Source: an uncultured Sulfolobales archaeon
GTDB taxonomy: Archaea; Thermoproteota; Thermoprotei_A; Sulfolobales; NBVN01
DNA: 34,681 nt
Direction of reading: 5' to 3'
Assembly: GCA_938045815.1 (NCBI GenBank)
Contig: CALIBI010000043.1
Location: forward strand, 1-34,681
In this document: in pieces, positions 1-34,681 of the stretch
How the letters are laid out: the number at the start of each line of letters is the position of its first letter
How positions within the stretch are numbered: position 1 is the first letter of the stretch
Translations under genes and position numbers: made by a program
The notes under the pieces: model-generated
Database searches by the model: none
Told to the model about the DNA's origin: nothing
What the model saw: only the letters and a program-made list of their open reading frames with translations

Positions 1-179
1 CCGTATACGCTTACCCATTGATTTGCGACCTATGTGGTGGTGACCCACAATGCATCAAGGTTTGCTGGCCAGGCGCGCTAACTAAAGCTATAACTTTACC
101 GGAAAAATTCAGAGGGGCTACTAAGGCGTACTCTATTATTAGAGATATTGTTAAAGAACTGGGTAAGTACGCGAGGTGA
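1..179 (+). CDS. 4Fe-4S ferredoxin-type iron-sulfur subunit, C-terminal part (5' end outside window)
   Basis: Only the last 58 codons are present; the frame is open from base 3 to the TGA at 177-179. The visible peptide carries a Cys-x2-Cys-x4-Cys-x3-Cys ligand set in the pattern CDLCGGDPQCIKVC followed by WPGAL. This is the typical 4Fe-4S motif of DMSO-reductase/HycB-type electron-transfer subunits (compare CxxCxGxPxCVxxCPTGAL). It lies directly upstream of an aldehyde:ferredoxin oxidoreductase gene, and its stop codon lies inside that gene's ribosome-binding site. The likely role, by inference, is to carry electrons to or from the tungsten enzyme as a dedicated subunit or partner. How many further clusters lie upstream cannot be seen. 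Confidence 0.8.
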   Translation, partial: VYAYPLICDLCGGDPQCIKVCWPGALTKAITLPEKFRGATKAYSIIRDIVKELGKYAR

Positions 180-181
180 TT
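174..181 (+). promoter_or_regulatory. Ribosome-binding site of AOR1, overlapping the upstream stop codon
   Basis: GAGGTGAT at 174-181 is fully complementary to the 3' end of archaeal 16S rRNA. It lies 3 nt before ATG 185 (5 nt from the GAGGTG core) and contains the TGA stop (177-179) of the ferredoxin gene. This placement decides the start: the in-frame GTG at 176 lies inside the site, so ATG 185 is preferred. It also suggests translational coupling of the two genes. Confidence 0.75.
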
Positions 182-184
182 AAT

Positions 185-2080
185 ATGGTTTACTCTGTTA
201 ATGGCAAAATACTTCACGTTGATCTAACTAATAACAGGATCTGGGTCGAAAGGTACGGTAATGACTTACTGGAACTATTCATAGGCTCTAGAGGTCTTCA
301 AGCTCGGCTTTACTGGGATCTCGTAAGTCCTGAAGCTAAAGCTTTCAGTAGTGACAACGTGTTATTCGTTGGCTCAGGCACATTCACCGGGACACCATTC
401 CCCAGTTCAGGTAGGACAACAGTTACTTTCAAGAGTCCAGCTACAAACATGTACTTTAAGGCGAGCGTGGGCGGAGATTTCGGACTTATGCTAAAGCTTA
501 ATGGATATGACATAGTAGCTATTCATGGTAGTTCCGAAAAGCCTGCTTACATATACATAGAAAATGACCACGTGGACATAATACCAGCTGAGAAATACTG
601 GGGTCTTGATATCAGAACGGCCCACATAGAACTAGTAAGGAAGCATGGCTTACATGCTGACACGCTGCTGATAGGACCTGCAGGCGAAAACCTAGTTAAG
701 TATGCGTCAATAAACTGTTCTGTATATAATGTGGCTGCTCGAGGAGGTGGTGGGGCTGTTCTAGGCTATAAGAAACTTAAAGGAATAGTTGTTGGGAAAG
801 GAGAGAGATCCATAGTACTTTACAACCCTAAGAAATTCTACGAGAAATCCTTGAAGGTCGCCTTAAATATAATGAATGATGAGGCATTGATAGCTACCGG
901 GAAGTTCGGCACTGCTAGCGCTACTATGGGTCTAGATAAAACCAGCACGTTACCTTGCTATAATTTCAGGAGATCTTTCTGGGAAAACGCGTACAGAAAC
1001 GCGGGTGAGTACTACGTTGAGGCAGGCTACTTAATCGGCAGAGTTGGTTGTGCTCAATGTATCGTAAGTTGTCACCGCCACACTATGACAGAGAAGTATG
1101 GTGGCGTCAACACAGTAGGTCCTGAGTACGAGACGTCAAACGCTCTGGGCTGTAACTTAGGGAACTCGGATACAGATGGACTCATAAAATTAAATGACTT
1201 AGCTAATATCTATGGCTTAGACACGATATCTCTGGGCGGCGTTATTGGGTGGGTTATGGAGTCTTATGAGAAAGGGTATTTGAAGAACTTGAGGGAAGAG
1301 TTGGGCACTGAACCCTTATGGGGGAATGTAGACGCAATCATTAAACTCATAGAGAATATAACGTTTAGGAAGGGGTCAGGAGACCTCCTAGCCGAGGGAT
1401 TAGCAATAGCGTGTAATAAGGTGAGTCCAGAAACGTGTAGGTGGGCTATTCAGTCAAGAGGTTTAGAGCATTCGCGGGTGGAGACAAGAATAGCTAGAGC
1501 TTACGCACTAGCCTTCGCACTAAATCCAAGGGGTCCCGACCACTTACACACGGAGACTTTCGCTGAATTTGGATTCACGGAGGAAGCTAGGAGACTCATT
1601 AAAAGACTCACCGGTAGCGAAGAAAACGCTGGTGTAGGGAAGGATTCTGGCAGACCCGAGATAGTAATATGGCACGAGGACATCTACGCTGTCACAGATA
1701 GTGTTGGGTTATGCGCTTTCATAGACACCGCAGGATTCGCAGTGAATGAATTCGTGTTAAGCGAGTTATTTGAGGACGCTACAGGCATCGAGAGCACGCC
1801 AGAGAAAATAATGAAATCTGGTGAAAGAATAATAACACTAGAGAGAATGATTCAAGCTAGGGAGGGACGCTCAAGAAGAGATGATACGTTGCCTTGGAGA
1901 ATCTTAAATGAAGAAATCACGACCAGGGAAGGAAAAACATACATACTAACAGAAGCAACTCTCAATTCTATGCTGGATAAGTACTTCGAACTCCGTGGCT
2001 GGAACGTTGAGAAAGGTATACCTACCCCAGACAAACTTAGAGAATTAAAGCTAGAGTTCACGATAGGAGCATTCTTGTAA
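185..2080 (+). CDS. Tungsten-containing aldehyde:ferredoxin oxidoreductase family protein (AOR1)
   Basis: A 631-residue member of the AOR family, which oxidises aldehydes to carboxylic acids with ferredoxin as acceptor, using a bis-tungstopterin and one 4Fe-4S cluster in the cytoplasm. Visible signatures, numbered from ATG 185: a GPAGENLVKYA pterin-binding segment near 164-174, a Gly-rich ARGGGGAVLG loop near 185-194, the cluster motif CAQCIVSC with Cys289, Cys292 and Cys296, the conserved GPEYET segment near 312-317, an NPRGPDHLH segment near 447-455, and the fourth cluster ligand Cys510 in DSVGLC. Length and cysteine spacing match Pyrococcus AOR (about 605 residues). It is clearly divergent from the second AOR in this window, for example in its N-terminal third. 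It sits between a ferredoxin-type subunit and a MoaD-like carrier, so it is probably a dedicated operon. The substrate cannot be assigned. Confidence 0.93.
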   Translation: MVYSVNGKILHVDLTNNRIWVERYGNDLLELFIGSRGLQARLYWDLVSPEAKAFSSDNVLFVGSGTFTGTPFPSSGRTTVTFKSPATNMYFKASVGGDFGLMLKLNGYDIVAIHGSSEKPAYIYIENDHVDIIPAEKYWGLDIRTAHIELVRKHGLHADTLLIGPAGENLVKYASINCSVYNVAARGGGGAVLGYKKLKGIVVGKGERSIVLYNPKKFYEKSLKVALNIMNDEALIATGKFGTASATMGLDKTSTLPCYNFRRSFWENAYRNAGEYYVEAGYLIGRVGCAQCIVSCHRHTMTEKYGGVNTVGPEYETSNALGCNLGNSDTDGLIKLNDLANIYGLDTISLGGVIGWVMESYEKGYLKNLREELGTEPLWGNVDAIIKLIENITFRKGSGDLLAEGLAIACNKVSPETCRWAIQSRGLEHSRVETRIARAYALAFALNPRGPDHLHTETFAEFGFTEEARRLIKRLTGSEENAGVGKDSGRPEIVIWHEDIYAVTDSVGLCAFIDTAGFAVNEFVLSELFEDATGIESTPEKIMKSGERIITLERMIQAREGRSRRDDTLPWRILNEEITTREGKTYILTEATLNSMLDKYFELRGWNVEKGIPTPDKLRELKLEFTIGAFL

Positions 2081-2110
2081 TAATGCTGAGTTAAGTGAGG
2101 GTCATCGCCA

Positions 2111-2386
2111 ATGCCGGTTATACAGGTTCGTATCTTATCAGATAGGTTAGTGAGGCTTCTTCAGTGTAAAGAAGTTAACATAACAGTTAAGCCAGGTAGT
2201 TACTCTATAAATGAATTAATTGAAATCATATCTTCACACATACGCAATATTAAGTCAGTCTTAAAAGAATTGGGGGACTCAATATTTATAGCAGTCAACG
2301 ACCAAGTTAGGTATAACTATAATGAGAAAATTACTATATACGATAATGTGAAAGTAGTAATCTTCGAGGTAGGAGCTGGAGGTTAG
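2111..2386 (+). CDS. MoaD/ThiS-family sulfur carrier protein
   Basis: A 91-residue protein with the beta-grasp pattern of MoaD and ThiS. It ends in Gly-Gly (EVGAGG), the tail that E1-like enzymes adenylate and convert to a thiocarboxylate. MoaD-type carriers donate the dithiolene sulfurs of molybdopterin/tungstopterin. The gene begins 30 nt after AOR1 on the same strand, the usual context for a carrier dedicated to an AOR cofactor. A ThiF/MoeB-like activating enzyme is encoded at 12205-12930. Family membership is strong from the C-terminus and the context; specificity for tungstopterin rather than thiamine or tRNA thiolation is inferred. Confidence 0.85.
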   Translation: MPVIQVRILSDRLVRLLQCKEVNITVKPGSYSINELIEIISSHIRNIKSVLKELGDSIFIAVNDQVRYNYNEKITIYDNVKVVIFEVGAGG

Positions 2387-2407
2387 CGGTTACTGAAGCG
2401 GCATGTT

Positions 2408-3775
2408 CTATTCAGGCTCGTACTGAATCTCTAATCTCATTAATTTAGACAGCATTGAGAGCTCGTAGCTCCAGTCACCATAAGCAACTACTCGATGAAG
2501 TGGTTGTTTATAATACCACAACCACTTCATGGCATTCTTTACTAGAGTCTTAATTTTAGTTCTGCACGCCAGGTCTACTAGGGGTGTGTCAATTATCTTA
2601 TTAACATGCAGGTAAAGCTTGCTGAAATTCGGTGAGATTTGAGTTACTGTGATTACTTGCTCTAGACTCATCTTAGTTCTAATTACTACTGGTTTCCCGC
2701 TCTCATCATGAGTGTCGAGAGCGTAAGGTTCTGATTTTTCATTAAAGCCTTTCATCTTAGTTGGTGCAGTGCAGTGAGCGTATATAACGGAGCTATCTCT
2801 AAAGTCTATTACTGGGTCGGAGATCCATGCAGGTCTTCCAGCCAGATACTTAAACACTACCTGAATTAGTAAGGAGCTTAAGTCGGCTTCACAAGCTGTT
2901 GGGATTCCTTCATCGTTTAGAAGCGAAACAGCAACACATGGTGTTACAGGTAATAAATTTAGGTTCTTAAGCATTATGGTGAAGCAATTCACCGCTAATG
3001 CTTCAGCGTTATACTTACTTAATAGTTTTTTAAGCGCGATGTAGATCTTAACGGCCTTAATTAAGTCTTCTAAGCTAACGCCCTCCCTAACCCAATAACA
3101 GTCTCTTAAGATATCATTAGCTATAACCTTAGCTTCCTCATCACTAACGCTGAAATAGGTACTCATCAACTCCTCGTAGCTTACGAAAATTAAATTAAGA
3201 AATTCTCTAATTCTTGAGTAGTATGTGTTCGAGTAAACTCTATCGCCTGAGTATATTTCGTGCTTGTGAAGCGATTCTAGAGAGGCTTCCTCAGGTACTG
3301 TGATAACTAGAGTCTTTATTTTCTGTTTTAATCTAATGTACGTACATAGAACCCTGATCCCTTTAATTAGGTCTTCCTTATTACTAGATGACACACCTAC
3401 TACTGGACGACCTTCTCTCATAAGCTCTGCTATCTCAGGCCATGCGAGAGAGTAATAAGGCTCAGTTAAGACTAAGGTGGGCTTACTCAATGTTCGAATT
3501 ACCTCGTAGAATAAACTGTAATTAATACTTGTCGTGAGAATGTATATAACAATACCGTCAATCTCCGTAGATTTCGATAAGACATCCTCGAAATCTCCTC
3601 TCGTCTTAATCCATTTCTTGATAAGAAATTCGCACTTACCTTCACACCAGGCATCACTCTCGTTAATTAATTCACTAATTTTCTTTCCAACGCCGTAATT
3701 GTATAACGGCCAAGCCATTAAGGGCGTTCCTTCTCTGCCGAAAAACAATAGAGCTAGACGGGCTCTGTCATTCAA
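2408..3775 (-). CDS. FucI/AraA-fold (L-fucose/L-arabinose isomerase-like) protein
   Basis: About 455 residues. The C-terminal half shows the metal-site pattern of the FucI/AraA superfamily. Numbered from the upstream GTG, these are a CEAD segment at 309-312, a SDP segment at 333-335 and AHC at 347-349, followed by a region with a TxTxxS pattern. The fold family binds Mn2+ and isomerises aldoses and ketoses, but many archaeal members are uncharacterised. I would not name a sugar, because the glucan genes of the window are distant. The frame is open up to GTG 3817. A TATA-like TTTATATT at about 3819-3826 would place transcription start near 3797, and AAGGGA at 3782-3787 lies 6 nt before TTG 3775, so TTG 3775 is the better start. 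The gene converges with the AOR1/MoaD operon. Confidence 0.7.
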   Translation of the reverse strand: MNDRARLALLFFGREGTPLMAWPLYNYGVGKKISELINESDAWCEGKCEFLIKKWIKTRGDFEDVLSKSTEIDGIVIYILTTSINYSLFYEVIRTLSKPTLVLTEPYYSLAWPEIAELMREGRPVVGVSSSNKEDLIKGIRVLCTYIRLKQKIKTLVITVPEEASLESLHKHEIYSGDRVYSNTYYSRIREFLNLIFVSYEELMSTYFSVSDEEAKVIANDILRDCYWVREGVSLEDLIKAVKIYIALKKLLSKYNAEALAVNCFTIMLKNLNLLPVTPCVAVSLLNDEGIPTACEADLSSLLIQVVFKYLAGRPAWISDPVIDFRDSSVIYAHCTAPTKMKGFNEKSEPYALDTHDESGKPVVIRTKMSLEQVITVTQISPNFSKLYLHVNKIIDTPLVDLACRTKIKTLVKNAMKWLWYYKQPLHRVVAYGDWSYELSMLSKLMRLEIQYEPE

Positions 3776-3818
3776 CGTGTATCCCTTGTGTAGTAAGCTC
3801 TTACTTATTTTAAGCACA

Positions 3819-3830
3819 TAATATAAAACG
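3819..3830 (-). promoter_or_regulatory. TATA-like promoter of the FucI-like gene
   Basis: The minus strand reads GTTTTATATTAT just upstream of GTG 3817. An archaeal TATA box places transcription start about 25 nt downstream, near 3797, inside the nominal frame. This supports a downstream TTG start at 3775. The assignment is by pattern only. Confidence 0.4.
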
Positions 3831-3875
3831 TTAGAAGACCTTGGGAAGGTTACTTAGTGTCATTTTCCTCAGGAG

Positions 3876-4187
3876 CTAAGTCTTAAGCTCCTCGCAAATT
3901 TTGAGTCCATAACTACTCAATTTATAGTAAGTAATTGTAGTTATGCCGCCTTCATTGCTTGTTTTAATGCTGCACACAACCTTAAACGGGCATCCTGCAC
4001 ACAAGCACGTGGTTCCTGCCTCAACTCTTGTTAGGAGTCCTTCACCTACTAAGACTGAGAGTAGTGTTTCTGCTTCCGTAGGTGATAGCTTAAATTTACT
4101 TGCTATGTGTTGCAGTGTTAGTGTTTTGGAGTAGCATAACGTTCTCATAACACTTTCGAGTAATTCTTTATTCACTGAAATCACCAC
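3876..4187 (-). CDS. Small winged-helix regulator with Fe-S-type cysteines (FeoC-like)
   Basis: A 103-residue protein. Residues about 5-56 form a winged-helix DNA-binding domain (an LTLQHIASKF helix, then a recognition helix around LSPTEAETLLSVLVGEGLL). A cysteine cluster follows (CLCAGCPFKVVC; Cys61, 63, 66 and 72) and the protein ends in a short beta/alpha tail. The layout resembles FeoC-like and other small archaeal regulators where such a cluster binds 4Fe-4S or zinc. It overlaps the end of the upstream beta-CASP nuclease gene by 7 nt and starts at tandem GTG codons, so the two are likely co-transcribed and translationally coupled. The target is unknown; redox or iron sensing is an inference from the cysteines. 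Confidence 0.75.
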   Translation of the reverse strand: MVISVNKELLESVMRTLCYSKTLTLQHIASKFKLSPTEAETLLSVLVGEGLLTRVEAGTTCLCAGCPFKVVCSIKTSNEGGITTITYYKLSSYGLKICEELKT

Positions 4188-5455
4188 TCTAAGATGATTT
4201 CTTCGTTGTTGTGAGGTAGGTACACAGATACGTCACCTAGGGTTTCTCTTACTTTCTCTGTGAAGAACTTCCCAACTTTCTCACTAGTATGTACTACTAT
4301 GACGTGCTTAACCCCCCTAAAGTTTTTGAGGAGTTTTAGGAGACCGTCAACTCCTGCATGACTTGAGAAATCAAACCACTGAACTCTGGCTTTGACAGGT
4401 CCTACTTCTTCAGTAGGGATTCCATCCTCTAAAAGGTGCCTGCCGGGGGTTCCGGGGGCTTGATAAGAAACCATGAAGACCGCGTTGAGTGGGTTCTCGG
4501 CTAGTTTCTTTAGGTAGTAGACTGCCGGACCTCCTTTAAGCATACCTGCTGAAGCTACTATGACGTTGCCCCGCCCCTCAACAATCTTCCTTCTCTGAGA
4601 AGGTCTTACGACAGGCTTGAATTCCTCTTTAGACTTCAGGAGCTCCTCGTACTTGTTGATGTATTCAGGGTAACTTATGAAGATTTCGTAAATCTGCCTT
4701 ATCATGCCGTCGTAAAAAACACTCCCATCAAACTTTTCGTAAAGTAGTGTCAGTATTTCCTGCGCTCTACCAAGACTGAAAGCCGGGATAAGTACGTTAC
4801 CACCTCTATCAGTAACTTCTTTAATAGCGTCTAGAAATTCTTTCTCAACTAATTCTCTAGGTGGGTGTTTTATCCAACCGTAAGTTGCTTCAGTAATCAC
4901 CACATCAGCTTTAATCCCCGACACGTCAGCTCCGGAAACCAACCTAGTATTTATTGTGTTTACGTCGCCGGTATAAACCACACTGAACTCACCTACCTCA
5001 ATGTAAGCCATTGAACTACCGGGTATGTGTCCAGCATTAAGGAGCTTTATTCTGTAATCACCTAGGTGAGTTTCACCCTCGTACGAGTAGTCTGGGATGT
5101 TATCAATCATGTTATAGAGATCTGCCTCCTCGTAAGGGAGGTAATACCCCGAAATCTTTATGAAGTCTTTGATCATTATCTCGCACAATCTCTTAGTTAA
5201 GGCAGTAGCTATCGTGGGAACTCTAGAAGTTACGTGAAGAATTGGTGCTGCCCCAACATGATCTAGGTGTGCGTGAGTCAGTACGAGCCCTACTACCTCA
5301 GAAGGCTTTATATGCGCAGGAAACCTAGGCTTATCATCTACATCAAAATTCACACCGTAATCTAATAGTAGCGACTGCTTACTATCACTTAAACCAACAC
5401 TCACGGCCGCTCTACCCACCTCGCGGCCGCTACCCAACACTCTCACTCTAAGCAC
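4181..5455 (-). CDS. Beta-CASP metallo-beta-lactamase ribonuclease, aCPSF2-type
   Basis: A 424-residue beta-CASP nuclease. Visible motifs: LTHAHLDH at 59-66 (motif 2 of the metallo-beta-lactamase fold, binding two zinc ions), a GHIPGSS motif-3 region, YTGDVN (motif 4 Asp), ITEATYG, the beta-CASP segment with GRAQEIL and ASAGMLKGG, and the terminal SSHAG and VHTSE motifs. There is no N-terminal KH pair, and the length of about 420 residues separates aCPSF2 (KH-less) from the transcription-terminating aCPSF1 (about 640 residues). Members of this group process or degrade RNA as endo- or 5'-3' exonucleases. It is transcribed divergently from NAC and overlaps the FeoC-like regulator gene. The start is GTG 5455. 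Confidence 0.9.
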   Translation of the reverse strand: MLRVRVLGSGREVGRAAVSVGLSDSKQSLLLDYGVNFDVDDKPRFPAHIKPSEVVGLVLTHAHLDHVGAAPILHVTSRVPTIATALTKRLCEIMIKDFIKISGYYLPYEEADLYNMIDNIPDYSYEGETHLGDYRIKLLNAGHIPGSSMAYIEVGEFSVVYTGDVNTINTRLVSGADVSGIKADVVITEATYGWIKHPPRELVEKEFLDAIKEVTDRGGNVLIPAFSLGRAQEILTLLYEKFDGSVFYDGMIRQIYEIFISYPEYINKYEELLKSKEEFKPVVRPSQRRKIVEGRGNVIVASAGMLKGGPAVYYLKKLAENPLNAVFMVSYQAPGTPGRHLLEDGIPTEEVGPVKARVQWFDFSSHAGVDGLLKLLKNFRGVKHVIVVHTSEKVGKFFTEKVRETLGDVSVYLPHNNEEIILEW

Positions 5456-5525
5456 TTCAAACCCTACATATAGAGATTGCTCAAGTAATTAATATTTGGG
5501 TAATGAATAAGTATTTGGTGAGAGA
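5456..5525. promoter_or_regulatory. Divergent promoter region, aCPSF2 / NAC
   Basis: A 70-bp gap between divergent genes. AT-rich TTAATATTT near 5489-5497 can serve as a TATA box for NAC (+). The overlapping minus-strand AATATTAATT can serve the nuclease gene, with predicted start points near 5518 and 5465. GGTGAGAG at 5517-5524 is the NAC ribosome-binding site. Confidence 0.5.
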
Positions 5526-5891
5526 ATGTTCCCAACCAACCCCCGAGAACTGAAGAGGAGGATGAGGCAGTTAGGTATTGATGTCGAGGAATTAAAAGAA
5601 GTTAAGTCAATCACTATAGAGTTCACCGATAAAGAACTGATCATCAGAGAACCTCAAGTTGTTGTAATGAAGATACAAGACCAGAAAATATACTACGTAA
5701 GTGGAGGGATTGAGGAGATTGCTAGTAAGGAAGTATTAGTGGAGTCAGCGCCCAAGATAAGTGAAGATGATGTAAGGTTTGTTATGGAGCAGACAGGAGC
5801 CTCAAGAGAAGAAGCCTTAAACGCCTTAAGAAAGACTGGCGGCGACATACCTCAAGCGATACTCATGCTCACAGAGAAGCGTAGTCAGTGA
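5526..5891 (+). CDS. nac: Archaeal nascent polypeptide-associated complex protein (NAC)
   Basis: A 121-residue NAC-alpha homologue. The N-terminal helix is followed by the six-stranded NAC barrel (about 25-75, including VKSITIEFTDKELIIREPQV and the KIYYVSGG segment). A UBA domain follows at about 83-119 (VRFVMEQTGASREEALNALRKTGGDIPQAIL). Archaeal NAC forms a homodimer that binds ribosomes and emerging nascent chains. Length and domain order are the normal archaeal ones. ATG 5526 is preceded by a good GGTGAG site. It diverges from the aCPSF2 gene and converges within 8 nt on the XRE regulator gene. Confidence 0.95.
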   Translation: MFPTNPRELKRRMRQLGIDVEELKEVKSITIEFTDKELIIREPQVVVMKIQDQKIYYVSGGIEEIASKEVLVESAPKISEDDVRFVMEQTGASREEALNALRKTGGDIPQAILMLTEKRSQ

Positions 5892-5899
5892 TTTAAACG

Positions 5900-6637
5900 C
5901 TAAACAGTAAGAAGTTCCTCCTTTTCAGAAAACCACTTCCTGAGTGACTTAATCAAGTCTTCCGGGGTAGGTTTCAAAGACACTATTAGCGGCAACCCCT
6001 CTCTATCAGCTAACCTAATAGCTAGAGGATCTATCTTCTTAGTGCCGTGAAGAACGACCACCACAGGCTTTACAGGACTTACCCTGACTGATATCATTGG
6101 AGATCTCCCAGTACTGACTTTAGTGAATATTAGGGCTCTCCTAGTCGTAGTACCCATTATCTGCCAGAACTCATTACCACTCAACCTCTCTATAGCTTCC
6201 AAGCTATCAAGTACTGTGTAGCCGTAGATAGCGATGTCTCTAGGCATGTTTGAGTTTATTATGAAGCCATCAACAACAGTAACTAGCTCGTCGAGCTTCA
6301 TGGGGGTACTGAATTCTTTAAGATCTATTATAGCTCCTATGTTCAAGTTGAGAGAACTAGCTATCTGCTTAACCACCGGATAACCTCTAGACTTATCAAG
6401 ATTTATTAAAGCTTTAACGAACCTCCTCACGAATTTAACGCCGGGCGATCTCTTACCCTTCTCATAATCACTTATGACGGACGCGCTAATACCCATGAGG
6501 ATCCCTACGTCAGTCTGCGTTAGCTTGAAAACTCCTCTCCACTTCCTTAACGCAGCACCATGGTTCTCACTCATTACTATGTCTCCAGCAATCTTCTGCG
6601 CTATAAGTTCTAGCACGAAATCGTACTCCACAGACAC
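5900..6637 (-). CDS. XRE-family HTH transcriptional regulator (archaeal two-domain type)
   Basis: A 245-residue protein. A helix-turn-helix of the cro/XRE type occupies about residues 26-80 (LRKWRGVFKLTQTDVGILMG then ISASVISDYEKGKRSPG). The remainder is a conserved archaeal C-terminal domain that I recognise only as belonging to uncharacterised HTH regulators. The C-terminal part contains a basic ATTRRALIFTK-like segment and a VVVLHGTKKIDPLAIRLADREGLPLIVS region, suggestive of an alpha/beta ligand-binding or dimerisation domain. The start is GTG 6637; an in-frame stop lies just upstream. AAATATTTA at 6664-6674 is a plausible TATA box. Its target is unknown. Confidence 0.8.
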   Translation of the reverse strand: MSVEYDFVLELIAQKIAGDIVMSENHGAALRKWRGVFKLTQTDVGILMGISASVISDYEKGKRSPGVKFVRRFVKALINLDKSRGYPVVKQIASSLNLNIGAIIDLKEFSTPMKLDELVTVVDGFIINSNMPRDIAIYGYTVLDSLEAIERLSGNEFWQIMGTTTRRALIFTKVSTGRSPMISVRVSPVKPVVVVLHGTKKIDPLAIRLADREGLPLIVSLKPTPEDLIKSLRKWFSEKEELLTV

Positions 6638-6663
6638 TCACTAAATACATAGAGTTGTAAGGC

Positions 6664-6680
6664 TAAATATTTAGTTTGAT
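6664..6680 (-). promoter_or_regulatory. TATA-like promoter of the XRE regulator gene
   Basis: The minus strand reads AAACTAAATATTTAG about 30 nt before GTG 6637, which would give a nearly leaderless transcript. This is a pattern-based call. Confidence 0.45.
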
Positions 6681-6688
6681 GTATTGTT

Positions 6689-6716
6689 GTCGTTGACTTT
6701 TTATGGATTCAACGGC
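6689..6716. terminator. Hairpin between the MTA/SAH deaminase and XRE regulator genes
   Basis: GTCGTTGA (6689-6696) can pair with TCAACGGC (6709-6716), giving 8 bp including one G-T, around a 12-nt loop. It lies in the 168-bp gap after the deaminase stop and before the XRE promoter, so it may end deaminase transcripts on the minus strand. On the plus strand it is followed by TTTT. I see nothing else in this gap. Confidence 0.35.
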
Positions 6717-6805
6717 TTTTATGAGGTTCTCTTAATTAATGCTATAGTTAGGTCTACGAATATCGTAAAAAAACAAGAAACGCAAAACCTAAACAGCGAT
6801 GTATC

Positions 6806-8218
6806 TCATATCAGCGGGAATCTGATACTTGGCTCAACGCAGATGCCTGTTCTGCTAAACAGTTCTGAAGACCTTAATTCTACTTCTCTCAAGACCTTAT
6901 CCTCATCTAACGTAAGTACGTTTCTGTTCCTCATAATTATCTTCCCATCAACTATGACGTCTTGGACGTGTGAACCGTTAGCAGCGAACACTAAGTGTGA
7001 TATAGGGTCGTTCATAGGCATGAGTTTAGGGTCCCAGTACTTAATCGTTATTAAGTCTGCGCGTTTACCTACCTCGATAGAACCCACTCTGCTTGAGAGA
7101 CCTAACGCTTCAGCACCTCTCAGAGTAGCCATCTCGAGCACGTCTTCGGCTCTCAGAGCTTCGGGATTACCCTTATACGCGTTCTGGAGTATCGTAGCGA
7201 TATGCATTTCCTCTATTAAGTCGTAGTTGTCGTTGCTGGGTCCGCCGTCAGTACCTAGAGTCACGTTAACTCCTGCTTGAAGCATGTCTGAGACTCTAGC
7301 TATTCCTGAACCAAGCTTACCGTTACTAGATGGGTTATGACTCACGTTAGTTTTAGTCTCAGCTAGAGTTTTTATTTCTTCATCAGTAACCCAAACAACG
7401 TGAACGAGAACTACGTTAGGTCCCGTAAGACCTAACCACTTAACGAAGTCTACGGGCTTCATACTGAATGTCTTGGTGGTGTATTCGACGTCCTCTCTAA
7501 CCTCAGCTAAGTGCATAGTGATCCCGGTCTTAAGTTCCTTAGCTCTCGCAGCTATCTCCCTATAGAGCTCCACACTCACAGCTCCAGGTGTTCTAGGACC
7601 GAACCACACATATATCCTCCCGTCCCTCCCGTGATACTTATTGTAGAGTCTCAGAGTATCACTCATGCTGGTCTCGCCATCTTCTACGAGACCCTCGTGC
7701 AGAGCTCCTTTCTCTAAAGCATATCCACTCATATCCATCACGTGTCTTGCTACAGCTGCTCTAAGCCCTGACTTAAGTATAGTATCTATTATGTTATCGG
7801 GTCCGTACCTCCCAACAAGACCTGTTTCTAGGAATGTTGTTGTTCCTGATTTTATTAGTTCAAGGGTAGTTAAGGTTGCTGAAGCGAGTGCTTCCTCCTG
7901 AGTCATGCTTCCTTGAAGAGGCCAGACACACTCCTTAAGCCAGGAAATTAATTTCCTGTAGTTAGCGCAAGCCTTAAGCATCCCCTGAACTAGGTGTACG
8001 TGCGTGTTAATTAGTCCAGGCATCACGATATGCTTATCAGCATTTATTTCTTCGTTAGCTCTCCCCCTAAAATCTTTATCAAGATCTGAGCATTTACCCA
8101 CAGCTACTATCTCCCCGCCCTCAATAGCTACGCAACCATCTTTCAAAACCTCTCTTCTTTTATTCATAGTTATTACAAACTTACCCCTAACGTATATGTC
8201 TACCAAATAATCACCCAT
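6806..8218 (-). CDS. 5-methylthioadenosine/S-adenosylhomocysteine deaminase family amidohydrolase
   Basis: A 470-residue amidohydrolase of the MtaD/SsnA/TrzA group. Visible metal and catalytic residues: His73-x-His75 in PGLINTHVHL, His236 and Glu239 in MHLAE, His273 in LVHVVW, the SHNPSSN segment near 293-299, and Asp324 in LGTDGG. Family members deaminate methylthioadenosine, S-adenosylhomocysteine or adenosine to the inosine analogue. The YGPDN, FGPRTPG and SSNGKLGSGIA segments agree with the MtaD subgroup. It is divergent from adenine deaminase across 60 bp, so the two probably form a purine salvage pair. Other deaminases of the family (guanine, cytosine) have different loops and are less likely. 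Confidence 0.88.
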   Translation of the reverse strand: MGDYLVDIYVRGKFVITMNKRREVLKDGCVAIEGGEIVAVGKCSDLDKDFRGRANEEINADKHIVMPGLINTHVHLVQGMLKACANYRKLISWLKECVWPLQGSMTQEEALASATLTTLELIKSGTTTFLETGLVGRYGPDNIIDTILKSGLRAAVARHVMDMSGYALEKGALHEGLVEDGETSMSDTLRLYNKYHGRDGRIYVWFGPRTPGAVSVELYREIAARAKELKTGITMHLAEVREDVEYTTKTFSMKPVDFVKWLGLTGPNVVLVHVVWVTDEEIKTLAETKTNVSHNPSSNGKLGSGIARVSDMLQAGVNVTLGTDGGPSNDNYDLIEEMHIATILQNAYKGNPEALRAEDVLEMATLRGAEALGLSSRVGSIEVGKRADLITIKYWDPKLMPMNDPISHLVFAANGSHVQDVIVDGKIIMRNRNVLTLDEDKVLREVELRSSELFSRTGICVEPSIRFPLI

Positions 8219-8278
8219 GTTAAAACTGGTATGTTTATTAATATTTATTAATTAATTGAATTAAACTAAAAATTAAGA
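8219..8278. promoter_or_regulatory. Divergent AT-rich promoter region, MTA/SAH deaminase / adenine deaminase
   Basis: A 60-bp gap, strongly AT-rich. AATATTTATT at about 8240-8249 reads as a TATA-like element on either strand. The predicted plus-strand start point near 8269 leaves a very short leader before the adenine deaminase start. Confidence 0.45.
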
Positions 8279-10108
8279 GTGTTAATTATGCTGACAAGCA
8301 AGTTGTTAAGAAGAGAAAACAACTTAAAAGAGTTGAGAGGCATAGTCCTAGCCGCGAGAGGTGAGCTAAAATCAGATATCATTATAAGGAATGCTAACCT
8401 GGTTGACGTGATATTAGGTGATATAAGAGAGAAGATAAACATAGCTGTGTGGCGTAATTATGTGGTGAGGGTGGGTTACTTCGATACAGACAAGTATAGC
8501 GGTCCTAACACCCTAATCATTGATGCTTCCTCCAGCGAAGTAGTTACGCCGGGTTTTATAGATCCTCATGTACATATTGAGTCTTCACTACTCAGAGTAA
8601 CTGAGTTTGGTAAGCTAGCACTCATGAACGGCACGACAACGGTTGCTGCAGATCCTCACGAAATAGCTAACGTATTAGGTATTGAGGGGGTTAAAGCATT
8701 CATTGAGGAATCTAAGTACACACCACTTAGGCTATTCTTTTACGCACCGTCCTGCGTCCCGCCAGTCAAGTCAGGACTTACTAAAGGTTCTGAGATAACA
8801 CTCAACGAGGTGCGAGAACTCCTCAACTATAAGGAGGTTATTGGTTTAGGGGAAGTCATGGATTTCCTCTCAACAATCAGTGGCGATGAGGAGATACTTG
8901 AGAAAATATCTTTTACGCTGTCTCTAGGTAAGGTAGTTGATGGTCACGCACCTCAATTACCTGAAGATATGCTAGTCCCGTACGCTGCTGTAGGGATTAG
9001 AGGAGATCACGAGTCTGTCTTCATGGATGAAGCTTTAAGTAAGTTGAGAAGCGGTATGAGGATACTAATAAGGGAAGGGAGTGCTTGGAGAGATTTAGAA
9101 GAACTCTCCAAGATGCTTACTTACATGAAAATAAACACCAGGTACCTAAGCTTCTCGAGCGACGACTTAGAAGTTGTAGACTTGGTTGAGTCAGGACACA
9201 TGAACAGAATACTGAAGAAGGCTGTTTCGCTAGGGATAGATCCCATCACTGCGGTTCAGATGGCTACTATAAACGCTGCGGAGTATCTAGGTATTAGTGA
9301 GTTGGGTTCTATCACGCCGGGGAGGCTAGCAGACATAGTAATATTGAAGAACTTTAGATCATTCCAGGTGCAGGCGGTAATAGTTAATGGAGAGCTAGTA
9401 GTTAGTAATGGTCAGTACCTAGGTACTACGAGAAATTACGAATACCCTAAACACTTCTACGAGACTGTAAAGACTGGGAAGGTATTTGTTCCAGAAGATT
9501 TCAGGATAAAGATTCCTAAGAAACACGGTCACGTTAAGTACTTAACCATAAGAGCTGTTTTAGGTAAAGCGATAACGAAGGCCGAAGTTGATGAGTTTCC
9601 AGTAATAGACGGCTACCTCACGTTACCGCCCCAAACAGATCACTCGTACGTAGCAGTAATAGATAGACACCACTCTACAGGTAGGTTAGGGTTAGGAGTA
9701 GTTAAGGGTTTAGGGATTCTCAGAGGGGCCATAGCTCAAACAATAGCTCACGATGTCCATAACATAATAGTTATTGGTAAATCACCTGAGGAAATGAGCT
9801 TAGCAGTAAAGGAAGTAACTAGAGTTGGTGGAGGAATAGTGTCGGTCCTTAATGACAGAGTTTTAGGATTAGTTGAATTACCTATTGCTGGTCTAATATC
9901 GGATAAATCGTTTGAGGAAGTCTACGCGAGTGTTAAGAACTTCACGAAAGCGTGCGAGTATCTGGGATTAAACTTCCACGCAGCTTTCATGACAATCTCA
10001 CTACTCCCACTCCCCGTAATACCTGAACTCAGAATAACTGAGCACGGAGTTTTTGACGTGATGCGCGGAACTCTAGTAAGCCCGATTCTGGATGTCGTAG
10101 GTGGTTGA
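8279..10108 (+). CDS. ade: Adenine deaminase
   Basis: About 609 residues, the usual length for Ade. The enzyme deaminates adenine to hypoxanthine and ammonia with an Fe/Mn binuclear site. Visible features: the PGFIDPHVHIESS motif with His97 and His99, the AADPHEIANV segment, GLGEVMDF (Glu ligand), DGHAPQ, GDHES, and the SDD segment (catalytic Asp region). A C-terminal Ade-specific domain follows with TDHSYVAVIDRHH and SLLPLPVIPELRIT. Candidate starts are GTG 8279 and ATG 8288, with no clear ribosome-binding site for either. The downstream amidohydrolase overlaps its end, so they are likely co-transcribed. Confidence 0.95.
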   Translation: MLIMLTSKLLRRENNLKELRGIVLAARGELKSDIIIRNANLVDVILGDIREKINIAVWRNYVVRVGYFDTDKYSGPNTLIIDASSSEVVTPGFIDPHVHIESSLLRVTEFGKLALMNGTTTVAADPHEIANVLGIEGVKAFIEESKYTPLRLFFYAPSCVPPVKSGLTKGSEITLNEVRELLNYKEVIGLGEVMDFLSTISGDEEILEKISFTLSLGKVVDGHAPQLPEDMLVPYAAVGIRGDHESVFMDEALSKLRSGMRILIREGSAWRDLEELSKMLTYMKINTRYLSFSSDDLEVVDLVESGHMNRILKKAVSLGIDPITAVQMATINAAEYLGISELGSITPGRLADIVILKNFRSFQVQAVIVNGELVVSNGQYLGTTRNYEYPKHFYETVKTGKVFVPEDFRIKIPKKHGHVKYLTIRAVLGKAITKAEVDEFPVIDGYLTLPPQTDHSYVAVIDRHHSTGRLGLGVVKGLGILRGAIAQTIAHDVHNIIVIGKSPEEMSLAVKEVTRVGGGIVSVLNDRVLGLVELPIAGLISDKSFEEVYASVKNFTKACEYLGLNFHAAFMTISLLPLPVIPELRITEHGVFDVMRGTLVSPILDVVGG

Positions 10109-10112
10109 GATA

Positions 10113-11459
10113 ATGCTGATCAAAAATATCAAGTTACTTACAGGCAGTAACGAATTAACTGAAGCCTCCTTAATAATCGAAGATGGGAAAATTGCCGGGA
10201 TCAAGAAAGCTACAACACCAAGTAATTACGATGAAGTACTGGATGGAGGAGGACTCATAGCCCTGCCTGGAGGGATAGATATTCATGCACATATCCACGA
10301 CCCTCAGTACCTGCATCACGAAGACTTCAGGAGTGGTAGTGAAGCTGCCTTATACGGTGGCGTAACAACGCTATTTGATATGCCGTTGAGAGTATACGTA
10401 GAAGACGAGAAAACTTTCAAGATAAAATATGAGGCAGGCTTGAAAGACTCCCTAGTGAATTTCGGCATAATAGCTGGGATGATGAATGAAGACAATGTGT
10501 CTTCAGTAAAGCTACTTCAGTCCCTAGGTATTAACTTATTTAAAGTCTTTACCTGTAAGCCTTTCAGACCTAGGAGCGACGGGGGGTTTACTAAGGTTAT
10601 GAGTTCAGTTGTTGGTAGTGGGGGTGTTCTCATAGTTCATGCTGAAGACGACATAATAGCAGAGTATCTGACGGTAGAGTTTAAGAGTTCCGGGAGCAAC
10701 GAGCCTATATCTTATCATGAGTCACGCCCAGCATTAGCTGAAGCTATAGCTATAAGGAGAGTAGCTGAGGTAGCTAAGTTTTTAGGTTTCAAGAAAGGCG
10801 TACACATAGCGCACCTCTCTTCTGCTGAGGGGTTGCGTGAAGTTGTTAGAGCTCGCTTAGAAGGGGTCAACTTAACTGTAGAGACAACCCCACACCACCT
10901 TTACTTCACTAAGGAGGATGTCTTGAGGCTAGGCAACTACCTCAAGCTTGCTCCCACCCTTAAGAGCCGTGATGACGTGAGAGTTTTATGGGAAGGTCTT
11001 TCCTCAGGTTCTGTGGACGTAGTAGCGTCTGATAACGCGCCCTCAACTAGGTCTGAGAAGGAGGTCGGTACGTGGGATGCTTGGGGAGGTATACCAAACC
11101 TAGAGGTCATGTTACCACTAGTTTTCACTTTAGGTGTCAAGAAGCTGAGTATCATGACTCTAGAAAGGTATGTAGAGGTTACGTCTAGGAATCCAGCTAA
11201 GATAGCAGGTATTTACCCGCGTAAGGGAGTGCTAAGCATAGGCTCTGACGCAGACATAGTGTTAATCGACCCTAACTACTGCTTTAACGTGACAGCAGAC
11301 AAGCTCCATCATAAAGTCGACTGGACCCCCTTCGAAGGGCTTGAGTTATGCGGTTGGCCGCGTCACGTAATAATCAATGGTCAGCTAGTCATGAGAGATA
11401 GGGAAGTAATTCTTCAGAACTTCAGAGGCTCTTACGTGTTTTTATCTCCTCAAGCTTGA
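10113..11459 (+). CDS. Cyclic amidohydrolase, dihydroorotase/allantoinase-like
   Basis: About 448 residues of the dihydroorotase/allantoinase/hydantoinase branch of the amidohydrolases. Visible: PGGIDIHAHIHDP with the two metal-binding His (58 and 60 from ATG 10113), a probable carbamylated Lys144 in LFKVFTC, VHAEDD (His ligand), HIAHLSS (His ligand), VETTPHHLYF, and the Asp in VVASDNAPS. The family usually has SDHAP; here the His is Asn. The nominal frame starts at GTG 10101 inside ade. GTAGGTGG at 10097-10104 lies 8 nt before ATG 10113, which I prefer. Dihydroorotase (pyrimidine synthesis) is the likelier archaeal role, but the purine-salvage context leaves a hydantoinase or allantoinase activity open. 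Confidence 0.78.
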   Translation: MLIKNIKLLTGSNELTEASLIIEDGKIAGIKKATTPSNYDEVLDGGGLIALPGGIDIHAHIHDPQYLHHEDFRSGSEAALYGGVTTLFDMPLRVYVEDEKTFKIKYEAGLKDSLVNFGIIAGMMNEDNVSSVKLLQSLGINLFKVFTCKPFRPRSDGGFTKVMSSVVGSGGVLIVHAEDDIIAEYLTVEFKSSGSNEPISYHESRPALAEAIAIRRVAEVAKFLGFKKGVHIAHLSSAEGLREVVRARLEGVNLTVETTPHHLYFTKEDVLRLGNYLKLAPTLKSRDDVRVLWEGLSSGSVDVVASDNAPSTRSEKEVGTWDAWGGIPNLEVMLPLVFTLGVKKLSIMTLERYVEVTSRNPAKIAGIYPRKGVLSIGSDADIVLIDPNYCFNVTADKLHHKVDWTPFEGLELCGWPRHVIINGQLVMRDREVILQNFRGSYVFLSPQA

Positions 11460-11467
11460 AGATAGTT

Positions 11468-12211
11468 CTAACGATGTTGTTGCTTGGAGTAAATGCATAG
11501 GTGTCTTAAGGGGCATTCACGACATAATGGTTTCTTAATCCTACAATATTTCTTTGATATCGTTACTAGAGCAGCGTGGAATAACTTGTAATCGCTGAGT
11601 TTTCTCGGAATATTCTCTTCAAGGATTCGTTGAGCCTCTATATAGTTATTAGGTAGTTCAACACCTATTCTAGTTAGAACTCTCCTAGCCAGTCTTGATA
11701 TAGGTAATACTAACTTATTGCCAGCAAATAAGAGTATTGTGTCCGCGGTCTCGTAACCTATCCCCCTAATTTTCAGTAAGTCTTCTCTTACGTTAGTAGA
11801 ATCCCTACTAATAAAAGCCTCCCACCCGCCACGTTCAACGATGATTTGCGAGAATTCCTTCAACGTTCTTGATTTGTTTTCGCGGAATCCCACCCCTCTA
11901 ATTAGCTCTATAATTTCTTCCGTTGGTGCTTCAGCTAGTGCGTGCGGGTTGAGTAACCTGTTTTCTCTCAACTTACTAATAACTCTACTAACTGTTTCCC
12001 ACCTACTCAACTGCACTAGTATTGCTGAGACGCTTATTTCGAATGGGTCCTTGAAGGCCCCCCACCACTCGTAAGAGTATGGGTCTGAAACAAACCACCC
12101 AAATTTTTTAAGGTTTTCATGACCCCACACGCTAAGAGTTTTAAGTATCTCAGTAATTAGGGTGGCGGGATCTAAGGGCGTGCTAAGCTTAGCTAAGCTG
12201 TCCTCTAGCAT
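11468..12211 (-). CDS. Endonuclease III-like HhH-GPD protein with Fe-S cluster, catalytic Asp apparently replaced
   Basis: About 247 residues with the EndoIII-related fold: a six-helix region, a helix-hairpin-helix (LLKIRGIGYETAD, near 148-159 of the frame from TTG 12217) and the C-terminal 4Fe-4S motif Cys225-x6-Cys232-x2-Cys235-x5-Cys241. EndoIII-type enzymes excise oxidised bases. The segment that normally reads VVDAYTRR or VDTHIFR, with the catalytic Asp, here reads LPISRLARR, so Ser174 stands at the Asp position. The Lys of bifunctional lyases is also absent (Tyr-Glu in IGYETA). The frame opens at TTG 12217. ATG 12211, inside the end of the E1 gene and after GTGAGGAT, is the preferred start. 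Confidence 0.8.
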   Translation of the reverse strand: MLEDSLAKLSTPLDPATLITEILKTLSVWGHENLKKFGWFVSDPYSYEWWGAFKDPFEISVSAILVQLSRWETVSRVISKLRENRLLNPHALAEAPTEEIIELIRGVGFRENKSRTLKEFSQIIVERGGWEAFISRDSTNVREDLLKIRGIGYETADTILLFAGNKLVLPISRLARRVLTRIGVELPNNYIEAQRILEENIPRKLSDYKLFHAALVTISKKYCRIKKPLCRECPLRHLCIYSKQQHR

Positions 12212-12930
12212 TGACAATCCTCACTGACGGCTAGCTTAAGTACCGTAAATTCGAGTCTTTTCAAGTCTATTATTAAGAGTTTGTTGGTTAGTAGTTCACC
12301 GATACCAGTGATTAGCTTTATGGCTTCTACGGCCTCAATAGACCCTACGACACCTGGTGTAGGTCCTATGACTTGAGGAGGTTTCTCAGAGAGGGTATTT
12401 AGTTTTTCCTCTCTCAAACTTAGGATGCATCTAAGACATTTTGTGATTCCAGGAATCACTGTAGTGACTTGACCGTAAAATTCTGAAATACCTCCATGTA
12501 TTAAGGGTTTCTTCAATTCCCACGATACTTTATCTACTACTATTCTAGACGCCCAATTATCAAGACAATCTATTACTAGGTCAGCATCACGCACTTCTTC
12601 TCTGAACTTAGCAGATCTAACGTCCTCTACATACCCTACTACTTCTACCTCACTATTGATTTTCTTGAGTTTCTTGATCGCAGCAAAGACTTTATACGTG
12701 CCTAAATCTTCCTCCGAGTAGATTATTTGCCTGTTGAGGTTGTTGAGTTCTAGAACGCCATTATCGAATATGACTACACGCCCAACACCCGCCGCCACCA
12801 AATACATAGACACTATAGATCCGAGACCACCAGCACCAGCCACAACTACTTTAGCTTTTCTTAATTTCTCCTGACCTTCAAAACCTAGGAGTTCTAATTG
12901 TCTTAAGTATCTCTCCATACTGCTACTCAT
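12205..12930 (-). CDS. ThiF/MoeB-family E1-like adenylyltransferase
   Basis: A 241-residue E1-like enzyme that adenylates the Gly-Gly tail of MoaD/ThiS-type carriers. Visible: the ATP-binding GAGGLGS loop (32-38), FDNGVLELNNLNRQ (55-68; Asp and Arg of the active site), DCLDNWASR (121-129), HGG (145-147) and Cys165-x2-Cys168 of the structural zinc site. The second zinc pair is unusual: the protein ends EDCQC, giving Cys-x-Cys at the very C-terminus rather than Cys-x2-Cys plus a tail. The ATG start follows AGGTG at a normal distance. A partner carrier is encoded at 2111-2386. Its end overlaps the EndoIII-like gene. MoeB versus ThiF versus tRNA-thiolation role is not resolved. Confidence 0.87.
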   Translation of the reverse strand: MSSSMERYLRQLELLGFEGQEKLRKAKVVVAGAGGLGSIVSMYLVAAGVGRVVIFDNGVLELNNLNRQIIYSEEDLGTYKVFAAIKKLKKINSEVEVVGYVEDVRSAKFREEVRDADLVIDCLDNWASRIVVDKVSWELKKPLIHGGISEFYGQVTTVIPGITKCLRCILSLREEKLNTLSEKPPQVIGPTPGVVGSIEAVEAIKLITGIGELLTNKLLIIDLKRLEFTVLKLAVSEDCQC

Positions 12931-13015
12931 TTAATACACCTAGGTAGGGAGTCGTAATGAAAATGAAATAATGACGAAGACATAAGTCTGAAAAATAACG
13001 CGTGAGGAGCACTAA

Positions 13016-13426
13016 TTACTCACCAACCACTTGAATAAGTACCTTCCTCACCCTAGGACCATCCAGTTCCACTAACATTACTTCTTGCCACGTGCCTCTT
13101 ACTAAACTCCCTCTCGTTACTGGCAGGAATCTGCTGCATCCTATCATGCTTGAAGCTATGTGTGCGTGTGCGTTATCATCTATTTTGTCGTGCTCCCACC
13201 CACCACCAGGTCTGAAAACGTCTGTGATCCACTTAATATAATCACTAACTATTCTTGGTTCGTACTCATTAATGATTAAAGCTGCCGTAGCGTGAGGAAC
13301 GAAAATCAAGCAGAAACCTTCACTAATTCCACTCCTACGAACTACCTCCTCAACACGACTCGTTATACTAACGACTTGAAATCTTTTCTCTGTCTTAATA
13401 CTTAGTTCCTCGGAATATATCCTCAA
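13016..13426 (-). CDS. YjbQ family (UPF0047) protein
   Basis: A 136-residue YjbQ-family protein. All hallmark segments are present: VPHATAALIINEYE (43-56), the WEHDKIDDNAHAH block (77-89), a SSMIGCS segment, GTWQEVMLVELDGPR (111-125) and a basic end. YjbQ proteins form trimers with a conserved His/Asp site. Escherichia YjbQ has weak thiamine-phosphate synthase activity, but the true role is not settled. The start is TTG 13426 with GGTG upstream. An 85-bp gap with no recognised feature separates it from the E1 gene downstream on the same strand. No functional link to neighbours is evident. Confidence 0.88.
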   Translation of the reverse strand: MRIYSEELSIKTEKRFQVVSITSRVEEVVRRSGISEGFCLIFVPHATAALIINEYEPRIVSDYIKWITDVFRPGGGWEHDKIDDNAHAHIASSMIGCSRFLPVTRGSLVRGTWQEVMLVELDGPRVRKVLIQVVGE

Positions 13427-13524
13427 TCCTCAACACCTACCCGGCGTCTTTTAGCTTACTCTTTAATTGATTCCGAGAAGATATTTTCTCATACACAAAT
13501 ATTTCTTTCGACAAGACATCTTCC

Positions 13525-13541
13525 AGCTAATACTCCTAGCT
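13525..13541 (-). terminator. Short hairpin at the end of the sulfhydrylase-like gene
   Basis: AGCTA at 13525-13529 pairs with TAGCT at 13537-13541 around a 7-nt loop. On the minus strand it begins inside the stop codon of the gene ending at 13540. The stem is short, so this is only a possible transcript end. The rest of the 113-bp gap up to 13426 shows only A/T-rich promoter-like sequence near 13490-13505. Confidence 0.25.
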
Positions 13542-14739
13542 AAAAGAACTGAACCTCAATACACCTCTCTATAATCTCAATATACTTCAGACCATGATCC
13601 GGAATTATCAGTATGATATCCCCTTCATTCACCACACCATCACTAATAGCTTTCCGCGCCGCCTGAACTATAGCGCCGCCGCTCAGACCTACTAATATTC
13701 CGTCTCTCCTAGCTACGTTGATTAATCCTTCTAATGCTTCCTTAAGAGTTACGTCATATATCATATCTACCTTCACTAGGTGAACCCACTTCATCCCAGA
13801 TTCTACTCTCCTAATACCTGGTATTATGCTACCACTCGCCGGCACTACCCCAATTACCTTTACTTGATCACCGTACCTATTTTTCATGTAGTGTGAGATA
13901 GCTGATAAGTGTCCTGACGTACCTAGACCACCAACAACTGCAGCTAACTTCAAGCCGCTACTACGTACCTGCAGATCTATTTCTTTAGCCGTGTACCTTA
14001 GGTGAACCTCAAAATTATAGTCATTCTCGAACTGGTTTAGGTTGACAGCACCGTCTTTCAGAGCGTCTTTCTTAACATCCTCAATCATCTCAGTAGTTAT
14101 AGTAGCTTCCTTCCTCAGTACCTCAGCCCCCATTAGCCTGAATATATAGTCAACACACTGCTGTGTAGTGGAAGGTAAGTATAGTCTGGACTTAATACCG
14201 TATATGTTGGATAGAGCTGCTAAAGCTAAGCCCGTGTTGGTGGATGTGGCTTCATACAGCGTGTCAACCCTACCTAACTCCTCGAAAGCTTTCTTGAGCA
14301 TGTACCAGGCTATTCTATCCTTAACGCTGCAACTATAGGGATTATACCACTCAAGCTTACACCACACATTAACTTCCTTGCTAGAAAGACTCTCAAGTCT
14401 AACCAAGGGTGTGGGCCAGTTACGATAGAGTAACTCCAGAGTGCTTCTGAAGACTCTCATAGGTTCTGGCTTAATATCTTCGTAAAAACCTAGCTCCTCA
14501 AGAGTTACTAGCCTAGCTAGAGTTTCTGAGTCCTCATTAATCGTTACTGGAGCGTAAACACACCCAAGCCTCCTGAGAGCATCACATAAGTCATTACCCT
14601 TAACTACATTGTTGTAGCGATCTATGACGATAGCCTTACTAACACCACCAAACCTTAGAATATCTCCAGAAAGTTTCAGGAACGAATTAAAATCTGTCTT
14701 GCCACACTTAAGCTCACCTAAATTAACTAGCCTAAACAT
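13540..14739 (-). CDS. O-phosphoserine sulfhydrylase / cysteine synthase-like PLP enzyme with N-terminal extra domain
   Basis: A 399-residue fold-type II PLP enzyme. Residues 105-399 form the catalytic domain: Lys140 in SCSVKDR (Schiff base), Thr-Ser-Thr-Asn-Thr-Gly at 165-170 (substrate loop), Gln236 in NLNQFEND, GGLGTSGH at 270-277 (phosphate cup), Arg310 in IPGIRRVE and SGG at 353-355. The first 100 residues are an extra domain, as in Aeropyrum OPSS (about 389 residues). There a Lys, Thr, Gln and Arg set corresponding to those listed here handles O-phosphoserine. That gives cysteine synthesis from O-phosphoserine and sulfide as the favoured role; cystathionine beta-synthase is the alternative. 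ATG start. Confidence 0.83.
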   Translation of the reverse strand: MFRLVNLGELKCGKTDFNSFLKLSGDILRFGGVSKAIVIDRYNNVVKGNDLCDALRRLGCVYAPVTINEDSETLARLVTLEELGFYEDIKPEPMRVFRSTLELLYRNWPTPLVRLESLSSKEVNVWCKLEWYNPYSCSVKDRIAWYMLKKAFEELGRVDTLYEATSTNTGLALAALSNIYGIKSRLYLPSTTQQCVDYIFRLMGAEVLRKEATITTEMIEDVKKDALKDGAVNLNQFENDYNFEVHLRYTAKEIDLQVRSSGLKLAAVVGGLGTSGHLSAISHYMKNRYGDQVKVIGVVPASGSIIPGIRRVESGMKWVHLVKVDMIYDVTLKEALEGLINVARRDGILVGLSGGAIVQAARKAISDGVVNEGDIILIIPDHGLKYIEIIERCIEVQFF

Positions 14740-14744
14740 TTCAG

Positions 14745-14765
14745 CCCCCCTAGGAGGGTCTCCTC
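14745..14765 (-). promoter_or_regulatory. Leader with alternative hairpins before the sulfhydrylase-like gene
   Basis: In the transcript leader the order is GAGGAG (14765-14760), CCCTCCT (14758-14752), then AGGGGGG (14751-14745), five nt before ATG 14739. The central CCTCCT can pair with either the upstream GAGGAG or the downstream G-run, so the G-rich sequence near the start can be hidden or exposed. This shows in the sequence; any regulatory use is inferred. Confidence 0.35.
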
Positions 14766-14830
14766 AAATACACGAGAGAAAACAAACATTAAAACTATTA
14801 CTCCCGAGACCCATACTTAGTGAATCTTGA

Positions 14831-14866
14831 GCTTAAAAACGAAATTATGATTAAAAGTAAAAACTT
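14831..14866 (-). terminator. T-rich transcript end after AOR2
   Basis: Just beyond the AOR2 stop codon the minus strand carries TTTTTACTTTTAAT and then another GTTTTTAAG. Closely spaced T-tracts of this kind are typical of archaeal terminators. The same gap (14740-14878) also holds the AT-rich promoter of the sulfhydrylase-like gene. Confidence 0.5.
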
Positions 14867-14878
14867 ATTCTTTTATTC

Positions 14879-16765
14879 CTAACCCGGTAGTAGTCCTTCT
14901 TCCTCTAATCTGTAGGCTAACCACTTAAGGTCTAGTTCCTCGAGTTTTGCTTTAGTAGGGCGCCCGTCTATCCACCCTCTCACACCGTAGTACTCGTCGA
15001 GCATCTCATCAAGCTTTACTACATATCCTTTGCTCGCTCCTTCAGGCATAGGTTCTTCTAGGAGTCTCTTAGGTAGTGTGTCGTAGGCTCTGCCATCACC
15101 GAATGATAATATGTTGAAGACTCTCTCAGCGTTATATATTCTCTCACCTATTTTCTCGAGGTCTTTACTTGTGAACTCAGCTCCTGTTACGGCTGTTAGT
15201 AACTTAGCGTAGTCATCAGCCCATATCGCGAACGAACTGAACTTACAGAGAACTAACGAGTCTATGACGGCGAAGATGTCTTGGAAGTGCTTAACTAGAG
15301 CGCCCTTACCTTTAGTAGAGAATCTATCAACTAGTTCTGGAACCCCGAGAATCTCAGGAGATATTAGGTAAGCTCTCAAGTGGCAACCACCTCTGTTACT
15401 GGTTGCGTATGCTAATCCATGCCCCTGAACTCCTCTTGGGTCATAAGCAGGTAATTCCTGCCCTCTAACAACCATAGCTAATTCTGGCACCCCGTATTTA
15501 GTAGCTAGTCTTAGAGCACCCTCAGCTAAGTCATCACCTATACCTGACCTGTATGCGGTGCGCCAAACCAACTCTACTATAGCTTCCGGAGTACCCCATT
15601 TAGCGTTAAGACCTCTCAGCTTTTCTGGTGGTATCTTACCCTTCTCAACTAGCTCCATGAACGTACCTATAGTGTGACCCGTAGATATACCGTCAAGACC
15701 TAACTCATTACATAGGTAATGTGCCTTACTTATCGCTTCTATATCATCAGTTCCTGTTTGAGCACCGAAAGCCCACACAGTCTCGTATTCTGGGCCACCT
15801 CCCTCACCACTGAAGGGTGATTTGGTGATCCTCGTGTATCGGGCGCAACCTATCGGGCAACCCCAACATATCTCCTCCTTGTATTTTTCCCAGTCCATAT
15901 ACTTCTCAGTTACTACCTCACCGCTCGTTTTGTCTGCGGTGGGGAAGTATCCTGACTGGAAATTGCGTGTAGGATAAACTCCTGCTTTGTTAATTATGTT
16001 AACTAAGACTGCTGTTCCATACTTAGGTAGTGCTTCTGAGGTTATTGGACTCTTCTTATGCTTATCCATAGATTCTATAACTGCTTCTCTAAAGAGCTCC
16101 GGCTTAGCTACCTTAGGTTTCTCACGACCTAACGCAGCTATAGCTTTTATCTTCTTGGAACCCCACACAGCACCGTGTCCTCCTCTGCCAGCCGCCCTAG
16201 CTTTATCGTTCAGTAGTGCTGCTATCCTGACTAAGTTTTCTCCAGCCGGACCTATAGCCAGCACCTTGATATTCTTAGCATCATCACCGACCTCAGCCTT
16301 AAGTTCCTCCTTAATAAGATCTGTCGTCGCGTGAACATCCTTACCCCACAAATGCTTCGCACACCTAATCTCTACCTTCCCGTCACGCACCCACAAGTAA
16401 ACAGGGTCCTCAGCAGCATCCTCCAAGATCACGCCATCAAAACCCGCAAACTTTAGTTCGGGACCGAACTTACCACCACTCTGAGCATCATGTATTGTGT
16501 TCGTTAACGGAGACTTAGTTACGGAACACCACCTACCAGAGGTGGGAACACCTGAAACACCGGTTAGAGGTCCTGTCATAACGTAGGCTTTGTTGGCAGG
16601 AGATAAAGGATCTACTCTAGGATCTATTTCTTTGAGAGCTAGGTAAACACCGAGACCTCTACCACCTAACCACTTCTTAAGAATCTCCTCAGGAGGGAAC
16701 TCGTACCTGATGCTACCGGACCTAAGATTAACTCTTGCTAATCTACCCATGTAGCCTCCTAACAT
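14879..16765 (-). CDS. Tungsten-containing aldehyde:ferredoxin oxidoreductase (AOR2, canonical type)
   Basis: A 628-residue protein close in plan to Pyrococcus AOR. Visible: a GRLARVNLRSG start region, WLGGRGLG (32-39), GPLTG (65-69), TKSPLTNTIHDAQSGGKFG (pterin region), IGPAGENLVR, AAGRGGHGAVWGSKK, the cluster motif CWGCPIGC with Cys300, Cys303 and Cys307, GPEYETVWAFG (324-334), a YATSNRGGCHLRAY segment, and Cys507 in DSLVLCKF as the fourth cluster ligand. It oxidises aldehydes with ferredoxin in the cytoplasm. ATG 16765 has AGGTG about 6 nt upstream and matches the family N-terminus; ATG 16750 after GGAGG is an alternative. The divergent neighbour is the probable AOR radical-SAM maturase. 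Confidence 0.95.
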   Translation of the reverse strand: MLGGYMGRLARVNLRSGSIRYEFPPEEILKKWLGGRGLGVYLALKEIDPRVDPLSPANKAYVMTGPLTGVSGVPTSGRWCSVTKSPLTNTIHDAQSGGKFGPELKFAGFDGVILEDAAEDPVYLWVRDGKVEIRCAKHLWGKDVHATTDLIKEELKAEVGDDAKNIKVLAIGPAGENLVRIAALLNDKARAAGRGGHGAVWGSKKIKAIAALGREKPKVAKPELFREAVIESMDKHKKSPITSEALPKYGTAVLVNIINKAGVYPTRNFQSGYFPTADKTSGEVVTEKYMDWEKYKEEICWGCPIGCARYTRITKSPFSGEGGGPEYETVWAFGAQTGTDDIEAISKAHYLCNELGLDGISTGHTIGTFMELVEKGKIPPEKLRGLNAKWGTPEAIVELVWRTAYRSGIGDDLAEGALRLATKYGVPELAMVVRGQELPAYDPRGVQGHGLAYATSNRGGCHLRAYLISPEILGVPELVDRFSTKGKGALVKHFQDIFAVIDSLVLCKFSSFAIWADDYAKLLTAVTGAEFTSKDLEKIGERIYNAERVFNILSFGDGRAYDTLPKRLLEEPMPEGASKGYVVKLDEMLDEYYGVRGWIDGRPTKAKLEELDLKWLAYRLEEEGLLPG

Positions 16766-16939
16766 AGAAACACCTGCACAAAATACTTCTTTAGAACGTT
16801 AATAAATATTTTCGCTATCAAAACACCGTTCACGCGATTATCTACCGTCATCAGGCGGAATATGGATACTAAAATGAAAATAGTTATATGAAGTACTTTA
16901 TTACAGTAGTTAAGTCTAGATTGTTAGGAGGTCATTATC
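16766..16939. promoter_or_regulatory. Divergent promoter region, AOR2 / radical-SAM maturase
   Basis: A 174-bp gap. The minus strand has GAAAATATTTATTAACG near 16798-16815 as a likely TATA region for AOR2. The plus strand has ATAGTTATATG near 16879-16889 for the maturase. AGGAGGT at 16926-16932 lies 7 nt before TTG 16940 and fixes that unusual start. Confidence 0.5.
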
Positions 16940-18058
16940 TTGAGCAGGAAATACGTGCAGAAAGTTGGTGAATGGATTCTTGAGTACGCTGATAGTAATC
17001 CAAGAGAAATAATGATTGAAGTAACTACTTCCTGTAATTATGACTGCATTCATTGTTTTAGAAAGTCCATGCTGAATCAATCTCTTAAAGAGTTTATGAG
17101 TTTCGAGGTTTTTAAGACTCTACTTAGAGAGGCTTCAGCTTCCGGAGTAGAGAAAATTTCTTTCTCTGGTTGGGGAGAACCACTCGTACATCCGGAAATA
17201 CTCAACTTCATGTTAGAAGCTAAGAAGGGAGGATTTAAAGTACTACTCAATACTAACGGATACCTATTATTGGATTATGCTGATGAATTGTTCCGGATTG
17301 GTGTTGACGAGCTATACGTGAGTGTTGACGGGGTTAGTGAGGAAGTTTATAAGCTGATAAGGCGTGGCGGAGTCCTCTCAAGAGTTACTGAAGGACTCAC
17401 CAGGTTGAAGGAACTTAAGTTAACTAATAATTCCTTTAAGCCTGAAATCTATCTTCAATTCACACTAACTAAACTCAATATTCATGACTTACTTGAGTTG
17501 CCTGAATACGTAAGAAGAGTTGGTGCACACCAAGCGGTAGTCTCAAACGTTATTCCACTAAGTAAAGAGTTCGAGAAAAAACTCTCGTGTTATGGAGATA
17601 TTGAGTGTATGAGTATGATTAATGAACTCAAAGACAAATTAGCAAAACGAATCTTTGCTGCTGGGGGGAAGATCTCACTACCTAACTTTAATCATACCGC
17701 AGAAAGAAACTGCCCCTTCATATCAAGGGGCGCCTGCTTCATAAGATTCGACGGTGCAGTAGCTCCATGCATACAGTACGCTCACACGTGGATATCTAAC
17801 TTCGCATCAGTAACTAGGGTTATTAAGGAGGTGATCTTCGGTAACATAACTAAAGAACACTTACTAGATATATGGAGGAAACCCGAGTATATCAAGTTCA
17901 GGGTGAACACGTATTTCTTCAGAATGCCTTCATGCTTTGAATGCAATTTGCGAGAATACTGCCATATAACACTAAATAACGAATCTGATTGCTGGGGTAA
18001 TATGCCAACGTGTGCTTCATGTCCATATTCTCACGACGTCGTTAGGTGCCCCCTCTAA
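16940..18058 (+). CDS. Radical SAM/SPASM protein, probable tungsten oxidoreductase maturase
   Basis: A 372-residue radical SAM enzyme. Cys32-x3-Cys36-x2-Cys39 (TSCNYDCIHCF) binds the SAM-cleaving cluster. FSGWGEPLVHPE is the glycine-rich SAM motif, followed by LNTNGYLL and YVSVDGVSEEVY. The C-terminal third is cysteine-rich (GACFIRFDGAVAPC, then PSCFECNLREYC and PTCASCPY), a SPASM-type domain with auxiliary clusters. Divergent placement next to AOR2 matches the family known as tungsten cofactor oxidoreductase radical SAM maturase (the cmo gene of Pyrococcus aor loci). Its exact chemistry is not known. The TTG start is fixed by a strong AGGAGGT site. A T-tract follows the stop. Confidence 0.87.
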   Translation: MSRKYVQKVGEWILEYADSNPREIMIEVTTSCNYDCIHCFRKSMLNQSLKEFMSFEVFKTLLREASASGVEKISFSGWGEPLVHPEILNFMLEAKKGGFKVLLNTNGYLLLDYADELFRIGVDELYVSVDGVSEEVYKLIRRGGVLSRVTEGLTRLKELKLTNNSFKPEIYLQFTLTKLNIHDLLELPEYVRRVGAHQAVVSNVIPLSKEFEKKLSCYGDIECMSMINELKDKLAKRIFAAGGKISLPNFNHTAERNCPFISRGACFIRFDGAVAPCIQYAHTWISNFASVTRVIKEVIFGNITKEHLLDIWRKPEYIKFRVNTYFFRMPSCFECNLREYCHITLNNESDCWGNMPTCASCPYSHDVVRCPL

Positions 18059-18072
18059 ATTTATTTTTATCT
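18059..18072 (+). terminator. T-rich transcript end after the radical-SAM gene
   Basis: ATTTATTTTTAT lies immediately after the TAA stop at 18056-18058. T-rich runs just past the stop are typical archaeal termination signals. Confidence 0.5.
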
Positions 18073-18180
18073 GTACACGTATTGTGAGAGTAAGTACTTA
18101 AGAGTTCATGAGACTACTGCTGCATCGCTACCTAGAAACTCTAACAATTACGGTAATTCACGAAGCTTGTGAGTTCACAT

Positions 18181-18221
18181 AAACTAATCTCCTAGAACCG
18201 GAAACGAGCGATGGTTAGTTT
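18181..18221. terminator. Hairpin between convergent genes
   Basis: AAACTAATC (18181-18189) pairs with GGTTAGTTT (18213-18221): nine base pairs including one G-T, with a 23-nt loop. It abuts the stop codon of the minus-strand nucleotidyltransferase gene ending at 18222. The 163-bp gap also holds a perfect 13-bp palindrome, AATTACGGTAATT, at 18146-18158. No tRNA or C/D-box RNA pattern was found here. Confidence 0.35.
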
Positions 18222-19337
18222 TCATAATATTACTTTACCCTCTTCTATCACGTCCTCACTTAATTCCTTATGGGGCAGTACTGTCACGTCTTTCGTTATG
18301 AAGACTTCGTCATAAACTCTTACCTCATCACCTAGTATTACTCCGGGAGATATGCGGGCCCACCTACCTATGTGTGAGCCTGCACCAACTATGACTCCCT
18401 TCAGGTAGCATGCAGCCTCAGCGACTACGTTGTCTAGGAGTAGTGAGTCGGCTATTCTCGCGTTATCCCCTATAATCGATGCTTTCCCTATCAGTGTGTA
18501 GGGCCCAATAACGGAGTTATCTCCAATCCTAGCGTTCTCGTCTATGAAGACAGGCTTAATAATCTCGACGTTATCGCTTATTTCTGATGTGGGGGATATG
18601 AAGCCCTCGGGCATGAGATACCTCAAAGCACTCAAGTTTGCTCTTAAGTAATCTTTAGGAACCCCTATATCGAGCCAGAGACCCTCATGAATGTAGGCAT
18701 TTAGAAGACCCTGTTCCACGAGCTTAGGCAGCACGTCAATAGCTAGCTTAGACGGTTTCTTAGCTGGGAAGAACCTCATTAACTCAGGACTAAATATGTA
18801 GAATCCCGCGTTAACTAGGTCAGAAGGCGGTGGTTCTTGAGGCTTCTCAATAAATCTGGTGACCCTCCCACCATCATCTACCTGAGCCACACCATATCTT
18901 GAAGGATTTTCAACACGTGTTAAAATTATTGAAGCAACAGCACTTGATTTCTCATGAAATTCTATAAACGATTCTACGGACACATCACTAAATACGTCTC
19001 CGTAAACTACGAGGAAGGGTTCATTAATGCCATACTTCTCTACTATGAGTGGTATAGGACCGCCATCACCCAGAGGACTTATTTCCTCAACATACTCTAT
19101 CTTGAGTCCATAACCTGACCCATCACCATATCTCTCTCTTATCATGTTGCTCATGTACCTCACAGAAATGTATACTTTCTTGATGCCAGCTCTCCTCAGA
19201 TTATCTAGTATCCAGTCTAGGAGGGGCTTGCCTAGTATAGGGAGTAACGCTTTAGGTCTTGTGAGTGTGAGAGGTCTTAACCTAGTAGCGTAACCACCAG
19301 CCAATATGATGGCCGTACTTATACCCACTAACAACAC
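18222..19337 (-). CDS. Sugar-1-phosphate nucleotidyltransferase with left-handed beta-helix domain
   Basis: A 371-residue two-domain protein. Residues 7-235 are a nucleotidyltransferase: AIILAGGYATRLRPLT (the nucleotide-binding GG-x-TRLRPLT signature), RPKALLPI, the VVYGDVFSD metal-site segment, IEKPQEPP and VNAGFYIF. Residues about 245-360 are hexapeptide repeats (IGDNSVIGPYTLIG and similar), forming a left-handed beta-helix. The reaction is NTP plus sugar-1-phosphate giving NDP-sugar. Glucose-1-phosphate thymidylyl- or uridylyltransferase and mannose-1-phosphate guanylyltransferase are all possible. GTG 19337 lies about 26 nt from a TTATATT box, consistent with a leaderless transcript. The upstream neighbour is a ROK glucokinase, suggesting sugar activation. 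Confidence 0.87.
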   Translation of the reverse strand: MLLVGISTAIILAGGYATRLRPLTLTRPKALLPILGKPLLDWILDNLRRAGIKKVYISVRYMSNMIRERYGDGSGYGLKIEYVEEISPLGDGGPIPLIVEKYGINEPFLVVYGDVFSDVSVESFIEFHEKSSAVASIILTRVENPSRYGVAQVDDGGRVTRFIEKPQEPPPSDLVNAGFYIFSPELMRFFPAKKPSKLAIDVLPKLVEQGLLNAYIHEGLWLDIGVPKDYLRANLSALRYLMPEGFISPTSEISDNVEIIKPVFIDENARIGDNSVIGPYTLIGKASIIGDNARIADSLLLDNVVAEAACYLKGVIVGAGSHIGRWARISPGVILGDEVRVYDEVFITKDVTVLPHKELSEDVIEEGKVIL

Positions 19338-19398
19338 CGATAAGATTTTGGTGACCGCAATATAAGAATTTCCCCTAAATCTAACTGAATTGGTTCAC

Positions 19399-20364
19399 TT
19401 AAGCTTGTATCTCCACCAACTCCTTAGGAGGTTTTGAAGCTATGTATGCTGCCCCGTAAACTACGACATCGTCTCCGAACTTGGTTATAACGAACTCAGG
19501 TAGTCTGTTGATTACGTAATTCTTAACTAAGTTGTGAATCATGTTGAGTAACTCAGGGTTGTTGAGAATTATAGATCCACCGAAACTAATTACTTCAGGA
19601 TCATACACGTTGATTACTGAGGCAACTCCGGCCGCGTTTATCTTAACTAGCTCACTAACCACGTACGAAGCAAACTCATCACCTCTCTTCCAGTACTCAA
19701 ATAGTTTTACTGCTGATGCAGCCTCCACCTCACTAACCTCGTAAAATTTCGAGGACCCCCTCCACCCACGTCTAAGCTTCCTAACAAGCTTCCATAAGTT
19801 ATTCCCTGAAGCTAGACCCTCCCAATGACCTACACCGCCACAACTACACCTAATATCTGAGTCGTAAGAAACTACTATGTGACCTACCTCATGCGCGTTG
19901 CCGTCCTTACCTAATAGTAAGTGACCGTCTACGATCACACCAGCGCCTATGCCGGAACTTAAAGTAACGTAAACAACGTTCTTCCTACCTAATCCAGCTC
20001 CAGACATGTACTCAGCGTATACAGCAGCTACACAATCGTTAACAACATATGTAGGAACCCCGAAATAATCACGTAAGGGCTTTCTTAGATTGAAACTCCT
20101 TAACCTAATGTTTGGGGAGTTGATGACGCGTCCCTCCCTAATATCTAGAGGACCTATAGTCCCTACACCTACCGCAATAACCTCTAACTTACTGAATTCT
20201 TTAACGAGATTGTTAAACACCTCTATTATAGTCTCCGCAATAACTTCTTCTCCCCCTTCCTGCGGGGTGTTGAGAACTACTTTACTCACTAACTCCATAT
20301 TAGGGTTAAACAACGCTACGCGAGTCTTAGTAGCACCAATATCCGCAGCTACCACAACCTTCAA
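19399..20364 (-). CDS. ROK-family glucokinase/hexokinase
   Basis: A 321-residue ROK kinase that phosphorylates glucose or a related hexose with ATP. Visible: DIGATKTR (8-15; phosphate loop), the catalytic Asp110 in VVNDCVAA, LSSGIGAG (135-142; adenosine/phosphate motif), the HEVGHI segment (158-163) with a sugar-binding Glu, and the ROK zinc region CSCGGVGHWE (173-182). The usual third zinc Cys is His180 here. The TTG start has AGGTGAT (20371-20377) 6 nt upstream, and CTATAAAT near 20409-20417 is a plausible TATA box. The nucleotidyltransferase gene follows 61 bp downstream on the same strand. Specificity beyond a hexose is not readable. Confidence 0.88.
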   Translation of the reverse strand: MKVVVAADIGATKTRVALFNPNMELVSKVVLNTPQEGGEEVIAETIIEVFNNLVKEFSKLEVIAVGVGTIGPLDIREGRVINSPNIRLRSFNLRKPLRDYFGVPTYVVNDCVAAVYAEYMSGAGLGRKNVVYVTLSSGIGAGVIVDGHLLLGKDGNAHEVGHIVVSYDSDIRCSCGGVGHWEGLASGNNLWKLVRKLRRGWRGSSKFYEVSEVEAASAVKLFEYWKRGDEFASYVVSELVKINAAGVASVINVYDPEVISFGGSIILNNPELLNMIHNLVKNYVINRLPEFVITKFGDDVVVYGAAYIASKPPKELVEIQA

Positions 20365-20490
20365 GACAACATCACCTAATCATATACCTAAGATTAGAGT
20401 GATAATGAATTTATAGTTCTTAAAACACTACTCATTGCCTTAAGTTCTTAATAGGTAAGTCGTTTCTGTAGAATCTTGATTGAGGAAGTG

Positions 20491-21261
20491 CTAGACGTGA
20501 TAGTCATGTATGTGTACGTGCTTCTCATGCATAGTTATTGCTTCCCCATAAATTTCTTTGAGTAAGTCTTCTTTAAGGATATTCTCTGGATTACCGAAGA
20601 ACCACTTACCATTACCGAGTAGTAGCAGGTTGTCTGTATGTTGCAGTAGTAATGTAGGGTCGTGAGAACTCATTATTACTGTAGTTGACTTACTTTTAAG
20701 TAACTTAATTATTGTTGAGGCGAGTGAGATCCTGCCTGTAGGATCGACTGAAGAGAAAGGCTCGTCTAAAATGAGTATCTTAGGTTCGTGAACCAAGGCT
20801 CTAGCTATTAAGACTCTCTGCCTCTCACCTCCTGAGAGTTTCCAGAAACTCTTGTTCTTAATACTTCTGTCAAGCTCTACTAGGTCTAAGACTTCCTCAA
20901 CTCTCTTCCTAATATCATGGTTAGAGAGTATTCTAGGCCACTTACTCCTGTAGAGGAGATAGGACAACTCAATCAATTCTCCAACACTGACTGGGTAAGG
21001 GAAATAAGAAGGCGTGAATACTTGTGGCACGTACCCAACATACCTACCAATACGTTCCGGAGAACCCGTGACGTCCTCCTCATATAAAAAGACCTTACCT
21101 CTCAAAGGCTTAAGAATACCTATGAGAGTCTTAATTAATGTAGTTTTACCAGAACCGTTCGCTCCTATGATCTGAGTTAAGGTGTTTTCAGGAAATGAAG
21201 CACTTATTCCTTCAATGATTGGCTTCACGTAACCTATATCTAAGTCAAGCACTCTCAGCAA
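20491..21261 (-). CDS. Metal ABC transporter ATP-binding protein (ZnuC/MntB type)
   Basis: About 256 residues. ABC signature elements: Walker A GANGSGKTT, Q-loop YVPQ, LSGGERQR signature, Walker B ILILDEP, and the SSHDP switch His. The sequence is of the metal-chelate (zinc/manganese/nickel) subgroup. The C-terminus is His-rich (MHEKHVHIHDYHV), a likely metal-sensing or metal-binding tail in the cytoplasm. The frame extends to GTG 21315, but that lies at a TGTGCACA element. A strong GAGGAGG site (within 21264-21274) lies just before TTG 21261, which I take as the start. It is divergent from the binding-protein and permease genes of the same transporter. It follows the ROK gene's 126-bp promoter gap, which shows nothing else. 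Confidence 0.88.
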   Translation of the reverse strand: MLRVLDLDIGYVKPIIEGISASFPENTLTQIIGANGSGKTTLIKTLIGILKPLRGKVFLYEEDVTGSPERIGRYVGYVPQVFTPSYFPYPVSVGELIELSYLLYRSKWPRILSNHDIRKRVEEVLDLVELDRSIKNKSFWKLSGGERQRVLIARALVHEPKILILDEPFSSVDPTGRISLASTIIKLLKSKSTTVIMSSHDPTLLLQHTDNLLLLGNGKWFFGNPENILKEDLLKEIYGEAITMHEKHVHIHDYHV

Positions 21262-21263
21262 TT

Positions 21264-21274
21264 CTTCCTCCTCT
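21264..21274 (-). promoter_or_regulatory. Ribosome-binding site fixing the ABC ATPase start
   Basis: The minus strand reads AGAGGAGGAAG immediately before TTG 21261. It is the strongest site in the region and argues against the upstream GTG at 21315. Confidence 0.6.
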
Positions 21275-21294
21275 ATGCACACTCTCTTTGAAGG

Positions 21295-21325
21295 TTTATA
21301 AATGTATGTGCACACTTATTATAAA
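21295..21325. promoter_or_regulatory. Crossed divergent promoters around a TGTGCACA palindrome (metal transporter control region)
   Basis: TTTATAAA at 21295-21302 and TTATAAA at 21319-21325 flank the perfect palindrome TGTGCACA at 21307-21314. With 25-nt TATA-to-start spacing, the left box should drive the plus-strand operon (start near 21323, then AGGTGA and GTG 21336). The right box, read on the minus strand, should drive the ATPase (start near 21296, then GAGGAGG and TTG 21261). The two promoters therefore overlap face to face, and a protein on the palindrome could repress both. A NikR-like regulator is encoded at the end of the plus-strand operon. Confidence 0.5.
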
Positions 21326-21335
21326 GGTGAGAGGA

Positions 21336-22370
21336 GTGACGCTACTGTTTGCTAGTGTAAGGTATGTGGGCTTACTTCTAATCATAACTAATTTCCTAGT
21401 ACCCGTGATTAGCTACTCTAGCAACTCTGGATTAACGATTATTGTTACATTCCCTAATCTCGTTGATGATGTAAGCTTAATTAAGTGTGATTTAGATAGG
21501 GTATATTCTCTGCTGCCTTCCTCAGTAGACCCGCATGACTACTCTTTAACACCAACAGACGTTAAGTTGCTGGAGCAAGCAGACTTAATTATCTCTACAG
21601 CACACACGCATTTCGAACTACGTATTAGTGAGTTAAGAGATCAGGGCGTCATTAAAGCAGTGATTCTAGAAATACCTAAAGTGAGTGGAATCAAGCTACT
21701 GAAGAACCCGAGTACTGGGTTGCTTAACCTACACATGCCCATATATGACCCAAGCAATTATTTAGTGTTTCTCAGGAACTTAACAGATACGCTCAAGCAT
21801 CTTAACCCGGCTTGTGCGGGAGTTTATGAATTCAAGTATGAGTCAGTAAAGAATAGGATTAACGAGTTGGTGGGTGGTGTTGAGCAACTGAATCTGAAGG
21901 GGGTTGGCGTAAATCCATTAGTTCAGTATGCTGTCTCATGGCTTGGCATAAACCTAACTAGACTCTTAATACCTGAAGAAGATGTTAGTCCTACCTCCGG
22001 CATGGTTCGCGATATAGAAGATCAAGTCAGGAAGGGTTATGTTGACGTAATAGTTGTTACTACAGAAGAAAGCACTTACGTTAGTTACCTGAAAAGTCTT
22101 GGGTCGCAGTACGGTATCCCAGTACTAGAGGTCCCTCTACCATTTACTGAGGGATCTATATTAAGCAAGCTAGAAAACATTGCTAGTCAGGCAACTAAAA
22201 TCAAGACCTCAACAGTCATAGCTCAGGCAAGTCATGAAGAATACCTTAGGAATATACTCCTACTAACATTGTTAGGTTCTGTTACTTTATCACTCCTGGT
22301 CTGGCTAGTCTTCCATGCTATACGCTCTAGAAAGATTAGCGCCTCATTTAGGGTGAGTAATTATGCGTGA
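21336..22370 (+). CDS. Metal ABC transporter substrate-binding protein (ZnuA-like), membrane-anchored
   Basis: About 344 residues. An N-terminal signal/anchor (VGLLLIITNFLVPVIS) is followed by a cluster A-I (ZnuA/MntC-type) binding domain: DPHDYSLTPTDVKLLEQADLII with the first His ligand, a HTHFE segment, and HMPIYDPSN with the second His ligand. A C-terminal membrane helix (LLLTLLGSVTLSLLVWLVF) is followed by basic residues, so the protein is probably tethered at both ends or by its tail. The third and fourth metal ligands of ZnuA-type proteins are not where expected (VNPLVQYAVSWLGI in place of the His-bearing segment). The start is GTG 21336, with AGGTGA 5 nt upstream. It overlaps the permease gene by 8 nt. 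Confidence 0.82.
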   Translation: MTLLFASVRYVGLLLIITNFLVPVISYSSNSGLTIIVTFPNLVDDVSLIKCDLDRVYSLLPSSVDPHDYSLTPTDVKLLEQADLIISTAHTHFELRISELRDQGVIKAVILEIPKVSGIKLLKNPSTGLLNLHMPIYDPSNYLVFLRNLTDTLKHLNPACAGVYEFKYESVKNRINELVGGVEQLNLKGVGVNPLVQYAVSWLGINLTRLLIPEEDVSPTSGMVRDIEDQVRKGYVDVIVVTTEESTYVSYLKSLGSQYGIPVLEVPLPFTEGSILSKLENIASQATKIKTSTVIAQASHEEYLRNILLLTLLGSVTLSLLVWLVFHAIRSRKISASFRVSNYA

Positions 22371-23235
22371 GTTGTTAGTGTTGTATTTTTTCCTGGTACT
22401 TATGCTTATCGTAACTGTGGTCCTTTCCGGGCTAGAGTTGAGATGGCTCTTAACATTCACTTCATTAGGACTTATCTACGGGTTTTTAAGTCCGGTTATA
22501 GCGGCTAGGAGACTATATTATCTTTCAGCAGCTGCTCCACACTCAACTCTCTTCTCCATAGCTCTTTCAATAATGGTGACTAGTTCTCTATGGTCTATCA
22601 ACTATTACGTGGTAGCTGTAGTAGTCTCTGTCTTACTCATGTTTAGTGTTAGTTATATGGTGAGGCTTGGTCTAGATCCTGACGTAGCTACCTCAGTGTT
22701 CGTTGCTGGTACTACAGCTTCCAGCGTCTTAATTCTCTACTACGTGGCGGTGAACTACAGAATGACTTACTCGGTGAATGCTTTGATTTTAGGGGATCCT
22801 CTACTCATATCTTACAACGAGTTAGTTATGCTTCTCCTCACATTAATAATGACGGCGGTCTTAGTCATCACTACTTTCCGGGAGAACGTGTATGCTGGGA
22901 TAGACATAGACCTGCTTAAGCTGAGTGGTGTTAAGCTAACTTTCTACGACTTAGTGCCTTACTTCATGCTGGGTTTTGCTTCAGTAATCTTGTTGAGATT
23001 GGTTGGCTATGTTGTGTCTCACGTGATGATATTGCTGCCTTCACTTATCTCAATGAATCTAAGTAGGAAAGCTTGCGAGACTCTAGCACATAGTGTTGGA
23101 TTAAGCGTTACATCTGCTTTAAGCGGGCTTATGCTTTCCGCTTACCTAAACATTTCGCCTTCAGGTAGTGTGGGCTTATTCTCAACCTTAATTTACTTGG
23201 TAACGTTTATTGTGAGGAGGTATAGTCTTGGGTAG
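22363..23235 (+). CDS. Metal ABC transporter permease (ZnuB/MntC-type)
   Basis: A 290-residue, very hydrophobic protein with about eight to nine predicted membrane helices, matching the ZnuB/MntB permease family. The typical segment with small residues and Asp (SPVIAARRLYYLSAAAPHSTLFSIAL) and the coupling region near DIDLLKLSGV are visible. It should form the channel for the neighbouring ATPase (20491-21261) and binding protein. ATG 22363 follows GGGTGAG. It overlaps the binding-protein gene upstream and the regulator gene downstream by 8 nt each, so the three form one coupled plus-strand operon. Confidence 0.88.
   Translation: MRELLVLYFFLVLMLIVTVVLSGLELRWLLTFTSLGLIYGFLSPVIAARRLYYLSAAAPHSTLFSIALSIMVTSSLWSINYYVVAVVVSVLLMFSVSYMVRLGLDPDVATSVFVAGTTASSVLILYYVAVNYRMTYSVNALILGDPLLISYNELVMLLLTLIMTAVLVITTFRENVYAGIDIDLLKLSGVKLTFYDLVPYFMLGFASVILLRLVGYVVSHVMILLPSLISMNLSRKACETLAHSVGLSVTSALSGLMLSAYLNISPSGSVGLFSTLIYLVTFIVRRYSLG
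23214..23221 (+). promoter_or_regulatory. Ribosome-binding site inside the permease gene
   Basis: GAGGAGGT at 23214-23221 lies 6 nt before TTG 23228, inside the 3' end of the permease gene. It fixes the non-ATG start of the NikR-like gene and couples its translation to the permease. Confidence 0.7.
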
Positions 23236-23626
23236 GAAAGAACGATTCGGTGTATCAATACCTGCTGATCTCTCGAACAGAATTAAAGAGATAGCTAACA
23301 GGAAAGGCGTGACTAGGTCTAGAATAATCGAGGAGGTTTTAAGGAACTATATCACGGAATCAACTCACGAGGAAAGCCCGCATCACTGCTCAGGAATCAT
23401 AGTAGTCGTTGAAGGAAAACCAGGTCTAGGTTTAGAGACTCTCTACGAAGATTTCAGAGAAGTTATTGTTGGGTACGCACACCAACACCTAGAAGGTGTC
23501 TGTGTTAACGTCATCTTTGTTTCGGGAGCTTCTCAAGAGATAGAGAACCTAACAAGGAATCTAAGTTCGTGCGGCTGTTTCACGAAGTTTATGCCACTAC
23601 ATCTAGGTGATTTAAGGAGGAGCTGA
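23228..23626 (+). CDS. NikR-like ribbon-helix-helix metal-responsive regulator
   Basis: A 132-residue protein. Residues 1-45 form a ribbon-helix-helix DNA-binding domain (RFGVSIPADLSNRIKEIANR, VTRSRIIEEVLRNYI). Residues about 55-130 resemble the ACT-like metal domain of NikR. The high-affinity NikR pattern His-x-His-x5-Cys appears as His85-Gln-His87-x4-Cys92, with HHC at 52-54 upstream and Cys115/Cys117 downstream. NikR binds Ni2+ and represses nickel uptake genes. As the last gene of a metal ABC operon it probably regulates that operon. The TTG start is supported by GAGGAGGT. The effector metal (Ni, Zn or Co) is not established by sequence, since the spacing differs by one residue. Confidence 0.78.
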   Translation: MGRKERFGVSIPADLSNRIKEIANRKGVTRSRIIEEVLRNYITESTHEESPHHCSGIIVVVEGKPGLGLETLYEDFREVIVGYAHQHLEGVCVNVIFVSGASQEIENLTRNLSSCGCFTKFMPLHLGDLRRS

Positions 23627-23650
23627 GTTCGTGATTGGTTTATTTTGTGG

Positions 23651-24325
23651 TTACGCTCTAATAACCCACTTCTTCTTACTTCTCTCGTAGTAGGCTATCG
23701 CTGATTCACTCAGCTTCTTGAGTAGGGCTGCTTCCTGCTTATCCAGAACCTTAGCTATTTCCGAGTCTCTATCCGTGGTTAGAGACTCTACCTTACTAAC
23801 GAACTGAGACCAGAATTCCTCATCTATCGCTACTCGCTGGTCTTTAAGACTTAAGACTACCGCTCCTTCTCTCTCCAGTCTATCAAAGAAAGCATCTCTG
23901 TTCCTAATTTTCTTAGCTATGTCTGCCTCATATATTATTTTCTGTCTTTTGAGAATCTCTATAGCAGTAATCTTCTCTTTAGCTTTCTCGTGAGGAACCT
24001 CAATAGGAACTTGCTGGATAGTAATCTTGGAAGGTAGTTCATCGATCTTTGAGCCAAGATTTTCAAGAACTTCATGCATCTCAACCAACCTATCTCTAAG
24101 CTCCGTAAGTAGTGAGGAGTACGTGTTTATGGTGTCTGTCGCAGACCTAAGCAATCTCTGAATACTGCTAAGTGCTTCGTCCTGCACTACCTGCTTCTGA
24201 GAAACCCTACTTAGGTAGTCCTCAAGAACTTTCTTTATGACGGTATCTGTCGCAAGTCCTGGATAAATCTTTTTGAGAGAATTGATTAGTTCTTCAGGTA
24301 ACTCGAGAACTACCTGAACCAACAC
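23651..24325 (-). CDS. RHH-like and coiled-coil protein of unknown function
   Basis: A 224-residue protein I do not recognise by name. Residues 1-41 look like a ribbon-helix-helix or CopG-type element (VQVVLELPEELINSLKKI, then TDTVIKKVLEDYLSRV). Residues about 50-98 are a strongly heptad-patterned coiled coil. A proline-containing linker (about 103-112) leads to a helical, possibly winged-helix segment (AIEILKRQKIIYEADIAKKI and FDRLEREGAVVLSL). The end is basic. It could be a multimeric DNA-binding architectural or partition-related factor. It converges on the NikR-like gene and its start is GTG 24325 after GGGTGGT. No neighbour hints at a role. Confidence 0.65.
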   Translation of the reverse strand: MLVQVVLELPEELINSLKKIYPGLATDTVIKKVLEDYLSRVSQKQVVQDEALSSIQRLLRSATDTINTYSSLLTELRDRLVEMHEVLENLGSKIDELPSKITIQQVPIEVPHEKAKEKITAIEILKRQKIIYEADIAKKIRNRDAFFDRLEREGAVVLSLKDQRVAIDEEFWSQFVSKVESLTTDRDSEIAKVLDKQEAALLKKLSESAIAYYERSKKKWVIRA

Positions 24326-24392
24326 ACCACCCTACTACAATAACTTTAAGGAAGTTAATAACTGGAGCAATAACAACTAGAACTAATCATAA

Positions 24393-25070
24393 CTAAATTA
24401 ATTTCCCGGTTTTCTCTAGGGAGGAGATTATCTCATCCCCTCTAATCACTACCGTAGAGAACTTCTCAGCAAGCTTCTTAACCTCACTGTACGTGGCTGC
24501 GTCACCATCGTTTAGTACTTCAGTAATTATTAGTGAGGGTCTTAATCCACTTAACTCAGCTAGTGCTAAACTAAGTTCTGTGTGTCCCCTCCTTACGTTG
24601 AGGCTCCTGCCTAAGAGTATTGGGAGGTGTCCTGGTGTCACGAACTCGGAGTAAAACTTCCTCACAGCTAGCTGGATTTTCTTCTCTTCAGTAATTAGCT
24701 TGACTACGTCGTCCAGCTCCCTGATTGTTTTTGCTTTATCAGAGTCTCTAATTCCTGTCTTAACACCCACGTGATTTACCCATAAACTGAAATTTGGTGG
24801 GTCTCCGTAGCTTAGCCTCTTACGTGTTAACTCTCTATAACCAAGTAGGTGGAAGATTTCTTCTAAGTACCGAAGACCTAGGAGGGACCCTACCTCCATA
24901 CTAGTCACGTAGCAAGTCAGACCTCCAGCAAATTTTCTGGAGACAGTTAGTGAGTACGTGTTTACGGTACCAGCAAAGAACACCATGTCTGCTTCGCTCT
25001 CCCTACTTTCTGAGTCGTAAATGAAGACGGGTTTCCCAATCCTCAGGAGTTCTCTAGCTTTCTCTAACAT
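24393..25070 (-). CDS. ribB: 3,4-dihydroxy-2-butanone 4-phosphate synthase
   Basis: A 225-residue RibB-type protein for the riboflavin pathway: ribulose 5-phosphate to dihydroxybutanone phosphate plus formate. Visible: the acidic loop ESRESEADM near 21-29 (normally DENRENEGDM, keeping Arg, Glu, Glu and Asp), the CYVTS segment, GHTELSLALAELSGL with the His-Thr-Glu of the active site, and ITEVLNDGDAATYSEV near the end. It is monofunctional with no GTP cyclohydrolase II fusion, as is usual in archaea. Other rib genes are not in the window. The start is ATG 25070, and the MFS gene lies 40 bp upstream on the same strand. Confidence 0.88.
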   Translation of the reverse strand: MLEKARELLRIGKPVFIYDSESRESEADMVFFAGTVNTYSLTVSRKFAGGLTCYVTSMEVGSLLGLRYLEEIFHLLGYRELTRKRLSYGDPPNFSLWVNHVGVKTGIRDSDKAKTIRELDDVVKLITEEKKIQLAVRKFYSEFVTPGHLPILLGRSLNVRRGHTELSLALAELSGLRPSLIITEVLNDGDAATYSEVKKLAEKFSTVVIRGDEIISSLEKTGKLI

Positions 25071-25110
25071 TCACCATCACTAAAACATTGTGGTTGAGTA
25101 GTTTTAAGTG

Positions 25111-26265
25111 TTATGTGGTTCTCAGTAAGTAAATCATTACCGTGAGTGAACTTAGCTCAGTAATTAATACGTAGGGTATTAGGTAGGTCGGGTTTAGTGT
25201 ATATATTGCTCCAGCTAATACACCCCCCAACATCCAGGCAACACCGTAAATGAGTCCGTAGGTACCGTAAGCGAGAGCTCTCCTGTCAGGCTCTACAAGG
25301 TCCGGTATAGCGGCACGCATGTTTGTCTCGTATATCGACATAATAGCTCCCCAAACAGCAGCAACTAAATACAACGTAGTTCTAGTGTTAGTTAGGAGGA
25401 ATACTGGGATGGTGGAAGCTAGTATAGGTGTAATTACTAATGATTTCAGCCCCATCTTATCGTAGAGATAACCTATGGGGAACGCTACCAGAGCGTCAAC
25501 CCCCATCGCTAAAGCATACATTAAAGAAATCTCGGGGTCACTAACTAACCCACACTCCTTCATATGGTAAGACACTAAGGACCAGGCTAAGTAGCCTGTA
25601 GTCATGAGAGCTAATGAAGCTGAGAAGAGATTGAATTTTCTGCCTAAATTCCAACCTACTACAGTTTTTCTAGGACTAACGCTCTTTACCCTAGGATACG
25701 TCGCGTATGCCGTGAGCAGGAACGCAAGCGATATCGCGGCAGGTATTGCTAAGACAGCGAAAGCTAGTCTGTAATCCTCACTAGACATACTTAAAACAAA
25801 CATAACTAGTAGGGGTCCGGAGAACGCTCCTAATTGATCCATAACCTCGTGGAGTCCGAACCCCTTACCCCTACCCACTCCCTCAATAACTTCTGACAGT
25901 ATTACGTCCCTTACAGGTGTTCTTAAACCCTTCCCTAACCTCTCCACAAAAAATAGTGTTAGAGCTACTTCCCACCTACCAGCTAAAGCTAGAGCTGGGA
26001 CGGCCACCAAGTTGATTACATAACCAACCATAGTTAAGCTCCACAAAACCTTGCTACTCCTTAGCTTATCAGCTAAATACCCGCTGAGAAACCTCATCAA
26101 GTAACCTAGAAACTCCCCGATAGTCACAGCACCAGCTACTAACGCAGTTCCTTCAAGAATCTTCAAGTAAGCACCCGAAACACCTCTAGCACCCTCGTAA
26201 GTCATGTCAGCAAATAATGATACGAGACCTAAGAAAACAAACGTCAAGAGAAGCTTCTTGTTCAG
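25111..26265 (-). CDS. Major facilitator superfamily transporter with probable CTG start
   Basis: About 384 residues with roughly twelve hydrophobic helices and MFS features: a basic loop between helices 2 and 3 (GYLADKLRSSK), VERLGKGLRTPVRD in the helix 4-5 region and a second-half GYLYDKMGLKS loop. The substrate is unknown; the ERLGKGLRTPVRD motif resembles a group of archaeal/bacterial MFS proteins of unsettled specificity. The nominal TTG start (26247) has no ribosome-binding site. GAGGTGAT at 26272-26279 lies 6 nt before an in-frame CTG (26265), which would give a natural basic N-terminus reading NKKLLLTFVFLG after the start. An alternative is a one-base A-run error hiding an ATG at 26273. 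Confidence 0.82.
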   Translation of the reverse strand: MNKKLLLTFVFLGLVSLFADMTYEGARGVSGAYLKILEGTALVAGAVTIGEFLGYLMRFLSGYLADKLRSSKVLWSLTMVGYVINLVAVPALALAGRWEVALTLFFVERLGKGLRTPVRDVILSEVIEGVGRGKGFGLHEVMDQLGAFSGPLLVMFVLSMSSEDYRLAFAVLAIPAAISLAFLLTAYATYPRVKSVSPRKTVVGWNLGRKFNLFSASLALMTTGYLAWSLVSYHMKECGLVSDPEISLMYALAMGVDALVAFPIGYLYDKMGLKSLVITPILASTIPVFLLTNTRTTLYLVAAVWGAIMSIYETNMRAAIPDLVEPDRRALAYGTYGLIYGVAWMLGGVLAGAIYTLNPTYLIPYVLITELSSLTVMIYLLRTT

Positions 26266-26271
26266 GTTTTC

Positions 26272-26310
26272 ATCACCTCACACAGACTATAACATAATAT
26301 AAGCTTTAAA
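26272..26310. promoter_or_regulatory. Divergent promoter and ribosome-binding region, MFS / Cas4-like genes
   Basis: CTTTAAAT (26303-26310) contains palindromic TTTAAA and suits both strands. Predicted start points are near 26281 on minus, just before GAGGTGAT (26279-26272), and near 26331 on plus, at the GTG start of the Cas4-like gene, which would be leaderless. A second box, TTATATTA, lies at 26292-26299 on minus. Confidence 0.45.
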
Positions 26311-26329
26311 TCCTAACTAAGTTGGATCG

Positions 26330-26968
26330 GTGTTTAGGATGGAAGAGGGGCCTCAGCTAGACCTAATTAACTTACTCTACAGAGTTAGTAAGGAAGAAAG
26401 AGAGAAGCACCCCAGAAAGCCAGGTACCTACTGGGTTACTGACCTCGTAAGATGTGTGCTTAAGAGAGATTATGAACTTAAGTATCCTGAACTAATCGAG
26501 AAAGAAGTCTTCACACCAGTATTCATACTTGGGACGTTAGTTCATAAAGGTTTGCAAGAACTGCTTAGAAGCACTATGGGTGAGGTAGTATTAGCGGAAG
26601 TCGAGGGAAGTCGTGAGGTGATTTTACCTGACGGGAAGAAAGTAATGATTGAGGGGAGAGCTGACATAATCGTTAAAATAAATAATGAAATGATAGGGGT
26701 AGAAATAAAGACTGCCAGGAGTGATTACGACTTACCTAAGCCTCAACACGTAGATCAAGCAAGAATATATAATTGGCTCTTCAACCTCAAACACACTATA
26801 TTAGTGTACGTAACACCGGAAAGAATAACTCAATACCTCGTAAGTAACAAGATTAGCGAGGAAGAAGTTGTTGATAGGATAACGACCAAGAATATACCTA
26901 GGTACGAGTGGGAGTGTAGGCTCTGTAGCTACTCAGTAATGTGTCCTTACAAAATATCGAGTAAGTAG
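26330..26968 (+). CDS. Cas4-like RecB-family Fe-S nuclease (no CRISPR context)
   Basis: About 212 residues of the Cas4/RecB nuclease type. Visible: Cys42 in VRCVLKRDYE, His72 in GTLVHKGLQ (motif I), GRAD with Asp112, EIKT with Glu125 and Lys127 (PD-(D/E)xK core), Gln143 in DQARIYNWL, and the C-terminal Cys196-x2-Cys199-x5-Cys205 that with Cys42 ligates a 4Fe-4S cluster. Cas4 trims prespacers in CRISPR adaptation, but stand-alone archaeal Cas4-like nucleases occur and may act in DNA repair. No cas gene or repeat array is visible in 34.7 kb. Start GTG 26330 (leaderless) or ATG 26339. Confidence 0.85.
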   Translation: MFRMEEGPQLDLINLLYRVSKEEREKHPRKPGTYWVTDLVRCVLKRDYELKYPELIEKEVFTPVFILGTLVHKGLQELLRSTMGEVVLAEVEGSREVILPDGKKVMIEGRADIIVKINNEMIGVEIKTARSDYDLPKPQHVDQARIYNWLFNLKHTILVYVTPERITQYLVSNKISEEEVVDRITTKNIPRYEWECRLCSYSVMCPYKISSK

Positions 26969-26978
26969 TTAGCGTGAA

Positions 26979-28289
26979 TCAGTTATTCTCGCATAACAGA
27001 TACTCTAGCGGTACGTACACGTAGCCAGTCCCGTAGTTAATCTCGTAGAAAAACTCGTAAAGAGACCTTTCAAGAACCCACGCTTTAATAGACTTAATAA
27101 ATAATTCTTTATCGTCGAGTCCTTGGATATCGCGTAGACTCACACTCCCTAAATATTCCTCTAGTAGAGCGCCGAAGACTCTGTCCTGCCACAATAAAGC
27201 TTCTTTCCTCAAGTCATCTTCTTTGAGGAAATCCCGAAATACTTCCTCTAATTTCTTCTTACTGACCTCAGCGTAAGCAAACATTGTTATGTAGTGAAGA
27301 GACCTCAGTAAGCAGGCGAGATCTCTTGACGCGGTCTCTAAGAGCGATCTTCTTACCTCAGTTCTGCCAGGCTCTCCCTCAAAATCTATCAGTATGAAGT
27401 CCTTGCCATCATAGAGTGTCTGAGCTAGGTGTAGGTCGCCGTGAGTCCTGATAAGTCTTAAACCCCGCAATCCTTTGAGACTCCTCTCTAGCTTGCTCAG
27501 TGAGTCATCTATTAAGTGGGTTACGTTCATCTTCAATTTCTCAGCTAGCCTCATTACGGATTCCTTAGCTCTAATCTCCTGTTGTCTCAGGTCACTCAAC
27601 CACACGTTAATTACTTCATCTGTTGCTTCCTTAGGTGAACACCACTCCTCATCACATAAATTCATTGTTTTATGGAATGACGCGACTACGTAACCTAGTT
27701 TACGCGCCTTAGCTTCTATATCACCGTACTCTCCGCTCTCGAAGTATTTGAGAGCGCTGAGGTAGAAAGGCATGCCACCATCTCCTAGAGATTCTATGTA
27801 TTTAGTCATTACGGCAACTACTACATTACCTAAGGAAGCCTCTAAGACTAATTCAGGTGAGTAAGGAAATTTCTTTCTGGTTAGATATCTGAGGAACTTA
27901 GGCTCGCTCAACTCAGGAGAGAACGTCCTATAACCCTTCAAAACGTACCTGCTATTACCTACTTCCACTACAGAAATCACGTTAGTCCATGCTGTAGGTA
28001 ATGGCTTAACCATGAAACGACCTTCAGGAATCTCGCAATACCTCCTAACCTTAAGTAAGCTTTCACTACTCATTAAGTTCTCAATATATTCTGCAGTGTA
28101 TTCCGCCTCAACATACTCACCCTTTCTAACTACTACCGGGGCGAAAACTTGCTGTGACCCGATTCTAACGAGGAGTCCTCTTAAATTTGCTCCTAAATTG
28201 ATGGTGATAACCTCATTTGGTAGCGCTCCCTTAGAAGGGTACCACCTCCTACTCATGACCCACTCGATGAGTTCGTTACTACAGCACAC
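26979..28289 (-). CDS. Maltokinase/glucosamine kinase-like protein (APH fold)
   Basis: A 436-residue sugar kinase-like protein. The N-terminal cap carries the RRWYPSKG motif. The kinase C-lobe shows IRTHGDLHLAQTL (catalytic Asp region) and IDFEGEPGR (metal-binding Asp), then the TASRDLACLLRSLHY stretch, all characteristic of maltokinase-type (Mak/Pep2) proteins. Bacterial Mak makes maltose 1-phosphate for GlgE, and related enzymes phosphorylate glucosamine. No GlgE is visible here, so the acceptor is unknown. It diverges from the GH57 gene over about 100 bp, which supports an alpha-glucan role. The start is GTG 28289 with AGGTGGTG upstream. Confidence 0.83.
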   Translation of the reverse strand: MCCSNELIEWVMSRRWYPSKGALPNEVITINLGANLRGLLVRIGSQQVFAPVVVRKGEYVEAEYTAEYIENLMSSESLLKVRRYCEIPEGRFMVKPLPTAWTNVISVVEVGNSRYVLKGYRTFSPELSEPKFLRYLTRKKFPYSPELVLEASLGNVVVAVMTKYIESLGDGGMPFYLSALKYFESGEYGDIEAKARKLGYVVASFHKTMNLCDEEWCSPKEATDEVINVWLSDLRQQEIRAKESVMRLAEKLKMNVTHLIDDSLSKLERSLKGLRGLRLIRTHGDLHLAQTLYDGKDFILIDFEGEPGRTEVRRSLLETASRDLACLLRSLHYITMFAYAEVSKKKLEEVFRDFLKEDDLRKEALLWQDRVFGALLEEYLGSVSLRDIQGLDDKELFIKSIKAWVLERSLYEFFYEINYGTGYVYVPLEYLLCENN

Positions 28290-28320
28290 TATCTCAACAC
28301 CACCTAAATAAACTACTCAT

Positions 28321-28332
28321 GAAATATAATTC
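28321..28332. promoter_or_regulatory. Shared TATA-like element, maltokinase-like / GH57 genes
   Basis: GAAATATAATTC is near-palindromic and fits both strands. Predicted start points are near 28302 (minus, just before AGGTGGTG) and near 28352 (plus). It overlaps the earliest ATG (28319) of the GH57 frame, which argues against that start. Confidence 0.4.
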
Positions 28333-28390
28333 CGGTGTAAGTAGTTTGAGTGTGGTTGGTGGTGCGGGTGTCTCAGAACGTTCAAGTGTT

Positions 28391-30259
28391 ATGGAGAAGA
28401 AACCTATCTTCATATTCGTTATTCATTTTCACCAGCCTGTAGGTCAGTTAAGTAAGGTTCTTGAAAGACTTTTCGAGAATAGCTATAAGCCCCTAATGAA
28501 TACCCTCCTGAAGTATCGTGTTCCAGTAGCTCTTCATTTCTCAGGTCCTCTGCTCCTTTACGCTAAAGATCACTATCCTGACTTCCTAGAAATGATTAGG
28601 AGAGCTGGTGACTCGGGATTCCCTGAATTCGTAGGTGGTGCTTACTCTGAAGCTATACTTCCTCTAATACCTATCGAGGACAGAACTGAGCAGGTTAGGA
28701 AGTATAATGAACTTTTCCGGAGACTAGTTGGTGATTATCCTCTCAGAGGTTTCTGGCTTCCTGAGAGATTCTGGGACCAAACAATACCTTCAATAATCAG
28801 TAAGTTCGGGTATGAGTACGTTTTCGTTGATGACCAACTACTCTACATGAAGGGGCTGAAATGGGGTGACAGTAAGTACTTATGGTTAACGGAAGACTCG
28901 GGCAAGCCCGTCAAGATCTTCTTTATAGATACCGAGATAAGGTACAAGTTGCCCTGGTCCCCAGTACCTGAAGTTATTGAATACATATCTAAGATCTCTG
29001 ATCTAGAAGGATACCCATACGTTTTATGGGGTAGTGACGCGGAGAAATTCGGTGAGTGGAAGCCTTGGGATGTTACTGGTAAGTGGCTTGAAGAATTTCT
29101 TCAAGTCTCAGCAACTAGCAACAAATACTATGTTTTGAGACCCAGAGATTACTTGAGGCTAGGTGTGGTTAGAGGTCTCACGTACCTACCTCACGGGAGC
29201 TACGACAAAATGATGGAGTGGAGTGAAGGGCTAATATGGAATTTCCTGACTAAGTATAGTGAATCCAACAACATGCATAAGAAGCTCATACACGTCAGGG
29301 GTAAGGTGCTTGAAGCTGAGGCTTCCAGTAATTCTAGACTTGAGGACGCTTGGGACTATATCCACCTAGCTGAATGTAATGACGTGTATTGGCACGGCTT
29401 ATTTGGCGGGACATACATACATCACTTAAGAGCCGAGGTTTACAGAAACTTAATAAGAGCTGAGAATATAGCGGATAAGGTGCTAAGAAGTTACGGCGTT
29501 AAGAAGAAGGATTTCGATTTTGACGGATTAGATGAGGTTCTGATAGAGAGGGAGTTACTTAACGCTTACGTGAAACCTTCTGATGGGGGCACGCTCTTCG
29601 AGCTAGACTACAGAGAGTACGGGAAAGAAGGTAACTTAGTTAACGTTATGTCGAGATATCCTGAGAAGTACTTGAGTGACGTACCATACTATACTCACGA
29701 CACATATAGGAGGGCATCATTCAGAGACTTCATAGTTAAGAACTTAGCTAGTCTAAGAGAATGGGTGAGTAGAGGTGGGGGCTATACCTCAGAAAACTTA
29801 GTAATGATCTCTAACTACGTGATAACTAAGCTAGGAGAATCTAGCGTAGTCATAACATCTAGTATTGACAACCTCAAGATCGTTAAGGAGTACCAGATAA
29901 TTAATTCAACGTTGAAGACGACTTACTACTTAAGTGGTTCTTCAGGAAGTAATGAGTTACTACTTACTGAGATGGCTTTTTCTCCTTACTCACTAAACGA
30001 GTTGAGGCTTGAGGTAGGTGGGGAAGTTATTGAGACTGGTCGGTATGCAGAGACTGACGAGTTTATGGTGGTTTCTGAGAGCAACGTTCTTAAAGTAAGG
30101 TTGAGTGAGGTTGCTAGTTTGTGGAGTTGGAAGCAAGTAACGTTATCGAGAACTGAGAAGGGTGTTAAGGAGTCACAGCAAGGATTAATGATTGCTTTAG
30201 GGCTTAAAATAAAGGATCTTGCTAGAGAGTACTTCCAAATTACGCTACACGTAACTTAA
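28391..30259 (+). CDS. GH57 4-alpha-glucanotransferase/alpha-amylase
   Basis: About 622 residues from ATG 28391. GH57 motifs, numbered from the first ATG of the frame (28319): HFHQP (36-40), the FVGGAYSEA segment, the nucleophile Glu149 in FWLPERFW, the acid/base Asp240 in WGSDAEKFGEW, and AECNDVYWHGLFGG (351-364). The spacing of 91 between Glu and Asp and the NDxYWHGxFGG motif match Thermococcus litoralis 4-alpha-glucanotransferase (Glu123, Asp214). It should transfer or hydrolyse alpha-1,4-glucan segments. Homology places the start at residue 25 of the frame (ATG 28391); a leaderless GTG at 28352 is the alternative. No signal peptide is visible, so it is cytoplasmic. It diverges from the maltokinase-like gene. 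Confidence 0.92.
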   Translation: MEKKPIFIFVIHFHQPVGQLSKVLERLFENSYKPLMNTLLKYRVPVALHFSGPLLLYAKDHYPDFLEMIRRAGDSGFPEFVGGAYSEAILPLIPIEDRTEQVRKYNELFRRLVGDYPLRGFWLPERFWDQTIPSIISKFGYEYVFVDDQLLYMKGLKWGDSKYLWLTEDSGKPVKIFFIDTEIRYKLPWSPVPEVIEYISKISDLEGYPYVLWGSDAEKFGEWKPWDVTGKWLEEFLQVSATSNKYYVLRPRDYLRLGVVRGLTYLPHGSYDKMMEWSEGLIWNFLTKYSESNNMHKKLIHVRGKVLEAEASSNSRLEDAWDYIHLAECNDVYWHGLFGGTYIHHLRAEVYRNLIRAENIADKVLRSYGVKKKDFDFDGLDEVLIERELLNAYVKPSDGGTLFELDYREYGKEGNLVNVMSRYPEKYLSDVPYYTHDTYRRASFRDFIVKNLASLREWVSRGGGYTSENLVMISNYVITKLGESSVVITSSIDNLKIVKEYQIINSTLKTTYYLSGSSGSNELLLTEMAFSPYSLNELRLEVGGEVIETGRYAETDEFMVVSESNVLKVRLSEVASLWSWKQVTLSRTEKGVKESQQGLMIALGLKIKDLAREYFQITLHVT

Positions 30260-30270
30260 TAATGAGTTAG

Positions 30271-32343
30271 TCAGCAATAAATAATGAAGCCATATTCTTT
30301 GAAGAACAGCTTATCTTCAGTAACATCAACTCTCCTAGACATGACAGGGCTTAAACCACCTAGTACCTTATTAATCGAGGAAGGCTCCTCAGACACGTTA
30401 ACGATTATTAGTGCTTGGTCCGAGCTCAGATACCTACTTATTATTAGTAGGTCTCCAGCTCTACCCATACTCATTAAGCCTTTCCTCATGAGTGAGCAAT
30501 TACTTCTCACTCTAATTAGTTCCTTAATTAGCTTAAGGAGTTCCTTATCCCACATACTCTCATCCCATATCATGCCTCTCCTATTATCTGGATCCCCATC
30601 ACCGACCATCCCTATCTCATCCCCGTAATATAGTGAAGGAGAGCCAGCTAGACTAAACAAGAGCACGTAAGCGATTTCTAGTCTGAGCGGGTCCCCCAAC
30701 AGAGTCTTTACGCGTGGTGTGTCGTGCGAACCCAGCAAATTATATAGTGAGAGACTCTTGAGTGGTGAGAGTACGGAATACCTACTCATTGAGGAATTTA
30801 TGAAGTAGTTCAAGTCTGCCGTACCGTTAAGGAGCATTAAAACGTCTCTCATGAAGCCGTAATTCATGAGGGAATCGTAGCGTCCACTAGTCAGTAGTTC
30901 TTCCAGGTAAGTAGGATCACTCGTGGCTTCGCCTAAGAGCAACGCATCCCTCTTCCTAACTTCTAGTTCTTTCTTAAGCACCTCAACAAATTCTGGAGGT
31001 AGTGCCTGCCCCACATCCATTCTGAATCCGTCAACACCTACGCTTAGCCAGAAATCAATGACTTTAGACACATACTCTCTCACATAATCATTCAAGACAT
31101 TTAGTTTAGGCATGACCTTAACATTGAGAAACGTTTCGTAAGGAACATCACCCAACCTGGATATAGAGTTACGTAAATCAACACAACTAATCACACCCTC
31201 CACGAAGTCCTTAACTAACTTAACGAGAACCTCACTAGGTTCTTGATGAAAGTAGTAGAGGTCGCGATACTCTCTACTCAAGACTGCCTTAACGAATAAC
31301 TCGTTACATACTGACGTGTGATGTACTGGGAGATCAATAATAACCTTAATATTGAGTTTCTTAGCCTTACTAAGGAGTTCTTGAAAGAGTCTCAAGTCAC
31401 CTAGTTTAGGGTCTATGCTAAAGTAGTCTTCCACGTCGTATCTATGGTAAGAGGGAGACTTAAATATTGGTGTTAGGTATAGTGTCTCAACACCTAAGCT
31501 ACTAATATAGTCTAGTGAGTCAATAACCCCTTTTAAGTTCCCTCCCAAGAAGCCGTGAGGTCTTGGGGTAATACCCCACTCTAAGTAATGGTTGGCTTCA
31601 CCTACGCCAGATTTTCTGAAGCTATCAGGGAATATCAGGTAGTACGTAGTGCCTAAATACCAGGGAGATCCAGCCACTACACCACCTGAGAAACTAATGA
31701 GTTCCTCGCTACCCAAACCTTCACTACCGTACGTCAGTAATTCCCCGCTCCTCGTCTTAACAAGAAACTCGTAACGGATATTCTCAGGCGTGACTTCAGG
31801 CATGACTACCTCGTGAATGTCGTAATAACCTACGCGACCTACTTTACTTCCTCTGATGAATTTCTTCGAATTATTTACTAATACCTCAGCATAGCACTCC
31901 TCAATAATTCTTGAGTGTGTTCTAAGCCTCAATACTAGGCTGCCCTCATATATTGAGGCGTAGGACGGGTCTGCAGGTAAGTGTATCACGTGCCACGGCT
32001 TAATAGATTCGGGGTTTTCCTCACCTAACCTAGCAATAGATACTGTGACTTCGTAGTCTTTATTTTCTGGGAAGGGTCTTAAGCGAGCTTTCTCAGGGTT
32101 TTCAGGATCTAGAACGACTTCAGAGTTGTTTACTACGAAGACATAGGGGTACTCACCATCCCACACTCTAACTTCAATACTCCAGCGACTACCCTTCTTA
32201 GAAAGCCTGAAGTAGTTTGGAGCAAAGGATGTGAAGTGTGATGATAAGTAGGCATTCACATAATTCGAGTCAGGTATTGAGAAAATAACGATTAGTCTGC
32301 CATAATGTGGCCCTAGTCTCTCCCGCCCTACCACCTCGTACAT
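30271..32343 (-). CDS. GH13 alpha-glucan hydrolase (neopullulanase/cyclomaltodextrinase-like)
   Basis: A 690-residue GH13 enzyme. About 220 N-terminal residues form beta-rich domains with no signal peptide. Catalytic motifs follow: IDLPVHHTS (Asp337 to His342, region I), GFRMDVGQAL with the nucleophile Asp443 (region II), LLGEATSD with the acid/base Glu472 (region III) and LLGSHDTPR with Asp541 (region IV). YYGDEIGMVGDGDPDNRR is the typical GH13 loop after the barrel. A C-terminal beta domain ends the protein. It cleaves alpha-1,4 and perhaps alpha-1,6 bonds in maltodextrins or cyclodextrins in the cytoplasm. It converges on GH57 within 11 bp and lies downstream of a MalK-type ATPase on the same strand, which supports use of imported oligosaccharides. 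Confidence 0.9.
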   Translation of the reverse strand: MYEVVGRERLGPHYGRLIVIFSIPDSNYVNAYLSSHFTSFAPNYFRLSKKGSRWSIEVRVWDGEYPYVFVVNNSEVVLDPENPEKARLRPFPENKDYEVTVSIARLGEENPESIKPWHVIHLPADPSYASIYEGSLVLRLRTHSRIIEECYAEVLVNNSKKFIRGSKVGRVGYYDIHEVVMPEVTPENIRYEFLVKTRSGELLTYGSEGLGSEELISFSGGVVAGSPWYLGTTYYLIFPDSFRKSGVGEANHYLEWGITPRPHGFLGGNLKGVIDSLDYISSLGVETLYLTPIFKSPSYHRYDVEDYFSIDPKLGDLRLFQELLSKAKKLNIKVIIDLPVHHTSVCNELFVKAVLSREYRDLYYFHQEPSEVLVKLVKDFVEGVISCVDLRNSISRLGDVPYETFLNVKVMPKLNVLNDYVREYVSKVIDFWLSVGVDGFRMDVGQALPPEFVEVLKKELEVRKRDALLLGEATSDPTYLEELLTSGRYDSLMNYGFMRDVLMLLNGTADLNYFINSSMSRYSVLSPLKSLSLYNLLGSHDTPRVKTLLGDPLRLEIAYVLLFSLAGSPSLYYGDEIGMVGDGDPDNRRGMIWDESMWDKELLKLIKELIRVRSNCSLMRKGLMSMGRAGDLLIISRYLSSDQALIIVNVSEEPSSINKVLGGLSPVMSRRVDVTEDKLFFKEYGFIIYC

Positions 32344-32396
32344 GATTCATCGTTAGCTAATCAACGCTAGTATTAAAAGCATTGAGTCGTGAGTAG

Positions 32397-33488
32397 CTAG
32401 ATGAGTTCTCCCGTATTAGGGTCGAAGAACTTTATTCTCTCTCTAACAAATTTTACTTTCACTTTACTCCCTATGCTGTATAGCTTGCTGCCGTGCGTCC
32501 TGCTCTTAATTATGTTATTAGATAGCTTAAGAGTTACTATGGTTTCAGAACCTAGGGGTTCTGAAACAACGACTTCAGCATCTGCGTCGTGAGACCCGTC
32601 ATCAACTAGTAAAACGTCTTCAGGCCTCACACCGAACACTACTTCCCTACCTACGTACTGTCTCAAACCACCTACTTCGGGGAGTCCTGAGAGATTAAGT
32701 ACGTAATTACCTATCCTGACCTTAGGATCGTTACTCTCTACTCTGGCATTCATGAAGTTCATTCCGGGAGATCCTATGAAGCTAGCTACGAACATGTTTT
32801 TCGGATTGCTGTATAGCTCGAGAGGCTTACCTACCTGGAAGACCTTACCGTAATTCATTACCGCTATCCTGTCAGCTAAAGTCATCGCTTCAATCTGGTC
32901 GTGCGTCACGTATATCGTGGTGACTTTGAGCTTCAATTGTAGCTTCTTTATCTCAGCTCTCATCTCGGTTCTGAGCTTAGCGTCTATGTTGCTTAACGGT
33001 TCGTCAAGAAGCCACACGTTAGGTTCTCTGACTAAAGCTCTGGCGAGCGCGACTCTCTGTTGCTGACCGCCGGAAAGCTGTGCTGGCTTCCTATTGAGTA
33101 GTTCAGAAATCTTAAGTAACTCAGCGACCTCCATAACCTTACGGTGTATATCCGCCTTACTTAGCCTTAATTCTTTCCTCCTAACCATTAAAGGAAAAGC
33201 AATATTGTCGTAGACACTCATGTGGGGGTATAGAGCGTAATTCTGGAAAACCATCGCGACATTTCTCTCCTTAGGTGTCTTATAATTCACTACAGCATCA
33301 TCGATTCTTATCTCGCCTTCTTCAGGTACTTCTAGACCAGCTATAAGTCTAAGAGTTGTTGTTTTTCCTGAACCTGAAGGACCTAACAAAACGAAAAACT
33401 CACCGTCCTCTATGTTTAGGTTGACCCTACTTACAGCCTCTACCCTACCATATTTCTTAGTCACGTTAACTAGAGAAACTCTAGACAC
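32397..33488 (-). CDS. MalK/UgpC-type ABC transporter ATP-binding protein
   Basis: A 363-residue carbohydrate (CUT1-type) ABC ATPase: Walker A GPSGSGKTT (36-44), Q-loop FQNYALYPHM, LSGGQQQRVALARAL signature, Walker B WLLDEPLSNID, switch THDQ, then a TOBE domain with FGVRPEDV and SEPLGSETIVTL. Such ATPases energise uptake of maltodextrins, other sugars or glycerol phosphate. No permease or binding protein is visible, so the partners are elsewhere or beyond the window, or the ATPase is shared among several importers, as is known for MalK/MsiK-type proteins. GTG start with GGGTG upstream. It lies downstream of a surface carbohydrate-binding-type gene and upstream of GH13. Confidence 0.92.
   Translation of the reverse strand: MSRVSLVNVTKKYGRVEAVSRVNLNIEDGEFFVLLGPSGSGKTTTLRLIAGLEVPEEGEIRIDDAVVNYKTPKERNVAMVFQNYALYPHMSVYDNIAFPLMVRRKELRLSKADIHRKVMEVAELLKISELLNRKPAQLSGGQQQRVALARALVREPNVWLLDEPLSNIDAKLRTEMRAEIKKLQLKLKVTTIYVTHDQIEAMTLADRIAVMNYGKVFQVGKPLELYSNPKNMFVASFIGSPGMNFMNARVESNDPKVRIGNYVLNLSGLPEVGGLRQYVGREVVFGVRPEDVLLVDDGSHDADAEVVVSEPLGSETIVTLKLSNNIIKSRTHGSKLYSIGSKVKVKFVRERIKFFDPNTGELI
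32542..32567. repeat. Perfect 11-bp inverted repeat inside the MalK-type gene
   Basis: GTTTCAGAACC (32542-32552) and GGTTCTGAAAC (32557-32567) are exact reverse complements around a 4-nt TAGG loop. It encodes the conserved SEPLGSET stretch of the TOBE domain, whose Ser-Glu repeats make the symmetry partly a result of codon choice. Strong hairpin potential in mRNA. Confidence 0.8.
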
Positions 33489-33510
33489 TCTTACACCCTA
33501 ACAAAAATGC

Positions 33511-33550
33511 GTTAAGTAAAATTAAAAACCTTTTGTGATCTAAAAACCAA
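33511..33550 (-). terminator. T-rich terminator and promoter between surface protein and MalK-type genes
   Basis: On the minus strand the gap after the surface protein stop contains GGTTTTTAGATC and then GGTTTTTAATTTTAC. The T-runs suit termination. TTTTTAATTTTAC near 33517-33528 also suits a TATA box about 35 nt before GTG 33488, so MalK may have its own promoter. Confidence 0.45.
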
Positions 33551-33558
33551 CTATGGGA

Positions 33559-34599
33559 TTACTTCTTCTTTCTTAAGAAGACGTACCCTATGAGAATACC
33601 TAAAACTAATAGTATCACGCCAACAGCTATGGTTGTTGTCCAGTCTGTAACGTACTCTGGGACTGTTGTCGGGACTATCGTAGTGGTTGTTATTAATCTG
33701 GTTTCCGTGGTTGTGGCAGTGGTTGTGACAGTCTTAGTTACTGGTTGAGGTGGTGGTGCTGGAACCCCCTCAACCACGGCCGGAGTCCCCTCAAGTGTTC
33801 CAGGATCTACTCTGTAGGAAGTTAACATAGCGTATTGTGCTTCAGCTGTGGGTGCTAGGAGGTCTATGACTAGGGGAGCTACGCTAGCGGCGAGAGCGTA
33901 TGTATCCGCACCACCAAACTTCCACTCTTCGGCAGCTAACCCGACAGCTCTTAACTTACTTGCTTCAAAACCGTCGTAGCCGGACACCGTAACCACGTAC
34001 TTCCAGTCAGCTATGTTTTCAACATCTGCCAGTATTGAGGTACTTATTAACGCTACTATGGCGTTTAGTGAGGTGTCTGTGTAGACCGTGAAGTCTGTTT
34101 CTCCAGCCTTAGCTACTAGCGTGCCTGATGCGTCGTAAATCGCTGATACCTGACCTTGAGGTGCTGGCTCCTCACCCCACCCAGGAGTCAGTAGTACGGC
34201 GTAGTGCCAAGCGTAATCATCAGCTATAGTGACCCTCAGACCGTACGTGGAGGTATTCGTGACTCCTGAAGCAGTGGTCCTCACGTAAATCTGCACATGC
34301 TGTAAGCAGAAGCCTGCAGGACCATTCCAAGGATTACCTCCTAAGTCCCTCAAGAACACGAGCAGAGCCACGTGCGTAGAGTTCTTCATAACCATAAACC
34401 CAGTCAGGTCGAAGACCCCCGACCTAAAAACAGCATTAGTAGGGTATGTGTAGTTGCCAGTACCCTTATCATCACCTACAGGATCCGAAGCGCTAAACAC
34501 TACAACCATCGGCTCCTGAGAGTAAGCAACTCCAGCTAACAACACTGAAGTCAAAACCAAGACCAAGAGACCTAAAACACCAACAACCCTACTCAACAT
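33559..34599 (-). CDS. Surface-anchored Glucodextran_C-like carbohydrate-binding protein
   Basis: About 346 residues. A signal peptide (VVGVLGLLVLVLTSVLLAGVAYS) precedes a domain with SDPVGDDKGTGNYTYPTNAVF and NPWNGPAGFCLQHVQIY. These are the hallmark segments of the SLH-like C-terminal module of glucodextranase (Glucodextran_C), which here stands alone without any glycosidase domain. A Pro segment and a Thr-rich stalk (about 283-318, likely O-glycosylated) lead to one membrane helix (AVGVILLVLGILIGYVFL) and a terminal RKKK. It should sit outside the cell, bound to membrane or S-layer. GAGGTG (34604-34609) lies 4 nt before ATG 34599, which I prefer over TTG 34611. The MalK-type ATPase gene follows, suggesting a role in polysaccharide capture. 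Confidence 0.75.
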   Translation of the reverse strand: MLSRVVGVLGLLVLVLTSVLLAGVAYSQEPMVVVFSASDPVGDDKGTGNYTYPTNAVFRSGVFDLTGFMVMKNSTHVALLVFLRDLGGNPWNGPAGFCLQHVQIYVRTTASGVTNTSTYGLRVTIADDYAWHYAVLLTPGWGEEPAPQGQVSAIYDASGTLVAKAGETDFTVYTDTSLNAIVALISTSILADVENIADWKYVVTVSGYDGFEASKLRAVGLAAEEWKFGGADTYALAASVAPLVIDLLAPTAEAQYAMLTSYRVDPGTLEGTPAVVEGVPAPPPQPVTKTVTTTATTTETRLITTTTIVPTTVPEYVTDWTTTIAVGVILLVLGILIGYVFLRKKK

Positions 34600-34628
34600 A
34601 ACACACCTCAATATAACATTAAAGCTAA

Positions 34629-34647
34629 GGTTAATAAATTTAAATGA
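34629..34647 (-). promoter_or_regulatory. TATA-like promoter of the surface protein gene
   Basis: The minus strand reads CATTTAAATTTATTAACC in this interval. A start point near 34610-34616 would leave a short leader with GAGGTG. AT-rich sequence continues to the window end, with another TTTATAAAAC near 34658-34669. Confidence 0.45.
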
Positions 34648-34681
34648 TTAAGGTAAAGTTTTATAAAGGATTAAGTGAAAG

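Follow-up and report, generated by a model that had tools for sequence, protein, structure and literature searches.

Translation from near-cognate start codons is known in all domains of life, with infC of E. coli, for instance, starting at AUU, and ACG starts occur in plant chloroplasts, where they are often restored to AUG by C-to-U editing. A survey across 36 groups of bacteria and archaea (PMC5622118), in which AUU starts were also counted, recorded a change from AUG to CUG in 2 of 61,358 cases, a figure taken from existing annotations, which disfavour near-cognate codons. The archaeal judge of the start codon is the initiation factor aIF1, which discriminates against non-AUG start codons in Sulfolobus solfataricus (PMC6237735). 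Our literature search, which had most subscription papers outside its reach, returned no report of near-cognate starts in crenarchaea.

The window analysed here (34,681 nt) is one entire contig (G000:C43) of a draft genome of 1.52 Mb in 72 contigs, G000, the relatives of which are metagenome-assembled genomes (MAGs) labelled Desulfurococcaceae or Sulfolobales. The same family includes Zestosphaera tikiterensis, and the genus of the window genome stands near Zestosphaera. On the minus strand, the window carries an MFS transporter gene (25111-26265, stop codon included; Pfam MFS_1, E=1e-29) that encodes 384 amino acids when read from a CTG codon at 26265. The gene is flanked downstream by a ribB-like gene and on its other side by a divergent gene for a Cas4/PD-(D/E)XK-like nuclease (26330-26968, plus strand), which scored 54.9 bits against NCBIfam cas4, under the 65-bit cut-off. 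The ortholog of the nuclease gene adjoins the MFS gene in G004 as well, and a search of viral contigs returned no relative. Sequence comparison across the genus leads us to conclude, with high confidence, that the MFS gene is translated from CTG 26265 and that this codon is one of several near-cognate starts in the genus.

Around the start the minus strand reads TGTG TGA GGT GAT GAA AAC CTG AAC AAG AAG CTT CTC TTG ACG, in which an in-frame TGA (26278-26280) sets the upstream limit of the reading frame. The preliminary description had pointed to a full-strength ribosome-binding site six nucleotides ahead of an in-frame CTG, and both the site and the spacing were borne out. The 16S 3' end of the window genome is GGCTGGATCACCTCC, to part of which (ATCACCTCC) the site GAGGTGAT (26272-26279, minus strand) is complementary, so that it constitutes an 8-nt Shine-Dalgarno (SD) sequence without mismatch, followed after 26271-26266 by the CTG (26263-26265, minus strand). 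This codon is one position off ATG and is neither GTG nor TTG. The first canonical codon in the frame, the nominal start TTG (26245-26247, minus strand), was likewise found to lack an SD of at least 4 nt at usable spacing. The word GAGGTGAT occurs five times in the window, where shuffles gave an expectation of 1.19, and SD-like words are enriched, some of them within genes, so that finding this word does not by itself establish a start. Further upstream, CTTATATT (26296-26303, minus strand) was picked out as a candidate TATA box by inspection of the alignment, and the surrounding AAGCTTATATTAT is common to G002 and G005. If CTTATATT is a TATA box, the 5' end of the transcript could fall close to or inside the SD, a point against the CTG start.

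The start site was compared across five species of the genus (the window genome G000, G001, G002, G003 and G004) in protein-aligned orthologs, whose alignments begin at residue 1-3. Identity to the window protein is 93% in G002, the closest relative, over the first 99 matched residues, and 83% in G004. At the column of CTG 26265, G002 has ATG, G001 has GTG and G003 has TTG, all recognised starts, and G004 has ACG. The frame of each species is closed by an upstream stop, with ATG, GTG and TTG absent between that stop and the start column. SD-like sites also precede the column elsewhere, as GCAGGTGGTGAGGA-ATG in G002 and GAGGTGGTAGGGG-ACG in G004. This comparison with related genomes, which had been proposed as a check, supports the natural CTG start that was one of the readings offered at the outset. 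Initiation there would probably be of the ordinary SD-guided kind, with an initiator Met-tRNA tolerating one mismatch as the most likely mechanism. The 8-nt SD helix would position the small ribosomal subunit with CUG in the P site, initiator Met-tRNA would read CUG with a single first-position mismatch and insert methionine, and the strong SD at near-ideal spacing would probably compensate for the weak codon. The protein would then begin M-NKKLLLTFVFLGLVSLF, an ordinary N-terminus ahead of the first membrane helix of the transporter, and output from such a start is expected to be low.

An alternative that we regard as unlikely places the start at TTG 26247, leaving CTG 26265 in an untranslated leader. 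In its favour, archaea normally accept TTG as a start codon, and many coding ORFs of these genomes have no SD-supported canonical start; the comparison across species argues against it. The TTG column reads TTG, TTG, CTG, ACG and GTG over the five species (CTG in G004 and ACG in G001) and is therefore not conserved as a start, and G002 has an ATG with an SD six codons upstream of it. Moreover, among the closest species most changes in the five codons between CTG and TTG are synonymous (two synonymous and no nonsynonymous relative to G004, two and one relative to G002), and basic residues are kept there ahead of the first membrane helix.

Less probable still is an ATG start, with A as the real base at 26265, obscured by a substitution error in the draft assembly or by a minority variant. 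The window genome is indeed a 72-contig draft, and the ATG of its closest relative at the start column is one substitution from CTG. Against this, G004 is equally without ATG, GTG or TTG at that column, and other near-cognate starts are shared by two or three separately assembled genomes, which random errors would not produce.

The preliminary description had also raised a frameshift or a base missing from the assembly. An out-of-frame ATG AAA ACC TGA (26262-26273, minus strand) does lie inside and behind the SD, and one extra A in its A-run would, as had been stated, join it to the gene as MKNLNKKLLL; if CTTATATT is a TATA box, the predicted 5' end of the mRNA could lie near ATG 26273. In the relatives compared there is no coding sequence upstream of the start column: the stops in TGA GGA (G002) and TAG GGG (G004) stand directly before it, so this region is non-coding in both. 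The distance from SD core to start is one base shorter in these two species than in the window, not longer, and the embedded ATG is conserved in neither, G002 having GTG in its place. As, by inspection, only four A after a G make a poor slippery site and the SD overlapping ATG 26273 could not serve that ATG, a start there followed by ribosomal or polymerase slippage, or by an A lost in assembly, is very improbable, and we judge the embedded ATG to arise incidentally where GGTGAT is followed by G. The SD of pyrD, described below, likewise has a comparable out-of-frame ATG behind it.

Near-cognate starts (CTG, ACG, ATA, ATC and ATT) were surveyed in about 2 Mb drawn from three genomes (1.1 Mb of G000, about 0.4 Mb of G002 and about 0.5 Mb of G004) by calling coding ORFs from codon usage and collecting codons upstream of the first ATG, GTG or TTG that were preceded by an SD of 6 nt or more. 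At a spacing of 5-6 nt, a bin examined after candidates had been seen, 20 of 80 codons were near-cognate against 8.7% expected (p=1.3e-5, here and below from a simple binomial model on our own ORF calls), as were 16 of 43 in genes without an SD-supported canonical start (p=3.6e-7). Every bin is reported, and none of the ten others (spacings 3 to 24) held a near-cognate excess. With ortholog families counted once, 15 of 68 remained against 5.9 expected (p=6.4e-4), the signal being carried by about nine families among 1,186, a little under 1%. A raw count of GAGGTGATN{4,6}CTG versus N{13,15}CTG in the window genome gave 6 and 6, without excess; this measure is too blunt because SD-like words occur within genes too, and its outcome implies that such starts are sparse. 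Among ortholog pairs with a strong SD in both species, 4 of 28 columns were near-cognate, too few to test alone. Many apparent pairs of near-cognate and canonical codons were dropped for an ordinary start close by, among them a CTG/ATG pair in a window gene (21219-22370) in which a separate SD-like site accompanies a GTG three codons upstream.

Several genes retain the same near-cognate codon between species. The gene pyrD (dihydroorotate dehydrogenase; DHO_dh, E=2e-49; L188:1018-1938 on the plus strand, also L259 and L260) has an apparent ATC start in all three surveyed species, G000, G002 and G004, behind an SD with a 9-10 nt perfect match (AGGAGGTGAT-5 nt-ATC in G000 and G002, GGAGGTGAT-5 nt-ATC in G004); G001 and G003 have TTG one codon later, and G000 has no canonical codon until 21 codons on, within the domain. 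Candidate starts are likewise CTG in all three species for a RACo-like protein and ATA in 3/3 species for both a DUF498 protein and a 130-aa protein. Two species share ACG in a threonyl-tRNA-synthetase-like (ThrRS-like) gene (G000 and G002; L161:1554-3284, minus strand, and L209 near 15616, plus strand), CTG in a 105-aa protein (G000 and G004), and CTG in a membrane protein (G000 and G002), which has GTG four codons later. In a 101-aa membrane protein one column reads CTG in G002, TTG in G004 and ATG in G000. Single-species cases are a flavin reductase (ACG, G000), endonuclease III (CTG, G002) and an archaellin with an apparent ACG start (G002; L213:8874-9521, minus strand). Starting the archaellin at the next canonical codon would drop part of its hydrophobic N-terminus, and gene finding limited to ATG, GTG and TTG would cut off the signal peptide.

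The ACG of the ThrRS-like gene is itself a threonine codon in the two species, possibly by coincidence. In a third species the gene (G003:C21:11412-13127) has one in-frame TGA.

The excess at one spacing, together with the retention of the same codon between species, suggests that the genus repeatedly makes use of near-cognate starts. These sites resemble the rare near-cognate starts of other bacteria and archaea in that the codon is one base off AUG, stands behind an SD, would be read by initiator tRNA, and occupies a fixed position at which close relatives have AUG, GUG or UUG. They differ from the rarity recorded in PMC5622118 in that several occur in one genus, some of them kept across species and ACG included. 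Such recurrence with conservation between species, in one archaeal genus and extending to ACG, may be new. As in plant chloroplasts, ACG is found where relatives have ATG, but the genus also has CTG, ATA and ATC, which C-to-U editing could not convert to AUG. Nor is the initiation machinery simply one without aIF1: the factor was found in all five genus members searched, so that its loss was ruled out as the cause of near-cognate starts. Neither ARAGORN nor a simple motif search turned up the initiator tRNA in the portions of the genomes that were covered, an uninformative outcome given that coverage and the introns common in archaeal tRNAs.

We lean towards a broader reading, in which the genus regularly uses CTG, ACG, ATA and ATC starts in a little under 1% of its genes, housekeeping genes such as those for dihydroorotate dehydrogenase and the ThrRS-like protein included, behind strong SDs and kept across species, reflecting a loosened or deliberately weak start choice, and in which gene finders limited to ATG, GTG and TTG mis-annotate these genes. 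A single CTG start would amount to a modest annotation correction. If such starts are recurrent and conserved, initiation in this group tolerates codons that standard gene finders ignore, and the database entries for key enzymes and for an archaellin are truncated at the N-terminus. With ATG, GTG or TTG orthologs as controls, the genes would offer a natural test of the extent to which a strong SD can stand in for a good start codon in archaea, and of whether weak starts persist to limit expression or by neutral drift.

Two further genes have unusual starts. A conserved gene of about 185-195 aa, found in two species (L159:14025-14579 and L232:622-1209, both on the plus strand), has no ATG, GTG or TTG for 28 codons and carries AGG or GGG, then TTT, behind a strong SD, none of these being good near-cognates. 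An aminotransferase-like ORF of 421 codons, 90% identical in two species (L124:16373-17635, plus strand, and L239, minus strand), has a conserved ACG at the expected start, which lacks an SD, immediately follows TTTTATAG and is possibly a leaderless near-cognate start.

Follow-up and report, generated by a model that had tools for sequence, protein, structure and literature searches.

The window, which is the whole 34,681-nucleotide stretch of DNA analysed, encodes a stand-alone Glucodextran_C protein (GDC) that is probably a non-catalytic, alpha-glucan-capturing surface protein of maltodextrin uptake. Part of this reading is that the protein would work like the SusE and SusF proteins, to which it shows no sequence kinship. 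The evidence comes from its architecture, its gene neighbourhood, its presence and absence together with starch genes within the genus, purifying selection and the conservation of a tryptophan triad. To our knowledge, little is known of how archaea living behind a surface layer collect insoluble polysaccharides before import; a compact protein of one module that recurs beside importers and keeps a conserved Trp triad open to testing offers a direct handle on that gathering, and a sister clade lacking the triad provides a natural comparison.

Protein Architecture and Selection

Glucodextran_C (PF09985) is the sole Pfam-A family found in the protein at E ≤ 0.001, matching residues 34-266 with 238.2 bits (curated cut-off 22) over model positions 1-220 of 228. 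No catalytic domain, SLH domain, ABC solute-binding (SBP_bac) profile or SusE/SusF family was matched at the same threshold. Hydropathy in a 17-residue scan reaches 2.91 at residue 9 and 2.92 at residue 330, 20 residues from the end (350-residue numbering), and it is from these values that a signal and an anchor are read. The module is separated from the C-terminal hydrophobic segment by a spacer of 49 residues, 39% of which are Thr. Pfam and hydropathy thus bear out the sequence-only reading of a stalked, stand-alone protein with its own signal peptide, Thr-rich stalk and membrane anchor and no catalytic domain.

Pfam gives the usual setting of PF09985 as the C-terminal module of glucodextranase-type enzymes, from which the window protein departs, and describes the module as SLH-like. 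The true SLH domain is PF00395. Glucodextran_C presumably belongs to the CBM9/DOMON beta-sandwich superfamily, the one link to it by sequence here being through 1ug9. An AlphaFold2 model made from two sequences, the window protein and its congeneric copy L004, had a mean pLDDT of 38.8, too low to be of use.

The gene most likely starts at its ATG, since the alternative TTG start, 12 bases upstream, falls within a ribosome-site-like GAGGTG stretch. The module is 86% identical to that of L004, from a Desulfurococcaceae MAG (L004 and G026:C43, both 5257 bases long, were treated as one contig), and 84% identical to that of a second congeneric copy, L057. The dN/dS ratios of the window copy against L004 and L057 are 0.12 and 0.16 by NG86 and 0.17 and 0.20 by YN00, and the NG86 values across the three congeneric copies span 0.11-0.16; the neighbouring genes gave NG86 values of 0.04 and 0.06 (MalK) and 0.15 and 0.13 (GH13). 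Together with the architecture, these low ratios indicate a real, constrained gene under purifying selection.

Gene Neighbourhood and Co-Inheritance with Starch Genes

The GDC gene heads a probable operon (Table 1). As the sequence-only reading held, a sugar ABC ATPase gene lies next to it; the product scores 433.1 with the UgpC subfamily model, barely over the cut-off of 432, and 373.6 with the MalK model, under that model's cut-off of 568. For the GH13 enzyme the nearest model is cyclomaltodextrinase, at 264 bits and under the cut-off of 540.

Table 1. Features at the GDC locus, in positions of the window.
Feature	Position	Strand	Remarks
Stand-alone Glucodextran_C protein	33559..34599	-	346 aa from ATG; signal-like start, module 34-266, Thr-rich spacer, C-terminal hydrophobic segment
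Glucodextran_C (PF09985) module	33802..34500	-	Contains Trp91, Trp141 and Trp226
MalK/UgpC-type sugar ABC ATPase	32397..33488	-	Probable next operon gene, 70-base gap after GDC
GH13 alpha-glucan enzyme	30271..32343	-	Probable third operon gene
GH57 alpha-amylase / 4-alpha-glucanotransferase-like gene	28319..30259	+	Convergent neighbour
Maltokinase-like protein	26979..28289	-	TIGR02457, 91.6 bits, under the cut-off of 375

The sequence-only reading had proposed looking for a permease or amylopullulanase upstream of position 34681. The window spans the entire contig G000:C43 and so ends there; in the congener G028 the gene upstream of GDC is a divergent 186-aa ORF without a Pfam match, not a permease. 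The genome does carry such genes elsewhere, on contig C31, where positions 7049-10414 encode a 1121-aa GH57 amylopullulanase and MalE-, MalF- and MalG-like genes come next downstream. This enzyme also bears a Glucodextran_C module, a Thr-rich spacer and a hydrophobic segment at its C-terminus. The MalE-like protein has, by eye, a hydrophobic N-terminus with a Thr-rich linker. We infer that the genes on these two contigs belong together, those of C31 being the likely partners of the GDC-malK-GH13 genes of the window. Published accounts give context for such loci: in the genomes treated in PMC2246101, the gene for amylopullulanase is typically found with malK on one side and the remaining mal genes on the other, and PMC11046441 reports that a Sulfolobus acidocaldarius amylopullulanase mutant could no longer grow with starch as its only carbon source.

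The GDC-malK-GH13 run is kept in three of five congeneric genomes, and the amylopullulanase is present in the same three. For the other two, one of them just 81% complete, GDC, amylopullulanase (E ≤ 1e-40) and GH13 were all unmatched, and their MalE matches are short, mostly N-terminal pieces. Across the class, PF09985 occurs in 59 of 229 genomes and an amylopullulanase match (1e-40, a few partial) in 41. With loci mapped, 15 of these 41 carry a mal-linked stand-alone copy and 26 do not, and the latter count against a role in glucan capture. A full-length amylopullulanase match was found in 15 of 16 genomes with a mal-linked copy versus 1 of 15 with an examined copy of group P (described below).

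Elsewhere in the window, two genes (176-2080 and 14879-16765) appear to be aldehyde-ferredoxin-oxidoreductase-like, as judged by eye from their translations.

Distribution of Stand-Alone Copies

The sequence-only reading had described Glucodextran_C as a C-terminal part of secreted glycosidases, which proved too narrow: in the class, 59 proteins were examined that have PF09985 but no catalytic domain that could be recognised. For 10 of them this status comes from Pfam, for the remainder from length and similarity, and some are cut by contig ends. These proteins were grouped by gene neighbourhood, and the groups M, N, P and O used below were defined from neighbourhood and tree, so that the group counts are partly circular. 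Neighbours were labelled by BLAST similarity to references, with Pfam scans in part, and gene starts are rough because gene calling took the longest ORF first. Left out of the census were a P-like copy (G020 C145), two cut-off enzyme contigs (G112 and G123) and a 24-bit match missed by the profile (G091).

Group M comprises 16 proteins from 16 genomes that adjoin amylopullulanase or malK, as single or tandem copies. Group N, with 20 proteins, lies in a cluster of the f4 family consisting of a phosphoesterase, a GDC protein with an additional N-terminal region, a solute-binding protein (SBP), a fused permease and an ATPase; 16 copies touch the binding-protein gene and 4 end at a contig edge on that side. 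The cluster is conserved at L090 (3606-13088) and 19 similar loci, the phosphoesterase was not seen beside L108 and L111, and the N-terminal part of the GDC protein is DUF4350/ABC_transp_aux-like. One further protein, L087, lies beside an opp-type SBP_bac_5 protein and a permease and was counted apart from N. Altogether 33 of the 59 (16 + 16 + 1) touch an amylopullulanase, malK or binding-protein gene, 17 of them that of another importer. As a rough estimate rather than a computed control, for about 1500 genes the chance that a given gene touches amylopullulanase or malK is about 0.1-0.3%.

Group P contains 15 stalked proteins (L010, L062, L063, L065-L075 and L096), 14 of them in genomes without an amylopullulanase match; 8 lie beside polB and/or an amidohydrolase gene, 6 beside glmS and/or moeA and 1 beside other genes. 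No importer or starch gene among the references searched adjoins any of the 15 copies, each from a different genome. The remaining seven proteins (group O) are found in other settings, and two of them adjoin MoaA genes with aldehyde ferredoxin oxidoreductase (AFOR) genes near: the stand-alone copy is next to a MoaA-type radical SAM gene at both loci, with the AFOR gene adjacent at L083 (5867-10052) and near at L086 (3267-10909).

A sample of the phylum that overlaps the class yielded module matches in 38 of 398 genomes. All five carriers in family f38, outside the class (L138-L142), have a stand-alone copy beside amylopullulanase, with a spacer that by eye is a coiled-coil-like repeat in place of the Thr-rich one; the L141 gene is broken into two ORFs and the L142 copy runs off its contig. 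Family f25 has the gene in nine genomes, from which six loci were fetched and three left out; all six (L143, L145, L147, L148, L150 and L151) have an SBP_bac_5-like gene downstream, then two permeases, with a small 91-aa ORF intervening before the SBP_bac_5-like gene in two. This downstream gene shares 77-100% identity with one assigned to SBP_bac_5 by Pfam (the importer genes were identified by Pfam for L145, by similarity for the others). In f25 the amylopullulanase is at a different place, in the company of MalEFG but of no stand-alone copy (L144 and L146).

The module also occurs in proteins combining GH53, Big_4, Glucodextran_C, a Thr-rich spacer and a hydrophobic end, at L076 (12179-14611), L092 (7757-10183), L116 and L117. 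This architecture was assigned by Pfam for L076 and by similarity for the other three, and MalEFG-like genes lie near it in L076, L092 and L116.

Tryptophan Triad and Module Phylogeny

Three Trp residues of the window module, Trp91, Trp141 and Trp226, were picked as a triad after viewing the conservation in the alignment. All three are intact in 19 of 19 modules of group M, 38 of 39 enzyme modules (A), 19 of 20 of group N (one truncated), 4 of 4 GH53 modules and 4 of 4 f38 modules, that is, in 84 of these 86 modules as against 0 of 15 in group P; f25 keeps them in 5 of 6 and group O in 9 of 11. Departures include one amylopullulanase module (YWY), L064 (CWL) and the f25 copy L148 (LWS), which is still beside its importer. 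Tryptophan is typical of sugar-binding platforms, and the Gly/Pro/Trp-rich stretches of the module form a putative ligand face.

Across the 86 modules 44 columns are conserved, and 18 of them, the triad included, are kept by under half of the P copies. The lost columns cluster at 58-63, 86-95, 140-149 and 210-226, and P keeps two other conserved Trp (131 and 199). The 12 "core" positions (99% in P) are no independent control, since they were chosen as conserved in every group. P is one clade (98/95), and its loss of these columns may therefore be a single event. Group O modules keep the triad, yet L087 is the only one of them seen next to an importer, so a strict coupling of the two becomes less convincing. 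The genome of L148 (G258) has kept the importer and gave no enzyme-type match, so the triad may follow the glucan enzyme, though this is a single case.

Eight near-duplicate loci were removed before tree building, and the broken L141 gene was left out of the tree and the triad count. The mal-linked stand-alone modules form three sets, each on a starred branch: one that includes the f38 copies, the GH53 modules and L064 (100/99), one of tandem proteins of family f10 (100/99) and the three-genome clade of the window (100/100). A further starred branch (100/99) splits the first set from the other two. The window clade joins the N/O set at 94/96 (97/96 in another tree), which makes its separation from the f10 set less sure; outside its own clade, the f10 tandem proteins come nearest by path (1.06), and they too adjoin malK. 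The three sets and the starred split fit either several origins of the mal-linked copies or one old origin with frequent loss. The "5 changes" for M on the tree are inflated because the f38 copies carried a different label, and the branches of Natrinema and L149 were flagged as long.

Proposed Role and Alternative Explanations

In the reading we favour, the signal would export the GDC protein and the C-terminal segment would fix it in the membrane, while the Thr-rich stalk would raise its single module, of carbohydrate-binding type, to the height of the surface layer. In that position the module may keep alpha-glucan chains close to the stalked amylopullulanase. The MalE-like protein would bind the products of that enzyme for import by MalFG together with the MalK of the adjoining gene, and the GH13 and GH57 enzymes would complete the breakdown inside the cell. 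The surface location, the ligand and the hand-over to the importer are thus all predicted steps. SusE and SusF are surface glycan-binding lipoproteins of Bacteroides. The GDC protein resembles them in having no catalytic domain and in being encoded with starch enzyme and importer genes, and if our reading holds it would also be tethered on the surface, as predicted from the hydropathy of its two ends; it differs in having a hydrophobic segment and stalk rather than a lipid anchor, an ABC importer rather than SusCD, and no sequence kinship by Pfam. The sequence-only reading had offered either a starch-binding receptor or an anchor for an extracellular amylase. The surface-receptor half fits the neighbourhoods of the relatives; the amylase anchor was rejected as unlikely, because the amylopullulanase has its own anchor segment along with its own module and spacer.

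Some observations speak against the capture reading. By its associations the module is not confined to alpha-glucan, since it occurs also on the four GH53-type proteins and beside other importers, and 15 genomes carry stalked P copies without an adjoining importer or starch gene among those searched. One alternative, which we hold to be unlikely, is that GDC is an envelope protein whose module binds glycans of the surface layer or membrane and spaces the S-layer, unrelated to food sugar. The P copies beside polB/amidohydrolase (8) and glmS/moeA (6), with 14 of the 15 genomes lacking an amylopullulanase match, and the SLH-like description by Pfam would suit such a role. The window copy, however, has the Trp triad absent from P, sits in a malK-GH13 run, lacks an SLH domain match at E ≤ 0.001, and is unmatched jointly with GH13 and amylopullulanase in two congeners. 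Another improbable alternative is a docking or assembly subunit, in which the module would bind a protein partner, amylopullulanase or the MalE-like protein, and so join enzyme and importer. Stand-alone copies do immediately adjoin amylopullulanase or importer genes, and as the enzyme bears the same module a homotypic contact is conceivable, yet the enzyme is already equipped with a spacer and a C-terminal segment, the MalE-like protein has its own hydrophobic, Thr-rich N-terminus (by eye), and the conserved triad consists of Trp, the residue typical of sugar platforms.

In its module with the Trp triad, its Thr-rich spacer and its C-terminal segment, GDC corresponds to the C-terminus of the C31 amylopullulanase, and both proteins presumably serve the same sugar system. 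GDC might for this reason be the leftover end of a lost amylopullulanase that retained a signal and has no important role. That is very hard to reconcile with dN/dS ratios of 0.11-0.16 (NG86) or 0.17-0.20 (YN00) in three congeneric copies, with the recurrence of stand-alone copies across several families, and with a module only 39% identical to that of the genome's own enzyme and on a separate branch; the same identity and branching led us to reject a recent duplication of the enzyme module. The DOMON superfamily includes haem-binding members, and MoaA genes, with AFOR genes in the vicinity, adjoin two other stand-alone copies, so the module could bind haem or another small molecule; this we consider most improbable, as each of the four scanned relatives in which the module is fused to an enzyme is a glycosidase (GH57 in two, GH53 and GH15 in one each).

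Returning to glucan capture, a broader proposal can be made tentatively, with the odds somewhat against it: stalked, catalysis-free Glucodextran_C proteins may be general, so far undescribed archaeal "glycan catchers" serving ABC importers. Across several families of Thermoproteota, such a class would recur beside MalEFGK, f4 SBP/fused-permease and opp-type SBP_bac_5 importers, exchange Thr-rich for coiled-coil-like stalks and be, with ABC importers, the equivalent of the Sus surface proteins of Bacteroides.

Known Relatives

No study of a stand-alone Glucodextran_C protein was found in a non-exhaustive literature search that included portions of PMC6182646, PMC6037648, PMC2246101 and PMC11046441. 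The only solid solved relative by sequence is glucodextranase (PDB 1ug9/1ulv; 1.5e-10 with the single sequence, 3.3e-19 with the profile), a GH15 enzyme from Arthrobacter. Its domain C forms the terminal part of a large enzyme and has no Trp at the Trp141 position in the alignments, whereas the window protein is stand-alone. One other solved chain had a profile E below 0.001, PDB 9x81 chain A ("alpha-amylase", 311 residues; 1.3e-4 to a 14-sequence profile), whose alignment shows Trp at 91, 131, 141 and 226 and for which no publication was found; three more chains, with E of 0.5-1.3, are by their names either designed or unrelated.

A stand-alone member is already in public annotation. The "glucodextranase DOMON-like domain-containing protein" of Natrinema versiforme pNVE414 has, like the window protein, PF09985 only by Pfam, and is encoded at a locus with GH97, alpha-glucosidase, TrmB-type regulator and ABC importer genes. 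Unlike the window protein, it shows no signal or anchor by eye at its annotated start, and its triad reads RSW, with one Trp kept. The plasmid search returned 12 records, all below 60% identity, 11 from haloarchaea and 1 from Nonomuraea; nine are on GH97-annotated proteins and two are annotated "glucodextranase DOMON-like", one of these two being a 1081-aa GH15 protein.
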